Assembly (NCBI RefSeq): GCF_018688495.1
Contig: NZ_CP061320.1
Span: forward strand, 530,586-594,585
From: Polynucleobacter sp. Adler-ghost
Lineage (GTDB): Bacteria; Pseudomonadota; Gammaproteobacteria; Burkholderiales; Burkholderiaceae
Direction: 5' to 3'
DNA length: 64,000 bases
In this document: positions 1 to 64,000 of the stretch, in pieces
Layout of the letters: the number at the start of each line of letters is the position of its first letter
How positions within the stretch are numbered: the stretch's first letter is position 1
Program-made: the position numbers and the translations under genes
Notes under the pieces: model-generated
Told to the model about the DNA's origin: nothing
What the model saw: the letters and a program-made list of their open reading frames with translations, nothing else
The model's database searches: none

Positions 1-594
1 GTAGCCGATCGTTGCTGCAGCTGCAATCGGAAATCCTAAGCCTGAAGAGCTGGCCATCGCGGTATGTGGTTTGACATTGCACCAAAGCATAAATGGCACA
101 GTAATAAATGCTCCGCCTGCACCTACTAAGCTTGCAATTACACCCGTTAGTGCTCCAAATGAGAAAAGACCAAAGGTACCGGGTAATTCTCGCCCAGCTG
201 CAGGCTTTTTATTGATGATCATTTGGATCGAGGTGTAGACAATAAACATGGCGAAGAATAGGGATAGCCAAGAAGTATTGATTGCCTCAAAAATCTCACT
301 ACCACCAACTAGGCTGCCAATCACTAGGCCGGGACTAAGTGCTGCCACTAGCTTCCAATCGATAGCGTGATGTTTGTGATGCGCCCAGATGGCTGAAGTG
401 GTGGTAAAGAGTATGGTTGCCATGCCAGTTGCGATAGCCATATGTACGATGACGTTTTGGCCAAATCCTAAATGATTGAACACCACAATCATGAATGGCA
501 CCAAAATCATGCCACCTCCAATACCTAGGAGGCCTGCAAGGAAGCCCGAGATGCTCCCACACAACATCAGCATGGCGATATCGGCTATTGACAT
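1..594 (-). CDS. TauE/SafE (TSUP) family permease, C-terminus beyond window
   Basis: Reading the minus strand from ATG at 594 gives 198 codons with no stop before the window edge, so the C-terminus is missing. The N-terminus is hydrophobic, with the glycine-rich segment GLLGIGGGMILVPF near residues 22-35. A second half-repeat, SLVGAGGAFITVPFML, follows near residue 160. Two related repeats of this kind are the hallmark of the TSUP/TauE/SafE permeases, which export or import sulfite, sulfoacetate and other small organic anions across the inner membrane. Family membership is clear; the substrate cannot be read from sequence. The gene starts only about 9 bases beyond the 3' end of the 6S RNA, so read-through transcription is possible. 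Confidence 0.85.
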   Translation of the reverse strand, partial: MSIADIAMLMLCGSISGFLAGLLGIGGGMILVPFMIVVFNHLGFGQNVIVHMAIATGMATILFTTTSAIWAHHKHHAIDWKLVAALSPGLVIGSLVGGSEIFEAINTSWLSLFFAMFIVYTSIQMIINKKPAAGRELPGTFGLFSFGALTGVIASLVGAGGAFITVPFMLWCNVKPHTAMASSSGLGFPIAAAATIGY

Positions 595-602
595 GAATTC
601 CC

Positions 603-780
603 CGCCTTAGCCGCTAGGCCGTCATCCTGAACCCTAAGGTTCAAGGTGGAACGGCTACTCTGCTTCGGGTGCATTAAGAAATTCAGGGAGTGAACAGCGC
701 GAGGCTGCCACTGTGAAAATTCGAAACGCTCACGCCCACAGTGTAAAGATCGTTCCTGATGCTTGCGCATCGGTTCAAGG
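603..780 (-). ncRNA. ssrS: 6S RNA
   Basis: The minus strand just after zapA carries the conserved 3' half of 6S RNA: CCACCTTGAACC, then a loop, then GGTTCAGG and a GGCC-TAGCGGC closing region, matching the E. coli segment CACCTTGAACCAAGGGTTCAAGG. The 5' end CCTTGAACCG can pair with CGGCTAAGG at the 3' end to form the terminal stem, giving about 178 nt. 6S RNA binds the housekeeping RNA polymerase holoenzyme as a promoter mimic in stationary phase. Its position directly after zapA is the usual one in proteobacteria. Boundaries are estimated from pairing, and the 5' end overlaps the last bases of zapA. Confidence 0.85.
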
Positions 781-1137
781 AACTATTGGCCTTGGCGAAC
801 CAGGCAGGGAAAGGGTTTGCATCAGGGCATCTACTTGATCTTCCAGGGCATAAATTTCATTCTGGAGTCGAGTAATTTCTTCTGAATGAGAGCTGGATGA
901 GCCGCTCTGTACGGAAGCAAGTTGAGCTGAAGTTTGTAATTTAATGAGATCGCCTGCAATTTTTAGTGCAGCCATCATGCTTGCACGTTCAATACTACGG
1001 TTGCCACCATTAATTGCCAGTTGGATTTGCTCATCAACTAATGTGCAGGCTGCACGAAGTAGTGGCTCATGCTCAGTACTCGTGGCAAGAGTAATTTTTT
1101 GACCTGCGAGGGTTACTTCAATGCGTTGTTGGCTCAT
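775..1137 (-). CDS. zapA: Cell division protein ZapA
   Basis: A 120-residue protein beginning MSQQRIEVTLAGQKITL and ending in a coiled coil (EEITRLQNEIYALEDQVDALMQ). The N-terminal beta-rich domain followed by a long helix, with the sequence EPLLRAACTLVDEQI, is the ZapA pattern. ZapA binds and bundles FtsZ filaments at the division ring. I chose the internal ATG at 1137 over the in-frame ATG at 1173 because known ZapA proteins begin right at this strand. The gene then overlaps the upstream coiled-coil gene by 20 bases, which suggests translational coupling. 6S RNA follows immediately. Confidence 0.88.
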   Translation of the reverse strand: MSQQRIEVTLAGQKITLATSTEHEPLLRAACTLVDEQIQLAINGGNRSIERASMMAALKIAGDLIKLQTSAQLASVQSGSSSSHSEEITRLQNEIYALEDQVDALMQTLSLPGSPRPIVP

Positions 1138-1402
1138 TGTCATCCTCTGGATTGGTTGGTGTCGCGGGCTCACTGAGTAAGTTCAATTGACGTCCATCAC
1201 TCTGCTCTGGTAGACGACTCAAAATATGCTGAACCCGTTTTTGTGCATCCTCAATCTTATTCTCAAGTTGGACGCGATCCTGATGCAGTGCTTTTACGGC
1301 ATCAGAAATCAGCTGAATTTTTCCAGCTAGCCTCTGCAAAGATGCGGCTATTGAATCAGATTCAGTAGAGTCGCTTGGGACGTGAGGGGTGTACTCGGTC
1401 AT
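1118..1402 (-). CDS. Small coiled-coil protein upstream of ZapA (ZapB-like)
   Basis: A 94-residue, hydrophilic protein whose middle (about residues 20-65, LQRLAGKIQLISDAVKALHQ and following) forms regular heptads rich in Leu, Ile and charged residues. The C-terminus is acidic and disordered. It lies just upstream of zapA with a 20-base overlap. A short coiled-coil gene at this position is common in Betaproteobacteria and is often annotated as a TIGR02449/ZapB-like protein. A role with ZapA at the division ring is inferred from position only. Confidence 0.65.
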   Translation of the reverse strand: MTEYTPHVPSDSTESDSIAASLQRLAGKIQLISDAVKALHQDRVQLENKIEDAQKRVQHILSRLPEQSDGRQLNLLSEPATPTNPEDDNEPTTH

Positions 1403-1453
1403 ATAGGCATTGTAGCCTTAGGGAAATGCTTTGTGGAACCCCCGATTTTGGGC

Positions 1454-2215
1454 TTAGTTGGGCAGAGCCACCCAATCACTACCAAGCTTTTCTAATCGAA
1501 TGCGGCCGTCAAATAGCGCAATCAGGGCTTGATGGGTGGCGGGATCTTGACTGGACCCTTGAAAATGCAGTTTGCCTTTATCGAGCATGATCACATGGTC
1601 CGCTCGGAGTGCGAAATGAATCTCATGTAAAACGGTCACCAAGGTTTTGCCTTGACCCAGTAAATTGCCTTGCCATTGTAAAAAATCAGCTTGATGAGGG
1701 GGGTCTAAGTTGGCGAGCGGCTCATCCATTAAGAGAATGTCGGAACCCACCGCAAGTAGGCGTGCCAATAAAGCCCGCTGACGTTCACCCCCAGATAGTT
1801 GGCTTAGAGGGCGATGTCGTAAATGCCAAGCGTCACTCTGCCTCAAGGCTTCCTCGATAAGCAGATGATCAGTTGGAGAGGGTAGATGCAGCCATCCTTG
1901 ATGAGGCATGCGCCCCAACATGACAGTCTCGTAAACGCTGAGAGAGTCACCAAGCTCATCTCTTGTATTCGAGCCTTGATCAAGCCAGGCAATTTTCTTT
2001 GCAAGATCTTTATGGGCAAATGTAGATAGATCTACACCGTCAATGGTGATTGAGCCATCCCACTTGAGTAAACCAGCTATTGCTTGCAGGAGAGATGATT
2101 TACCTACACCATTAGGACCAATAACACTAGTCCATTTTCCTTGTGGAATATCTAAATTTAAATCTGAAAGAATCGCGCATGGACCTCGATATATATTGAG
2201 TTGGTAGGTTTTCAT
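1454..2215 (-). CDS. btuD: Cobalamin ABC transporter ATP-binding protein
   Basis: A 253-residue ATPase of the iron-siderophore/B12 importer class. Walker A is GPNGVGKSS (33-41), the Q-loop Gln is at about 80, the signature LSGGERQ is at 140-146, Walker B ILLMDEP is at 160-166, and the switch His lies in TVLHEIH near 196. It would power cobalamin transport through the BtuC permease. It overlaps the start of that permease gene by 4 bases (ATGA type) and is the last gene of the riboswitch-controlled operon. The substrate is assigned from the upstream cobalamin riboswitch and the btuB-btuF neighbours; the ATPase sequence alone would fit any FecCD-type importer. Confidence 0.87.
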   Translation of the reverse strand: MKTYQLNIYRGPCAILSDLNLDIPQGKWTSVIGPNGVGKSSLLQAIAGLLKWDGSITIDGVDLSTFAHKDLAKKIAWLDQGSNTRDELGDSLSVYETVMLGRMPHQGWLHLPSPTDHLLIEEALRQSDAWHLRHRPLSQLSGGERQRALLARLLAVGSDILLMDEPLANLDPPHQADFLQWQGNLLGQGKTLVTVLHEIHFALRADHVIMLDKGKLHFQGSSQDPATHQALIALFDGRIRLEKLGSDWVALPN

Positions 2216-3189
2216 GTATGCGCCTCAAGGGAGGTTCGCCTTAGCAGTGCCAGTAGATAGAGGCCACCTAAGACTGCCGTGACCACGCCAACCGGAATTT
2301 CAATTGGAGCAAAGAGGGTGCGCGCAACCAGATCTGAACTCAGTAACAAGATTCCGCCACCAAGGCAGGAAAATAATATTTGCACTCGTTGTCTTCCGCC
2401 AGCCAACTTTCTTACTAAGTGCGGAGCCGCCAATCCAACAAAAGCGACCAAGCCAGTTTGAGCAACAGCGCAACCTGTCGCAAGAGCAAGGATGCCAATC
2501 AATACAAGGCGTAGTTGATCTAAAGGTAAGCCTAAAGTGCGGGCTGTATTTTCACCGAGTGATAGCGCATCGAGTACAGGGCTAATGATTAGTGTGACAA
2601 GCAAGCAAAGTGCTAATGCGATCGCCATCATCTCTACGCCAGACCAATTGAGTAGAGTGGTATTACCCAACATGAATGACTGAATGCTTTGAAAGAGATC
2701 AGGTCGAATGAATGTGAATAAAGAGTTAGCTGCTCCCAAAATTACACTGATTACCACTCCAGATAATAAGAGGCGCAAGGAACTACGGTAGCCACCCGCC
2801 AAAAGTAATGAGGCCAGTACACCAATTAACGCCCCAAGAAATGCACCACCATTAAGACCAATCAGTTCTATCCAAGTGTTTCCAAGATAGCCAAAGCAAA
2901 GGATGCTACCAACTCCAAGGAGTGCGCCCGATGCACTTCCTAGCAAGTAGGGGTCAGCTAGAGGATTGCGAAACAGGCTTTGAGCAATACCGCCAGCAAG
3001 CCCAAGTAAGGCGCCTGCAAGGTAAGCGCCCAATGATCGCGGCAATCGAATATCAAAAACAAGGGCTTGGTCGGATCCAATGAAATTCCAGCTGGCACCA
3101 GTACTGCCAAGCAGCGTACCTAGCAATACTAATACTGCGCTGAAAATAAGCAGACCAGATAGCTTTCCAAGAAAATGATTTTTTTGCAT
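2212..3189 (-). CDS. btuC: Cobalamin ABC transporter permease (FecCD family)
   Basis: A 325-residue, very hydrophobic protein of the FecCD/BtuC family. It contains QSLFRNPLADPYLLG (about 70-84), typical of this family, and GLVAFVGLAAPHLVRKLAG in the coupling-helix region that contacts the ATPase. About ten membrane helices are expected. It works as a homodimer with BtuD and receives cobalamin from the periplasmic binding protein encoded just upstream, whose gene it abuts (shared base at 3189). Length is normal. Confidence 0.88.
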   Translation of the reverse strand: MQKNHFLGKLSGLLIFSAVLVLLGTLLGSTGASWNFIGSDQALVFDIRLPRSLGAYLAGALLGLAGGIAQSLFRNPLADPYLLGSASGALLGVGSILCFGYLGNTWIELIGLNGGAFLGALIGVLASLLLAGGYRSSLRLLLSGVVISVILGAANSLFTFIRPDLFQSIQSFMLGNTTLLNWSGVEMMAIALALCLLVTLIISPVLDALSLGENTARTLGLPLDQLRLVLIGILALATGCAVAQTGLVAFVGLAAPHLVRKLAGGRQRVQILFSCLGGGILLLSSDLVARTLFAPIEIPVGVVTAVLGGLYLLALLRRTSLEAHT

Positions 3190-4094
3190 TATGGAGATGA
3201 TGACATCTTCTCTTGTATGCAGGCGGAGATGATTAGTGCCGCCTCTCCCATGCGTGGTCCGGGGCGAACTAAGACATCATTTTGATCGGCTGTAAAAATA
3301 CAGACGCGATTTTTTGCTACTGCAGGTATCGATTTCCATCCCGGACGATTCTGGATATCTACGAGAGTGGACGTGCTTAGCAGAATGATTTCAGGATTTG
3401 ATTGAACAACAAACTCCGGATTGATTTTAGGAAAAGGCCCCAAAGACTCAGGAATAATATTTACCAGGCCTAAGTGAGTCAGAATGTCTCCGATGAATGA
3501 GCTTCTTCCAGCTGCAAAGGGTGCTGAATTTACTTCGAAGTAAACGCTAATTTTTTTATCTCTTGATAGGAGTTGTTTATTGGCGCGAGTGATTTGTTGC
3601 TGAATCTGATTCCAAACCCGGGCACCCTCAGAAGTTCCTAGAATACTATCTAGCTTTTGAAGAGCGCGTTGTTCATCGCTCATGGATTTAATATCAAACG
3701 CAAAAGTTTTAATACCTAATCCATTTAGCCGCGCAATTACAGGTGAAGCTTTCTCTAGTAATACAACATCAGGTTTGAGTTGAACAATGCGTTCAATATT
3801 AATATCACTCATACCTCCCAATTTGGGTAAGTTTTCAATCGATTTAGGCCAATTGGAAAAGCGATCAATTCCAATTAAGGTGGAACACTTGCCTAACGCG
3901 CAAACAGACTCTGTTAAAGACGGTAAAAGACTAATAACACGCTCAGGTGACTTGTTAAATGACACTGCAATACCACTGTCATCGGCAACCCAAATACTTT
4001 CAGCAAAAACCATGGAAGGGATGTTAATTAAACATAAAGCAATCGCACTCGCTAAGTAGCGAGAACAAGACGAGTGCTGAATTATGTACTTCAT
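3189..4094 (-). CDS. btuF: Periplasmic cobalamin-binding protein
   Basis: A 301-residue protein with an N-terminal signal peptide (hydrophobic stretch around 14-30, probable cleavage after VFAES). The body is a cluster A-III binding protein: PERVISLLPSLTESVCALG (about 55-73), GMSDINIERIVQLKPDVVL, then a long connecting helix and a second lobe with PEIILLSTSTLV. This fold binds cobalamin or chelated metal in the cleft and docks on the FecCD permease. The 4-base gap to btuB and the abutting btuC indicate one transcript. Cobalamin specificity is inferred from the riboswitch. Confidence 0.85.
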   Translation of the reverse strand: MKYIIQHSSCSRYLASAIALCLINIPSMVFAESIWVADDSGIAVSFNKSPERVISLLPSLTESVCALGKCSTLIGIDRFSNWPKSIENLPKLGGMSDINIERIVQLKPDVVLLEKASPVIARLNGLGIKTFAFDIKSMSDEQRALQKLDSILGTSEGARVWNQIQQQITRANKQLLSRDKKISVYFEVNSAPFAAGRSSFIGDILTHLGLVNIIPESLGPFPKINPEFVVQSNPEIILLSTSTLVDIQNRPGWKSIPAVAKNRVCIFTADQNDVLVRPGPRMGEAALIISACIQEKMSSSP

Positions 4095-4098
4095 ACGA

Positions 4099-6138
4099 TT
4101 ATTTCAGTGCATAACGGATGCCGGCAAATATATTAGATCCTGGAGTGTTGTATCCATAGCTAAGCTGATAATCTTTATTAAAAATATTGTTCCAGCGCGC
4201 AAATAGATTCCAGTCTTTATCTAACTCATAATTAGCATAGAGATTAAATATTGCATATCCACCCATAGTCCCAGAGGTAGTTGCCGGGACATAGCTTACG
4301 TAATTTCCAACTCTAGCGGGATCATATCTTTGGCCGGAGAATGTGCCACCACCACCCGCAGTAATTTTTCCTTGACGAAATTCTATTGCGGCGTTTCCAA
4401 AAAGTCGTGCCCGTTTAGGCAGGACTGTCCCCGCTGGATTTGTAATAACTCCTGAACTATTAGCGGTGTCACTTTGTATTATTGGATTTTGTTGATCTAA
4501 GGAAGTTTTGATTGTGTAATTTCCGAGGCGGGAATTATTTCCGATCGATATACCGCTAATTTTCACAACCCCATAATTACTAGCGCATCCATTGCCAATT
4601 GCATTCACGCAGCTGCCCATATCTGAGTATGTGGTTTGAATAAGATTGCTGATAGTGTTGTTGTATGCAACTAGGTGAGTGTCGGATATTGCACTCTCGT
4701 AATGTAGGCCAATTTCAGTATTTTTACTTTTTTCAGGTACCAGGTTTAAATTGCCATAATTCGGGTAATAGAGCTCATAAAAAGATGGCGGCTTAAAACC
4801 AGTTGCATAATTAATATTAGTACGCCATTGTTTTGTAAAAAAGTAACCATATGCAATATTCCCTGTTGTTTGGGGGGTATATCCAGAGATGCTATCGTTT
4901 CTAAGTGCAAAATTAGCCAGCTGTTTTTCAGCCTTAAATTGGTAGGATGCAGCAATAGAATTAGTGGTACGAGATTTACTAAGGGTTGATGGAAACACTC
5001 CGTAATAGCTTGAATCAAGAGCTATAAATTGAGCATTTACAGCCTGATCCCTTCGCTCGGCTAATAGCTGCAACAAATCTGTGCCCAATTTAATGTCGTT
5101 CTGCCATGTATAAATAGTTTGCTTTGTTTTTGTGGTGGGATTCGAGTAGTAATAGTTCCCTTGGCCCAAATCTTCTGATTGTGCAATTTGCACCATGCTT
5201 TTCCAGATGTCGGTAATTTGGTTTTTTGAATACGCTGAAAATGTATTTAAATTTGTCACATCAGTTGAAACGTAAGGAATATTTACATGCCAATCATCGA
5301 TATAGTCTGAAATCTGAGCCTGATTTTTTAGGCGACTTGCTAAAAATTGAATACCAAATTCTTGCCCTTTTTCCCACTCTTGGCTGAGTTGGCCGGTGCC
5401 ACTGCTCTTCGTATACCCTGTATTTTGGGGACTTGGATAAGGAAATGCATTTTGTTTGTAAAAATTATTGCTTGCTATTGCATTAAAACCTTGAGAAGTT
5501 TCTTGGCTTACCCCAAGTGAGTAGCGAATTTTTTGATCCCCCTGTGTTGATCCATAAAGACTTACATCACTAATGCTTGTTCCATACGTGCCATATCCAG
5601 TGGATGCATTAAATTGAAGTGGGCCATCACCCTTTTTAGTAAAAATCTGTACAACACCGCCCATAGCATCGGCCCCATATAGACTACTCTGTGGCCCATA
5701 AATAATTTCAATATGATCAATAAGGGCTAGTGGGATTGTGGACCACGTGGCACCACCAAATAGTGCAGATTCAACTCGAATGCCGTCTATTAAAACCAGG
5801 CTTTGAGAATTATTGGTACCTCTTAAAAAAACGCTTGAGGGAGCTCCGCCTCCTCCATAGCTGGAGATCTCTACACCACGTTGCCGTTGTAATAGCTCCA
5901 CCAAGCTTGTTTGTCCTGCCTGCGCAATTTCTTCTGACCCTATATAGACGTTATCGGCTAGAACATCACTTGCTTTTGTTGGGGTTCTGGTCGCAGTCAC
6001 AATGATTGGATTCATTGGATTTGGCGAGTTTGTTACCGAAACTGATGGGTTAGTTTGGGCAATTGCTGCCGTGCTGAGTGTGATTACTGCGCCACAAAGT
6101 AGGGCGACTATCGCCTTATTGCTGAACTGCTGTTTCAT
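4099..6138 (-). CDS. btuB: TonB-dependent vitamin B12 receptor
   Basis: A 679-residue outer-membrane receptor. A signal peptide ends near AIAQ (about 28). A TonB box-like segment NPIIVTATRTP follows (43-53). The plug domain includes SVFLRGTNNSQSLVLIDGIRV and the YGPQSSLYGADAMGGVVQI segment, then a 22-strand barrel ending with an aromatic-rich C-terminal strand (NIFAGIRYALK). It imports cobalamin with energy from TonB-ExbBD. ATG at 6138 is preceded by AGAAGG. It is the first gene behind the cobalamin riboswitch, which gives the assignment. Confidence 0.9.
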   Translation of the reverse strand: MKQQFSNKAIVALLCGAVITLSTAAIAQTNPSVSVTNSPNPMNPIIVTATRTPTKASDVLADNVYIGSEEIAQAGQTSLVELLQRQRGVEISSYGGGGAPSSVFLRGTNNSQSLVLIDGIRVESALFGGATWSTIPLALIDHIEIIYGPQSSLYGADAMGGVVQIFTKKGDGPLQFNASTGYGTYGTSISDVSLYGSTQGDQKIRYSLGVSQETSQGFNAIASNNFYKQNAFPYPSPQNTGYTKSSGTGQLSQEWEKGQEFGIQFLASRLKNQAQISDYIDDWHVNIPYVSTDVTNLNTFSAYSKNQITDIWKSMVQIAQSEDLGQGNYYYSNPTTKTKQTIYTWQNDIKLGTDLLQLLAERRDQAVNAQFIALDSSYYGVFPSTLSKSRTTNSIAASYQFKAEKQLANFALRNDSISGYTPQTTGNIAYGYFFTKQWRTNINYATGFKPPSFYELYYPNYGNLNLVPEKSKNTEIGLHYESAISDTHLVAYNNTISNLIQTTYSDMGSCVNAIGNGCASNYGVVKISGISIGNNSRLGNYTIKTSLDQQNPIIQSDTANSSGVITNPAGTVLPKRARLFGNAAIEFRQGKITAGGGGTFSGQRYDPARVGNYVSYVPATTSGTMGGYAIFNLYANYELDKDWNLFARWNNIFNKDYQLSYGYNTPGSNIFAGIRYALK

Positions 6139-6297
6139 GATGAACCTTCTGCCTTCGAGTCACCTAGCTAACTTCCCCGTAAGCTGGGTCGAACAGAATT
6201 TCACATTGTGAGAGCTCAGGCGTCAATTGGGCATCATGCCAGCTTGGCAGGGGATGCTTCATTGGCGCGCGAAGGTCCCCGTCCGCAAAATTCCACC

Positions 6298-6470
6298 TGT
6301 CTTGGCCGGTATCCGGGCTAGTAAACATCAGAATCTGGCCTTCCCATGCAATTGACGCGCACAGTGGCTTATTCAGACTCCTGACACCTTAACCTTGAGG
6401 TTAGGATGCATTTACTTACCGTTGCGGGGGCAGCACACGTTTAGTGTTTCCCGTTTAACTCTATTGCATT
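6298..6470 (-). promoter_or_regulatory. Cobalamin riboswitch
   Basis: Read on the minus strand the region contains, in order, GTGCTGCCCCCGCAACGGTAA, the B12-box half GCCACTG, GGGAAGGCC, and AGCCCGGATACCGGCC. These are the conserved blocks of the adenosylcobalamin riboswitch core. It sits about 160 bases upstream of btuB in the same orientation, so bound cobalamin should shut off the transport operon. In the expression platform, ACCTTC (6271-6276) is complementary to GAAGGT in the btuB Shine-Dalgarno region (6144-6149), which suggests translational control. That pairing is short and unproven. Outer boundaries are approximate. Confidence 0.93.
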
Positions 6471-6516
6471 GCAACAAAGCACCACGACGATTTAATTCTA
6501 TCCTATTAATAGGGGT

Positions 6517-6530
6517 TTCACTAATGTGAA
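6517..6530. promoter_or_regulatory. FNR-like palindrome in promoter of the Crp/Fnr gene
   Basis: TTCAC-TAAT-GTGAA is a perfect inverted repeat with the 5-4-5 spacing of CRP/FNR-family operators. Its centre is about 32 bases before the start expected from the TACAAT hexamer at 6544-6549. That position fits autorepression better than activation. Function is inferred. Confidence 0.55.
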
Positions 6531-6573
6531 TAACAAAAAAAGCCTACAATGCACGCTCTAGGAACAAGGATTC

Positions 6574-7191
6574 ATGACAGCATTAGACAAACATCCCGAA
6601 AAAAACCTGATTCGTTTGCAGTTGAGCCAAAACTCGGTGTTAAAAAGCCTAGATCCTGAAGCAATGGCTGATTTAGAGCGTAACTTGGTGATCTCAGACC
6701 TCAAAAAATCAGAAATCCTGCTTCATCAAGGCGACCATCAGATGGAGCAATATTTTGTTTTAGATGGGATTTTGAAGCGCATTGTCTCTAGTGCGGATGC
6801 AAAAGAAATGATTTTGCGTTTCGCCATCGAAAAAGATATTGAAACAAGTTATGCAGCTTGGCGCCTTAAGACGGCGGCCCCATATAGCATTGCTTCGGTA
6901 ACCAAGGCTCGGGTTGCCCGTATGCCCCTTAAAAAGTGGGCTGAATTTCTGGATGCCCACAAGCCCCTCAAAGAGAGTTTTGAGTTTGAAGTGATGCGCT
7001 TAATGAGTGAGATCATGGCGCACACAATCACCCTGCACATGCTGGATGCGCCAGGTCGGGTAGAGCGGTTTTTGCGTAAATACGAAGACTTATTTGAGTT
7101 ACTCCCTAAAAAAGAGTTGGCTGCCTACCTCAATCTCTCCCCAGAGACACTGAGTCGCCTTAAAACAAAGCATAAAGAGCTCTTTGTCTAG
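6574..7191 (+). CDS. Crp/Fnr-type transcriptional regulator
   Basis: A 205-residue protein with a cyclic-nucleotide-binding-type beta-roll (about 25-130, including SEILLHQGDHQMEQYFVLDGILKRI) and a C-terminal winged helix with recognition region KKELAAYLNLSPETLSRL (about 178-195). There is no N-terminal cysteine cluster like that of FNR, and the usual cAMP-contact RxS motif is not evident, so the effector is unknown. ATG at 6574 follows AAGGA. The gene lies directly upstream of oxc in the same direction. FNR-like palindromes precede both genes, so I infer that it controls itself and the oxalate genes. Confidence 0.82.
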   Translation: MTALDKHPEKNLIRLQLSQNSVLKSLDPEAMADLERNLVISDLKKSEILLHQGDHQMEQYFVLDGILKRIVSSADAKEMILRFAIEKDIETSYAAWRLKTAAPYSIASVTKARVARMPLKKWAEFLDAHKPLKESFEFEVMRLMSEIMAHTITLHMLDAPGRVERFLRKYEDLFELLPKKELAAYLNLSPETLSRLKTKHKELFV

Positions 7192-7227
7192 ATAGCAGGG
7201 CTAGATGTTTCTAGATTTCAGGGGAAA

Positions 7228-7241
7228 TTGACCGAAGTCAA
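7228..7241. promoter_or_regulatory. FNR-like operator upstream of oxc
   Basis: TTGAC-CGAA-GTCAA is a perfect inverted repeat, one base per arm away from the FNR consensus TTGAT-N4-ATCAA. Its centre (7234.5) is 41.5 bases upstream of the start expected about 7 bases after the TAACAT hexamer at 7264-7269. That is the class II activator position. No good -35 is present. The regulator encoded just upstream is the obvious candidate. Confidence 0.6.
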
Positions 7242-7263
7242 TGATGAACCTGGCCCCAGAGCC

Positions 7264-7269
7264 TAACAT
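7264..7269 (+). promoter_or_regulatory. oxc: Candidate -10 element of the oxc promoter
   Basis: TAACAT differs from the TATAAT consensus at two positions and would start transcription near 7276, leaving a leader of about 125 nt. There is no recognisable -35 at the right distance. An activator bound at 7228-7241 would compensate. Predicted by eye. Confidence 0.4.
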
Positions 7270-7283
7270 TCATATCAGCCTTA

Positions 7284-7388
7284 ACGGGAGAGATTTTGTT
7301 ACCCGTGGCACTACTAATAACTTAATTGGAGACAGTTAGCGAAAGCTAAATTGCACCGAGCATACTTTACGTTCGGGCGGTGTAATTA
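7284..7388 (+). promoter_or_regulatory. Structured 5' leader of oxc (three hairpins)
   Basis: Three stems can form in the oxc leader. First, ACGGG (7284-7288) with CCCGT (7302-7306). Second, TTAGC-GAAA-GCTAA (7336-7349), a GNRA tetraloop. Third, a 10-bp stem AATTGCACCG (7349-7358) with CGGTGTAATT (7378-7387) containing one G-U pair. No Shine-Dalgarno sequence is visible between the last stem and the ATG at 7402, and no T-tract follows it, so it is not a simple terminator. It could be a regulatory RNA or a stability element. I do not recognise it as a known riboswitch class. Confidence 0.5.
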
Positions 7389-7401
7389 ACTATAAATTTC
7401 T

Positions 7402-9111
7402 ATGACAACAGATAATCAAAATACCCAAGTCACTGATGGTTTTCATCTCGTCATCGATGCTTTAAAAGCAAATGACTTAGACACCATTTTTGGTCTCGTT
7501 GGTATTCCAATTACCGACCTATGCCGCTTGGCTCAAGCTGAAGGTTTGCGCTTCATTGGTTTTCGTCATGAGCAGCATGCTGGTAACGCTGCAGCGATTG
7601 CAGGTTATATGACTCAAAAGCCTGGTATCTGCATGACTGTTTCTGCACCAGGTTTCTTGAACGGATTAACAGCATTGGCAAATGCCACTGTGAACTGCTT
7701 CCCAATGATTTTGATTTCTGGTTCAAGTGAGCGTGAGATCGTTGACTTGCAACAAGGTGACTACGAAGAGATGGATCAGCTCAATGCAGCTAAGCCATAT
7801 TGCAAAGCGGCATACCGCATTAATCATATTGAAGATATCGGCATCGGTTTTGCGCGCGCAATTCGTGCAGCCGTTTCTGGTCGTCCAGGTGGTGTGTACC
7901 TAGACTTGCCGGCACAGCTGTTAGCTCAAACAATGCCTGTTGAAGAAGCTAAGAAATCGATCTTTAAAGTAATCGATCCAATTCCACGTCAAATCCCTGC
8001 GGCAGATGCAGTGGAGCGTGCACTGAATGTATTGAAGAGTGCTAAGCGCCCACTGATTTTGTTGGGTAAGGGCGCTGCTTATGCTCAAGCTGATGCTGAC
8101 ATTCGTGAATTGATTGAAAAGTCTGGTATCCCATACTTGCCAATGTCGATGGCTAAAGGTCTGTTGCCAGATAATCATCCACAATCTGCTTCTGCTGCAC
8201 GTTCATTTGTATTGGCTGAGGCTGATGCGGTGATGTTGGTTGGTGCGCGCTTGAACTGGTTGCTTGCGCACGGTAAGGGCAAGACATGGGGCAAAGATCC
8301 TAAGAAATTTATTCAGATTGATATTCAATCAAATGAAGTGGACAGCAACGTACAAATCGATGCCCCGTTGATTGGTGATATCGGTTCTGTTGTTGGCGAA
8401 CTCTTAAAAGGTATTGCTTCAGTTCCAAAGCCTTCTGCTGAGTGGATCGGCGCGATCAATGAGAAGAAAGACAAGAACTTGGCAAAGATGGCTGAGACTC
8501 TTGCTAAAGAAGCTTCACCGATGAACTTCCATGGCGCTTTGCGTGCTATTCGTGATGTGATCAAAAAGAACCCAGATGTGAACTTGGTTAACGAAGGCGC
8601 AAATACACTCGACTATTGCCGTGCCATTGTTGATATGTACAAGCCACGTAAACGTTTTGACTCCGGTACTTGGGGCATTATGGGTATTGGTATGGGTTAC
8701 GCCATTGGTGCTGCTGTAACGAGCGGCTTGCCTACAGTTGCGGTTGAGGGCGATAGCGCATTTGGTTTTAGCGGTATGGAGTTAGAAACTATTTGCCGCT
8801 ATAACCTACCAATCACAACAGTTGTGTTTAACAACAACGGTGTTTACCGCGGAACTGACGTGAATCCTACTGGCGGTGCAGATGTAGCACCAACAGTATT
8901 CGTGAAAAATGCCCGTTACGACAAAATGATTGAGGCATTTGGTGGCGTTGGTTACTACGTGACTACCCCAGCGGAGTTAGAGGCTGCATTGACTAAAGCG
9001 ATTGCTGAAGGCAAGCCTGCTTTGATCAACGCTGTGATTGATGAAACTGCTGGTACAGAAAGTGGACGTTTAACTAACTTAAATCCATCAACTGCTGCTG
9101 GTAAGAAGTAA
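7402..9111 (+). CDS. oxc: Oxalyl-CoA decarboxylase
   Basis: A 569-residue thiamine-diphosphate enzyme converting oxalyl-CoA to formyl-CoA and CO2 in the cytoplasm. It aligns by eye almost end to end with Oxalobacter formigenes Oxc (568 aa as I recall it). Shared blocks include [19 protein letters not shown] with the catalytic Glu57, [35 protein letters not shown], and the TPP/Mg motif beginning GDSAFGFSG at 450 and ending NNN at 478-480. The C-terminal lid ([10 protein letters not shown]) is present. frc follows 55 bases downstream. No strong Shine-Dalgarno precedes ATG 7402. Confidence 0.96.
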
Positions 9112-9166
9112 TATTTTTTGAACTGAATTTAGCAATAAATAAGCAATACTTTAAGGAGAATCAAAC

Positions 9167-10417
9167 ATGACTAAACCATTAGACGGTATTCGCATCATCG
9201 ATTTCACACACGTGCAAGCTGGTCCTGCATGTACTCAGCTGTTGGCTTGGTACGGTGCTGACGTTATTAAAGTTGAGCGTCCAGGCTCTGGCGACGTAAC
9301 TCGTAGCCAGTTGCGCGATATTCCAGGTGCAGATGCTTTGTATTTCACGATGTTGAATGGTAATAAGCGTTCTTTGACTTTGGATACCAAGACTCAAGAA
9401 GGTAAAGAAGTTTTAGAGAAGATGATTAAGACTTCTGACGTCATGGTTGAGAACTTCGGTCCAGGCGCTTTAGATCGCATGGGTTTTAGCTGGGCGCGCA
9501 TTCAGGAATTAAATCCAAAGATGATCATGGCTTCTGTCAAAGGCTTTAGCGATGGTCACTCATATGAAGACTTAAAGGTTTATGAAAACGTTGCTCAGTG
9601 TGCTGGCGGTGCCGCTTCCACAACTGGTTTCTGGGATGGTCCTCCAACAGTTTCTGCTGCTGCTTTGGGCGATAGCAACACTGGTATGCACTTGGCCATT
9701 GGTATTTTGACTGCATTGATGCAGCGTCAAAAAACTGGCAAAGGTCAGAAAGTATCTTGCTCAATGCAAGATGCTGTATTGAACTTGTGCCGCGTTAAAT
9801 TGCGTGACCAACAGCGTTTGGATAAAGTTGGTTACCTCGAAGAGTACCCACAGTACCCACACGGTACATTCTCTGACGTAGTACCACGTGGCGGTAACGC
9901 TGGTGGTGGCGGTCAGCCAGGCTGGGTATTGAAGTGTAAGGGTTGGGAAACAGATCCAAATGCTTATATCTATTTCACAATTCAAGGTCATGCTTGGGAG
10001 CCAATTACTAAAGCTTTGGGCAAGCCAGAGTGGGCAACTGATCCAGCGTATATGACTGCAGAAGCACGTCAAGATAAGATTTTTGATATCTTCGCAACAA
10101 TCGAAGAGTGGCTCAAGGATAAGACAAAGTACGAAGCTGTGGATATCCTCCGTAAGTTCGATATCCCTTGCGCACCAGTTCTGTCAATGAAGGAATTGGC
10201 TGCATCACCTGACTTGCGTAAGAGTGGTTCTATCGTTGAAGTCGATCACAAGGTACGCGGTAAGTACTTGACTATCGGTAGTCCAATCAAGTTCTCTGAT
10301 TTGGAAATCGAAGTAGGTCCATCACCAGTATTGGGTGAGCACACTAATGAAGTATTGGCTGACCTCGGCTATAGCGCTGATGACATCGCTAAGCTGCATG
10401 CAGCAAAAGCAGTCTAA
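9167..10417 (+). CDS. frc: Formyl-CoA:oxalate CoA-transferase
   Basis: A 416-residue class III CoA-transferase that moves CoA from formyl-CoA to oxalate, closing the cycle with Oxc. Visible features are Gln17 in THVQAGP, catalytic Asp169 in [10 protein letters not shown], and the glycine loop [10 protein letters not shown] (246-249 are Gly). These match O. formigenes Frc. Residue 48, Trp in that enzyme as I recall it, is Gln here (TRSQLRD). AAGGAG lies 8 bases before the ATG. It forms a two-gene unit with oxc and is closed by a terminator at 10447-10475. Confidence 0.95.
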
Positions 10418-10446
10418 TAACAATTAGTAGTATTTGTTTTAGCTTC

Positions 10447-10475
10447 AAAGGCGCTCCTTGTGGGCGCCTTTTTTA
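10447..10475 (+). terminator. Rho-independent terminator after frc
   Basis: AAAGGCGC, an 8-base loop, GGCGCCTTT and a run of T. It separates the oxc-frc unit from the second CoA-transferase gene. Confidence 0.9.
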
Positions 10476-10547
10476 TATGTTGCCGGCATCAAAAGAGCGT
10501 TGCTCGATCTTGAAAAAAGCCCTAATTCTGCAGCCAAATAGCTATTC

Positions 10548-10587
10548 TTGGGCATTAATCACTAAGATGCCCAATAAATAGGCATCC
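10548..10587 (+). repeat. Three alternating GGGCAT/ATGCCC repeats before frc2
   Basis: TTGGGCAT (10548-10555) and ATGCCCAA (10567-10574) form a perfect 8-bp inverted repeat with an 11-base spacer. The second arm can instead pair with GGCATC just downstream (10580-10586). The arms could be a dimeric operator or two mutually exclusive hairpins in the leader of the second frc gene. Confidence 0.55.
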
Positions 10588-10659
10588 AGCATTCCGCCAA
10601 CATCTGGCGCTGGTAAAATTGCCCTAATTCAAAATTTCATTCTTATTAGGACTTTAATC

Positions 10660-11907
10660 ATGGCAAAAGCATTAGAAGGGGTCAAAATTCTTGACTTCAC
10701 GCATGTTCAATCTGGCCCAACTTGTACCCAGCTGCTTGCTTGGTTTGGTGCCGATGTAATCAAAGTAGAAAAATCTGGTGAGGGTGATGCTACCCGTGGC
10801 CAATTGCGCGATATCCCGGATGCGGATAGTTTGTATTTCACAATGCTGAACCATAACAAGCGTTCAATCACTGTTAATACGAAAACTCCAAAAGGTAAAG
10901 AAATTCTAGAGCGTCTGATTAAAGAGTGTGATGTTCTAGTTGAAAATTTTGCTCCTGGCGCATTAGATCGCATGGGTTTTTCTTGGGAGCGTATTCAAGA
11001 ACTCAATCCTATGATGATCATGGCTTCAGTAAAAGGTTTTGGTCCCGGTCCTTACGAGGACTGTAAGGTTTATGAGAACGTGGCGCAGTGTGCTGGTGGA
11101 TCAGCATCGACCACAGGCTTTGATGATGGCCCTCCGATGGTTACTGGTGCGCAAATTGGTGATAGCGGTACTGGATTACATTTAGCTCTAGGTATCGTGA
11201 CAGCTCTGTATCAGCGCACACACTCTGGTCGTGGTCAAAAAGTATTGGCAGCGATGCAAGATGCTGTATTAAATTTATGCCGCGTGAAGCTACGTGATCA
11301 ACAGCGCTTAGAGCGTAACGGCTTGATGCAAGAGTACCCACAATTCCCTAACGGAGAGTTTGGTGACTCTGTACCTCGTGCTGGTAACGCCTCCGGTGGT
11401 GGTCAACCAGGCTGGATTGTGAAATGTAAAGGTTGGGAAACAGATCCAAACTCCTATATGTACGTTATCGTGCAAGCGCCAGTTTGGGAGGCAGTCTGTA
11501 AAGTGATTGGTCGCGAAGATTGGATTACGGATGTGCGTTTTGCATCACCAATGGCTCGCCTCCCACATTTGATGGAAATCTTTGGTGAAATTGAAAAATG
11601 GACGATGACTAAGACCAAGTTTGAAGTCATGGATATTCTGAATAAATACGACATTCCATGCGGCCCAATTTTGTCAATGAAAGAAATCGCAGAAGAGCCC
11701 GCATTGCGTGCGACTGGAACTGTAGTTGAAGTAGATCATCCAATTCGTGGCAAGTACCTTACAGTAGGTAATCCAATCAAGATGTCTGACAGTCCCACTG
11801 ATGTGACGCGTTCACCATTATTAGGTGAACACACCGATGAAATTCTGAGTGAGTTAGGTTATTCAACCGACGAGCTAATTGCTCTACGCCACGATAAGGT
11901 AATCTAA
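10660..11907 (+). CDS. Second formyl-CoA:oxalate CoA-transferase (paralog)
   Basis: A 415-residue class III CoA-transferase closely related to the preceding Frc along its whole length. The catalytic Asp (about 168, [10 protein letters not shown]) and Gln17 are kept. The glycine loop reads [10 protein letters not shown], so its first Gly is replaced by Ser, and residue 48 is again Gln. The loop closes over the active site in known Frc, so acceptor specificity or rate may differ. It has its own upstream region with a terminator and inverted repeats, and is followed after a single base by a formyltransferase-like gene. Its substrate could be oxalate or a related carboxylate. Confidence 0.88.
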
Positions 11908-11908
11908 G

Positions 11909-12841
11909 ATGCGGGTTGCGCTGATTGGTAGTGCTGATTTTGGTAAGGCAGCCTTAGAGGCTTTTTTGGATCGTGGCGATGAAGTCGTTGCCGTGTTTTG
12001 TCCGCCTGACAATCCTAAGTCGACCAAGCCCGAAGTGTTAAAAGAAGCCGCTATTGCAAAGGGTTTAGCGCCTTTGCAATTTGCTTCTCTCAAGGGGCCT
12101 GAAGCAGCGCAAGCGATGATAGATAGCAAGGCTGATATTTGCGTCATGGCCTATGTGCTGCAGTTCGTACCCCAAGAGCTTTGTAAGATACCAAAACATG
12201 GCACAATTCAATATCACCCATCACTACTGCCGAAATATCGCGGCCCTAGCGCTATCAATTGGGCGATCGCATTAGGTGAAGAGAAGACGGGCTTAACAAT
12301 CTTCCGACCATCTGACGGATTGGACGAGGGCGAAGTGATCTTGCAAAAAGAGGTTGTGATTGGGCCTAATGACACTCTAGGTAAGGTGTACTTTGATCAT
12401 CTTTTCCCAGTTGGCATTAACGCATTGCTCGAAGCTGCAGATCTAGTAGTGGCCAATCAGCATCAAGAAGTTATCCAGGATGAATCGCTGGCAAATTATG
12501 AAGGTTGGTTTGGTGTTGATGCAGCTCAAATTCATTGGGCTACTCATATTAATCAGATCTTTAATTTGATTCGTGCATCTAATCCGGCACCAGGTGCTTG
12601 GACTAAATTTGGCGAGCAAAAAGTCCAGATCTACGATTGCCACAAGCATGTAGTGGCTACCTTCGGCGCGGTTAAAGGCAAGCCTGGTGAAATCACCCAA
12701 ATTACTTCGGACTCGTTCTTTGTAGCTTGTCATGGCGGACAAATCGAGGTCCTCAAAGCAAAAGGCGCGTCAGGAAAAGTAACGGGTGCCGAATTGGCTA
12801 AAGAGTTGAACTTAGCGACAGGTCAGTTCTTCGCGCTGTAA
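11909..12841 (+). CDS. Formyltransferase/10-formyl-THF hydrolase-like protein
   Basis: A 310-residue protein with the N-terminal formyltransferase fold (MRVALIGSADFG onward) and the signature HPSLLPKYRGPSAINWA (103-119), followed by an OB-like C-terminal domain. The catalytic His103 and Asp139 (GLDEGE) of the family are present; the Asn of methionyl-tRNA formyltransferase is Gln101. Blocks such as LFPVGI, NYEGWFGVDAAQIHW and APGAWTKF resemble the hydrolase domain of 10-formyltetrahydrofolate dehydrogenase more than Fmt. The start lies one base after the frc2 stop, so the two are probably cotranslated. A role moving formyl groups between formyl-CoA, formate and folate is inferred. Confidence 0.72.
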   Translation: MRVALIGSADFGKAALEAFLDRGDEVVAVFCPPDNPKSTKPEVLKEAAIAKGLAPLQFASLKGPEAAQAMIDSKADICVMAYVLQFVPQELCKIPKHGTIQYHPSLLPKYRGPSAINWAIALGEEKTGLTIFRPSDGLDEGEVILQKEVVIGPNDTLGKVYFDHLFPVGINALLEAADLVVANQHQEVIQDESLANYEGWFGVDAAQIHWATHINQIFNLIRASNPAPGAWTKFGEQKVQIYDCHKHVVATFGAVKGKPGEITQITSDSFFVACHGGQIEVLKAKGASGKVTGAELAKELNLATGQFFAL

Positions 12842-12869
12842 ATCGCGTTGCAAAGCGGATGATTGGAGA

Positions 12870-14591
<1,722 letters not shown>

Positions 14592-14599
<8 letters not shown>

Positions 14600-14780
14600 T
14601 CGAATACACGTAAGCGCGTTGTTTTAATTTAGCTGCTTGAGCGCGACGCTGATCTTCAATAGTCAAAGGCTCTTTATCCCAAAGGAGGGCGCGACCAGCT
14701 TGCTGGCCAGCTTCGAGATCTGGTTTCTCGGATTTGAGCTCATTTAAGAACTGGGTGAATTCGGATGTATACCTAGCCAT
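14592..14780 (-). CDS. DUF3460 family protein
   Basis: A 62-residue, charged protein, MARYTSEFTQFLNELKSEKP onward, with no membrane segment. This size and pattern match the DUF3460 family, which in Betaproteobacteria usually sits upstream of scpA. Its function is unknown. Two adjacent ATG codons exist; the one at 14780 is 6 bases from AGGA and is preferred over the one at 14783. It overlaps scpA by 8 bases. Confidence 0.8.
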
Positions 14781-14930
14781 CATATTTCCTAAAATTCTTA
14801 TTTAATTCAATAACTTACAAAAAATACTGCGAGGCAATGTATTGCCTAGAACACCATTATTAACGATTTTTCCTACAAACCTGCCGACTTTTTGGCTAAT
14901 TCTTAAAAATCAGCCCTTTTGGGGTCTTTT

Positions 14931-16601
14931 TTAGAGGTTTGCTGCCAATAAAGCCTCAATTTGAGGCGCTTCAACGCGCGTCATAAGGTGTTTATAGGGC
15001 TTGATCGGATTTTGGCTGGAGAGAGGTGTTTTCACGTCATTCCAGGTCATGGCTGGCACAGAGAGGAAGTCCTCAACCCCGGCCGTGACTTCTGGAAGTA
15101 CTGGCTTGAGATAAAGACTTAATAAACGGAATGCCTCTAAGGTGATGCTGCAGACTCGCTGCAAGTCAGACTCGCGCTCAGGATCTTTGGCGACTTCCCA
15201 AGGTTTATTTTCGTCAACAAAAGCATTGACCTTGTCAGCCAACTCCATGATGGTGCGCAATGCCTTGGCATATTCACGCGCTTCATACAGGCCAGCAATT
15301 TTTTCACTAGCAGATGCAATCTCAGTCAGTAACGGGTTGTTCATTGCCTCATCAGAAACGACACCACCAAAACGCTTCACCAGAAAACCAGCACTACGAC
15401 TTGCGATATTGATGTATTTGCCGAGTAGATCGCTATTCACACGTGCAACAAAGTCTTGAAGATTTAAATCCAAATCTTCCATGCTGTCGTTCAGTTTGGT
15501 TGCAAAGTAATAGCGGAACCATTCAGGATTAAATCCAGATTCAATTACGCTGTGCGCAGAAATTAAAGTGCCACGTGATTTACTCATCTTCTCGCCATCG
15601 ACCGTGAGGAAACCATGAGCAAACACATTAGTTGGCGTACGGTAACCTGCAAAGTGCAGGGTTGCTGGCCAAAAGAGCGTGTGGAAATACAGAATATCCT
15701 TACCGATGAAGTGATACTGCTCGGTAGTCGTATCTGGTCTGACCCACTCCTCAAAGTTCATGCCTTTAGCCTGGCAGTAATTGAGAAAGCTAGCGTAATA
15801 GCCAATCGGTGCATCAAGCCACACATAAAAATATTTGCCTGGAGCATCCGGAATCTCAAAGCCAAAGTAGGGGGCATCACGTGAGATATCCCAGTCACCT
15901 AACTTACTGTCTCCAGGCTGTCCAACCCATTCCTTCATTTTGTTGCGAGCTTCAGCTTGCAGTGGGGTTCTTACCTGGGTCCAGTCCCGCAAGAAGGTTT
16001 CGCAGCGAGGATCGGATAATTTAAAGAAGTAATGATCGGAAACTTTTTTAATAGGTGTTGCGCCACTCACTACGGAGAATGGATTCTTTAAATCAGTGGG
16101 GGAATAGGTTGCCCCACACTTTTCGCAAGAGTCACCGTACTGATCTTTGGCGCCACACTTAGGACATTCACCTTTGATAAAGCGATCTGGCAAGAACATT
16201 TCTTTAACGGGATCGTATGCTTGCTCAATAGAGCGCATTTCAATTAAGCCGGCATCACGTAACTTGAGATAGATACTTTGAGACAGCTTTTCATTCTCAG
16301 GGCTATCGGTGGTGTAGTAGTTGTCAAACGAAATTAAGAAATCATCAAAGTCGCGCTTGTGCTCTTGCCAAACATTCGCAATGAGCTCTTTCGGGGTAAG
16401 GCCCTCTTTTTCGGCGCGCAACATGATCGGAGTGCCGTGGGTGTCATCGGCGCCAACATAGTGCACTTCGTGACCACGCATTCTCTGAAAGCGAACCCAA
16501 ATATCTGTCTGAACATACTCCACCAAATGCCCAATATGAATCTGGCCATTGGCGTAGGGTAGGGCGGAGGTAACTAGCAGGCGACGTTTGGGGCTACTCA
16601 T
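14931..16601 (-). CDS. metG: Methionyl-tRNA synthetase (short form)
   Basis: A 556-residue class I synthetase. The HIGH motif is at 22-25, the zinc knuckle Cys at 146, 149, 159 and 162 (CPKC and CEKC), and KMSKS at 338-342. The anticodon-binding domain with NKPWEVAKD follows. The chain stops at about 556 residues, so the C-terminal Trbp111-like tRNA-binding and dimerisation domain of the E. coli enzyme (677 aa) is absent. The downstream 147 bases do not encode it in any frame I can see. The enzyme is probably monomeric but should be active, because the catalytic parts are complete. Confidence 0.94.
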
Positions 16602-16730
16602 GCGGGCTTAAATAGAAAAAGTTTCAACAAATGGCAATATAAGATTATGGGGCTTGAAGCCCTGTTTCAGCACCAATTTTAGTCTGCGGTTAAAGTTAAC
16701 ACCGATTTGAACCTATTCAAGAGGCGTTTT

Positions 16731-17579
16731 ATGGCTTTGCCCCACAACATTCAGATGTCTCACGCTTCCGTGCCGATGGTGCACGAGGTAGAAGTCATGG
16801 ATGAGGCGGGGCGCATTAAGACCACTCATATCCCCGGTGAGCGCCCTTTAACCATTTACCTAGATAAGCGGGAAGTGGTCACTCTGATGACCTTGGGAAG
16901 TGCGCCTGAGGCTTTAGTTCTGGGCTATTTGCGTAATCAACGCCTCGTAGAATCGCCAGATGATATTGCGAGTATTCAGGTCGATTGGGAAACCGATTCA
17001 GCGGCAGTCAAGACTCATCGTAGTACGGTCGACATCGATGCCCTCACCAGCAAGCGCGTTGTAACGACCGGCTGTGGTCAGGGCACCATGTTTGGCGGCT
17101 TGATTGAGGAGATGGCAGAGATCAGATTGCCAGATGGCCCTCAGTTAACCCAAGAGGCCATCGTTGATCTGATTGACAGCATTCGAGTTCATGACACTAT
17201 CTATAAAAAATCTGGCTCAGTTCACGCTTGCGCCGTGTTTGAGCGGGACGGTAATAACCATGTCCGCCTTCTCCATTTCATTGAGGATGTTGGGCGCCAC
17301 AATGCCGTTGACTCAATCTCTGGGCTGATGTGGCTGGCAGACAAGCCAGGTAAGGATCTCATCTTCTTCACTACAGGGCGCCTCACTTCCGAAATGGTCA
17401 TTAAAGGCGCTCAAATGGGCATTCCTTTCTTAATGACCCGCTCTGGCATGACATTAATGGGACTGGAGCTTGCCCGAAAAACCAATCTCACCTTGTTATC
17501 CCGATGTTCAGGGAAGCATTTTGAGATTTTCAATGCCCCTGAGAGGGTAATTTTTACCTCTCCACCTGCAGTCTCGTAA
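16731..17579 (+). CDS. fdhD: Formate dehydrogenase sulfurtransferase FdhD
   Basis: A 282-residue protein of the FdhD family, which passes sulfur from IscS to the molybdenum cofactor so that formate dehydrogenase becomes active. Blocks such as RPLTIYLDKREVVTLMTLG, GSVHACAVF, EDVGRHNAVD and GRLTSEMVIKGAQMGIPF are diagnostic. The redox motif reads TTGCGQG, leaving a single Cys (115) where E. coli has CxxC. ATG at 16731, six bases after AGAGG, is preferred over an in-frame TTG at 16707. No formate dehydrogenase subunit lies in the window, but formate is the product of the nearby oxalate pathway. Confidence 0.93.
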   Translation: MALPHNIQMSHASVPMVHEVEVMDEAGRIKTTHIPGERPLTIYLDKREVVTLMTLGSAPEALVLGYLRNQRLVESPDDIASIQVDWETDSAAVKTHRSTVDIDALTSKRVVTTGCGQGTMFGGLIEEMAEIRLPDGPQLTQEAIVDLIDSIRVHDTIYKKSGSVHACAVFERDGNNHVRLLHFIEDVGRHNAVDSISGLMWLADKPGKDLIFFTTGRLTSEMVIKGAQMGIPFLMTRSGMTLMGLELARKTNLTLLSRCSGKHFEIFNAPERVIFTSPPAVS

Positions 17580-17620
17580 ATTGGTGGGCATATAGCCCGT
17601 GATGGTTTTACAATTCGGCC

Positions 17621-18187
17621 ATGACTATTAAATCTGACCACTGGATCCGCCGCATGGGCGAGCAAGGCATGATCAGCCCATTTGAACCTGGGCAGGTCCG
17701 CCAAGATGCCGCAGGACATAAAATTGTGAGCTATGGCACTTCAAGCTATGGCTATGACATTCGTTGTGCTGATGAATTCAAGATTTTCACAAACATCAAC
17801 AGCACTATCGTTGATCCCAAGAATTTCGATGAGCAATCGTTTGTCGATTTCAAGGGCCCGGTTTGTATCATTCCCCCAAACTCTTTCGCTTTGGCAAGAA
17901 CTGTTGAGTACTTCAAGATCCCACGAAGCGTATTAACGGTCTGCGTTGGTAAGAGTACGTATGCACGTTGCGGAATTATTGTGAACGTCACTCCATTCGA
18001 GCCTGAATGGGAAGGTTATGTCACTCTCGAGTTTTCGAATACGACCCCGTTGCCTGCAAAAATTTATGCCGGCGAAGGATGTGCACAAGTTTTGTTCTTC
18101 GAGAGCGACGAAGTGTGTGGTACGTCGTACAAAGATCGTGGCGGTAAGTATCAAGGCCAAGTCGGCGTTACTCTGCCAAAGACTTAA
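17621..18187 (+). CDS. dcd: dCTP deaminase
   Basis: A 188-residue enzyme that deaminates dCTP to dUTP for thymidylate synthesis. The sequence has the conserved SSYGYDIRC (41-49), [20 protein letters not shown] with the active-site Ser/Arg, and [14 protein letters not shown] including the catalytic Glu. The C-terminal [19 protein letters not shown] closes the active site in the family. Length matches the trimeric Dcd. It stands alone between fdhD (41 bases) and the decarboxylase (39 bases), all in the same direction. Confidence 0.95.
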
Positions 18188-18226
18188 TCTGCTTAATCGC
18201 CGCATTGGCGACTTTAAAGGGTACAC

Positions 18227-20494
18227 ATGAAATTTCGTTTTCCAATCATCATCATTGATGAGGACTTTCGTTCTGAAAATATTTCAGGTTCGGGGATTCG
18301 CGACTTAGCTGAAGCGATTGAAACTGAGGGCATGGAAGTCATTGGCTTGACTAGCTACGGCGACCTGACATCCTTTGCCCAACAGGCCTCCCGTGCCTCT
18401 AGCTTTATTGTGTCGATCGATGATGAGGAGTTTGTTTCTGACTCTGAAGATCATGATTTACCTGCTTTGAATAATTTGCGTGCTTTTATTACCGAAGTAC
18501 GTAAACGCAACGAAGATATTCCCATCTTTTTGTACGGCGAGACCCGTACTTCACGCCACATGCCAAATGACATCTTGCGTGAGTTGCATGGCTTTATTCA
18601 TATGAATGAAGATACGCCAGAATTTGTAGCGCGTCACATTATCCGTGAGGCTAAGGTATACCTCGATTCATTGGCGCCTCCATTCTTCCGCGCCTTAACT
18701 AATTACGCCTCTGAAGGCTCTTACTCGTGGCATTGTCCTGGGCACTCTGGTGGTGTGGCTTTCTTGAAGAGTCCGGTAGGGCGTATGTTCCATCAATTTT
18801 TTGGTGAGAATATGCTGCGTGCCGACGTCTGTAATGCAGTAGAAGAATTAGGTCAGCTGTTAGATCACACTGGACCTGTGTTGCAAAGCGAGCGCAATGC
18901 TGCCCGCATCTTTAATGCTGATCATTTATTCTTTGTGACAAACGGTACATCGACATCCAATAAGATTGTTTGGCACTCTACTGTTGCCCCTGGTGATGTG
19001 GTGTTGGTAGATCGCAACTGCCATAAGTCCGTGATTCATTCGATCACGATGATGGGCGCGATTCCGATCTTCTTGATGCCAACGCGTAATCACCTCGGCA
19101 TTATTGGTCCGATTCCTAAAGAGGAGTTTGAGTGGAAAAACATCAAGAAGAAAATTGATGCCAATCCTTTCATCAAAGATAAGAACGTGGTGCCACGTGT
19201 TATGACGCTTACACAAAGTACTTATGACGGGATTATTTATAACGTCGAGATGATTAAAGATATGCTCGATGGCAAAGTCGATTCATTACATTTCGACGAA
19301 GCTTGGTTACCACATGCTGCATTCCATCCATTCTATAAAGATATGCATGCCATCGGATCAGATCGCAAGCGCACTAAAAAGAGTTTGATGTTTGCTACCC
19401 AATCAACCCACAAGTTATTAGCCGGTTTATCACAGGCTTCACAGGTATTGGTGCAGGACGCTGAAGAACATAAGCTTGATCGAGACTGTTTCAATGAAGC
19501 CTATTTGATGCATACCTCTACTAGCCCCCAGTACGCCATCATCGCTTCTTGCGATGTATCTGCTGCCATGATGGAGTCTCCTGGAGGTACTACGCTAGTG
19601 GAGGAGTCTATTGCTGAGGCAATGGACTTCCGTCGCGCAATGCGTGAAGTGGATGATAAGTTTGGAGCAGATTGGTGGTTTAAGGTTTGGGGTCCAGACC
19701 ATTTAACTGAAGAAGGAATTGGAGAGCGTTCGGATTGGATTCTGGAGCCCAATGCTAGTTGGCACGACTTTGGCAATGTTGCACAAGATTTCAACATGCT
19801 CGATCCTATCAAGGCGACAGTAGTTACGCCTGGTTTAGATGTCGAAGGTAACTTCGGATCTATGGGTATCCCGGCGAGTATTGTGACCAAGTACTTAGCT
19901 GAGCACGGCGTGATCGTAGAGAAGTGTGGTTTGTACTCTTTCTTCATCATGTTCACCATCGGTATCACCAAGGGTCGTTGGAATACTTTGGTAACTGAGC
20001 TACAACAATTTAAAGACCACTTTGATAAGAACGCTCCCTTGTGGAAAGTATTGCCAGAGTTCGTTGCTAAACACCCTCGCTACGAGCGTGTTGGTCTCAA
20101 AGATATTTGCCAGCAGATTCATGAGTTCTATAAGGGTCGTAATGTAGCCCGTATGACTACCGAGATGTATACCTCGGATATGGTGCCAGCAATGATGCCT
20201 TCAGAAGCTTGGGCGAAGATGGCGCACAAAAAGGTGGATCGTGTTCCGCTGGATCAACTTGAGGATCGTATTACCGCTATGTTGGTAACACCATATCCTC
20301 CAGGTATTCCACTCTTGATCCCAGGCGAGCGCTTTAACAAACGCATCATTGACTATCTCTACTTTGCTCGTGACTTCAATGAGCAATTCCCAGGCTTTGA
20401 AACTGATATCCATGGCTTGGTCAAAGCAGATATTGATGGACGTAGCGAGTACTACGTTGATTGCGTAAGGCAGGAGCCAGATATCACCCTGTAA
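18227..20494 (+). CDS. Basic amino acid (Arg/Lys/Orn) decarboxylase
   Basis: A 755-residue PLP enzyme of fold type I with three parts: an N-terminal receiver-like wing (IIIIDEDFRSENISG, 1-130), the PLP domain from about 160 (SWHCPGHSGGVAFLKSP, HKSVIHS, FDEAWLPHA) and a C-terminal domain. The PLP Lys lies in TQSTHKLLAGLSQAS (about 393). This architecture is that of AdiA, LdcI and SpeC. I cannot choose among arginine, lysine and ornithine from sequence. Such enzymes consume protons under acid stress or make polyamine precursors. A terminator follows at 20521-20549. Confidence 0.88.
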   Translation: MKFRFPIIIIDEDFRSENISGSGIRDLAEAIETEGMEVIGLTSYGDLTSFAQQASRASSFIVSIDDEEFVSDSEDHDLPALNNLRAFITEVRKRNEDIPIFLYGETRTSRHMPNDILRELHGFIHMNEDTPEFVARHIIREAKVYLDSLAPPFFRALTNYASEGSYSWHCPGHSGGVAFLKSPVGRMFHQFFGENMLRADVCNAVEELGQLLDHTGPVLQSERNAARIFNADHLFFVTNGTSTSNKIVWHSTVAPGDVVLVDRNCHKSVIHSITMMGAIPIFLMPTRNHLGIIGPIPKEEFEWKNIKKKIDANPFIKDKNVVPRVMTLTQSTYDGIIYNVEMIKDMLDGKVDSLHFDEAWLPHAAFHPFYKDMHAIGSDRKRTKKSLMFATQSTHKLLAGLSQASQVLVQDAEEHKLDRDCFNEAYLMHTSTSPQYAIIASCDVSAAMMESPGGTTLVEESIAEAMDFRRAMREVDDKFGADWWFKVWGPDHLTEEGIGERSDWILEPNASWHDFGNVAQDFNMLDPIKATVVTPGLDVEGNFGSMGIPASIVTKYLAEHGVIVEKCGLYSFFIMFTIGITKGRWNTLVTELQQFKDHFDKNAPLWKVLPEFVAKHPRYERVGLKDICQQIHEFYKGRNVARMTTEMYTSDMVPAMMPSEAWAKMAHKKVDRVPLDQLEDRITAMLVTPYPPGIPLLIPGERFNKRIIDYLYFARDFNEQFPGFETDIHGLVKADIDGRSEYYVDCVRQEPDITL

Positions 20495-20520
20495 TCTAGT
20501 TTAAGTAATGAATCCCTCGA

Positions 20521-20549
20521 AATACCCTGCTTTTGCGGGGTATTTTTTT
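20521..20549 (+). terminator. Rho-independent terminator after decarboxylase
   Basis: AATACCC and GGGTATT arms around a TGCTTTTGCG core, followed by seven T. Confidence 0.9.
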
Positions 20550-20615
20550 GCTTGTGTGTAAATCTGAATTCATTTAGTAATGGCTGTAAGATTCCCAGAT
20601 TAAAGTGGAGCTTGT

Positions 20616-20873
20616 ATGCGAGTAATTCAATTTTCTGACGCCGTAAATCAGCTTGATCAGGTAATCGATCAAGTGGTCAGCGATCGTGATGTGACCATTA
20701 TTTCTTGTGAGGGTTGTGAGACTGCAGTTCTTATGTCGAAGGCCACATACAATGGCATGATCGATACATTACATTTACTAAGATCCCCAGCTAACGTAAA
20801 ACACCTGAATAGGTCTTTAGCTCAATATCACAAAGACTATCCAATAGGACAAGCACTTCACTTATTTAATTGA
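20616..20873 (+). CDS. Orphan Phd/YefM-type antitoxin
   Basis: An 85-residue protein starting MRVIQFSDAVNQLDQVIDQV and containing ISCEGCETAVLMSKATYNGMIDTLHLL. This is the Phd/YefM N-terminal DNA-binding fold, in which the SKATYNGM segment matches YefM. The C-terminal part (HLNRSLAQYHKDY) resembles the toxin-binding tail. No YoeB or other toxin gene follows: the next gene is convergent, and the last 12 bases overlap its 3' end. It is either a solitary antitoxin that counters a toxin elsewhere or the remnant of a lost module. The start is a plain ATG with a weak GGAG upstream. Confidence 0.75.
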   Translation: MRVIQFSDAVNQLDQVIDQVVSDRDVTIISCEGCETAVLMSKATYNGMIDTLHLLRSPANVKHLNRSLAQYHKDYPIGQALHLFN

Positions 20874-22394
20874 CTTATCTAGCTGAAAGATAACCGGCGC
20901 ATCTTCATCAACTTTGCTTGGCAATGAGTCTGGTTTAACTTCTTCGCTTCCTGTGAAATTAAAGTCCTGACTTTGAATCACTACAGAAGGCTTATCTAGT
21001 AAGGTGGTGACCAAAGCTGGGAATGCCGCAACCACCACAACCATGATGAGTTGCAGAACAACCCAAGGTAATGCGCCCCAGTAGATATCACTACTTTTGA
21101 CTTCTTTAGGTGCAACGCCACGTAGATAAAACAGTGCAAACCCAAATGGGGGATGCATAAATGAGGTTTGCATATTGACGCACAGCATTACGCCGAACCA
21201 CACTAGAGCAGCACTAGCCGCTGCCTGAGGATTACCATTCATGGAGGCAAGCAATACTGGTGCCAGTAGTTTGACTGCGACTGGTGCAAGCAGTGGCACC
21301 ACGATGAAAGCGATTTCAAAGAAGTCCAAGAAGAATGCCAAGAAGAAAACAAACAGATTCACAAACACTAGGAATCCAATCCAGCCCCCCGGCAGGTTGG
21401 AAAACAATGCTTCTACCCAGTGACCGCCATCAACTCCTTGGAAAACAACTGAGAAGCAAGTTGAACCAATCAAGATGAACACTACCATCGCAGTAATCCG
21501 CATGGTGTTTTGATAGGCTTGCTGTATCAAGCCATTGAGATTGGGAATGCTTGCCCTTCGAATCCATGCCAAAAGCAATGCACCCATCGCTCCCATAGCG
21601 CCAGATTCGGTTGGGGTTGCGATGCCAGTCATGATGGTTCCCAGCACCAAGAAAATCAGCGCCGCTGAGGGAATAATTCCTAATAGACATTTTTTCCACA
21701 GCACCCAGCCTTTGAGAGTGAGTTCATTTTCTGGGGCCGCGGGAAGGTAATCAGGCCTAAAGCGGGATAGGAAAAAAGTGTAGAGGGCAAACAGACCGAT
21801 TTGCAGCAGGGAAGGCCCCCAAGCGCCAAGGTACATACTGCCCACATCGGCGCTACCGCTTTGGGTTTTTAGTTGGTCGGCCAAAACAATCAGCACCAAG
21901 GAGGGTGGCACTAACTGGGTAATAGTCCCAGAAGCCGCTAAAACGCCCGTAGCGTAGCGCATGTTATAGCCATAACGCATCATTACTGGCAGAGAAATCA
22001 TCGTCATAGCGATCACCTGCGCAGCCACCGTCCCCGTGATCGCCCCCAGAATAAATCCCACAATAATCACTGAGTAGCCAAGTCCACCCCGAATACGTCC
22101 AAAGAGCTGACCCATGGAATCCAACATCTCTTCTGCAAGACCGCAGCGCTCAAGAATAGCGCCCATGAATGTGAAGAAGGGGATTGCTAGCAGTAGGTCG
22201 TTAGCAAGAACGCTACCAAAGATGCGCTGGGGAATAGCTTGCAAAAACGGCACGCCAAAGAAGTTTTCACTGATGGCAATGCCAGCAAAGAATAGTCCTG
22301 CAGCCATTAAAGAAAAGGCTACCGGAAAACCGATCAACATAAACACAATGAGTCCGCCAAACATCAACGGTGGCATCCATTCCAATGGAATCAT
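20862..22394 (-). CDS. TRAP transporter large permease subunit
   Basis: A 510-residue membrane protein of the DctM family with about 12 hydrophobic segments. Family features include the N-terminal GGLIVFMLIGFPVAFSL, PFFTFMGAILERCGLAEEMLD, and GTITQLVPPSLVLIVL. The last 45 residues (after ALVTTLLDKP) form a polar tail that I do not recognise. It would carry an organic acid, coupled to a sodium gradient, together with the small subunit whose gene overlaps its start by 4 bases. No periplasmic binding protein gene is adjacent, so the substrate is unknown. Confidence 0.88.
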   Translation of the reverse strand: MIPLEWMPPLMFGGLIVFMLIGFPVAFSLMAAGLFFAGIAISENFFGVPFLQAIPQRIFGSVLANDLLLAIPFFTFMGAILERCGLAEEMLDSMGQLFGRIRGGLGYSVIIVGFILGAITGTVAAQVIAMTMISLPVMMRYGYNMRYATGVLAASGTITQLVPPSLVLIVLADQLKTQSGSADVGSMYLGAWGPSLLQIGLFALYTFFLSRFRPDYLPAAPENELTLKGWVLWKKCLLGIIPSAALIFLVLGTIMTGIATPTESGAMGAMGALLLAWIRRASIPNLNGLIQQAYQNTMRITAMVVFILIGSTCFSVVFQGVDGGHWVEALFSNLPGGWIGFLVFVNLFVFFLAFFLDFFEIAFIVVPLLAPVAVKLLAPVLLASMNGNPQAAASAALVWFGVMLCVNMQTSFMHPPFGFALFYLRGVAPKEVKSSDIYWGALPWVVLQLIMVVVVAAFPALVTTLLDKPSVVIQSQDFNFTGSEEVKPDSLPSKVDEDAPVIFQLDKSIK

Positions 22395-22942
22395 TGCATG
22401 GGCTTTTCATAATGAAGATCAGCGGCGGGTAATGTTGCTTTACCTTTGAGGGCGCCAATACGTTTGATGATTTCTGAGAGCCCCTGAAGACTTAGCATGA
22501 AGAAACCAAAAGGCACAATAAACTTAATGGGGTAGCGCGATAAACCACCTGCATTGAGTGAATGCTCAGAAACTAACCAGGACGGATAAAACAAAGTAGT
22601 CCAAGACAGCCAGGAAAATAATAAGCAAGCGGGCAATAAAAAGACAATCAAACCAAAGAGGTCTACATAAAGACGTCCGCGATCAGAAAGTTGTGAGTAA
22701 ATTAAATCGACTCGAACATGCTCATTGCGCTTGAGTGTGTATGCAGCCCCCAGCATGACAGCGGCAGCAAATAAGTACCACTGTAATTCTAGTGGCCAGT
22801 TATTGCTGATATCTAGACTATAGCGAAGCAGAGCATTAGTAGCTGACACTACGCAAGACAGCAAAATCATGATGCTGGCTGCCTTGCCAAGGAATTGATT
22901 GAAGCGGTCAATTCCTGTTGAGAGCGTTCCCCAAAAGCCCAT
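22391..22942 (-). CDS. TRAP transporter small permease subunit
   Basis: A 183-residue protein with four hydrophobic helices (about 15-40, 50-70, 90-115 and 140-165), including LELQWYLFAAAVMLGAAYTLKRNEHVRVDLIY, the DctQ family signature. It pairs with the large permease encoded downstream (4-base overlap). argH lies 5 bases upstream on the same strand, so the TRAP genes may be transcribed with arginine biosynthesis. Confidence 0.88.
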   Translation of the reverse strand: MGFWGTLSTGIDRFNQFLGKAASIMILLSCVVSATNALLRYSLDISNNWPLELQWYLFAAAVMLGAAYTLKRNEHVRVDLIYSQLSDRGRLYVDLFGLIVFLLPACLLFSWLSWTTLFYPSWLVSEHSLNAGGLSRYPIKFIVPFGFFMLSLQGLSEIIKRIGALKGKATLPAADLHYEKPMQ

Positions 22943-22947
22943 GCGGA

Positions 22948-24366
22948 TTAGAGATCTGCACGACCCCGTTTAATTGCAGCAAGTACTTGTGCTGGGGCGG
23001 TACCGCCAGCATGTTGACGAGAATTCACGGAGCCATCCACCGTCAGTAGAGTAAAGACATCATCACCTATAAGCTCTGGGCGGCTATCTAAGCCACAAGC
23101 AAAACGCAATTCAGAGAGTGACAAATCAGTAAGCATGCAGTTACGGCCTACACAGGCCTTCACTGCATGAGCGACTGCTTCGTGAGCGTCCCGGAAAGCC
23201 AACCCCTTTTTAACTAAGTAATCAGCCAAGTCAGTGGCAGTTGCGAAGCCTTCTTCAGCGGCAGCTTTCATCACATCGGCTTTCACCTGAATATGCGGCA
23301 CCATATCAGCGAAGATACGCAAGGTATCTTGCACGGTATCTACCGCATCAAATAAAGGCTCTTTGTCTTCTTGATTATCTTTGTTGTACGCCAATGGCTG
23401 GCTCTTCATCAAGGTCAGTAAAGAAATCAAATCACCATAAACACGCCCAGTTTTGCCGCGAGCTAATTCTGGTACATCTGGATTCTTTTTCTGCGGCATG
23501 ATGGAGCTGCCAGTACAGAAGCGATCTGGTAAATCAATAAAGCTAAAACGTGGACTCAACCACAGTACCAGCTCTTCAGATAAGCGTGACACGTGCATCA
23601 TTAAGATGGATGCAAAGGCGCAGAACTCAATCGCAAAGTCACGATCAGATACTGCATCAAGAGAGTTATTGCAGATACCATCAAAACCTAAAATTTTGGC
23701 AACCTGCTCGCGATCGATAGGATAAGTTGTTCCGGCTAAAGCAGCCGCACCGAGCGGTAAACGATTAAAGCGGGCGCGCAGATCTGCTAAGCGACTCGCA
23801 TCGCGACTAAACATTTCGTAATAGGCCATCAAGTGATGACCAAAAGTAATGGGCTGGGCTACTTGTAAATGAGTATGGCCAGGCATGATCGTTGCAGCGT
23901 GACTCTCAGCTAGGTTAAGAAAGGCGGTACGTAGGGTTTTGAGAGTGATTGCGATCTCATCAACGCTGCCACGCAACCACAGGCGCAAATCAGTTGCTAC
24001 TTGGTCATTCCGCGAACGACCAGTATGAAGACGCTTGCCAGCATCGCCAACTAACTCTGTCAGGCGAGCCTCGATATTCAGATGTACATCTTCCAGTGCG
24101 AGTTGCCAGTTAAATTCACCGGCTTCAATTTCGCTTTTAATCTGGGCCATACCCTTTTGAATATCCGCTAAATCTTGGGCGCCGATAATTTTTTGAGTGG
24201 CCAGCATTTCAGCGTGAGCTAAAGATCCAGCAATATCCACTAAGGCAAATCGTTGATCAAAACCAATGGAGGCGGTATAACGTTGAACTAGTTCGTCAAC
24301 GGGTTCATTAAAGCGGGCCGACCAAGCTTGGGCTTTGTTGGAAAGGGAATTTTTTGATGAGCTCAT
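22948..24366 (-). CDS. argH: Argininosuccinate lyase
   Basis: A 472-residue enzyme splitting argininosuccinate into arginine and fumarate. It shows the fumarase-superfamily signature [20 protein letters not shown], the [17 protein letters not shown] block near the N-terminus, and [15 protein letters not shown]. The ATG at 24366 gives the standard N-terminus [15 protein letters not shown]; an upstream in-frame start at 24456 would run into hemC. It is divergent from hemC with only 43 bases between, so both promoters must overlap. Confidence 0.95.
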
Positions 24367-24409
24367 AAACGCAGTATATTGATGTAAATCTTTAATTATT
24401 TTAAATGCT

Positions 24410-25390
24410 ATGTCCCAAACACCTATTTCTAGCCCTGTAGCCTCCAACTCTGGCACCCCTGAGCGCCTTGTAATCGCCTCCCGTGAGAGCCGCCTCGCTA
24501 TGTGGCAGGCTGAACACCTCCGAGATTGCCTTAAAAAGCTCTATCCGGCATGCGATGTACAGATCCTGGGTATGACCACTAGAGGAGACCAAATACTGGA
24601 TAAAGCCCTCTCCAAAGTGGGTGGCAAGGGCTTATTTGTAAAAGAACTTGAAACTGCCCTAGAAGATGGTCGGGCAGATTTAGCGGTGCATTCTCTAAAA
24701 GACGTCCCCATGGTCATGCCAGAGGGCTTTGATTTGTCATGCGTGATGGTCCGTGAAGATGCTCATGATGCATTTGTTTCTAATGACTATGCCAGCCTAG
24801 AGGATTTACCAAAAGGTGCGGTGGTGGGTACTTCTAGTTTGCGACGAGAATCCGTGCTTAGATCCAGATTTCCACATTTAGTGATCCAGCCCTTGAGGGG
24901 TAATTTAGATACCCGTATGGGCAAGCTTGATCGCGGCGAGTACCAAGCAATTATTTTGGCTGCTGCAGGTCTCAAGCGATTGGGTTTAGGAAGCCGTATT
25001 CGGGCTTTATTACCCATTGATCCCTATACGCCAGCTGCTGGACAGGGTGCACTTGGTATCGAAACTCTGATTAAGCATCCCAGAATTAAAGAGTGGCTTG
25101 CGCCGCTTAATGATTTACCTACACTCTATGCAGTGACTGCTGAACGTATGGTGTCGCGCCAATTAGGCGGATCTTGTGAAGTACCTTTGGCTGCGTATGC
25201 TACCTGGGATCAAGATCATATGAATATTCGCTCCTTTGTTGCTAGTGTTGATGGCACTGCAATTTGTTTGGCCAGCGCTCAAGGTGCCGTAAAGAGTCTT
25301 GATGATGCAGAGGCTTTAGGATTATCAGTAGCGCAAGATCTGATTGCTCAAGGTGCTGAGCATTTATTGCCTAATGGCCTGCCTAAATAA
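24410..25390 (+). CDS. hemC: Porphobilinogen deaminase
   Basis: A 326-residue enzyme that polymerises four porphobilinogens to hydroxymethylbilane for haem and cobalamin-type tetrapyrroles. Motifs are [40 protein letters not shown], and Cys256 in [12 protein letters not shown], which carries the dipyrromethane cofactor. The first 18 residues are a variable, Ser-rich extension. hemD follows 36 bases downstream, giving the usual hemCD order. Confidence 0.96.
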
Positions 25391-25426
25391 AAGTTTATTA
25401 GCAAGAAGCCATTAAACAAGTTGCGG

Positions 25427-26236
25427 ATGAGTAATAAGACCATTGTCATTACCCGCCCCAGTGGACAGGCGCGTCAGTTGTCAGAAGCGCTTTTGGTGAG
25501 CTTGCGCAATAGTGGTTTTACCCCCGAATCTACCCCCAAGATTATTGCTTTACCCTTACTTACTATTGCCCCAAAGGGTGATGGTGTTTTGGTGAAGCAG
25601 ATTACTGCAGCGCTAAAGACTGCAGACTTAGCCATCTTTGTTAGTCCGAATGCCATTGAATGTACGATGCGTTTATTAGAGTGTTCTTGGCAAGAGTTAT
25701 CGAGCAAACCTGTGCCAATTGGGGTTATGGGTGGTAGCAGTATGTTGGCTCTCAAAAATCATGGTGTTGGTGTTGAGGGTAACCACACTCAAATCATTCT
25801 TCCTCAGAATAATGCGCAGTGGGATTCTGAGGGCTTGTGGACCGAATTACAGAATCTACGCTGGAATTGGTCTACTAAAAAAGTGATCATCTTTAAAGGT
25901 GAGGGCGGGCGCGATTGGCTCGCTGACACTCTAAAAAATGCTGGTGCTCAAGTTGAAGCATTCTCAGTCTATGCCCGCGTTCCTTTGGATCTCAAGAGCT
26001 CCGCTTGGAACGAAATTCATGAGATAGATTTTGCTAAATCGCTTTGGCTCCTAACTTCATCGGAGGCGGTAAGACATTTGGGTGGGGCAAAACTGCCGCT
26101 TGATCTCGCCACAGCCATTTGTCCGCATCATAATATTACCGATGCGGCAGAGCGCATTGGTTTTGGTGAAGTGATTACTTGTGAACCTGGAGATGAGGCT
26201 TTGATTGCCGCAGCGCAAGCTTGGCTATCTATTTAA
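25427..26236 (+). CDS. hemD: Uroporphyrinogen-III synthase
   Basis: A 269-residue protein with the two-lobed HemD pattern: IVITRPSGQARQLSEALL at the N-terminus, DLAIFVSPNAIECTMRLL, and in the second lobe KKVIIFKGEGGRDWLADTLKNAGAQVEAFSVYARV. It closes and inverts ring D of hydroxymethylbilane made by HemC. HemD is poorly conserved, so the assignment leans on these blocks and on hemC upstream. ATG 25427 is chosen over an in-frame TTG at 25421. Its stop codon overlaps that of the convergent ubiC. Confidence 0.9.
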   Translation: MSNKTIVITRPSGQARQLSEALLVSLRNSGFTPESTPKIIALPLLTIAPKGDGVLVKQITAALKTADLAIFVSPNAIECTMRLLECSWQELSSKPVPIGVMGGSSMLALKNHGVGVEGNHTQIILPQNNAQWDSEGLWTELQNLRWNWSTKKVIIFKGEGGRDWLADTLKNAGAQVEAFSVYARVPLDLKSSAWNEIHEIDFAKSLWLLTSSEAVRHLGGAKLPLDLATAICPHHNITDAAERIGFGEVITCEPGDEALIAAAQAWLSI

Positions 26237-26805
26237 TGAGCGGGATAGTTAAGTAGGGCCGGCAGAAAAACTTCACTCACCAAGAGTGGGCGTCCTTTCA
26301 GTTGATATAGCGTACGTCTTGCCCAGTTGACCTGTGGCAACCCTGAATATTGCTGAAAACATTTTTTCCACAGTGCACTTTGCTTATCAAGGCGAGCAAT
26401 CTCTCGGGGCGGTTTCTTTTGGGAGCGCATCCGCGTTTTAGCAAAAAGCACTGCACCTAATGGTTTCTTTCCTAAGCGCAGAACCTCATGATTACTGCCA
26501 CTCGAGCTGGTGCTGGGAATAATGCTGTGTGCCATCACCAGCGGAATACCATGAGTGCAAAGCAGTACTTCTCTGATACGACAACGTTTGATCTTGAAAT
26601 GGAAATAGCGACTCTCGTCGCTATTCAGGTTTTGGCGGCAATCACGCAAAACTACTACCTCTAGTTTATGTCCGATTGCACGTTCAATTTTTTGGGTTAA
26701 AGAACCAGTATCGCTGAGCCAAGACTGCCACTGGCGTGGCGCTTGATGCAATTCACCGGAATCGACTCGATTCCATGCAGAACGGAGACGGCGACGGCGA
26801 ACCAT
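26233..26805 (-). CDS. ubiC: Chorismate lyase (ubiquinone biosynthesis)
   Basis: A 190-residue protein with the UbiC hallmarks LRLGKKPLGAVLF (about 108-120) and ARRTLYQLKGRPLLVSEVFLP near the C-terminus, where the Glu is catalytic. It removes pyruvate from chorismate to give 4-hydroxybenzoate, the ubiquinone head-group precursor. The gene begins 2 bases after the helicase stop codon, so it is probably expressed by read-through from that gene. The N-terminus is unusually basic (MVRRRRLR). Confidence 0.88.
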   Translation of the reverse strand: MVRRRRLRSAWNRVDSGELHQAPRQWQSWLSDTGSLTQKIERAIGHKLEVVVLRDCRQNLNSDESRYFHFKIKRCRIREVLLCTHGIPLVMAHSIIPSTSSSGSNHEVLRLGKKPLGAVLFAKTRMRSQKKPPREIARLDKQSALWKKCFQQYSGLPQVNWARRTLYQLKGRPLLVSEVFLPALLNYPAH

Positions 26806-26807
26806 TT

Positions 26808-28361
26808 TTAGTTACCGCTAAAGCTTCTACGTTGACCGCCAGTTTTGGGTTTAGCAAAACGTGGACCAGCAGACGGACGTGAGTCACCAGAGCGGTTACC
26901 GCCAGCAGGGCGTGAGTCGCCAGAGCGCGCAGGGCGTGAATCAGCAAAACGATTAGCGCCAGCAGGACGTGAATCACCCGATGGACGTGAGTCGCCAGAA
27001 CGAGATTCAAAATGATTGCCTGAGCGATTACCACCGCCTCCACCACCAGAACGAGACTCTGAGCGAGCACCAGAACCATAACGACCGCCACCGCCACCAG
27101 AGCGATTTCCGCCGCCAAAGCCACCACCGGAACGACCGCCACCTGGACGACCACCGCCACCACCAAAGCTAGGCTTGGCTTGTGGCTCGAGGCCAGCAAT
27201 CACTGAGGCAACGATGTCTTGCTGTGTAAAGCGTTCGATATTGCGAATTTTGGCGCGATCACGATGTTCAACCAAAGTGATAGCAACACCATTACGACCA
27301 GCGCGTCCTGTACGACCGATGCGATGCGTATAGTCCTCTGGTTTCATTGGTAAACCAAAGTTAATCACGTGACTAATACGTGGTACATCGATGCCGCGAG
27401 CTGCTACGTCAGTTGCAACCAAAATCTTGGTATGACCTTTGCGTAGTGACTCAAGACGACGCATACGTACTGCCTGAGGCATCGCACCGTGTAAGGCGCT
27501 AGCTTCGTAACCGTTAGCACGTAAAGTGTCAGCAATTTTTTCACTTTCAATTTGAGTGCTTGCAAACACTACCGCTTGATCCAAAGAGGCGTCAGCCAAA
27601 ATGTGCTCGAGCAATTTATGCTTGTGTGACATGCTGTCAGCCCAGTGCAGCTTCTGTTCAATGTTGGCGTGCTTCTCGCCAGCATGGGCTAACTCAATAC
27701 GCTTCGCGTTAGTAGTCAGCTCATTAGCTAAAGACATAATCTTTGGCGCAAAAGTTGCAGAGAACATCAAAGTTTGAGTCCGACTAGCGCAACGCTTATC
27801 AATTGCCTCGAGGTCATCTGCAAAGCCCATATCGAGCATACGATCAGCTTCATCGATCACAAGTTGTTTTACATCATCTAGGCGAATTGCTTTGCTATCG
27901 GTCAGATCGAGTAAACGACCAGGAGTTGCAACAACTAACAATGCACCTTTAAGCGCTTGGATTTGCTTGCCGTAAGGCATACCGCCCATAACAGTAGCAA
28001 TGCGGATGCCTTTCATGCCGCGAACTAAGTTCACTGCATCAGCGGCAACTTGTTGAGCTAATTCACGAGTAGGGCAGAGCACTAGTACTTTTGGCTGTGC
28101 ACGGCCTGGTACAGGTGAGCCGCTTGGGTTGTCTTCGATGAGTTGATTAATTAAAGGCAATAAGAAGGCTGCAGTTTTACCGCTACCAGTTTGGCTGCTG
28201 ACCAATAAGTCACCACCAGCAAGCGCAGCAGGAATAACCTGAGCTTGCACTTCAGTAGCTTGGGTGTAACCCAATTCAGCAACGTTTTTAAGGAGTGGCG
28301 CCGCGAGGGCGAAATTCTGGAACTCTGTTCCAGTAGGATTAGTTTCTTTAGAAAAAGTCAT
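26808..28361 (-). CDS. DEAD-box RNA helicase with Gly/Arg-rich tail
   Basis: A 517-residue RNA helicase of the RhlE/DeaD group. Motifs in order are SQTGSGKTAAF (I), PTRELAQQ (Ia), TPGRLLD (Ib), DEAD (II), SAT (III), ATDVAARGIDVP (V) and HRIGRTGRAG (VI). The last 110 residues are low complexity: first GGGRPGGGRSGGG, then five or six copies of a GDSRPxG unit, and a basic end. Such tails bind RNA. ATG 28361 gives the normal N-terminus MTFSKETNP. A longer in-frame start at 28439 seems unlikely. The palindrome at 28370-28389 lies between GGAG and this ATG. ubiC follows. Confidence 0.92.
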   Translation of the reverse strand: MTFSKETNPTGTEFQNFALAAPLLKNVAELGYTQATEVQAQVIPAALAGGDLLVSSQTGSGKTAAFLLPLINQLIEDNPSGSPVPGRAQPKVLVLCPTRELAQQVAADAVNLVRGMKGIRIATVMGGMPYGKQIQALKGALLVVATPGRLLDLTDSKAIRLDDVKQLVIDEADRMLDMGFADDLEAIDKRCASRTQTLMFSATFAPKIMSLANELTTNAKRIELAHAGEKHANIEQKLHWADSMSHKHKLLEHILADASLDQAVVFASTQIESEKIADTLRANGYEASALHGAMPQAVRMRRLESLRKGHTKILVATDVAARGIDVPRISHVINFGLPMKPEDYTHRIGRTGRAGRNGVAITLVEHRDRAKIRNIERFTQQDIVASVIAGLEPQAKPSFGGGGGRPGGGRSGGGFGGGNRSGGGGGRYGSGARSESRSGGGGGGNRSGNHFESRSGDSRPSGDSRPAGANRFADSRPARSGDSRPAGGNRSGDSRPSAGPRFAKPKTGGQRRSFSGN

Positions 28362-28369
28362 GCTATTAC

Positions 28370-28389
28370 ACATCCCATTAATGGGATGT
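28370..28389 (-). promoter_or_regulatory. Perfect 20-base palindrome in the helicase leader
   Basis: ACATCCCATTAATGGGATGT is a perfect palindrome. In the mRNA it folds to an 8-bp stem with a UUAA loop. GGAG (28390-28393) abuts its 5' side and 8 bases separate its 3' side from ATG 28361. Folding would therefore bring the Shine-Dalgarno sequence to a normal spacing. It could instead be a DNA operator. Confidence 0.6.
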
Positions 28390-28612
28390 CTCCGTGTATA
28401 CACTCTCTGTTTTTTATTGAGTGTGATGGTCAAAGGCATCGACCATCAGACAGGCGGCAGCGCGTTTTGTAAATTCGGTGTTTATGACTTCTAAACGATG
28501 CGCTGAAATATAGCTGGGGGGCGATGAATCAAATTGCTTTAAAAAGCCATTAATTATGACATTTTAAGTAGCCCATTACAAGGGTTTTCCCGAATTTAAT
28601 TATGATTAGGTG

Positions 28613-29281
28613 ATGAATTGGTTTATTACGTCCTCAAGTGTGGGCATTAATGATTTTCCTGCATACCTTGTGGGTGTTATTTTGACGATCTTATTTCCCG
28701 GCCCAAATTCCCTGTATGTGTTGGCGATTGCTTCGGTTAAGGGATGGCGCGCTGGTGCGTGGGCATCGGTGGGCATTTTTATTGGCGACGCTATCTTGAT
28801 GATCGGCATCGCCTTAGGCGCTGCAACTTTACTGAACTCATCGCCATCCACATTCAAGATCTTGCGTATGCTTGGTGCCGCTTATTTAGCATGGATGGGG
28901 TATGGCTTTATTCGGAGTGGTCTGGCGCGTTGGCACGGCACTCAAGTGCTGGTATCAGGAGATGGTCGGACTCATTACTTAAATACCCTGCATCCAGCAA
29001 TTGCTGCACTGACTTTATCTTTAACCAATCCTAAGGCAATCTTTTTCTTCGTCTCATTCTTTGCGCAGTTTATTCAACCGGAGTATGCGCATCCAGTGCA
29101 TACCTTTTTATACCTAGCCCTGGTATTGCAAATAGTGAGCATGACCTACTTGATGAGCCTCATCTGTGCTGGGCAATTTTTTCTGGGCTTTTTTAATCGG
29201 CACCCTCATCACGCCGCAGCTCTTTGGTTTCTAGTTGGGAGTCTGCTAATTGGCTTTGCTGGCAAGCTACTACTCTATTGA
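28613..29281 (+). CDS. LysE/RhtB family amino acid exporter
   Basis: A 222-residue inner-membrane protein with about six hydrophobic helices. The LysE/RhtB signature LVGVILTILFPGPNSLYVLAIASVKGWRAGAWASVGI lies near residues 19-55, and SLTNPKAIFFFVSFFAQFI near the middle. These exporters move amino acids such as leucine, homoserine or lysine outward; sequence resembles LeuE but the substrate is not certain. Adjacent GTG (28610) and ATG (28613) are possible starts; the ribosome binding site is weak for both. It diverges from the helicase gene. Confidence 0.85.
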   Translation: MNWFITSSSVGINDFPAYLVGVILTILFPGPNSLYVLAIASVKGWRAGAWASVGIFIGDAILMIGIALGAATLLNSSPSTFKILRMLGAAYLAWMGYGFIRSGLARWHGTQVLVSGDGRTHYLNTLHPAIAALTLSLTNPKAIFFFVSFFAQFIQPEYAHPVHTFLYLALVLQIVSMTYLMSLICAGQFFLGFFNRHPHHAAALWFLVGSLLIGFAGKLLLY

Positions 29282-29298
29282 CAAATCCTGATCAGCAA

Positions 29299-30702
29299 TC
29301 ATTTAAGCCAACGCAATAGGCGCTCAACACCCTTACCGTAGGGTGGTCTTGCTAATTGAGTGCCACGTAAAAAATGAAGACCAAAGAAACCTCGAACCTC
29401 TAAAACAGATTTGCGATGGCTAAACAACTCAAAACCTGTTTTGCCGTGATAGGCGCCCATACCGCTTGGGCCGATGCCACCAAATGGTAAATCTTCCACA
29501 GCTGCATGCAGAAGGGTGTCGTTGATTGTTACGCCACCAGAGCGCGTTTCATTCAGAATACGATTCATTACCGCTTTATTTTTACCAAACCAGTACATGG
29601 CTAATGGCATTGGACGCTCATTGACATAACGGATTATTGAATCTACATCGTTAATTGTCACGATTGGCAGAATAGGACCAAATACTTCTTCTTGCATAAT
29701 CAGCGCATCCTCAGAAACATTTAAGAGTGCTACTGGAATAAATGGCAGTCTAGTATTGTCGGTAGGTGAAATAAGCGGAATTGCTTGTGCACCATGATCT
29801 ATTGCGTCTTGAACTAGTTTTTGCCAGCGTGCTAGCTGATGCTCATCAATCGCGCCAGTGAATTCTTCTGGGTTGGAGAATTGATTTTGCGCTGCAATCT
29901 GCAACTCTTGAATAAATGCATTGCAATCACTTGCGCGAATTACAGCGTAATCAGGAGCAATGCAAGTTTGCCCACCATTAACCAACTTGCCATAAATAAT
30001 GCTAGCGGCCGCCTCTTTGAGCTTGGCTGAGGGGTCGACAATTGCTGGAGACTTGCCACCCAACTCTAAAGTAATCGGAGTTAGATGCTCTGCTGCAGCG
30101 CGCATAACCTTTTTACCAATATCTCCTGAGCCCGTAAAAAATAGGTGATCAAAAGGGAGTGCGGCAAAAGATTCTGCAACTTCAGTACCGCCAACGCTGA
30201 CGCAAAATTCAATCGGGTGAAAATATTCTTGAATCAAGGTTGCCAAGAATCCAGAGGTGCGTGAACTTCTATCCGAGGGTTTTAGCCAAACACGGTTACC
30301 TGCTGCAAAGGCTGCAATGGCTGGAACAAGTGCGAGTTGTACCGGGTAATTCCAGGGGCTCATGATGCCCACGACTCCCATGGATTGCATTTGAGTCCAA
30401 GCATGGGATGAGCCCAAGAATCCTGGCGTCGGCACTAGCTGAGGTTTCATCCACTCTTTGAGGTGCTTACGAACATATTTGCATGCCTGATAAATCATTT
30501 GAAACTCAAGTAGACGGCTCTCAATAGGGTGACGATTGCCAAAATCCGCAGCCAAGACTTTGCAGATTTTTTCTTCATTGGCGGCAATCATCCGCTCAAT
30601 ACGTCCAATCCGCTCAAGGCGAACCTGAAGCGTGGGGTTGGGTTCTGAGGCATACGCTGCCTTGATTTCGTCTAATTGGAGTGTGAAGCGATTGATCGAC
30701 AT
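29299..30702 (-). CDS. Aldehyde dehydrogenase, coniferyl aldehyde dehydrogenase-like
   Basis: A 467-residue NAD(P)-dependent aldehyde dehydrogenase. Catalytic Cys247 sits in NGGQTCIAPDY and Glu213 in LELGGKSPAIV; SPWNYPVQL and FTGSGDIGKKV form the cofactor site. The short length (about 470 instead of 490-500) and the C-terminal RKSVLEVRGFFGLHFLRGTQLARPPYG put it in the class III-like group that includes CalB and fatty aldehyde dehydrogenases. CalB oxidises coniferyl aldehyde to ferulate; a general role with aromatic or fatty aldehydes is equally possible. It is divergent from msrA. Confidence 0.85.
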   Translation of the reverse strand: MSINRFTLQLDEIKAAYASEPNPTLQVRLERIGRIERMIAANEEKICKVLAADFGNRHPIESRLLEFQMIYQACKYVRKHLKEWMKPQLVPTPGFLGSSHAWTQMQSMGVVGIMSPWNYPVQLALVPAIAAFAAGNRVWLKPSDRSSRTSGFLATLIQEYFHPIEFCVSVGGTEVAESFAALPFDHLFFTGSGDIGKKVMRAAAEHLTPITLELGGKSPAIVDPSAKLKEAAASIIYGKLVNGGQTCIAPDYAVIRASDCNAFIQELQIAAQNQFSNPEEFTGAIDEHQLARWQKLVQDAIDHGAQAIPLISPTDNTRLPFIPVALLNVSEDALIMQEEVFGPILPIVTINDVDSIIRYVNERPMPLAMYWFGKNKAVMNRILNETRSGGVTINDTLLHAAVEDLPFGGIGPSGMGAYHGKTGFELFSHRKSVLEVRGFFGLHFLRGTQLARPPYGKGVERLLRWLK

Positions 30703-30754
30703 AGGGTTATATGGGGGGCAAGCAAACGATTGAATAAGGCATTAGGATAAAGCC

Positions 30755-31327
30755 ATGAACGAAACTACCCTCAAAAACAAGATCTCCCTTGAACGCGCTA
30801 CTTTGGGAGGTGGCTGCTTCTGGTGCCTAGAAGCGGTTTATCAGCAAATCTCCGGCGTGAGTACTGTGGTCTCAGGATATGCTGGAGGGGCCATGCCAAA
30901 TCCAGACTATGAATCTATTTGCTCTGGCCAAACAGGTCATGCTGAAATCGTTGATATTTACTTTGATCCGGCGATAGTGTCTTATCGTGATTTATTGGAG
31001 ATCTTCTTTGTTATTCATGATCCAACTACTTTGAACTATCAGGGTAACGACCGCGGTACTCAATACCGCTCTGTGATTTTTACTCACAGCGATACCCAAA
31101 GCACAACTGCTCATGAAGTGGTTATGGAGCTAGAGAGTGCGAAAATATATTCCAATCCAGTAGTGACTCAAATTGATGTAGCACCCGTTATTTATCCGGC
31201 TGAGGAATATCATCAGAATTATTTTCGTCAGCATCCAGGGCAGGGCTACTGCATGGCAGTCGTTGCTCCTAAATTAGCCAAATTCAGAGCAAAGTTTCAA
31301 TCCCTGATAGCACCAGCGTTTCGCTAG
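30755..31327 (+). CDS. msrA: Peptide methionine sulfoxide reductase A
   Basis: A 190-residue protein with the catalytic motif GCFWC (20-24; Cys21 is nucleophile), followed by SGYAGGAMPNPDYESICSGQTGHAE, all diagnostic of MsrA. It reduces methionine-S-sulfoxide in proteins, using thioredoxin to recycle. The C-terminal recycling Cys seen in some MsrA may be the Cys in GQGYCMAVV. It stands alone, with divergent aldehyde dehydrogenase upstream and convergent pdxH downstream. Confidence 0.95.
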   Translation: MNETTLKNKISLERATLGGGCFWCLEAVYQQISGVSTVVSGYAGGAMPNPDYESICSGQTGHAEIVDIYFDPAIVSYRDLLEIFFVIHDPTTLNYQGNDRGTQYRSVIFTHSDTQSTTAHEVVMELESAKIYSNPVVTQIDVAPVIYPAEEYHQNYFRQHPGQGYCMAVVAPKLAKFRAKFQSLIAPAFR

Positions 31328-31356
31328 AGCAGCTTGATCAAGCGCAGCTCAAGGTT

Positions 31357-31992
31357 TCAAGGAGCTAAGCGAGTGATGCGCCATTGAGCGCCATCAAGTT
31401 GATAGTGAATGCGGTCATGTAGGCGTGAAGGACGGCCTTGCCAGAACTCAATCTCCGTGGGGTGTAGGCGATATCCGCCCCAGTGTACTGGGCGTGGAGG
31501 CTGATTGCCAAAGTCTGCTGCGAAGCGCTTTTCCGCTTCCTCAAGAAATTCGCGATTGGGAATTTCAGAGCTTTGTGGCGAAGCCCAGGCGCCAATTCTC
31601 GAGGCGGCTGGACGGGAGTGAAAGTATGCATCGCTCTCAGCAGGGCTAACACGCTCAACAGCCCCTTTGATGCGAACCTGGCGCTCTAGCTCGTGCCAAT
31701 GAAATAACAAGGCAGCATGTGGGCGAGCAGCCAGCTCTTTACCTTTTTGGCTTTCGTAATTGGTAAAGAAGGTGAAACCAGTACTATCCGCACCTTTTAG
31801 TAAGACAATACGGGCTGATGGATTACCCGCTGCATCTGCCGTTGCCAAGGTCATGGAGTTAGGTTCGGGACATTCCGCTTTGATAGCCTGATCAAACCAA
31901 ACCTGAAATAAGTCCAATGGATTTGGTGAAACCTCAGCCTCTGAAAGTTGGCCGAAGGTGTAGTTTTTGCGGAGTTGAGCAATGGAGTCCAT
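31357..31992 (-). CDS. pdxH: Pyridoxamine 5'-phosphate oxidase
   Basis: A 211-residue FMN enzyme making pyridoxal phosphate from the pyridoxine or pyridoxamine phosphates. Motifs are [57 protein letters not shown] and the C-terminal [15 protein letters not shown]. The true start is ATG 31992 ([14 protein letters not shown]); an open frame continues another 61 codons upstream but gives a Pro/Arg-rich extension that overlaps tcdA on the other strand. Only 22 bases separate it from the divergent tcdA. Confidence 0.95.
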
Positions 31993-32014
31993 TTTTTCAG
32001 TATAAAGAGAGTCT

Positions 32015-32764
32015 ATGGCAGAAGACAAGATAGAGGACAGTTTGGGAGATCGTCGTTTTGGGGGTGTAGCTCGTCTATATGGCCCAGAGCTGCGTGAGCG
32101 TTTTCGACAGGCGACAGTGGTAGTGGCGGGATTAGGTGGAGTGGGATCGTGGGCTGCTGAGGCATTGGCTCGCACTGCTATCGGGCATCTCGTCCTGATC
32201 GATTTTGATCACATTGCCGAAAGCAATACTAATCGACAACTACATGCTCTAGAGGGTGAGTACGGTAAGGCAAAAGTACAGGCCATGACTGATCGCATTC
32301 GCCAAATTAATCCTGAGATTATGCTCACCACCCATGATGTATTTTTGGAGCCAGAAAATCTAGATATTTTGATTCCAGAAAATGCGATTGTTTTAGATGC
32401 AACTGATTCGGTGCAGACTAAGATTGCTTTGGCCGTGTGGGCAAATAAAAATGAGCGCGCTCTAGTCATGTGTGGTGCAGCTGGTGGAAAGTCAGACCCT
32501 ACTTCTGTGCGCTGCGATGACCTTTCGCGAACTGAGCAAGATGCCTTGTTGGCAAAGGTGCGTCAAGGCCTCAGACAAGATCATGGCTTTTCTAGAAATT
32601 TAAAAAGAAAAATAGGTATTCGCGCAATTTACTCTCATGAGCCGCGCGCGGGAGCTTCTAGTGGCGGCCTTGCTTGCTCTGGTTATGGTTCTACCGTGAT
32701 GGTCACGGCAGCTTGTGGTTTAGCCGCTGCTGCTGAAGTTTTAAATCTGATTGCTACCCAGTAA
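32015..32764 (+). CDS. tcdA: tRNA threonylcarbamoyladenosine dehydratase
   Basis: A 249-residue E1-like (ThiF/MoeB) protein. The nucleotide-binding [15 protein letters not shown] is at about 39-53, the Asp-containing [17 protein letters not shown] follows, and [12 protein letters not shown] lies near 129. The C-terminal part includes [20 protein letters not shown]. It cyclises the tRNA modification t6A37 to ct6A using ATP. Length matches TcdA/CsdL. A 250-base region with no gene separates it from the permease downstream. Confidence 0.9.
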
Positions 32765-33002
32765 GCAATTTTTTTTCAAATCCATCGATAAATCCTTAAG
32801 GGGAATCCCTGTAGGAAATTACGGATTCTGCTGTCATCCCAAATTTATTAATTTCCCATTGAGCTCGCTCGCATGGAGAGGGCTTATTTATGACACAACA
32901 TATTTATTAGTTTAAGTACTTTACGCATTTTCATCCCCTAGTGTAGATGCGCAGTCCTCCCTAGACTTTGCCTCGTTGGTGATTTACCAAAGACAAATCG
33001 AA

Positions 33003-33008
33003 AGGAGG
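33003..33008 (+). promoter_or_regulatory. Strong Shine-Dalgarno fixing a TTG start
   Basis: The stretch AAAGGAGG precedes TTG 33015 by about 6 bases. It sets the permease start at this TTG, 13 codons inside the open frame. Confidence 0.75.
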
Positions 33009-33014
33009 TCTCTT

Positions 33015-34397
33015 TTGCAGACTGAACAAACTGGTTTACAGCGCCACCTCAAAGTGCGGCATATTCGCCTTATGGCTTTGGGGTCCACTATTGGCGTTGG
33101 ATTATTTCTAGGCTCGGCAAGTGCGATTCAAATTGCAGGACCTTCAATCTTATTGGGGTATCTTCTGGCTGGCATCGTGGCCTTCATCGTGCTTCGCACC
33201 TTGGGTGAGATGGCAGTTCATGAACCAGTCGCAGGTTCATTTGCGGCTTATGCCAATACTTACGTAGGACCACTTGCGGGCTATATGGTCGGGTGGGGCT
33301 ACTGGACTTATTGGATTGTTGTCGGAATAGCCGAAGTCACTGCGGTTGGTATTTATATGGGGATTTGGTTTCCCGAGACACCCCAGTGGATTTGGGCTTT
33401 ATCTTCCATTTTGATGATGGGCCTGATTAACCTCATTGCTGTCAAAGTGTTTGGTGAGTTTGAATTTTGGTTTGCTCTTATCAAAGTGGTCGCTATTGTT
33501 GCCATGATTGCATTAGGCTGCTCAGTCATTTTCTTTGGCTTTACTAATGACTGGAATCCTGTTGGCCTTGCTAACCTATGGCAACACGGCGGTTTCTTCC
33601 CTCATGGTATCAGCGGGATGCTGCTCTCTTTGCAGATGGTCCTGTTTGCGTATGTTGGCATTGAGATGATTGGCTTATCTGCTGGTGAAGCCGAGAATCC
33701 ACGAAAAACTATTCCGATGGCAATCGATTCCTTGGCATGGCGCATCCTCATTTTTTATATGGGCGCAATTTTTGTCATCCTCACCATCTTTCCTTGGAAT
33801 GAAGTTGGCCAACAAGGCAGTCCATTCGTGGTGATGTTTGAGCGCATTGGTTTACGTGAAGCTGCGGGAATCATTAATTTCGTAGTGATTACTGCTGCTT
33901 TGTCATCTTGCAATGCTGGCATCTTTAGTGGTGGGCGACTCCTCTATGCGCTCTCAGTCAATGGGTATGCACCTGCGCCATTTGCCAAGCTGTCAAGATA
34001 TGGCGTTCCACATCGTGCGGTGATCGCTACTGTAGCGGTTTGTATGACTGGCGTAGTGCTGAACTACTTTGTTCCAGATAAAGCATTCCAATACATTATG
34101 GCCGCAGTGACCTTTGTAGGTTTGATGGTATGGATTGCGATTTTGATTACGCAAATTCAGTTTCGTCGCTCACTGACTAAAGTCCAGGCTGCTGAGTTGG
34201 CGTATCGCACACCTTGGTGGCCCTATTCCTCATGGTTCGCATTGGCATTTATTGCTCTAGTAGTCGTGTTGATGGGGTTTCATGAGGACGCGCGGATTGC
34301 CTTGGTCTTAGGCCCGTGCTTATTAGGTGTGTATCTCGCTATGTTCTACATCGTCGGGTTACATCGCAAAACAAAACTGAGTCGTGAATTCAAATAA
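33015..34397 (+). CDS. APC family amino acid permease
   Basis: A 460-residue protein with about 12 transmembrane segments. It starts MQTEQTGLQRHLKVRHIRLMALGSTIGVGLFLGSA; this N-terminus with GxxIGxGLF is the amino acid-polyamine-organocation signature of the AAT subfamily (CycA, ProY, AnsP). The TTG start is set by a near-perfect AAGGAGG. Alanine dehydrogenase follows after 10 bases, so I infer uptake of alanine, perhaps with glycine or D-alanine. The upstream gap holds no gene. Confidence 0.88.
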   Translation: MQTEQTGLQRHLKVRHIRLMALGSTIGVGLFLGSASAIQIAGPSILLGYLLAGIVAFIVLRTLGEMAVHEPVAGSFAAYANTYVGPLAGYMVGWGYWTYWIVVGIAEVTAVGIYMGIWFPETPQWIWALSSILMMGLINLIAVKVFGEFEFWFALIKVVAIVAMIALGCSVIFFGFTNDWNPVGLANLWQHGGFFPHGISGMLLSLQMVLFAYVGIEMIGLSAGEAENPRKTIPMAIDSLAWRILIFYMGAIFVILTIFPWNEVGQQGSPFVVMFERIGLREAAGIINFVVITAALSSCNAGIFSGGRLLYALSVNGYAPAPFAKLSRYGVPHRAVIATVAVCMTGVVLNYFVPDKAFQYIMAAVTFVGLMVWIAILITQIQFRRSLTKVQAAELAYRTPWWPYSSWFALAFIALVVVLMGFHEDARIALVLGPCLLGVYLAMFYIVGLHRKTKLSREFK

Positions 34398-34407
34398 GGA
34401 GACATAA

Positions 34408-35526
34408 ATGATTGTTGGCGTACCTCAAGAAGTAAAAAATAATGAATTTCGTGTTGGCTTGACCCCGGGTAATGTCAGAGGCTTATGTAAGCAGGGACAT
34501 TCTGTCTTAGTGCAACGTGGAGCAGGAGAGCAGATTGGCTTGAGCGATGAGTCCTATCGCCTAGCTGGCGCTACCTTAATCAATAGCGCTGCTGAAGTTT
34601 TTGCGAAGGCGGAGATGGTCGTGAAGGTGAAGGAGCCCCAGCCTCAAGAATGTGCAATGTTACGTGAAGATCAACTTCTCTTTACTTATTTACATCTAGC
34701 GCCAGATCCACAGCAGACCAAAGCATTACTCGCATCGGGTGCCAGTTGTATTGCCTATGAAACAGTCACTTCATTTAATGGTGCTTTACCGCTTTTGGCT
34801 CCCATGAGTGAAGTTGCGGGCCGGATGTCCATACAAGCGGCTGCTACGCATCTAGAAAAAACAAATGGAGGGTTAGGAATTTTGATGGCAGGCGTCCCTG
34901 GCGTAGCGCCTGCAAAGGTAGTCATATTGGGTGCGGGGGTGGTAGGTCGTAATGCGCTACAAATGGCTGTTGGTATGGGTGCAGATATCTGTATCTTCGA
35001 TCGTAATATCGACTGCTTAAGACAGATTGACATACTCTATGGCAATCGCGTGCGAACTTTTTATGCCGACCCTCTTTTGGTAGAGCTTGAGGTTTGTGAA
35101 GCAGACGTGGTTATTGGCGCCGTATTGTTACCTGGTGCCGCAGCACCAAAGTTGGTAACACGCGAGATGGTACGAAAAATGAAGGCGGGTGCAGTAGTGG
35201 TAGATGTGGCAATTGATCAAGGTGGTTGTTTTGAGACCTCTAAAGCCACTACACATACTGATCCAACCTTTACCGTAGATGGAGTGCTGCACTATTGCGT
35301 TGCAAATATGCCTGGTGCAGTTGCTAGAACTTCTACCTTTGCTTTGACGAATGCAACTTACCCATTCATTGAGGCCTTGGCAAATCGTGGCATGGTAAAT
35401 GCGCTATCACATGACCATCATCTACGTAATGGTTTGAGTATTTGCCGGGGTAAGCTCACATCTGAACCAGTTGCTATAGCGCAGAAAGTAGATTTTGTAT
35501 TAGCGGAAGAGTTGTTGGCTGCTTAA
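34408..35526 (+). CDS. ald: Alanine dehydrogenase
   Basis: A 372-residue NAD enzyme that deaminates L-alanine to pyruvate and ammonium. It begins MIVGVPQEVKNNEFRVGLTP, with substrate-binding Arg15 and Lys73-type residues (KVKEPQPQE), and has the Rossmann motif ILGAGVVGRNALQMA (about 172-186) and YCVANMPGAVARTSTFALTNAT in the C-terminal part. Length equals that of known Ald. AAGGAG lies 6 bases before ATG. It forms an uptake-catabolism pair with the permease upstream. Confidence 0.95.
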   Translation: MIVGVPQEVKNNEFRVGLTPGNVRGLCKQGHSVLVQRGAGEQIGLSDESYRLAGATLINSAAEVFAKAEMVVKVKEPQPQECAMLREDQLLFTYLHLAPDPQQTKALLASGASCIAYETVTSFNGALPLLAPMSEVAGRMSIQAAATHLEKTNGGLGILMAGVPGVAPAKVVILGAGVVGRNALQMAVGMGADICIFDRNIDCLRQIDILYGNRVRTFYADPLLVELEVCEADVVIGAVLLPGAAAPKLVTREMVRKMKAGAVVVDVAIDQGGCFETSKATTHTDPTFTVDGVLHYCVANMPGAVARTSTFALTNATYPFIEALANRGMVNALSHDHHLRNGLSICRGKLTSEPVAIAQKVDFVLAEELLAA

Positions 35527-35556
35527 TAGTTTGACTATAGTTCTTCGCTTGAATGT

Positions 35557-35577
35557 CTTGGGAGTCTTGCTCCCAAG
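35557..35577 (+). terminator. Hairpin after ald, possible terminator
   Basis: CTTGGGAG and CTCCCAAG form a perfect 8-bp stem with a TCTTG loop. The T-tract behind it is weak (CTTTCC), so termination may be incomplete. Confidence 0.55.
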
Positions 35578-35598
35578 CTTTCCTATATCATTGGATGA

Positions 35599-36174
35599 AT
35601 GGACTTATCTGCATTAGCACTTTCTACTGGTGTAGTCGCCCTAGCTGAGATGGGTGATAAAACTCAATTACTCTCATTAATGTTGGCTGCGCGCTATCCA
35701 AAGCAGGCGCTCGCCATTATTGGCGGGATACTCCTCGCAACGATTGCTAATCATGCTTGTGCAGCTTTACTAGGACATTGGCTTACCACTTTTATGAGTC
35801 CAGATCTGCTTAAGTGGATTTTGGGCCTGAGTTTTTTGGGGATAGGCCTTTGGCTCTTAGTGCCCGATCATATTGATGATGCGGCCGGATCAAAGGTGGC
35901 GGATAGGGCCGTTCAAGTATTTATGCTGACAGTTGGACTATTTTTCTTGGCAGAGATGGGGGATAAGACCCAAATTGCCACGATTGCCTTGGGCGCAAAA
36001 TATTCCGATGTCTTTTCGGTAACGGTTGGTACTACTTTGGGAATGATGTTGGCTAATGCCCCGGCTGTTTGGATTGGCCAGAAATTTACCAAACGCATGC
36101 CTATTAGGTGGGTACACGCAGTAGCCGCCGTAACTTTCATCGCTATTGGTATTGCTACCCTGATTTGGGGTTAG
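35599..36174 (+). CDS. GDT1/TMEM165 family (UPF0016) cation exporter
   Basis: A 191-residue membrane protein with about six helices in two homologous halves, each with the family signature: ALAEMGDKTQLLSL (about 15-28) and FLAEMGDKTQIATIAL (about 116-131). These E-x-G-D-K-T motifs form the ion path in the GDT1/TMEM165/MneA family, which exports Mn2+ (or Ca2+) from the cytoplasm. In bacteria manganese is the best supported substrate. No yybP-ykoY manganese riboswitch is visible in the 72 bases upstream. Confidence 0.88.
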   Translation: MDLSALALSTGVVALAEMGDKTQLLSLMLAARYPKQALAIIGGILLATIANHACAALLGHWLTTFMSPDLLKWILGLSFLGIGLWLLVPDHIDDAAGSKVADRAVQVFMLTVGLFFLAEMGDKTQIATIALGAKYSDVFSVTVGTTLGMMLANAPAVWIGQKFTKRMPIRWVHAVAAVTFIAIGIATLIWG

Positions 36175-36207
36175 GTCGAATTTTCCTATGGGGCTTAAAA
36201 TTACCCC

Positions 36208-38817
36208 ATGAAAACTGATCTACCACAGAGCTTTCGAAGGCTCGAATACCGTGCTCCTCATTACACCTTCTCACAGGTTGAGTTAGACATTGCCTTAGAT
36301 CCTGCTAGGACGATTGTGAAGAGTCGTCTAGAGGTTTTGCCTGGGCCTGGTCATGAGGTTGGTGCACCTTTAGTTTTGCAAGGACACGAACTGGAGTTTG
36401 TCAGCTTGCGTATCAATGGTGCAGCCCATCGTCAGTTTGAACTTAGCCCAGAAACACTGACTATTCATGCTTTACCGAATGAGGGTAAACAAGCTTTCAT
36501 CGTTGAGATTATTTGCGTCTGTGTGCCCGAGAAAAATACCTCACTGATGGGCCTATATGTTTCCAACGGAAATTTCTTTACGCAGTGCGAGGCTGAAGGA
36601 TTTAGAAAGATTACTTACTTCCTCGATAGGCCAGATGTCATGGCGCGTTATCGAGTAACTCTTCGTGCTCGCGAGGCGGAGTGCCCAGTGCTGCTATCAA
36701 ATGGTAATCTGATTAGTGCTGAAAAATTACCAAATGGCTGGCATAGCGCCGTTTGGGAGGATCCATTCCCAAAACCTTCCTACCTGTTTGCCTTGGTTGC
36801 TGGCAAGTTGGAATGTATTGAAGAGGCAATCACTACAGGCAGTGGTGCAAAAAAGTTATTGCAGATTTGGGTTGAGCCACATGATTTGAAAAAGACTCGT
36901 CATGCCATGGATTCTTTAATTGCCTCAATTCACTGGGATGAGAAACGCTATGGCCTTGAGTTAGATCTCGAGCGCTTTATGATTGTGGCTGTAGGTGATT
37001 TCAATATGGGCGCGATGGAGAACAAGGGTCTTAATGTTTTTAATACCAAGTATGTTCTAGCTCAAGCAGAGACTGCAACCGATGCTGACTTTGCTAATAT
37101 TGAAAGTGTCGTTGCCCATGAGTATTTCCACAACTGGACTGGTAATCGTGTAACTTGTCGTGATTGGTTTCAGCTTTCATTAAAAGAAGGTCTGACTGTA
37201 TTTCGCGATCAAGAATTTTCTGCCGATCAAATGGGTAGTGAGTCTGGCAGGGCGGTAAAGCGAATTGAGGATGTGCGTTTATTGCGCCAACTACAGTTCT
37301 CTGAAGATGCGGGCCCGATGGCGCATCCAATTCGTCCAGACGAATATCAAGAGATCAATAATTTTTACACCGTGACGGTGTATGAGAAGGGCGCTGAAGT
37401 TGTTCGTATGTATCAAACTCTATTGGGTGTTGACGGTTTCCGTAAAGGTATGGACCTATACTTCCAGCGTCACGATGGCCAAGCAGTGACTTGTGATGAT
37501 TTCTTGGCTGCTATGGCCGATGCTAATGGCCGCGACCTTTCTCAATTTAAGAACTGGTATAGCCAGGCGGGCACGCCTCAGGTCAAGGTGGAAGAAGCCT
37601 ACGATGCAAATAAAAAGCAATATCAAGTGACTTTGACGCAAAGCTCTTCAGCAAATACAGCGCACAAAGATAGCAAGCTCTTCCATATTCCATTGAAGAT
37701 GCGCCTACTCACGCCTGAAGATGATCAGGTGGAGACTTTATTGGAGTTAACTCAAGATCAGCAAACTTGGACTTTTGATCGGATGATGAGCCGTCCAGTC
37801 TTATCCATCAATCGGAATTTCTCTGCCCCGATTCATTTAGATTTTGATCAAAGTGAGAATGATCTGCTCACCATGTTCTCGAGTGATGACGATGCCTTTA
37901 ATCGCTGGGAAGCTGGTCAGAAACTGGCAATGCAAATGATTCTGGGTAATCGCTTGCCGGATCAAGTTCTGATTGAGGCTTATCGCACTTTGTTAACTGA
38001 TCCGGACTTGGATCCTGCGTTCAAAGAGCTGGCGCTGACTTTACCTGCCGAAACTTATCTGTATGAACAGTGTGCGAGTGTTGACCCTCAGCAGATTTAT
38101 AACGCACGTCGCGCTTTCCGCCACGTTATTGCCAGTGAGTTACGCATCGAGTGGGCTGCCCTCTATCAGCAGATGCAAACGCCAGGACCATTTAATCCTG
38201 ATGCAGCAAGTGCTGGTAAACGTGGTTTAAAGAATCTTGCGCTAAGTATGTTGCTCGAAGCGGATCCCCTGATCTGGGCGCCAATGGCGGTCAATCAATA
38301 TCAGAATGCTGACAACATGACTGATCGATACGCTGCTTTGGCTGGCTTAGTAATTCATGGGTCAAAATCAGCAGCAGCTTGTTTGCAGGATTTTTATACC
38401 CGGTTTGCTGACGATGCTTTAGTGATTGATAAATGGTTTGCATTGCAATCGAGCAGGCCGCCAGTCGCTAACGCTCAATCTACCTTGAGTGAAGTCAAGC
38501 GTTTGCGTGAGCATGAAGCTTTCAAAATGAATAATCCCAACCGAGTTCGCAGCGTCATTCATGCTTTTTGTATGAATAACCCCGCGAGTTTTCATCAGGC
38601 GGACGGCAGTGGTTATGCATTTTGGGCAGAATCTGTGCTGGCCTTAAACCCAATCAACCCACAAGTTGCCGCTCGTTTAGCTAGGGGATTGGATCGTTGG
38701 CGTCAATTTGCCAAGCCGTACCAAGATCACATGTTGGCAGCCCTAAAGCAGGTTGCGGCTTGCGAAACCCTCTCCCCAGATGTGAAAGAGGTGGTTTCTA
38801 AGGCTTTGGGAAGTTAA
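36208..38817 (+). CDS. pepN: Aminopeptidase N
   Basis: An 869-residue M1 zinc metallopeptidase that removes N-terminal residues from peptides in the cytoplasm. The exopeptidase motif GAMENKG lies near 270, the zinc site HEYFHNWTGNR (HExxH variant with His, Glu, His) near 306-316, and the third ligand Glu in LKEGLTVF. The long helical C-terminal domain is complete and the length matches E. coli PepN (870). It stands alone between the GDT1-like gene and the VapBC module. Confidence 0.96.
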   Translation: MKTDLPQSFRRLEYRAPHYTFSQVELDIALDPARTIVKSRLEVLPGPGHEVGAPLVLQGHELEFVSLRINGAAHRQFELSPETLTIHALPNEGKQAFIVEIICVCVPEKNTSLMGLYVSNGNFFTQCEAEGFRKITYFLDRPDVMARYRVTLRAREAECPVLLSNGNLISAEKLPNGWHSAVWEDPFPKPSYLFALVAGKLECIEEAITTGSGAKKLLQIWVEPHDLKKTRHAMDSLIASIHWDEKRYGLELDLERFMIVAVGDFNMGAMENKGLNVFNTKYVLAQAETATDADFANIESVVAHEYFHNWTGNRVTCRDWFQLSLKEGLTVFRDQEFSADQMGSESGRAVKRIEDVRLLRQLQFSEDAGPMAHPIRPDEYQEINNFYTVTVYEKGAEVVRMYQTLLGVDGFRKGMDLYFQRHDGQAVTCDDFLAAMADANGRDLSQFKNWYSQAGTPQVKVEEAYDANKKQYQVTLTQSSSANTAHKDSKLFHIPLKMRLLTPEDDQVETLLELTQDQQTWTFDRMMSRPVLSINRNFSAPIHLDFDQSENDLLTMFSSDDDAFNRWEAGQKLAMQMILGNRLPDQVLIEAYRTLLTDPDLDPAFKELALTLPAETYLYEQCASVDPQQIYNARRAFRHVIASELRIEWAALYQQMQTPGPFNPDAASAGKRGLKNLALSMLLEADPLIWAPMAVNQYQNADNMTDRYAALAGLVIHGSKSAAACLQDFYTRFADDALVIDKWFALQSSRPPVANAQSTLSEVKRLREHEAFKMNNPNRVRSVIHAFCMNNPASFHQADGSGYAFWAESVLALNPINPQVAARLARGLDRWRQFAKPYQDHMLAALKQVAACETLSPDVKEVVSKALGS

Positions 38818-38843
38818 GTTGCCCCTAGATTTGATGGTTTACT

Positions 38844-39227
38844 TCAGTGAAAACTCTCTTTGAAGGCAACATCAAGCTGGGTGGCCAAAGCTTCTAAGTT
38901 TTTATCAAATGTCCAGAGCAGAGCATTTTTTGATAGCAGCGTTGAGGTAAGGAGTGATATATCAACCGCTCCGCAACCCAAATCATAGAACTTATTTTTC
39001 TCAATAAATTCTATTGTTTCTTCTGTTGTTGCTATCGTCGCTTGACGCAAACTTTTTAGTTGACTCAAAGTTTTTAGTCTTGGGGCTGGAGGGGATCCGC
39101 AAGCAAGCTCTAAAAGGACTAATGGATGACATAGGATTTGATCATTCTTTAGGAGGGACTGTAATGATGGATTACCTTTTCTGAAGTGAGATATCCATAC
39201 TGAGGTGTCGGCCAAAACCATTGTCAT
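38844..39227 (-). CDS. vapC: VapC toxin (PIN-domain ribonuclease)
   Basis: A 127-residue PIN-domain protein. Acidic residues expected for the metal site are visible: Asp in MVLADTSVWISHF (7), Glu in LLELACGS, Asp in GAVDISLL and Asp in LWTFDKNLEAL. VapC toxins cleave initiator tRNA or rRNA when released from the antitoxin. The gene begins 2 bases after the antitoxin stop codon. The PIN family identification is firm; the cellular target is unknown. Confidence 0.88.
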   Translation of the reverse strand: MTMVLADTSVWISHFRKGNPSLQSLLKNDQILCHPLVLLELACGSPPAPRLKTLSQLKSLRQATIATTEETIEFIEKNKFYDLGCGAVDISLLTSTLLSKNALLWTFDKNLEALATQLDVAFKESFH

Positions 39228-39229
39228 AG

Positions 39230-39433
39230 TTATTGACCGTCCTTTGGTTTTCGGCGGGGAATATTCTTCATTTCAGGCGCCTTTCCGCCCAATGCTGCCA
39301 ACCGTTTGCCGATTTGAACTCTGACAAACACACTCATTGCTTCGCGGAAAAGGTCAGCCTTATCCATTTCAGGGTCTGCAAGCTCTAATCCCCGTTGATA
39401 AAGCTCATCATCAATAGTTACGGTTGTTCTCAT
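39230..39433 (-). CDS. vapB: VapB antitoxin (ribbon-helix-helix)
   Basis: A 67-residue protein starting [19 protein letters not shown], the typical ribbon-helix-helix DNA-binding N-terminus of VapB-type antitoxins. A basic, disordered C-terminus (PRRKPKDGQ) should wrap VapC. ATG 39433 is 6 bases behind GAGG and is preferred over two ATGs further upstream. The promoter palindrome at 39452-39469 is a likely autoregulation operator for the VapBC complex. Confidence 0.88.
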
Positions 39434-39451
39434 GGTTTTCCTCATCAATAA

Positions 39452-39469
39452 TGATGTATATTAACATCA
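39452..39469. promoter_or_regulatory. Putative VapBC operator
   Basis: TGATGT-ATATTA-ACATCA is a perfect inverted repeat 18-35 bases before vapB ATG. A further TGATGATA-type half-site lies beside it. Ribbon-helix-helix antitoxins bind such short repeats. Confidence 0.6.
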
Positions 39470-39628
39470 AATATATCATCAATTTATATGAAATTACTGA
39501 TAATGGTGTGCTAAATCCCTTCAGAACGTCTTTCCAAGTTCAGATTTGAGAGTTTGTTGGCCGAACAAGGCAAAATAGAACTTATGTAAAGAAATGTTGT
39601 TTAGACAGCATCTACGGAGAAATTCCTT

Positions 39629-40639
39629 TTGAGCGCTTCAAGTACTTTTAATACCAATTTCAAGCAATACCTGACATCCACCAAGGTGAAAGGTGCCCAC
39701 ATCCCTGCAGGTCTACAAGAGCTGTTATTGGCAGTTGCAGCCACTTGCTCAACATTGAGTCATGAAGTGGCGCAAGGCGCTTTAATTGGCTTGTTGGGGT
39801 CTGCTGGCACTGGTAATGTCCAGGGTGAGGTCCAGCAAAAACTGGATGTGATTGCCAATGACTTATTAATTGATGGCGTACAGGGATGTAAATCATTGGC
39901 TGGGCTAGCTTCTGAAGAGATGGAGTTACCGCTTCCAGTTCAGGGCACTGGCGACTACTTACTATTATTTGATCCATTAGATGGCTCATCCAATATTGAT
40001 GTGAATGTATCCATCGGCACCATTTTCTCTGTACTCAAGAAACAAGATCCTGCAGCACCATTACAAACTTCGGATTTCTTATTATCAGGCCGTCATCAGG
40101 TGGCGGCAGGCTATGTTGTCTATGGTCCGCAAACCACTATGGCACTAACGCTGGGCGATGGCGTAGTGATGTTCACCTTAAATAAAGTCACCGGTGAATT
40201 TGTATTAATTAAACACGCAGTGGAGATTGCTTACTCAAGCAAAGAATTTGCCATCAATATGTCGAATATGCGTCACTGGGCTGAGCCTGTTCGTCGCTAT
40301 GTAGATGAGTGCTTAGCAGGCGTGAGTGGCGAGCGAGATAAAGATTTCAATATGCGCTGGATTGCGTCTATGGTTGCTGACGTTCACCGCGTCTTATCGC
40401 GTGGAGGTATCTTTATGTATCCATGGGACCAGCGTGAACCTCATAAGCCAGGGAAGTTGCGCTTGATGTATGAAGCAAACCCCATGAGCTTTTTAGTGGA
40501 GCAGGCTGGTGGTGCATCAACCAATGGTGATCAATTAATCATGGATATGATTCCGACAGAATTGCATGAGCGCGTCTCTGTGATGTTGGGGTCTAAAGAA
40601 GAGATTGAGCGCTTGCAGCATTACCATTCGCAGGCGTAA
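39629..40639 (+). CDS. fbp: Fructose-1,6-bisphosphatase, class 1
   Basis: A 336-residue class I phosphatase converting fructose-1,6-bisphosphate to fructose-6-phosphate in gluconeogenesis. The metal-binding [25 protein letters not shown] (about 111-135) and the C-terminal [18 protein letters not shown] are diagnostic. The start is TTG 39629, with GGAG 9 bases upstream; no ATG fits the conserved N-terminus. A bidirectional terminator follows at 40673-40703. Confidence 0.95.
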
Positions 40640-40672
40640 GTATTCGTATCATCTGAACTATTCAGATTTAAT

Positions 40673-40703
40673 AAAAAAGCCCAATCACTGACTGGGCTTT
40701 TTT
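40673..40703. terminator. Bidirectional terminator fbp / cphA
   Basis: AAAAAAGCCCA, a loop and TGGGCTTTTTT form a perfect stem flanked by A and T runs, so it can stop transcription of fbp from the left and of cphA from the right. Confidence 0.92.
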
Positions 40704-40738
40704 ACTTTAGGCGACTGCCTGAAAAATGAATTCAATAA

Positions 40739-43309
40739 TTATGGTCGCACCTGTTCTTTGAGATAGGCAAGAGATTCTTCGACCTGGTCAATTAGTATCA
40801 GACAGATATCACCAGCAGATAAATCATTGAGTGCAGTATCAATAGCAAGAAATTCACCAGTAATCTTTTTCACTTGTTTGGCTTTCTTAGTGCCCACTAA
40901 ACCTTCTTGAAGCAGCTTGAGCACTTCACCATCTTCGCGGCCACGCTGACACTGATCTTGATAAAGGATGACATTGTCAAAGCTATTGCCAAGAATGCGG
41001 GTCAGATCGCGAATATCTTCATCGCGACGATCGCCGGCGCCACTGATGACTACATGACTCTTCTTTGGTTTCATGGCCTCTATTGCGCTAGCTAGAGCGC
41101 GCATGGCATCTGGATTGTGGCCATAGTCAGCAATGACAGTAGCACCCTTGTGCTGGAATTGATTGAAGCGTCCCGGCACTGCATTGGTAGAGCTCTCAAA
41201 GGAGTGGAGGCCGCGCGCGATCTTTTCAGCATCTAAGCCTAATGCCCAAGCTGCGCCAATAGAGGCCATGGCATTTTCAATTTGGAATCCTAAAACACCA
41301 TTCTGAGTTAAGGGAATTTCACTGACTGGGAAGCGGAAGAGAACGCGAGACCCTTTAGAGCAAACGATAAAGGCACCATCAAAGTAAATCACTTTTTTGT
41401 TTTTAGCTCGATGGGCGGCAATCACAGGGTGGTGTTGATTTTGCGCAAAGAAAATCACTCGACCCGTGCAAACATCCCCCATCTTGACGACTATGGGATC
41501 CGTGGCATTGAGGACTGCAGCGCCAGACGGCGCCACATTTTGGACAACCACCCGTTTTAAGATAGCTAAGTCTTCAACGCTAGTGATGTAGTTAAGACCA
41601 AGATGATCCCCTTCACCAATATTGGTAACAACAGCAACTTCACAGCGGTCAAAACCTAAGCCCTCGCGCAGCATACCGCCACGGGCTGTCTCTAAGACAG
41701 CGGCATCTACATCAGGATGCATGAGAACGTTACGAGCACTCTTAGGCCCACTACAGTCTCCAGAATCAATTAAGCGGTGGTTGATATATACGCCGTCAGT
41801 AGTCGTCATACCAACACGTAAGCCAGTTTCATTGAGTAAATGAGAAATAAGGCGAACAGTAGTTGTTTTGCCATTGGTTCCAGTGACTGCCACAACTGGA
41901 ATTCTGCCATCCTCGCCAAGCGGGTACATTGTGTTGATGATGTCTTCGCCTACAGGACGGCTCTTGCCGTAGGAGGGCTTGAGATGCATACGTAGGCCAG
42001 GAGCAGCATTGACTTCAACGATACCGCCACCTTGACTCTCTAAAGGCTTATAAATCGCCTCGCACAAAATATCGACACCGGCAATATCCAAACCAATCAT
42101 TTGCGCAGCAGCGATAGCGCTGGCTGCAACATCAGGATGGACATCATCAGTCACATCGGTAGCCGTACCACCAGTGCTGAGATTGGCGTTATTGCGCAAG
42201 AGAACGCGTTCGCCAGTGTTGGGTATATGTTGCGGGCTGAGACCGTTACTAGCTAAATGTGCAAGAGCAATGTCATCAAAGCGAATCTTGGTTAATGCGG
42301 TTGCGTGACCATCGCCACGCAATGGATTTTTATTTTCCAGCTCAACCAGTTCAGCGACGCTATGCTTGCCATCTCCCACTACTTGCGCAGGCTCGCGCCG
42401 CGCCGCAGCGGATAAGCGATTACCTACCACGAGCAAGCGATAGTCCGCGCCAGGTAAGTAGCGTTCGACTATAGTTTCCCGGCCAAAAGCCTGGGTTACT
42501 ACAAATCCAGCGCGTACTTCAGCTTCAGTTTGAATATTGGCAACGACACCTTTACCTTGATTGCCATCCTTGGGCTTGAGCACAATAGGGCCACCAATTT
42601 TTTGGGCGGCACGCCATGCATCATCTGCGGTAGTGACTACTTCACCAGTTGGCACGGATACTCCTGCAGCCGCTAGAAGATTTTTAGTGAGCTCTTTATC
42701 TTGTGCAATCGCCTCGGCTATCGCACTAGTGTCGCTAGTCTCAGCAGCTTGGATACGTTTTTGTTTGCTACCCCAGCCAAACTGCACCATGCTGCCCTCA
42801 GTCATACGGCGATAGGGGATGTTTCTCTGTACTGCAGCATCAACAATGGAGCCAGTACTGGGCCCTAGGCGGACATCTTCGTACAGTGCCTCTAATTCTG
42901 AGAGGGCAGCTGCCAAATCAAACGGCACGTCGTTGAGGGTTGCCTGAATTAAAGCAAAAGCAAAGTCAAAAGCCATTCGCCCGACAACTTCTTCGGTGTA
43001 CTCCACTACGACTTGATATACGCCCACGTCAATGGTTTGTACGGTACGGCTAAAAGTGACAGGGCAACCTGCTTGAGATTGAAGACCTAAAGCAGCATGT
43101 TCTAGCGCGTGTGCCAGAGAGAGAGTTTCATTTTGCCCCCCGCGACGCATACTACCTAATTGCGGAAAGCGCTCACGAATCTTGATTTCAAATTCGGGAA
43201 TCAGATCAATTGAGCGTTCTGATTCCTCGCAAGACACTATGGCCTCTAAAGCGGTATGGCGGCTCCATAAATTTGGGCCACGCAACATGCGAATACGGGT
43301 GATTTCCAA
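40739..43309 (-). CDS. cphA: Cyanophycin synthetase
   Basis: An 856-residue ligase that builds the multi-L-arginyl-poly-L-aspartate storage polymer. Three parts are visible: an N-terminal domain (RMLRGPNLWSRHTAL, HALEHAALGLQ), an ATP-grasp domain with GPIVLKPKDGNQGKGVV and VNAAPGLRMHLKPSYGK, and a C-terminal Mur-ligase-like domain with an intact P-loop VTGTNGKTTTVRLI and DYGHNPDAMRAL. ATP-grasp adds Asp, the Mur part adds Arg. It follows cphA' with no gap (43309/43310), so the two are cotranslated. No cyanophycinase is in the window. Confidence 0.94.
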   Translation of the reverse strand: MEITRIRMLRGPNLWSRHTALEAIVSCEESERSIDLIPEFEIKIRERFPQLGSMRRGGQNETLSLAHALEHAALGLQSQAGCPVTFSRTVQTIDVGVYQVVVEYTEEVVGRMAFDFAFALIQATLNDVPFDLAAALSELEALYEDVRLGPSTGSIVDAAVQRNIPYRRMTEGSMVQFGWGSKQKRIQAAETSDTSAIAEAIAQDKELTKNLLAAAGVSVPTGEVVTTADDAWRAAQKIGGPIVLKPKDGNQGKGVVANIQTEAEVRAGFVVTQAFGRETIVERYLPGADYRLLVVGNRLSAAARREPAQVVGDGKHSVAELVELENKNPLRGDGHATALTKIRFDDIALAHLASNGLSPQHIPNTGERVLLRNNANLSTGGTATDVTDDVHPDVAASAIAAAQMIGLDIAGVDILCEAIYKPLESQGGGIVEVNAAPGLRMHLKPSYGKSRPVGEDIINTMYPLGEDGRIPVVAVTGTNGKTTTVRLISHLLNETGLRVGMTTTDGVYINHRLIDSGDCSGPKSARNVLMHPDVDAAVLETARGGMLREGLGFDRCEVAVVTNIGEGDHLGLNYITSVEDLAILKRVVVQNVAPSGAAVLNATDPIVVKMGDVCTGRVIFFAQNQHHPVIAAHRAKNKKVIYFDGAFIVCSKGSRVLFRFPVSEIPLTQNGVLGFQIENAMASIGAAWALGLDAEKIARGLHSFESSTNAVPGRFNQFQHKGATVIADYGHNPDAMRALASAIEAMKPKKSHVVISGAGDRRDEDIRDLTRILGNSFDNVILYQDQCQRGREDGEVLKLLQEGLVGTKKAKQVKKITGEFLAIDTALNDLSAGDICLILIDQVEESLAYLKEQVRP

Positions 43310-45502
43310 TTAAGCCCCTACTGGAATACTAGCGTCAGAAACAAAAGTTTCAGCACCAGCTTCGATAACGTTGAACGGAATATCTAAGGCCCAAGCTGCA
43401 GCAATTGCAGCACCAAGATTTAATGGTTTCCATGGCTCACTAGTGCTGGGCTCAGAGTTACGCGGCACCGGAATGCTCTTTTGATCATGCTTAGAAGACT
43501 TCAATGTAATTTGTTGATTGCCGATCATCACGACGCGACCACCATTCTTCAGGTGCTCTAGCGCAATCGAGGATGTGGAATCTTGAGTAAAGAAAATGAC
43601 TTCGCCATCACATAGTTCAGCCATGCTGGCAACCATTGGATCATCTGCGTTAAGAACAGCCACTCCCGTTGGTAGTACGACATCTACTTGAGTTCTGACG
43701 ATGCTAAACACCTGGTCCTCATCGTAGATAGCGTATTGAGGAAAGTTGGCTTTTGGATCTACGTTTAACACAACCCCTACTTGGCAACGATCGTAGGCTA
43801 AACCTTCTATCAGCATAGACAGATTATTGTTCTCAATTACAGCTGCTTCAACTGCACGATTCAATAGAGTACGGCGGGCATTTTCCCAGTTGGCAGCATT
43901 GCTCTTTTGAATGGAGCGATGACCAAAAAATAAACCCTTGCTGCAAGAAAGGCCGACATATAAATTCGTCAGTCGCAAGAAGTGGGCAATCATTTCAGCT
44001 ACAGGGGTTTTGCCACGAGCACCGCAAATTCCTACTACAGGGATGCGGAAATCAGCTCCCGGTGGGAAGAGGTGGTTAGCGATCTCTTTACCGACCGGTT
44101 GAGGTTTGCCGCTGGCAGGTTTTAAGTGCATCAATAAGCCGGGGCCAGCATTCACTTCAACAATAGCGCCATTTTGCTCATCTAGTGGTTTGCTAATGTC
44201 TTGTGCAACCAGGTCAACTCCAGCAATTTCTAATCCCACTACGCGGGCAGCAAGAGCAACTTGACTGGCAACATCTGGATGAACTAAGTCGGTGACGTCA
44301 AAGGCGACATTGCCATTACTTTGAATCAGCACTTTTTGATCTAAGCTTGGAATGCTACTGCCGGTTAGCTTTTGGCGTGCAAGTTCCAACTCTACTGCAG
44401 AATCAATGCGAACTGGGTTGAGTGGACATTCTTCAGTTTTGCCGCGACGTGGATCGGAGTTAATTTGAATTTGAATCAACTCAAGAACGGTATGCTTGTT
44501 ATCACCGGTAACCCAGACAGTCTCACCTTTAGCAGCTGCAACTACTTTATTACCCACTACCAATAGGCGATGCTCATCACCCAGGATGTGCCGCTCTACT
44601 AAAACTTCGCTACCTTCATCAATTGCGACCGCATAAGCCGCTTCAATTTCTTGTTGGGTATACAGATTGATAAATACCCCGCGACCATGGTTTCCATCGA
44701 TCGGCTTGACTACAACTGGAAAACCAATGTCTTGAGCTGCTTCCCACGCATCATCAGCGCTGGTAACTGTGCGACCCTCAGGAGTCGGAACTCCAGCGCT
44801 AGATAGAAGACTCTTCGTCAGATCCTTGTCTCGAGAAATTGTTTCAGCGATGGCGCTGGTTTGATCGGTTTCTGCTGTCCAGATACGGCGTTGATTTGCC
44901 CCATAACCTAGTTGTACTAAGTTGCCTTCAGAGAGTCGGATGGAGGGGATGCCTCGCTCCTCAGCTGCATTAACGATGCAGGCAGTACTGGGGCCGAGTA
45001 ATAGATCATCGCCGAGCTCACGTAGCTCCTCAAGAATGCTAGCAACTAGTGCGATAGGATCTTTGGTGTCTTGCGCTAGAGCAAGATATAAATCGCGAGC
45101 ATATTTGAGTGCAGTGAGTGTTACTTCTTCATTAATCGCACTCACCATGACTTTGTAAACGCCGCGACGATCACCATCACGCGCTTTACCAAAGCCGCCA
45201 GGAATGCCGGCTAAATTTTGTAACTCTAGGGTGAGGTGTTCTAGGATGTGAGCAGGCCAGGTGCCTTCCTCAACTCTTTTTAGAAATCCACCAGCTTCAC
45301 CATAGCTGCAGCGATGTTCTTGCAGGCTGGGAAGAGCTCGAACAAGACGGTCATAAAACCCAGGAATGAGATTGGAGGGGAAATCTTCTAATTCACCAAT
45401 ATCGAGCCAAACTTCAATAACGGGATGGTAAGTCCACATATTGGGGCCGCGAAGATGCTTGACACTCAAGATCTCAATGGTTTTGTCTAGTAATTGGGGC
45501 AT
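43310..45502 (-). CDS. Shortened cyanophycin synthetase paralog CphA'
   Basis: A 730-residue homologue of CphA. The N-domain (SVKHLRGPNMWTYHPVIE) and ATP-grasp domain (PVVVKPIDGNHGRGVF; VNAGPGLLMHLKPASGK) are complete. The Mur-like P-loop is altered to CGARGKTPVAE and the chain ends about 120 residues early, losing the last Mur-ligase lobe. It resembles the cphA' genes paired with cphA in Ralstonia. Either the Mur step is lost or it relies on the neighbour. ATG 45502 fits the family N-terminus; a GTG at 45529 is possible. Confidence 0.85.
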   Translation of the reverse strand: MPQLLDKTIEILSVKHLRGPNMWTYHPVIEVWLDIGELEDFPSNLIPGFYDRLVRALPSLQEHRCSYGEAGGFLKRVEEGTWPAHILEHLTLELQNLAGIPGGFGKARDGDRRGVYKVMVSAINEEVTLTALKYARDLYLALAQDTKDPIALVASILEELRELGDDLLLGPSTACIVNAAEERGIPSIRLSEGNLVQLGYGANQRRIWTAETDQTSAIAETISRDKDLTKSLLSSAGVPTPEGRTVTSADDAWEAAQDIGFPVVVKPIDGNHGRGVFINLYTQQEIEAAYAVAIDEGSEVLVERHILGDEHRLLVVGNKVVAAAKGETVWVTGDNKHTVLELIQIQINSDPRRGKTEECPLNPVRIDSAVELELARQKLTGSSIPSLDQKVLIQSNGNVAFDVTDLVHPDVASQVALAARVVGLEIAGVDLVAQDISKPLDEQNGAIVEVNAGPGLLMHLKPASGKPQPVGKEIANHLFPPGADFRIPVVGICGARGKTPVAEMIAHFLRLTNLYVGLSCSKGLFFGHRSIQKSNAANWENARRTLLNRAVEAAVIENNNLSMLIEGLAYDRCQVGVVLNVDPKANFPQYAIYDEDQVFSIVRTQVDVVLPTGVAVLNADDPMVASMAELCDGEVIFFTQDSTSSIALEHLKNGGRVVMIGNQQITLKSSKHDQKSIPVPRNSEPSTSEPWKPLNLGAAIAAAWALDIPFNVIEAGAETFVSDASIPVGA

Positions 45503-45712
45503 ATGTGGAGTGGGGGATCTCAGCGCCACCTTGGAAAATGAGGGCGGAGATGTCTCAGACTGTCTCTCTGGTTCTAGTAATTATTCAAAATCCACAAAAT
45601 TAGCAAAAATGCATAAAAAAGCCTGCTTAGTCAATTTAACGGCTTTCTACCCGCTAAAGTTGACAGTATTACTAAATCTTAAAAATCTAGCTCCACTATA
45701 CTTTTAAGACTA

Positions 45713-48052
45713 ATGAAGCCAGAAATTTCTCCATCCGCTCCCCCTTCGCCAAGTCATTGGGCTAGCGTTTTAGAAGCTCCTCAATCTCCAGTAAAAGACC
45801 TTAACTCCATACTGGCATGGGTTGAGCTTGATCTCAATGGTGAAATGCGCTTTGAGAAAAGCCTACTTTGCTTGATTCCTACAGGCCTATTTTGGACTGA
45901 TGGCACTCGCTCAGAATTTTGGCCTATGAGCTCTGAGACCCGTCTTTTGCAGGGTGATCACGCTGGAGTTGGGCATCTCAAGCTGGAGTCTGAGACCAGT
46001 CTGCTGCGACTTTGGTACTTCACTTTGGCTGTCAATCCACAAGTATTACGCCTACAGAGTAGTTTTAGGCAGTTAATCAGAGGTGATCAGCTTAGCAATG
46101 AGCCTGAGGCTTCTGAATACGATAAGCAAGTTTGCCCTGTATGTTTGAGCCCCAAACCTGCCAATTCAGATGCTTGCCCAACTTGCGATCCAGAGGAAGA
46201 TGCCCCTCCATCGACTTGGACTTTATTTAAGTTGTGGCGCTTTGCCCGCCCCTATAAAAAAGAGTTATTACTAGGCTTTATCCTGACCTTGCTGTCAACC
46301 GGTGCCACACTGATTCCACCGTATTTAACAATGCCCTTGATGGATCATGTGTTGATTCCATATGAAAAAGGCAATCCGATTGATTTTGAATTAGCTAGCA
46401 AATATCTCTTCGCTTTATTTGCTGCCGCAATTGTTGCTTGGGGTCTAGGTTGGTGGAAAACCTATTTACTCGCATTAGTGAGTGAGCGCATTGGCGCAGA
46501 TCTACGCAACACGACTTTTGAACATTTGCTCAAACTGTCTTTAGAGTATTTCGGTGGCAAAAGAACCGGTGACTTGATTGCACGTATTGGCGCCGAGACA
46601 GATCGTATCTGCGTATTCTTATCTTTGTATGCTTTGGATTTTGCAACCGATGTCATCATGATTACGATGACGGCAGCGATTTTGGTATCAATTGATCCTT
46701 TGCTGGCATTAGTTACTTTGGCGCCATTGCCATTCATTGTGTGGATGATTCATGTGGTGCGCGATAAGTTGCGATTTGGTTTTGAAAAGATTGATCGCGT
46801 TTGGTCTGAAGTCACGAATATCTTGGCTGATACGATTCCAGGGATTCGGGTAGTCAAAGCATTTGCTCAAGAAGATCGTGAGCTCAAACGTTTTGTGGAT
46901 TCCAATAAACACAATTTGCAAATCAATGATCGCGTCAATCGCGTATGGGGATTATTTTCTCCAACGGTAACCTTGCTAACAGAAACTGGTCTTTTAGTGG
47001 TGTGGGGTTTTGGTATTTGGCAGGTTGCACATCAAAAGGTCACCGTTGGTGTGTTGATTGCATTCCTTGCTTACATCGGACGCTTTTATATTCGACTCGA
47101 TTCAATGAGTCGAATCGTTTCGCATACGCAAAAAGCCGCTGCCGGAGCTAAACGCATTTTTGATATTTTGGATCACGTCTCTAGCGTTCCCGAGCCAATT
47201 AATCCAGTACCTTTGGGTGAAGTGAAGGGCCGTATCTCCCTGCGAGGCGTGGGTTTCCGCTATGGCAACCGTGCGGTTTCTAAAGGGATTGATCTAGATA
47301 TTGCCCCCGGAGAAATGATCGGCTTAGTCGGTCATAGTGGCTCCGGCAAGAGCACTCTAGTGAACTTGATTTGCCGCTTCTATGACGTGAGCGCTGGTTC
47401 AATTACTTTGGATGGACGTGATATTCGTAGCATCAAAATTGCTGACTATCGTAAATGTATTGGTTTAGTTTTACAGGAGCCATTTCTATTCTTCGGCACG
47501 ATTGCAGAAAATATTGCGTACGGAAAACCAGATGCTACTCGTGAAGAAATTATTGAGGCAGCGCGCGCTGCACATGCGCATGAATTTATTCTGCGCTTAC
47601 CGCTCGGTTATGACTCCCTAGTAGGTGAGCGCGGTCAATCTCTTTCAGGTGGTGAGCGTCAACGTATTTCAATTGCGCGTGCACTTTTAATTAATCCAAG
47701 TATTTTGATTTTGGATGAAGCTACCTCATCGGTAGATACCACCACCGAAAAAGAAATTCAGCGCGCTTTAGATAATCTGGTTAAGGGTCGCACTACGATT
47801 GCAATTGCCCATCGCCTCTCTACTTTAAGAAAAGCAGACCGCTTGGTTGTGCTTGATAAAGGCGAGATCGTGGAGATTGGCTCGCATGATGAGTTGATGG
47901 ATACGCAGGGCGCTTACTACGCGCTCTACCAAGCTCAATTGCGTCATGCTGCAGAGTTAGTTGAGGGTGGCGCTATTGGTGAAAGCATTGATGATAATGA
48001 GCGCAAAGACGGCCCCCAAGCCATTGCCAAAGAAGCCGGGAGCGGGGTATGA
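45713..48052 (+). CDS. ABC exporter linked to cyanophycin genes
   Basis: A 779-residue fused ABC exporter. Residues 1-165 form a soluble domain with a zinc ribbon (CPVC 141-144 and CPTC 155-158). Then come six membrane helices from about 185, and a nucleotide-binding domain with VGHSGSGKSTLVN, LSGGERQRISIARALL and ILILDEATSSVD. The N-terminal domain is unusual for this transporter class. The gene diverges from cphA'-cphA and overlaps the DUF1854 gene by 4 bases. NCBI families describe such pairs as cyanophycin-metabolism associated; the cargo is unknown. Confidence 0.88.
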   Translation: MKPEISPSAPPSPSHWASVLEAPQSPVKDLNSILAWVELDLNGEMRFEKSLLCLIPTGLFWTDGTRSEFWPMSSETRLLQGDHAGVGHLKLESETSLLRLWYFTLAVNPQVLRLQSSFRQLIRGDQLSNEPEASEYDKQVCPVCLSPKPANSDACPTCDPEEDAPPSTWTLFKLWRFARPYKKELLLGFILTLLSTGATLIPPYLTMPLMDHVLIPYEKGNPIDFELASKYLFALFAAAIVAWGLGWWKTYLLALVSERIGADLRNTTFEHLLKLSLEYFGGKRTGDLIARIGAETDRICVFLSLYALDFATDVIMITMTAAILVSIDPLLALVTLAPLPFIVWMIHVVRDKLRFGFEKIDRVWSEVTNILADTIPGIRVVKAFAQEDRELKRFVDSNKHNLQINDRVNRVWGLFSPTVTLLTETGLLVVWGFGIWQVAHQKVTVGVLIAFLAYIGRFYIRLDSMSRIVSHTQKAAAGAKRIFDILDHVSSVPEPINPVPLGEVKGRISLRGVGFRYGNRAVSKGIDLDIAPGEMIGLVGHSGSGKSTLVNLICRFYDVSAGSITLDGRDIRSIKIADYRKCIGLVLQEPFLFFGTIAENIAYGKPDATREEIIEAARAAHAHEFILRLPLGYDSLVGERGQSLSGGERQRISIARALLINPSILILDEATSSVDTTTEKEIQRALDNLVKGRTTIAIAHRLSTLRKADRLVVLDKGEIVEIGSHDELMDTQGAYYALYQAQLRHAAELVEGGAIGESIDDNERKDGPQAIAKEAGSGV

Positions 48053-48525
48053 GTCAGCATCACAAGACATACACGCTAGAGCGTGATTCGCTAGGTCGTT
48101 TGGTATTGATTGATGCTGCTGGAAGTCATCATATTGGCGTCTATCCAGTAAGAGCATTTCCGATTACAGCACCTGGCGCTGGAATCTCGATCATGGATCA
48201 GTCAGGCAAAGAGTTGTGCTGGTTTGATAGTGCCGCCACCATTCCTAAAGGCGAGTTAGCCTTGATTGAGGAAGAGTTGGCCGCTCGTGAGTTCATGCCT
48301 ATTATTGAAAAAATCACCAAAGTGTCCACATTTGCCACCCCGAGTATTTGGGATATTGAAACTGATCGTGGTCCCACCAGGATTCGCCTTAAAGGCGAGG
48401 AAGATATACGTCGCATTGCTGGCAATACACTCCTGATTGCTGACTCCAATGGTCTGCAATTTTTGATCAAAGATTCCACTCAATTGGATAAAGTCAGTAA
48501 GAAACTTTTAGATCGATTCCGTTAA
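48049..48525 (+). CDS. DUF1854 family, cyanophycin-associated protein
   Basis: A 158-residue soluble protein with FPITAPGAGISIMDQSGKELCWFDS (about 35-60), LAAREFMPIIEKI and SIWDIETDRGPTRIRLKGEEDIRRI. This matches my recollection of the DUF1854 family, found with cphA and this ABC exporter. It has no signal peptide or membrane helix. It overlaps the exporter stop by 4 bases (ATGA type), indicating a stoichiometric partner. Its biochemical function is unknown. I suggest an accessory subunit of the exporter. Confidence 0.8.
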   Translation: MSQHHKTYTLERDSLGRLVLIDAAGSHHIGVYPVRAFPITAPGAGISIMDQSGKELCWFDSAATIPKGELALIEEELAAREFMPIIEKITKVSTFATPSIWDIETDRGPTRIRLKGEEDIRRIAGNTLLIADSNGLQFLIKDSTQLDKVSKKLLDRFR

Positions 48526-48705
48526 GTATCGATTATGCAAAGGTTTTTCTAGGGTTATTACTTAGGAGTTAGTGTTATCCCTAACTACCCATTTAATAAT
48601 TGTTGATAGGAGTCAAGTGATCGCCCCTCAGATTAGGTAAAAATCATCCCATAACAAATAGAAGCCAAAGTAATATTGGTATTCAAATTTTTTGGAGGAG
48701 CGTTC

Positions 48706-49710
48706 ATGAAAATGAAGTTAAAAGGGGCATTGATTTCCACCGCATTAGCCCTCGGTGCTGCTACTGTTTCACCTGCTTTCGCTGCCTGGGAACCAACCAA
48801 GCCAGTAGAGTTCATCATCCCTGCCGGTCCTGGTGGCGGTGCTGACCAAATGGCCCGCATGATCCAAGGCATCATTACCAAAAATAACTTGATGAAGCAG
48901 GCGGTAATTCCTGTGAACAAGGGCGCTGGTGCAGGAGCTGAAGGGTTCTTGGCAATGAAAGAGGCTAAAGGCGATCCAAACAAGATCGTGATTACTCTCT
49001 CGAACCTATTTACAACTCCATTAGCAACCGGCGTTCCCTTTAATTGGCAGGACATCACTCCTGTAGCGATGTTGGCTCTTGACCAGTTCGTCTTGTGGGA
49101 CAACGCTGACAAGCCATACAAAACAGCCAAAGAATATATTGATGCCGCTAAAGCAGCTGGCCCAGGTAAATTCAAAATGGGTGGTACTGGCTCTAAGCAA
49201 GAAGATCAAATTATTACCGTTGCGCTTGAAAAAGCTACTGGTGCTAAGTTCACCTACATCCCATTCAAAGGGGGTGGCGACGTTGCTGTTCAGCTCGTAG
49301 GTAATCACATTGATTCATCTGTGAACAACCCTATTGAAGCTGTAGCGCAATGGCGTGCTAACAAGTTGCGTGCATTGTGTGTATTTGATGACACACGTAT
49401 GCCTTACAAAGAAAAAGTTACCGACACTATGTCATGGTATGACGTACCTACCTGTAACGAGGCAGGCGTAAAAACTGACTATGTGATGCTGCGCGGTATT
49501 TTTATGGCTCCAGGCGTAACTCAAGAGCAAGTTGATTTTTATATCGATTTGTTCAAAAAAGTGCGCGCTACACCAGAGTGGAAAAAGTTTATGGCTGATG
49601 GCGCATTTAATCAGACATTTATGACTGGTAAAGAGTTTAGAAATTGGCTCACATTAAACGAAGCTTTGCATAAGCAGTTAATGACTGAAGCTGGCTTTTT
49701 GGCTAAGTAA
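48706..49710 (+). CDS. TTT transporter substrate-binding protein (TctC family)
   Basis: A 334-residue periplasmic protein. The signal peptide (MKMKLKGALISTALALG) is cleaved near AFA-AW. The mature part shows the Bug/TctC fold: PVEFIIPAGPGGGADQMARMI, GAGAGAEGFLAMKEAKGDPN, and FIYIPFKGGG-like FTYIPFKGGGDVAVQLVG. ATG 48706 is 5 bases behind GGAGGAG. It delivers a carboxylate to the TctAB membrane complex encoded downstream. The ligand cannot be read; these proteins bind citrate, tricarballylate, aromatic acids or other small acids. Confidence 0.9.
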   Translation: MKMKLKGALISTALALGAATVSPAFAAWEPTKPVEFIIPAGPGGGADQMARMIQGIITKNNLMKQAVIPVNKGAGAGAEGFLAMKEAKGDPNKIVITLSNLFTTPLATGVPFNWQDITPVAMLALDQFVLWDNADKPYKTAKEYIDAAKAAGPGKFKMGGTGSKQEDQIITVALEKATGAKFTYIPFKGGGDVAVQLVGNHIDSSVNNPIEAVAQWRANKLRALCVFDDTRMPYKEKVTDTMSWYDVPTCNEAGVKTDYVMLRGIFMAPGVTQEQVDFYIDLFKKVRATPEWKKFMADGAFNQTFMTGKEFRNWLTLNEALHKQLMTEAGFLAK

Positions 49711-49721
49711 TTCAAAAAGGG

Positions 49722-49751
49722 TAGGACCTCCAATTGGGGGTCCTATTTTTT
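49722..49751 (+). terminator. Terminator between tctC and tctB
   Basis: TAGGACC and GGTCCTA arms with a short loop followed by TTTTTT. Partial read-through would give more binding protein than membrane subunits. Confidence 0.88.
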
Positions 49752-49791
49752 AAGTATCCGTAACAACCAACTTTAATTAGTGAATAAAAAA

Positions 49792-50319
49792 ATGTCTGAA
49801 CAAGTGAATAATTCAAATCAAGAATCAGCAATCAGTGTGAGAGTAATGGATATCATTACCGCACTCCTGTTTGTTGTTGTGGGCCTAGTAGTGATGATTG
49901 GCAGTCTGAAGCTGGGTGCCAGTTGGGGTGCCGATGGTCCTGAAGCTGGATATTTCCCCTTCTATATTAGTTTGATTATTTTGCTTTCAAGCACGGTAAC
50001 TCTCTACCAGGCTGCAATCGTTAATAAGAAAAAGAAAACACAGTCATTTGTCGATAGCGAGCCTCTAAAGCAAGTCATGGCCGTGCTTTTGCCAGCCATC
50101 GTTTTTGTGTTGGGTGTGCAATTGATTGGTATTTATGTTGCTTCAGCCATCTACATCGCAATATTTATGGTTTGGTTGGGTAAATACCCAATCTGGAAAG
50201 CAGTTGCTGTATCTGTTGGAGTGAGTGCCGCCCTCTACCTGATGTTCGAATACTGGTTCCAAGTTCCATTGCCACATGGCTCATGGTTCAATCCACTCGA
50301 GTTTGTGGGCGTAAATTAA
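49792..50319 (+). CDS. TTT transporter small membrane subunit (TctB family)
   Basis: A 175-residue protein with four membrane helices (about 17-40, 50-68, 90-110 and 120-155). The conserved segment GADGPEAGYFPFYISLIILLSS fits TctB. It works with TctA and the binding protein. GTG 49780 and ATG 49792 are both possible; neither has a strong ribosome binding site. tctA follows 40 bases downstream. Confidence 0.85.
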   Translation: MSEQVNNSNQESAISVRVMDIITALLFVVVGLVVMIGSLKLGASWGADGPEAGYFPFYISLIILLSSTVTLYQAAIVNKKKKTQSFVDSEPLKQVMAVLLPAIVFVLGVQLIGIYVASAIYIAIFMVWLGKYPIWKAVAVSVGVSAALYLMFEYWFQVPLPHGSWFNPLEFVGVN

Positions 50320-50359
50320 AAAACAATAACTATTAAAAAAGATTAAAAAGGAGTCCAAG

Positions 50360-51859
50360 TTGGAAGAAATTAACGCTCTATTCAACGGCTTTGCCGTTGC
50401 AATGACACCCTTTAACTTACTGCTGATGCTTGTTGGCGTAACACTCGGCGTAATTATTGGCGTATTGCCTGGTTTAGGTGGCGCTAACGGAATTGCGATT
50501 CTGTTGCCGTTGACTTTCACAATGCCGCCAACTTCCGCAATCATCATGTTGTCCTGTATTTACTGGGGTGCATTGTTTGGCGGTGCAATTACATCTGTAC
50601 TCTTCAATATCCCGGGCGAGCCTTGGTCTGTTGCGACAACCTTTGATGGTTATCCAATGGCTCGTAATGGTAAGGCTGGCGAAGCATTGACAGCAGCGTT
50701 CACATCCTCATTTGTGGGTGCGTTCTTTGCGATTGTGATGATTACCTTCTTGGCACCATTGGTTGCGAAATTCGCACTCCAATTCGGTCCGCCAGAGTTT
50801 TTCTCGGTTTACCTTCTCACCTTCTGTAGTTTTGTGGGTATGAATAAAGGTTCGCCATTCAAGACAATCTCAGCAATGATGTTGGGCTTTGCATTGGCTA
50901 CTGTTGGTATGGATACCGTGACAGGTCAGTTGCGCTTAACTTTCGGTAACCCAGAGTTGATGCGTGGTTTTGACTTCTTGATCGCGGTGATCGGCTTGTT
51001 TGGTATTGGCGAGATTCTTCTTTCAATGGAAGAAGGCTTGGCCTTCCAAGGTGCTGCAGCGAAGATTCGCGGTAAGGTTGTTTGGGAAACTTGGAAGCAG
51101 TTACCTAAGTACTGGGCAACTTCATTGCGCAGCTGCTTAATTGGTTGCTGGATGGGCATCACTCCAGGTGGCGCTACTCCTGCATCCTTTATGGCTTACG
51201 GTGTTGCAAAACGCGTATCTAAAGAAGGTGATAAGTTTGGTACTGGAAAAATGGAAGGTATTGTTGCTCCAGAAACTGCAGCTCACGCTGCAGGTACAGC
51301 AGCGCTTCTCCCAATGTTGTCCTTGGGTATTCCAGGTTCACCAACAGCAGCGGTATTGTTGGGTGGCTTGTTAATCTGGGGTCTACAACCTGGTCCATTG
51401 CTTTTCGTTGAGAAGCCAGACTTTGTTTGGGGCTTGATTGCCAGTATGTACTTGGGTAACCTGGCAGGCTTGTTTGTTGTATTAACTTGCGTTCCATTGT
51501 TTGCCTCTATTTTGAGAATTCCATTCTCAATTATTGCGCCAGTCATTATTGTGATTTGCGCGGTAGGTGCCTACACCGTTCACAATGCCATGTTTGATGT
51601 TTGGTTGATGTTGGGCTTCGGTGTTATTGGTTATGTATTCAAAAAACTTGACTATCCAATGGCGCCAATGGTGTTGGCTTTGGTATTGGGCGACCGTGCT
51701 GAAGACTCCTTCCGTCAATCCATGTTGTTCTCACAGGGAAGTCTAGATATTTTCTTCTCTAACTACTTGGTAGGTGCGATCACAACATTGGCTTTGGTAT
51801 TGTTGTTCTGGCCATTGATTGGTAAGTTCATTGGCAAGAAAAAGGTGGCTGCAACATAA
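50360..51859 (+). CDS. TTT transporter large membrane subunit (TctA family)
   Basis: A 499-residue membrane protein with about 12 helices. The TctA signature GVIIGVLPGLGGANGIAILLPLTF lies near 29-52, and a repeated form GITPGGATPASFMAYGVAKR near 263-285. TTG 50360 is the start, with AAGGAG 6 bases before it. It forms the sodium-coupled channel part of the tripartite tricarboxylate transporter. A terminator follows at 51894-51919. It could carry oxalate or a related acid, but nothing in the sequence says so. Confidence 0.92.
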   Translation: MEEINALFNGFAVAMTPFNLLLMLVGVTLGVIIGVLPGLGGANGIAILLPLTFTMPPTSAIIMLSCIYWGALFGGAITSVLFNIPGEPWSVATTFDGYPMARNGKAGEALTAAFTSSFVGAFFAIVMITFLAPLVAKFALQFGPPEFFSVYLLTFCSFVGMNKGSPFKTISAMMLGFALATVGMDTVTGQLRLTFGNPELMRGFDFLIAVIGLFGIGEILLSMEEGLAFQGAAAKIRGKVVWETWKQLPKYWATSLRSCLIGCWMGITPGGATPASFMAYGVAKRVSKEGDKFGTGKMEGIVAPETAAHAAGTAALLPMLSLGIPGSPTAAVLLGGLLIWGLQPGPLLFVEKPDFVWGLIASMYLGNLAGLFVVLTCVPLFASILRIPFSIIAPVIIVICAVGAYTVHNAMFDVWLMLGFGVIGYVFKKLDYPMAPMVLALVLGDRAEDSFRQSMLFSQGSLDIFFSNYLVGAITTLALVLLFWPLIGKFIGKKKVAAT

Positions 51860-51893
51860 ATAATGAAACACGCTAGCAATAGCGAATTCAAAG

Positions 51894-51919
51894 GAAAAAG
51901 GGGCGTCAGCCCCTTTTTT
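51894..51919 (+). terminator. Rho-independent terminator after tctA
   Basis: AAAAAGGGGC-GTCA-GCCCCTTTTTT: perfect stem and tetraloop with a T run. Confidence 0.93.
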
Positions 51920-51956
51920 CATGGAAAACCTAAAAGTCCGATAAAATTCTGAAATC

Positions 51957-52328
51957 ATGAATTTCCGCAAAAACCGCCTCATTCACTGGATTGCTGCCGC
52001 AGCCATTGCGATGAGTGCACTTGCGCCAGCTGCTTCTCAAGCAGTATCGCTAGCGAAGCATGGGCAAGGCTTTGCAATGGAAATTTGTTCGGCTGATGGC
52101 ACTAAATCACAGATTAATGTGCAAATTGAAGAGCAAGCGGATCGCGTAGAAGCGCAGCCATGTCCGTATTGCATTGCTCATACAGCTATCACTCCAGCAT
52201 TCAACACCAACCTCACATTCCAAGCACCGCAAACACTTGCTTTGCTGCCACAGCTTTTCTATCAATCACCCAAGCCTCTCACCGTTTGGGTAACACCCCC
52301 TTCAGCAGCGCCTCCTACACAAGCCTAA
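51957..52328 (+). CDS. DUF2946 family secreted protein
   Basis: A 123-residue protein with a signal peptide (hydrophobic 10-30, MNFRKNRLIHWIAAAAIAM). The mature part has Cys44 in FAMEICSADG and the CPYC-IAH motif (Cys69, Cys72, His75), the DUF2946 pattern. DUF2946 proteins often sit beside copper receptors and chaperones. The Cys/His set could bind copper in the periplasm; this is inferred. It is the first gene of the metal module and is 79 bases before the TonB receptor gene. Confidence 0.8.
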   Translation: MNFRKNRLIHWIAAAAIAMSALAPAASQAVSLAKHGQGFAMEICSADGTKSQINVQIEEQADRVEAQPCPYCIAHTAITPAFNTNLTFQAPQTLALLPQLFYQSPKPLTVWVTPPSAAPPTQA

Positions 52329-52407
52329 ATCTTTTTAGGGCATAGCCTAGCTATGTTGTTAGCAACAAGCCTCAAGCAAGTTGCAGAAATATTGTGTGGA
52401 AAATTAG

Positions 52408-54555
52408 ATGTTATTGAAGCAAAAGAAAATTAGTATATGCATTGGCATGCTATTGGGATCAATCTTGATATCTGGTGGTGCTCAGGCTCAAATTGCACCC
52501 CCTCCTGACTATGATCAGAAATTAGCTGATATGGTAGTGACAGCCACAAAATCAGGTACTACCCTCAGGGATATGACCCAGAACACCACAATTTTGACGA
52601 AAGAAGAGTTGGAGATTGCGCCCGAACAAACGATTGATCAAGTTCTTAAAAACCAGACAAGTGTATTTTTAAACGATCAGCCTTATTACGAAAAAGATCC
52701 AACCGGTCAAAGTATTAACGTCCGAGGCTTGGGTAATGCGAGAACTTTAGTTCTCATTGATGGTGTGCCTGCTAATGATGCGATGTATGGAACCGTACAG
52801 TGGAATTTAGTGCCAATGTCAGCAATCCAGGATGTCGAGTTTATCCGCGGCGGTGTTTCTAGTCTTTATGGAAATATGGGTATGGGCGGCGTGATTAATA
52901 TTACAACTAAGCCAATCAGTGATAACAAGGGCGAGGTATCTGGGAGTATTGGATCCTATGCAACTGGAACGGCTGCAGTGTCAAAGGAATTTGCAATTAG
53001 CAATTCCTTTAAGCTGAGAGCTTCAGCTGACTACTTTAGTACTGAGGGTTACCAAAATATTGCAACAATTTACCCCTCATCCCAATCTGCCCTAAAGACT
53101 GGAATGGGAAATCAAAGTGCGGAGAGTGCCAACTACCGTTTGCAGGGCTCTCTAAAGGTTAGTCAAGATACCGATGGTTTTTTCAATTTCGGACTTCATT
53201 CAATGTCAAACCTGCCTACAGGTGGTTATAACTTCGCTAGAAAATCTACCAACGAGACAACAATTTCCGGTGGAACCACAACAAGGTTGAATTCTAGTGA
53301 ACAGGTTCAAGTTAATGCATTTTATGAAAACACAACTCTGCAGCAACAAAATGTGAGCTCAAGTAATCCATACATCAATGCCACTTTCCATAATCCTTAC
53401 TATCAAGTTGGCGGCTCAGCTCAATATACTAATAATTTTCAAAATTCTCTGATTGACCAGATGATCTTAAGTGCTGATGTAAAGCAGCTCTCAGCATCGA
53501 ATTATCAAAATAACTATGCCTCTCCTGGTGCTGCAAATTATCAAACAAGTAAATTGGGTGCTTTAAGCTCTCAGGTTGTGTCAGAGGGCACGCAAAACTT
53601 CTTGGGAATTTTGGGCCAAGCTAAATCAAAACTAACGGCCATTCCTCTTCAAGCTACCCTATCCGCTAGAGTTGATAATTGGACTAGCCAGATTCCAGTC
53701 AACTATACCCAAGCAGCTGGAGGGGCCCAAGTAAGTACGGCTGTACCCAATCAGTCTAAAACAAAATTAAGTCCAAATTTAGGCCTCTTATATCGAGCAT
53801 CTAGGGAGTTGGATTTTAGAGCTGCCGCTTATCAAGCTTTCCATGCGCCTGGACTGAATAATTCAATCCGTAGCTATGGGTCCGGTTCAAGCTATGTCAG
53901 TAATAATCCATTTTTAACTCCAGAGAATATGACTGGGTATGAGATGGGATCTGACTATCGCTGGAAATCCGGATTTATTCAAGTAACAGGTTTTAATGCG
54001 AATGTCACAAATGCTATCGCTACCTACACCATGACAAGTAGTCAGATTGCAAGTACTTGTGCGCCAGTATGCTCTTCTGGGGCAAAATCTTATAGCAATG
54101 ATCAGTCGCTAAGAAGTACCGGATTGGAGCTTCAAGCTCGCTATGACATTAGCTCTAAATGGGCAACAGATTTGGGGTATACGCTCACTAAGGCTGTATT
54201 AACTTCAACCTATGGGGCGATTGATAAAACTTTAAACCCAACGGGCGTTCAGATAGCTGGAACACCTAGAAATATGGGTAGTGCAAGCCTTACGTACTTC
54301 CCGATACCAAAGGCTAGTTTGACAGCCTCGGTTCGCTACATTGGAAATTCTTGGTATGACACTGCTCACACTTCACCAATACCGGCTTATGCTGTAGTTG
54401 GTGCAAGGGCTAACTATGAGGTAACGCCAAATGCAACTGTATATTTGAGTGCTGTGAACTTATTAAATCGTAATTTCATTACATTTGGTTCTGGCTCACA
54501 ATACACTGCTGGTCAGCCTCAAACAATCACCGTTGGTGGTCGGATAACGTTTTGA
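52408..54555 (+). CDS. TonB-dependent receptor, putative copper receptor
   Basis: A 715-residue outer-membrane receptor. Signal peptide up to about 28 (GGAQAQ). A TonB-box-like ADMVVTATKSG is at about 40-50; the plug (INVRGLGNARTLVLIDGVPAND, FIRGGVSSLYGNMGMGGVINI) is followed by a barrel of alternating polar strands ending TITVGGRITF. The plug is of the BtuB/OprC type. Copper as substrate is inferred only from the DUF2946 and PCu(A)C neighbours; another metal complex is possible. Its stop codon overlaps the start of the next gene (TTGA). Confidence 0.85.
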   Translation: MLLKQKKISICIGMLLGSILISGGAQAQIAPPPDYDQKLADMVVTATKSGTTLRDMTQNTTILTKEELEIAPEQTIDQVLKNQTSVFLNDQPYYEKDPTGQSINVRGLGNARTLVLIDGVPANDAMYGTVQWNLVPMSAIQDVEFIRGGVSSLYGNMGMGGVINITTKPISDNKGEVSGSIGSYATGTAAVSKEFAISNSFKLRASADYFSTEGYQNIATIYPSSQSALKTGMGNQSAESANYRLQGSLKVSQDTDGFFNFGLHSMSNLPTGGYNFARKSTNETTISGGTTTRLNSSEQVQVNAFYENTTLQQQNVSSSNPYINATFHNPYYQVGGSAQYTNNFQNSLIDQMILSADVKQLSASNYQNNYASPGAANYQTSKLGALSSQVVSEGTQNFLGILGQAKSKLTAIPLQATLSARVDNWTSQIPVNYTQAAGGAQVSTAVPNQSKTKLSPNLGLLYRASRELDFRAAAYQAFHAPGLNNSIRSYGSGSSYVSNNPFLTPENMTGYEMGSDYRWKSGFIQVTGFNANVTNAIATYTMTSSQIASTCAPVCSSGAKSYSNDQSLRSTGLELQARYDISSKWATDLGYTLTKAVLTSTYGAIDKTLNPTGVQIAGTPRNMGSASLTYFPIPKASLTASVRYIGNSWYDTAHTSPIPAYAVVGARANYEVTPNATVYLSAVNLLNRNFITFGSGSQYTAGQPQTITVGGRITF

Positions 54556-55826
54556 TAACAATAAAAAACTCACTTTATTGCAGGCGCTTTAATGCGGCTA
54601 AGATTTTAATTCTGGGTCTCTTAGTTTGGGGTGGGATTGATCTAGCTGTTGCTCAGATGGATCACTCATCCCACTCTGGGATGAGTGTGTCTGCCAAGCC
54701 CTCTTCATCATGCAAGGGGTCGGGCCTAGACTGCGCAAATGCTGCAACACCGTTTCTAGATAAAGAGGGTAAGTTGCTTCTGGTCTGGACTGGTGGTGGA
54801 GTTGTTTCGTTCGCTAAATCTGATGATTTGGGAAAGACGTTTATATCCCCTATAGTTATTGCTGAACATGGAAAATCTCTGGATGCTGGAAGCGATGCTC
54901 GACCACAAATCGTTTCTGATTCAAATGGAAATATTTTTCTGACGTATGCTTTTTTCAAAGATTCCAATTGGAATGCTCAGATTAATACTTCACGGTCCAG
55001 CGATGGGGGCGCCACCTTTTCAGTACCAACATCTTTGATTGAGGGTGGATCCAGTCAGCGCTTTCCCTCGGTTTTAATTGGGTCCAATAACTCTATTTTT
55101 ATGACATGGGTTGATAAACGTCTTGTCTCTGCAGCTAAGCAAGGAGGGGAGAAGAGGTTAGGGGGATCCATCGCATACTCCTTTTCAAATGATGGAGGAA
55201 GTACATTTTGGATAGAGCGTATTGCCAATGAAAATAGTTGTGAGTGTTGTCGTATAGGAGCCGCATTGAGTTCTGCTGGAGAGCCTGCAGTGATTTATAG
55301 AGCAATCTTTCCTGGCGGTATTAGGGACCATGCCACTCAAATTATTTCCCCAAAGGGCGCTGGGCCCATTCAACGAGTCTCTGATGATCAGTGGCGGACG
55401 GATGCTTGTCCTCATCATGGGCCAACTATTGCCATTTCAGAGACAGGAAAAATGCACGTCGCTTGGTTTACCCAAGGCGAACGACGATCTGGAGTTTTTT
55501 ATGCAAATTCAGGCAATCAGGGCCGCAGTTACTCCAAGCCTATGAGGGTTGGCGCTGATGGAGCAAATGTATCTAGACCATATCTTTTGGCTCTTGGTAG
55601 AAATATTTTCTTGGTATGGAAAGAATTTAATGGAAGTGTTTCTAGTGTTTATATGAAGCGCTCCCAAGATGACGGGGGGACATGGTCAGTTCCCAGTACG
55701 ATTTTTGAAACATCTGGTTACTCGGATCATCCACTACTCATTTCCCAGCAGGGTAAAGTCTATCTGTCCTGGTTAACACGCATGAATGGTTATCAGCTAA
55801 TCGAGATAGGAAAAAATAATGAATAG
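54552..55826 (+). CDS. Secreted BNR-type beta-propeller, Cys/His-rich
   Basis: A 424-residue exported protein with a hydrophobic segment at about 17-35. At least four Asp-box (SxDxGxTF) turns, at about 90-96, 149-156, 212-219 and 371-378, indicate a sialidase-type propeller. Sialidase catalytic residues are not evident. Instead there are metal-binding-like groups: MDHSSH (36-41), Cys54 and Cys61, CECC (230-233) and ACPHHG (285-290). The TTG start overlaps the receptor stop, so the two are coupled; the next gene overlaps its 3' end. I infer a periplasmic or surface metal-handling protein, not a sialidase. Confidence 0.75.
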   Translation: MITIKNSLYCRRFNAAKILILGLLVWGGIDLAVAQMDHSSHSGMSVSAKPSSSCKGSGLDCANAATPFLDKEGKLLLVWTGGGVVSFAKSDDLGKTFISPIVIAEHGKSLDAGSDARPQIVSDSNGNIFLTYAFFKDSNWNAQINTSRSSDGGATFSVPTSLIEGGSSQRFPSVLIGSNNSIFMTWVDKRLVSAAKQGGEKRLGGSIAYSFSNDGGSTFWIERIANENSCECCRIGAALSSAGEPAVIYRAIFPGGIRDHATQIISPKGAGPIQRVSDDQWRTDACPHHGPTIAISETGKMHVAWFTQGERRSGVFYANSGNQGRSYSKPMRVGADGANVSRPYLLALGRNIFLVWKEFNGSVSSVYMKRSQDDGGTWSVPSTIFETSGYSDHPLLISQQGKVYLSWLTRMNGYQLIEIGKNNE

Positions 55827-56295
55827 ATTGATATTTACATTTGTGATGCTGCTTGCAGCAACTAGCGTCTCCATAGCTGGCACTGGGGTGCCCAAGCCTT
55901 ACCAGGGTGGAGATTGGACTTCTCTTATAAAAACTTCTAAAGGTTCTCCAGTGGCCATTCATTTCTGGGGGGTAACTTGCGCGCCCTGCGCAAGGGAGAT
56001 GCCTCAATGGGGTCAGTTTGTTGCTGCGAATAAGAAAGCCAACGTTATCTTTATTCAAGTTGATGATGTTTCCCCTGAAATGATTCAAAAGATGCTCGCT
56101 AAGGCAAATCTAAGCGAAGCAAAGAATTACTATGTCCATTCCACTTTTGATGAGCAACTACGGTATGAGATAGACCCAAAATGGAGAGGTGAGACGCCCA
56201 TTACTATCTTGATTGACAAGGGCGGAAAGGCAATTAGAAAGACGGGCCCAATGAACTTTTCTCAATTAAGTGATTGGTTTAATAAGAATGATTGA
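55819..56295 (+). CDS. TlpA-like thioredoxin-fold protein
   Basis: A 158-residue exported protein: signal peptide to about residue 20, then a thioredoxin fold with the redox site WGVTCAPCARE (Cys54, Cys57) and the cis-Pro loop GETPITILID. It resembles TlpA/ResA-type periplasmic reductases, which keep copper-site cysteines reduced during cytochrome oxidase assembly. The 8-base overlap with the propeller gene suggests it reduces the cysteines of that protein or its partners. Confidence 0.85.
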   Translation: MNRLIFTFVMLLAATSVSIAGTGVPKPYQGGDWTSLIKTSKGSPVAIHFWGVTCAPCAREMPQWGQFVAANKKANVIFIQVDDVSPEMIQKMLAKANLSEAKNYYVHSTFDEQLRYEIDPKWRGETPITILIDKGGKAIRKTGPMNFSQLSDWFNKND

Positions 56296-56351
56296 TGAAG
56301 TAAATCCGAGATGTAGATCGGAATTTGAATATTAACGAGGAGGATGTATCG

Positions 56352-56825
56352 ATGAAAAGTATTAAATTATTGAATGCTTTATTGCTTGCTGCAGTGGGTT
56401 TTGGTTTAGTTTCTATTGCGCAAGCTCAAAACGCGAAAGTCGGTAGTGTACAAATTGAAAATGCTTATACGCGCGCAACTGTTCCTGGTCAGCAAGTGGC
56501 TGGTGGTTTTATGAAGATTGAAAACAAAGGTGCTGCCGATCAACTTATTTCTGCTAGTTCCCCTGTTGCCGGTGAAGTTCAATTGCATGAGATGGCGATG
56601 GACGGTAATGTGATGAAAATGCGTCAGGTAAAAGATATCGCTGTGCCAGCAGGAGGTGCAGTTGAGTTAAAGCCAGGCGGCTTACATTTAATGTTCATGA
56701 ATATTAAGGCACCATTGGCTGCTGGAGAAACTGTACCTGTAAAGCTCAAGTTTGCTAAGGCAGGCGAGGTTGAGGTAAAGATGCCTGTGAATGCAATGGG
56801 CAACCCAGGCGCAATGAAGCACTAA
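56352..56825 (+). CDS. Copper chaperone PCu(A)C
   Basis: A 157-residue periplasmic protein: signal peptide up to about 25 (IAQAQ), then a cupredoxin-like domain with the exact PCu(A)C copper motif H-x10-M-x21-H-x-M at His79, Met90, His112 and Met114. These proteins hold Cu(I) and deliver it to the CuA site of cytochrome c oxidase. ATG 56352 lies 8 bases after GAGGAGG, preferred over an in-frame start at 56325. It ends the module, closed by the terminator at 56849-56885. Confidence 0.92.
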   Translation: MKSIKLLNALLLAAVGFGLVSIAQAQNAKVGSVQIENAYTRATVPGQQVAGGFMKIENKGAADQLISASSPVAGEVQLHEMAMDGNVMKMRQVKDIAVPAGGAVELKPGGLHLMFMNIKAPLAAGETVPVKLKFAKAGEVEVKMPVNAMGNPGAMKH

Positions 56826-56848
56826 GCTGAACCAGTTAAGATGTGCAA

Positions 56849-56885
56849 CAAAAAAGCCCCTAGTTTTACTTAGGGGCTTTTTTAG
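56849..56885. terminator. Bidirectional terminator PCu(A)C / ilvD
   Basis: AAAAAAGCCCCTA, 8-base loop, TAGGGGCTTTTTT. The perfect 13-base arms serve both convergent genes. Confidence 0.95.
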
Positions 56886-56899
56886 TTAGGCTAATCAAT

Positions 56900-58591
56900 T
56901 TAGATTTTTAAATCCAAATCAGTGACCGCACCTTTGCTAGCACTACTTGCCAGGCTGGCATATTTAGCCAGCAAGCCACGGGTATAGCGTGGCTTAGGTT
57001 GTACCCAAGCAGCACGACGCTTCGCAATCTCTTCATCGCTCACATTGAGTTGAATGAGGAGTTTATGGGCATCGATCGTAACGGAGTCGCCTTCATGGAT
57101 CAGAGCAATCACGCCACCTACAAAAGCCTCTGGAGCCACATGACCTACAACCATGCCCCAAGTGCCGCCAGAGAAGCGGCCATCGGTGATGAGGCCGACT
57201 GTCTCGCCTAAGCCCTGACCAACGAGAGCAGAGGTAGGGGCAAGCATCTCACGCATGCCGGGACCTCCTTTAGGGCCTTCATAACGAATAATCACAACAT
57301 CGCCATCCTTGATTTTCTGCGCCATGATGGCGGCCATTGCATCATCTTCAGAATCAAATACACGAGCAGGGCCAGTAATAGATGGATTCTTCAGGCCGGT
57401 AATTTTGGCAACGCAACCTTCAGGAGAGATATTGCCCTTGAGGATTGCTAAGTGACCCTGTTTATAAAGCGGAGTGTCTAGAGTGCGAATCACTTTTTGA
57501 TCGGCACGCGGTACGGATGGAACATCTTTTAATGTTTCTGCAATCGTTTTACCAGTGATGGTCATGCAGTCGCCATGCAAGAGTCCGCCATCCAACAAGA
57601 TCTTCATCACTTGAGGAATGCCGCCGGCTTGGTGAAGGTCAGTTGCTAAATACTGGCCAGATGGTTTCATATCCACGATCACAGGAACGCGCTTACGAAT
57701 ACGCTCAAAGTCATCAATCGTCCAATCGATTTCGGCAGCACTGGTGATCGCTAGAAAATGTAGAACCGCATTAGTCGAGCCACCAACTGCCATGATGACA
57801 CTCACCGCGTTCTCAATGGATTTCTTGGTAATGATGTCGCGTGGACGTAAATTATTTTTAATTGCTTCGACCAACACAATGGCTGAATCATGGGCGCTAG
57901 TGACTTTCTCGGCATCTACGTTGGCCATCGTAGATGAGTAAGGCAGGCTCATACCCAAAGCTTCGAATGAGGAGCTCATAGTGTTGGCGGTATACATACC
58001 TCCGCAGGAACCGCTCCCTGGGCAAGCATTTTGCTCAACGCCTTTAAGATCTTCTTCGCTGAGACGGCCTGAGGTAAATTCACCAACAGCTTCAAATGCA
58101 GAAACAATATTAAGCTCTTTGCCTTTGTAATGACCAGGCTTAATTGTTCCGCCATAAACATAAATTGCTGGCACGTTGGTGCGCGCAATCGCCATCATTC
58201 CACCTGGCATGTTTTTATCGCAGCCACCAATGACTAAAACGCCATCCTGCCATAAGCCATTTACACAAACTTCAATGCTATCGGCAATCACTTCACGTGA
58301 GACGAGAGAATATTTCATGCCCTCAGTACCCATGCCAATGCCATCTGATACGGTCGGAGTACCAAACATTTGCGCCTTTGCGCCTGCTTCCTCAAGCGCG
58401 CTTACTGCCGCATCCGCGAGTTTCTGTAAGCCACTATTGCAAGGGGTAATGGTGGAATGACCGTTGGCCACGCCAACCATTGGCTTAACAAAATCCTTCT
58501 CTTCATAGCCCATCGCGTAATACATTGAGCGATTGGGAGCGCGAGCAACCCCTTCGGTGACATTGCGTGAGCGTTCATTGAGGCGTTTCAT
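56900..58591 (-). CDS. ilvD: Dihydroxy-acid dehydratase
   Basis: A 563-residue Fe-S dehydratase in branched-chain amino acid synthesis. The Fe-S cysteines lie in [21 protein letters not shown] and [17 protein letters not shown], all conserved in IlvD/Edd. ATG 58591 gives the family start [14 protein letters not shown]; the longer frame from 58681 adds 30 unconserved residues. GGAG lies 13 bases upstream, a long spacing. No leucine-rich leader peptide is visible in the 227-base gap upstream. Confidence 0.95.
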
Positions 58592-58740
58592 ACTGATATT
58601 GACTCCAGAAAAGAATTTGTCGAAAGGCTCTATTGTGCCGTGATACAAGGGGGAATGCAGGGGTTTATACGCCCATTCCATACCCTTTTTTGCATCGCAA
58701 CAAAGAGATTTGTTTATTGTATTTGTTGATTCGGCCTAAT

Positions 58741-58760
58741 TATTAGCCTAAAAGCTAATA
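58741..58760. promoter_or_regulatory. Inverted repeat before the response regulator gene
   Basis: TATTAGC-CTAAAA-GCTAATA has perfect 7-base arms, 58 bases before ATG 58819. It may be an operator; it lies in the divergent region shared with ilvD. Confidence 0.5.
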
Positions 58761-58818
58761 TCCTTGGCAGAAAAGCTGCGATACATTGCCTCATCACTTA
58801 CTTTTCCTTTTAAATTCA

Positions 58819-59451
58819 ATGACTAAAGTTGGCCACATCTATCTAATAGATGACGATGAGTCGATGCGTACCTCCTTAGGCAGAATGCTCAAGGATGTCG
58901 GTTACATCGTGGAGGAATTCTCCTCCGCAGTGGCATTTTTAGACCATTCAGTGCCAGTGGCGCCGGCCGTCATTTTGCTCGATATGCAAATGCCGGATAT
59001 GACTGGATTGGATTTACAGGAAAAATTAGTCCAACTGAGCCGTAAAACCCCCATTGTGTTTATCAGCGGGCAGAGTCATCCCCATCAAATTGTTACCAGT
59101 CTCAAGCGTGGCGCTGTAGATTTTCTCTTCAAGCCCTTCAATTTGGAGGATTTATTGAAAGCAGTTGCAGATGCCCTTGAGTTTGATAGACGTCAACTCA
59201 AACGGGTTTCCAAGGAACTAGAGACTAAGAAAGACTATGCAACTCTCACTCCTAGAGAAAAGGAGGTCTGCTTTTGGCTGGTGAAGGGATTGCTCAATAA
59301 GGATATTGCTGTTAAGTTGGGTACAACCGATGCCACAATCAAGGTTCACAAGGCTAGAGTGATGGATAAGATGAATGTGGATTCGGTTCAGTTATTGGTT
59401 GCAAAGTACCTTGAATCTGATTTAGAAAACCTCCAGAATGCTAGCTCTTGA
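58819..59451 (+). CDS. FixJ-type response regulator (orphan)
   Basis: A 210-residue two-domain regulator. The receiver has DDDE (11-14), phosphoacceptor Asp55 in VILLDMQMPDM, and the conserved Lys in FLFKPF (about 105). The C-terminal LuxR-type helix-turn-helix reads LTPREKEVCFWLVKGLLNKDIAVKLG then TIKVHKARVMDKM. ATG 58819 gives the normal receiver N-terminus. No sensor kinase is adjacent, so its signal and targets are unknown. Confidence 0.9.
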   Translation: MTKVGHIYLIDDDESMRTSLGRMLKDVGYIVEEFSSAVAFLDHSVPVAPAVILLDMQMPDMTGLDLQEKLVQLSRKTPIVFISGQSHPHQIVTSLKRGAVDFLFKPFNLEDLLKAVADALEFDRRQLKRVSKELETKKDYATLTPREKEVCFWLVKGLLNKDIAVKLGTTDATIKVHKARVMDKMNVDSVQLLVAKYLESDLENLQNASS

Positions 59452-59525
59452 GCTAATTTCCCTGTAGCTAAATTAGCACTAAGATGGGGCATTATTTTGA
59501 TAGATAAAACACTTAAATCAATTTT

Positions 59526-60554
59526 GTGAATACCACTTCCAAGATTCCTGAGATTCGCAAAGAGGCTTTTATTCAGGCTCGCGAAAAGCTGAGCTTGACT
59601 ACTAAAGATCTTGGTGGAATGGCATGTCTATCCACTCGGCAAATTGAGCAGATTGAAAACGGTGAAACCAGCTCCTTCTATAGCGCTCAAATCAAAGCAA
59701 CTGCTGCTAAAAAAGTAGCAAAGTTGCTTAAGTTAAGCGATGAAGAGGCATTTAATTTCGGTGCGATTGCTCCTGAGACCTCAAGCGTATTACAGTTACC
59801 AATTGCAGAGGTTAAATTAACAGATGATTCAATGAGTAAGGAGGCTAAAAAAGAGTCTCCTAAAAAGGCGGAAGCGAAAATAGATGTCGCGCAAACTCAG
59901 GAGCAGGTACAAGAGAGTCAGTTACCCGTAGAAGAAACAGAAGTTCAGGAAAATGAAGCGCCCCTCAATCAAGTCACCTCAAAGCCAAAATCGAGTTCAC
60001 AAAGCAAACCGTTTCTTTGGTTGAGCGTAGTTGCTGCAGCAGTATTTGCAGTAGTTAATTTGCAGCCTTTATTTTTCTCAGAAAAACCGGCAGAAATCGT
60101 CCTCGTAAAAGAAGAAATTATTGAGCCCGTGCCAGCCGAGCCAGTGCCGGTAGCCCCAGCTTCTTCAGCAGCCCCTGCTCCTGCGCTGCCAGCTCCAGTT
60201 GCTAGCGCTGAAGTCGCAACAGCATGTCCTCCTGAAGAGGGCATTATTAGCTATAAAACAGATGCCCCACGTAAGGCGGCAGATATGGTTTATGTGCAGG
60301 TGAAATCGAAGCAAGTTGTTTGTGTCAGTGATGCTTCTGGGAAGATGCAAAACAAGATGATTGAGCCTAGTGCAGGAGTATCTTTTTATGGCAAGCCTCC
60401 ATTCAAAGTGCTGACTAGCGGACTTGCTCAGGCTGATGTGTTTTTTCAGGGTGCAAAAGTACGCCTGACAAATCTCAATCACAAAACTTTAATATTAGAA
60501 GCCGCTGAAGTAGCGATCCCTTCTGTAGACCGGGCAGATTTGCAGCAGCGCTAA
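59526..60554 (+). CDS. RodZ-like membrane protein with helix-turn-helix
   Basis: A 342-residue protein. N-terminal helix-turn-helix of the Xre/RodZ type (about 10-65, LTTKDLGGMACLSTRQIEQIENG), then an acidic Lys/Glu/Gln-rich linker, one membrane helix (about 160-182), a Pro/Ala-rich segment (VPAEPVPVAPASSAAPAPALPAP), and a C-terminal beta-rich domain like DUF4115. This order is that of RodZ, the MreB anchor for rod shape. It starts with GTG. The usual ispG neighbour of rodZ is absent, so it may be a paralog. Confidence 0.75.
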   Translation: MNTTSKIPEIRKEAFIQAREKLSLTTKDLGGMACLSTRQIEQIENGETSSFYSAQIKATAAKKVAKLLKLSDEEAFNFGAIAPETSSVLQLPIAEVKLTDDSMSKEAKKESPKKAEAKIDVAQTQEQVQESQLPVEETEVQENEAPLNQVTSKPKSSSQSKPFLWLSVVAAAVFAVVNLQPLFFSEKPAEIVLVKEEIIEPVPAEPVPVAPASSAAPAPALPAPVASAEVATACPPEEGIISYKTDAPRKAADMVYVQVKSKQVVCVSDASGKMQNKMIEPSAGVSFYGKPPFKVLTSGLAQADVFFQGAKVRLTNLNHKTLILEAAEVAIPSVDRADLQQR

Positions 60555-60596
60555 CCCTCGGAAGAGTTGGCGAGTTAGCGCATCAAATCCTGCTGC

Positions 60597-60944
<348 letters not shown>

Positions 60945-60986
60945 TTAATATAGTAATCATACCTAGAACTGAAAACCAATGCCCCG

Positions 60987-62606
60987 TTAGGCTCTAAATT
61001 GGGAGGTAATTGGGTAGCGCCAGTCACGCCCAAAGGCTCTAGTAGTGACTCGAACGCCAGGGGGTGCTTGGCGACGTTTGTACTCATTAAGCTTAATGAG
61101 ACGGGTGACTTTTTCTACGCTTTCAGGATCAAACCCGGCAGCAATGATTTGGGCGATAGATTGGTTTTGCTCCATATAGCGCTCGACGATGCCATCCAAT
61201 ACTTCATATGATGGCAAGCTGTCTTGATCGGTCTGATCGGGGCGTAATTCTGCTGAAGGCGCGCGCGTCAAAATCCGCTCCGGAATGATCGGGGCAATGC
61301 TATTGCGATAAGCGCATAAGCGATAGACCAAAGTTTTGGCAATATCTTTAATGACCGCAAAGCCACCAGCCATATCTCCGTAAAGAGTGCAGTAGCCCAC
61401 AGCCATTTCACTCTTGTTGCCCGTAGTTAAAACTAGTCGACCTGTTTTATTGGAGAGGGCCATCAGGAGGGTGCCACGCACGCGTGCCTGAATATTTTCT
61501 TCAGTAGCATCAAGTTTTAGGCCTTTAAATTGCTCAGCTAGAGCATGCTCCAAAGCATCAACAGGCTCGCTAATTGGAATCTCATCATATTGCACGCCTA
61601 GATTCTGAGCCATTTCTCTGGCATCAATCCAGGAGATGTCAGCTGTATAGCGTGAAGCCATCATGACGGTGCGAACTTTGTCTGCGCCCAATGCATCTAC
61701 TGCAATTGCTAACACCAATGCAGAATCAACTCCACCCGAGAGGCCAATAATGACTCCTGGAAAACGATTTTTTTGAACATAGTCACGCACACCTAGAACA
61801 AGTGCTTGGTAAGCCTGAGCTTCCACACTAGTCGGGACAACCATTGCTCCTGGTTCTAAATCGGCGGAGGGATTGACATTGACATAGCCAAGAGCGGTTT
61901 CAAACTGTGGCATGGTCATCACTACTTTGCCTGTGCTATTTAGCGCAAATGAGCCACCATCAAACACCAGTTCATCTTGGCCGCCGACTGCATTTACGTA
62001 AACTAATGGCATCTGACTTAGGGCAATCTGTTTGCGCAGTACTTCAATACGTAAAGATTCTTTTTGGAGGTGATAAGGCGAGGCATTGAGAACCAGCAGT
62101 ACTTGGCCGCCTGCTGCATGAGCCTGTTTTGCTGGACCTGCATGCCATGCATCTTCACAAAGAATAAGCCCGTACTGAATACCTGCATGTTCAAAGACAC
62201 AGGCCTCATGCCCTGGTGTGAAATAACGCACCTCATCAAACACTTCATGATTAGGTAACTCTTGTTTGGCATAGCCAGCGATGATCCTGCCATCACGAAT
62301 GACAGAAGCATAGTTTTGTAGACCAAGGGTAGTTTTCTTGGGGTGGCCAATAATCACAGTCAGCCCCGGGAACTTCTGGAGCTCTAGCATTAAACAGCTG
62401 AGCTCTCGATCTACTGCCTCAATGAAGGCAGGACGCAATAATAAATCTTCTGGGGGGTAGCCAGTGAGCGAGAGCTCTGGCGTAAGTACGATTGTGGCGC
62501 CTTGTGCATAAGCATCTGCCACGGCTTGAGAGATGAGCTGCGCATTGCCAGGCAAATCACCCAAAAGAGGGTTGATTTGCGCTAAGGCGATTTTTTGCGA
62601 GCTCAC
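60987..62606 (-). CDS. nadE: Glutamine-dependent NAD+ synthetase
   Basis: A 539-residue two-domain enzyme. The N-terminal nitrilase domain has the triad Glu44 (LTPELSLTGYPPEDLL), Lys114 and Cys150 (LILCEDAWH). The C-terminal synthetase domain has the ATP loop SGGVDSALVLAI and LTTGNKSEMAVGYCTLYGD. It amidates deamido-NAD with ammonia from glutamine. The adjacent PII gene suggests coupled regulation by nitrogen status. Confidence 0.94.
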   Translation of the reverse strand: MSSQKIALAQINPLLGDLPGNAQLISQAVADAYAQGATIVLTPELSLTGYPPEDLLLRPAFIEAVDRELSCLMLELQKFPGLTVIIGHPKKTTLGLQNYASVIRDGRIIAGYAKQELPNHEVFDEVRYFTPGHEACVFEHAGIQYGLILCEDAWHAGPAKQAHAAGGQVLLVLNASPYHLQKESLRIEVLRKQIALSQMPLVYVNAVGGQDELVFDGGSFALNSTGKVVMTMPQFETALGYVNVNPSADLEPGAMVVPTSVEAQAYQALVLGVRDYVQKNRFPGVIIGLSGGVDSALVLAIAVDALGADKVRTVMMASRYTADISWIDAREMAQNLGVQYDEIPISEPVDALEHALAEQFKGLKLDATEENIQARVRGTLLMALSNKTGRLVLTTGNKSEMAVGYCTLYGDMAGGFAVIKDIAKTLVYRLCAYRNSIAPIIPERILTRAPSAELRPDQTDQDSLPSYEVLDGIVERYMEQNQSIAQIIAAGFDPESVEKVTRLIKLNEYKRRQAPPGVRVTTRAFGRDWRYPITSQFRA

Positions 62607-62622
62607 TCCAATAGCTACTTAA

Positions 62623-63159
62623 TTACTTCTGCGACTTGGCATAACCTTCGATGCCGTCCAAAATTTCTTTATGGGCACCAGCAACACCAGTCCAACCTTT
62701 AACTTTTACCCACTTGCCTTTTTCGAGATCTTTATAGTGCTCGAAGAAATGTTGGATTTGGGCGAGAAGTAATTCGTTTACATCTTCAGGTTTTTGTAAA
62801 TGCTTGTAGATTGGCAAAATCTTGTCTTCTGGAACGGCCAACAACTTCGCATCCTGGCCGCCTTCATCTTCCATTTCTAACATGCCGATAGCGCGGCAGC
62901 TCACTACTGAGCCTGGCACCAATGCAAATGGAGTAATAACGAGAACATCTACAGGGTCGCCGTCACCAGCAATCGTTTTAGGGATGTAGCCGTAGTTGCA
63001 TGGGTAGTGCATTGCTGTGCCCATGAAGCGATCCACGAAGAGGCAGCCAGTCTCTTTATCCACTTCATACTTCACTGGATCCGCATTCATTGGGATCTCA
63101 ATAATGACGTTGAATGATTCTGGAATTTTCTTGCCTGGGCTGACCTTGTCGTAACTCAT
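62623..63159 (-). CDS. ppa: Inorganic pyrophosphatase
   Basis: A 178-residue family I pyrophosphatase. The active-site signature DGDPVDVLVITPF lies near residues 67-79, with conserved VIEIPMNADPVKYEVDKETG and KDLEKGKWVKVKGW. It hydrolyses PPi made by biosynthetic reactions. It is 17 bases upstream of nadE on the same strand, a sensible pairing because NAD synthetase releases PPi. Confidence 0.95.
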   Translation of the reverse strand: MSYDKVSPGKKIPESFNVIIEIPMNADPVKYEVDKETGCLFVDRFMGTAMHYPCNYGYIPKTIAGDGDPVDVLVITPFALVPGSVVSCRAIGMLEMEDEGGQDAKLLAVPEDKILPIYKHLQKPEDVNELLLAQIQHFFEHYKDLEKGKWVKVKGWTGVAGAHKEILDGIEGYAKSQK

Positions 63160-63302
63160 AAATACTCCGGTTAGTGATTAATGGATACCTCGATATTAGC
63201 AAAGAGGTGAGATGACGCCTATTTTAAAGCTTTCCAGGACTCTCCAAAAGTCTGTAATTAGTCAATTGGATCGGTTAAACCTCTACGGAGTACGCTGGAA
63301 TG

Positions 63303-63329
63303 AAAAGCGCCCAGCAAGGCCGGGCGCTC
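63303..63329 (-). terminator. Rho-independent terminator after trxB
   Basis: On the minus strand AGCGCCC, a 9-base loop and GGGCGCT are followed by TTTT. It lies 20-50 bases after the trxB stop. Confidence 0.85.
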
Positions 63330-63351
63330 TCTTGCCTTAGTTGATTCGCCG

Positions 63352-64000
<649 letters not shown>

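Follow-up and report, generated by a model that had tools for sequence, protein, structure and literature searches.

Copper passage through the Gram-negative outer membrane to the oxidases is poorly known, and receptors such as CrtA and TccA have only lately been described. A locus of Polynucleobacter sp. Adler-ghost raises the question of whether a TonB-dependent receptor, an exported β-propeller and a thioredoxin form a further route for this metal, and what the propeller would do in it. The locus lies in a stretch of 64,000 nucleotides (the window; contig NZ_CP061320.1, positions 530,586 to 594,585).

Layout of the locus and the proposed copper path

A preliminary description of the window had named a five-gene copper module. 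The five ORFs are co-directional on the + strand, in the order given there, and each belongs to the family claimed for it by ORF and Pfam check (Table 1). The overlaps were also borne out, with 4 nt between receptor and propeller (54552-54555) and 8 nt between propeller and thioredoxin (55819-55826). The H-x10-M-x21-H-x-M motif of the PCu(A)C chaperone is exact (H88, M99, H121 and M123, numbered from TTG 56325). The start of this gene is more probably ATG 56352, because an in-frame TAG occurs near the start of the match in 21 listed relatives (those with a match beginning at residues 1-5) and GAGGAGG precedes 56352. The analysis supports one conserved, co-directional envelope module, very probably copper-related; the propeller at its centre is uncharacterised and carries invariant Cys and His residues.

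Table 1. Coordinates of the features in the window.
Feature	Position	Strand	Evidence
CruR/CutF-type upstream ORF (DUF2946), 123 aa	51957..52328	+	PF11162 4.2e-11; signal peptide by eye; CPYC-x44-AAPP
C-rich, G-poor stretch at CruR end, candidate Rho-utilisation region	52160..52340	+	GC skew
TonB-dependent outer-membrane receptor, 715 aa	52408..54555	+	PF00593 6.8e-38, PF07715 1.1e-22
Exported seven-bladed BNR propeller, 424 aa, TTG start overlaps receptor stop	54552..55826	+	BNR_2 PF13088 1e-9
Propeller CECC codons, residues 230-233	55239..55250	+	C230, C232, C233 in 38/38 + 65/65 rows
Propeller R258 D259 H260 codons	55323..55331	+	R258, D259 38/38 + 65/65; H260 28/38 + 51/65
Propeller CPHHG codons, residues 286-290	55407..55421	+	C286 38/38, H288 36/38, H289 36/38 (A1)
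Propeller H302 codon	55455..55457	+	38/38 + 65/65 rows
Exported TlpA/ResA-like thioredoxin, CAPC, 158 aa	55819..56295	+	AhpC-TSA 4.1e-6; signal peptide by eye
PCu(A)C copper chaperone, probable start ATG 56352 rather than TTG 56325	56352..56825	+	PF04314 1.6e-41

The locus is probably an operon for copper import and delivery. CruR would sense copper while being translated and set the expression of the other genes, as shown in B. pertussis. The receptor would let a copper chelate through the outer membrane. The periplasmic propeller may receive or strip the copper at a putative thiolate/imidazole site, suggested by conservation and topology. The thioredoxin would keep the cysteines there reduced, or reset them, and might also help in the reduction of Cu(II) to Cu(I). 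PCuAC, whose role is established elsewhere, would carry Cu(I) to a heme-copper oxidase together with the genome's Sco. The searches of the genome found one PCuAC, one Sco, two heme-copper oxidase subunit I genes, only this DUF2946 gene, and five full TonB receptors including the one at this locus.

The propeller family and its Cys/His signature

At least 580 relatives of the propeller were confirmed in GTDB contigs. The invariant signature of the family is CECC...RD...C...H, which holds down to 25% identity. It was followed in two alignments, both including the window propeller: A1 (38 rows) and A2 (65 rows). A2, unlike A1, was collected by the CPHH pattern and so gives no independent count of that motif. 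CECCR is present in 37 and CPHHG in 34 of the 38 rows of A1. The CECC and CPHHG groups singled out in the preliminary description are therefore kept in nearly the whole family, and its third group, MDHSSH, is not conserved, but two or more His ahead of blade 1 are common (26/38 rows of A1 and 46/65 of A2). From topology, CECC, RD and CPHHG are expected on the blade 3-4 and blade 4-5 connecting loops and the neighbouring loop of blade 4, where the Cys/His groups may cluster in space.

Fold and Asp boxes are common to the window propeller and other BNR/Asp-box propellers (GH33 sialidases, PLL lectins, CylK), from which it differs in the CECC/RD/CPHHG/H residues, the CruR/PCuAC context and the lack of a RIP motif. 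An ordinary sialidase or glycan hydrolase, in the operon by chance, is very improbable. The BNR_2 match and the sialidases among the Foldseek matches point that way, as does the annotation of plasmid homologues, mostly ‘sialidase family protein’ (48 records with distant homologues, the 20 listed having 24-28% identity). Sialidases are defined by an [FY]RIP motif, and this is found in none of the 38 or 65 aligned propellers, the window's included, in agreement with the earlier remark that obvious sialidase residues are lacking. Sialidases are also six-bladed, whereas the best fold matches by Z are seven-bladed, and the receptor and thioredoxin accompany the propeller in several groups. A sialidase identity was rejected on motif and context. 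Among PDB entries, the best relative by sequence had an E-value of 0.31.

Within a copper-uptake operon, the propeller could instead be a binding or docking partner of the receptor, a lectin-like protein of the surface or periplasm that recognises the organic chelator or the receptor, with its cysteines in structural disulfides isomerised by the thioredoxin. This is rather unlikely, yet it draws on the closest folds, which include polysaccharide lyases and the seven-bladed PLL/PHL lectins, and on the four invariant Cys, which could make two disulfides. The adjoining receptor is moreover the gene that varies in class, with 78-97% or 42-59% identity to that of the window beside propellers of 48-74%. 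A tight fit to one receptor is made less likely by the fact that the receptor changes class without the propeller or the thioredoxin doing so, and the invariant or near-invariant His and Cys (C286-P-H288-H289, H302) exceed the needs of disulfides.

It is tentatively proposed that the propeller and thioredoxin are a new class of periplasmic copper-release device, a Cys/His copper site on a seven-bladed propeller recharged by a dedicated thioredoxin, forming the constant core of a plug-in cassette in which the receptor is also exchanged separately. If so, thiols would here take on the part proposed for the PepSY_TM protein CrpH in B. pertussis, and the cassette would be exchanged wholesale between a fixed leader, CruR, and a fixed chaperone, PCuAC.

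Gene neighbourhood and exchange of the block

Neighbours were counted by profile search with fixed distances, the receptor and thioredoxin profiles being built for this analysis and the Pfam check covering the window's own proteins. Two samples were used. The best GTDB hits comprise 80 loci, with clade groups assigned from record titles. An even draw of the order Burkholderiales supplied 40 loci, one of its 39 genomes contributing two; the 39 are what remained of 45 matching genomes after exclusion of the window's genome and the weak or partial matches G002, G005, G072, G073 and G137. The thioredoxin follows the propeller in 77/77 best hits and 35/39 loci of the even draw; upstream of the propeller stands a TonB receptor in 74/78 and 34/39. 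Ahead of the unit, CruR occurs in 71/73 best hits, and a CruR-like ORF in no more than about 13/39 even-draw loci; PCuAC is near the propeller in 58/71 and only 4/38, respectively. The even-draw loci with neither yielded no identified copper gene. The preliminary description had held that homologues mostly without copper genes would speak against it, and the outcome is mixed: the best hits have such genes, whereas most of the even draw does not.

By group, the unit begins with DUF2946 in every locus of Polynucleobacter (24/24) and Bradyrhizobium (21/21), in 15/16 of Reyranella and kin, in 7/8 other best hits, and in all those of Paraburkholderia/Trinickia (4/4), where both the receptor and ExbBD come after it. 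PCuAC follows in Polynucleobacter (23/26), Bradyrhizobium (21/21) and Reyranella and kin (12/13). Seventeen of the DUF2946 ORFs, four of them from the even draw, were compared with Pfam, and every one passes the PF11162 cut-off. In pattern controls over 10,537 frames, the first CruR pattern matched 69 forward and 3 reversed, the second 58 and 3. The CruR-like ORFs of the even draw include those of L033, L037 and L038, by wider profile and pattern. A match in L048 falls within the receptor gene and is spurious. In L115, the correct frame passes the Pfam cut-off, unlike a frame overlapping it, which has no match. In the one Bradyrhizobium locus scanned (L127), a CopC-CopD fusion follows the unit. 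A polyferredoxin gene and a DsbD_2 gene lie upstream in L036 and L041; assignment of the polyferredoxin as CcoG-like was not supported. PCuAC is so common (262/300 genomes overall, 33/39 with the propeller) that co-occurrence at genome level is uninformative. COX1 is present in 39/39 propeller genomes, a count without a control set.

Import of another metal or an organic nutrient, with the adjacency to CruR and PCuAC true in some lineages only, is improbable. It would suit the majority of evenly drawn loci, which have neither gene nearby. DUF2946-like proteins are also reported near Ni/Co genes, and some may sense other metals (PMC9973294). Against this, the unit starts with CruR in alpha- and betaproteobacterial groups that are separated from one another, and PCuAC follows it in three of them. 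Copper import by the unit is inferred from what surrounds it and from what replaces it.

The replacement is seen in Polynucleobacter, where CruR is kept at the 5′ end of the site and PCuAC at the 3′ end and the cassette between them varies. Over 62 loci, receptor, propeller and thioredoxin are all present in 31, all absent in 31 and partial in none. The loci were picked by contig room and rank out of 105 genomes with PCuAC (111 searched); among the remaining 43 are every genome whose PCuAC is least similar, the window's own genome and G225, the last two carrying the block. CruR is present in 31/31 loci with the block and 28/31 without. In the loci without it, the interval from the same CruR to PCuAC is either empty or filled by different receptor cassettes, and one of the receptors found there resembles OprC weakly (TIGR01778 4.2e-34, 118 bits against a cut-off of 472). 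On a tree of the neighbouring gene ilvD, covering 55 of 63 possible rows (eight lacked enough ilvD), presence of the propeller requires 12 changes, eight of them forced by well-supported branches. The three genes act as one unit, an all-or-none genetic block in one genus; gain, loss or swapping against different receptor cassettes has happened repeatedly. No other finding argues as strongly for copper import by the block as this all-or-none exchange between CruR and PCuAC. The exchange of cassettes at a single site within the genus also amounts to a natural experiment for the comparison of importers across related backgrounds.

Leader ORF, partner proteins and known systems

The DUF2946 protein had been taken as a structural part of the import machinery. 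It is instead most likely a cis-acting, copper-sensing upstream ORF of the CruR/CutF type, judging from its sequence. PF11162 scores 44.1 bits against a cut-off of 23.7, and the CPYC at residues 69-72, followed after 44 residues by AAPP, is the CruR layout; the family criterion is RAPP at about 45 residues past CXXC. Among 59 related loci with a CXXC...xAPP/xGPP layout, RAPP occurs in 25, AAPP in 23, RGPP in seven, QAPP in three and GAPP in one. Polynucleobacter CruR ends in AAPP, which counts against the copper reading: in B. pertussis CruR, where the arrest motif is RAPP, a double change including the same Arg abolished expression (PMC9426467). GC skew in 78-nt windows is negative at the CruR end, down to -0.62; C-G skew is 0.50 from CPYC to the stop, and none of 20 windows of that size in the receptor and propeller genes exceeds 0.21. 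In only 35/59 loci is the C-rich bubble stronger than all of the downstream windows. CruR is the first gene of the operon, with a C>G bubble and a 79-nt gap before the receptor, compared with 162 nt to the next gene in B. pertussis (PMC9426467). A promoter scan upstream of CruR found 0, with 0.8 expected.

No Cys or His is conserved across 109 aligned receptors, C551 being present in under half. The window receptor has a weak PDB match to 9rvq/9rvx, possibly CrtA structures. CrtA is recognised by its sequence cluster and an E337/Q356/H358/R395/W265/Y130 site, and the receptors of these loci have no conserved His. Both CxxC cysteines of the thioredoxin are present in 114/114 aligned proteins; its matches to StoA (3.6e-10), ResA (3.9e-9) and TlpA (2.1e-7) are all below family cut-offs.

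The operon pcuABCDE of Bradyrhizobium japonicum is reportedly induced by copper starvation and, like the locus here, encodes periplasmic proteins, a TonB receptor (PcuB) and a PCuAC protein (PcuC). The propeller operon is found in other Bradyrhizobium (21 loci). The tccA-pccA-sco1 region of Caulobacter vibrioides, likened here by description, has a receptor needed for the aa3 oxidase and rescued by copper, with a PCuAC-type chaperone and Sco from neighbouring genes; the main text of that report mentions no propeller (PMC12617631).

The preliminary description had suggested an undescribed uptake route. CruR-TonB receptor operons are already published, and PCuAC or AhpC_TSA genes belong to some of them (PMC9426467, PMC12914433). 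What appears undescribed in the literature searched is therefore just the propeller and its pairing with the thioredoxin. The propeller adds a widespread, apparently undescribed component with a specific, mutable residue set. The closest counterpart is cruR-crtA-crpH of Bordetella pertussis, which likewise begins with a DUF2946 upstream ORF and a TonB receptor and provides copper for heme-copper oxidases; PCuAC has been reported in a few crtA operons (PMC9426467, PMC12914433, PMC13038864). A PepSY_TM gene follows the CrtA receptor in over 75% of loci (PMC12914433), and no match to it was found in the window's genome. Where B. pertussis has PepSY_TM as its third gene (CrpH, a putative copper reductase), the window has the propeller, directly after the receptor, and the thioredoxin.

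The module and its leader gene

The genome is a single contig of 2.10 Mb, of which the window covers positions 530586-594585; the module lies downstream of the tripartite tricarboxylate transporter genes TctB and TctA. The five co-directional genes named in the preliminary description were borne out by ORFs and family matches, in the order DUF2946, TonB receptor, BNR propeller, thioredoxin-like protein and PCuAC. The receptor overlaps the propeller by 4 nt and the propeller overlaps the thioredoxin by 8 nt; these three genes are termed the block. Single PCuAC, DUF2946 and Sco genes were found in this genome, together with five full TonB receptors and two heme-copper oxidase subunit I genes, and no PepSY_TM gene was found in it.

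Locations of features in the window and in compared loci
Feature	Location	Remarks
CruR (DUF2946) ORF	window 51957-52328	AAPP within WVTPPSAAPP
PCuAC gene	window, start more probably 56352	
CASCGCS protein	L175:5686-6723 (G031); also L198, L201, L234	exported; 346-370 aa; mature start CASCGCS; replaces the block between CruR and PCuAC
Second propeller	L071 (G107:C1, 600-601 kb)	split over two ORFs; TonB receptor downstream

The DUF2946 ORF had been proposed as part of the import machinery. It reads instead as a CruR-type leader gene, with a CPYC, a proline motif and a C-rich bubble, and is first in the operon as is CruR of B. pertussis. The latter DUF2946 protein is described as a copper-responsive upstream ORF, in which copper is sensed by a CXXC and the ribosome is stalled by a C-terminal RAPP; in the presence of copper, Rho ends transcription ahead of the TonB receptor gene (PMC9426467). 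The spacing from CPYC to the proline motif is 44 residues in the window's ORF and 45 in B. pertussis CruR. C-rich bubbles are associated with Rho, and that of the window is strong, with a C-G skew of 0.50 from CPYC to the stop and values of at most 0.21 in 20 equal downstream windows. Across 59 related loci the bubble exceeded every downstream window in 35 (median 0.26). All 17 CruR-like ORFs submitted to Pfam exceed the PF11162 cut-off.

A real difference from B. pertussis CruR is the arrest motif, RAPP being replaced by AAPP in most of Polynucleobacter. The forms in the 59 related loci were RAPP (25), AAPP (23), RGPP (7), QAPP (3) and GAPP (1). As a double change including the Arg of RAPP is reported to abolish expression in B. 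pertussis (PMC9426467), arrest in Polynucleobacter CruR may follow a different mechanism or not occur at all. The CruR-like ORFs of the Reyranella group (L134-L150) have a CC pair (HECC/CC) instead of CXXC and keep RAPP or RGPP. A related leader, CutF, is described as having the opposite sign of action, and some members of the leader family may sense other metals (PMC9973294).

The propeller family and its neighbours

In an even draw from the window's order, propeller matches at 1e-8 were present in 45 of 300 genomes and 28 of 134 genera; among 398 genomes from the phylum, 16 had a match at 1e-30. At least 580 relatives were confirmed by a pattern scan of GTDB contigs, and the best 80 were retained for locus comparison. 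Across an alignment of 38 members, which includes the window's propeller and extends to 25% identity, residues C230, C232, C233, C286, R258, D259 and H302 do not vary, and the same holds for a second alignment of 65. H288 and H289 are found in 36 of the 38, and their conservation among the 65 is partly a product of the pattern used for selection. Of the Cys/His groups first singled out in the propeller, the CECC cysteines, C286 and H288/H289 (CPHHG) are conserved, whereas MDHSSH is variable across the family; 26/38 and 46/65 rows have at least two His ahead of blade 1. A later survey of 31 Polynucleobacter propellers found CECC in 30 and CPHHG in 29.

Neighbours were counted with profiles built in the analysis and fixed distances. 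Within the even draw (40 loci, 39 genomes), a receptor preceded the propeller in 34/39, a thioredoxin followed it in 35/39 and PCuAC was nearby in 4/38; the corresponding figures for the best 80 GTDB loci, of at least 580, were 74/78, 77/77 and 58/71. CruR-like ORFs were found upstream in 71/73 of these best loci, against about 13/39 in the even draw. The expected company of DUF2946 and PCuAC thus holds among the best GTDB loci but not across the even draw, in most loci of which no copper gene was seen beside the propeller. By group, the best GTDB loci with the CruR-like ORF were 24/24 in the Polynucleobacter group, 21/21 in Bradyrhizobium, 15/16 in Reyranella and kin, 4/4 in Paraburkholderia/Trinickia and 7/8 in others. 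From the counts in both samples, the fixed unit is therefore propeller plus thioredoxin, with the receptor nearly always present and CruR control in many lineages.

CruR precedes the receptor in Paraburkholderia/Trinickia, where the propellers (L111, L113, L114 and L131) stand behind ExbB and ExbD genes that follow the receptor, suggesting a dedicated TonB system; the scan for these genes covered L111 and L114. One further locus (L127) has a CopC-CopD fusion downstream.

Cassette exchange in Polynucleobacter

In two Polynucleobacter genomes that gave no propeller match, the site still carries CruR and PCuAC, separated by different genes. Together with 60 more loci, out of 105 with PCuAC, these two were compared by tblastn with the window's proteins. 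Receptor, propeller and thioredoxin were all present in 31/62 loci, all absent in 31/62 and partially present in none; CruR was found in 31/31 loci with the block and 28/31 without. In loci lacking the block, the space between CruR and PCuAC is taken by a different TonB receptor paired with an exported DsrE-like protein, by a third receptor accompanied by a 168-aa protein and a DsrE-like protein, or by a 346-aa protein of no family with CASCGCS directly after its signal; in others there is no receptor. Weak similarity to OprC was seen in one of the replacement receptors, and the exported DsrE-like proteins go with alternative receptors. The CASCGCS protein, whose L175 copy had no Pfam or NCBIfam match, is possibly a further copper-entry protein. 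Two CruR genes heading tandem gene sets occur at one site in L176 (G076), L179, L181, L182, L183 and L202.

On a 55-row tree of ilvD, the gene adjoining PCuAC, propeller presence requires 12 changes, 8 of them forced by well-supported branches; the mean for shuffled labels was 17.8, and presence is therefore partly inherited. The number is approximate, since ilvD may recombine along with the site and each change could be a gain, a loss or an exchange. The close sisters L209/L234 and L193/L197 carry different cassettes. Receptor identity to the window's is 78-97% in four loci (L200, L210, L212, L223), 52-59% in 26 others and 42% in the degenerate L220. Propeller identity, in contrast, is steady at 48-74% in all 31 block loci, which indicates that receptors are exchanged separately within the block. 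L220 (G768) is a module copy in decay: its receptor is in several ORF fragments, its propeller has diverged and its CruR is short.

Proposed function and known systems

Copper import is the best explanation for the receptor-propeller-thioredoxin unit, because the unit is inherited all or none and cassettes with other receptors can stand in its place between the copper-sensing leader and the copper chaperone. We infer a division of labour in which the TonB receptor would provide entry, the propeller would act as acceptor through a putative Cys/His site, the thioredoxin would serve as reductant and PCuAC would effect delivery.

Among the matches listed from open-licence PMC, by title and opening abstract, no paper was found describing the propeller with DUF2946, PCuAC, TonB or copper, nor one describing it for Polynucleobacter and copper. 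None of the terms propeller, BNR and sialidase occurs in the main text of PMC12617631, PMC6769254, PMC13038864 or PMC9973294; propeller and sialidase are likewise missing from that of PMC9426467 and PMC7558416, and propeller from that of PMC12914433. The thioredoxin has probably been seen earlier, since AhpC_TSA genes are listed in CruR operons (PMC9426467). The proposed division of labour is paralleled by cruR-crtA-crpH, where the third place is described as occupied by a putative copper reductase (PMC13038864, PMC12914433), and by tccA-pccA-sco1 of Caulobacter, as described in PMC12617631.
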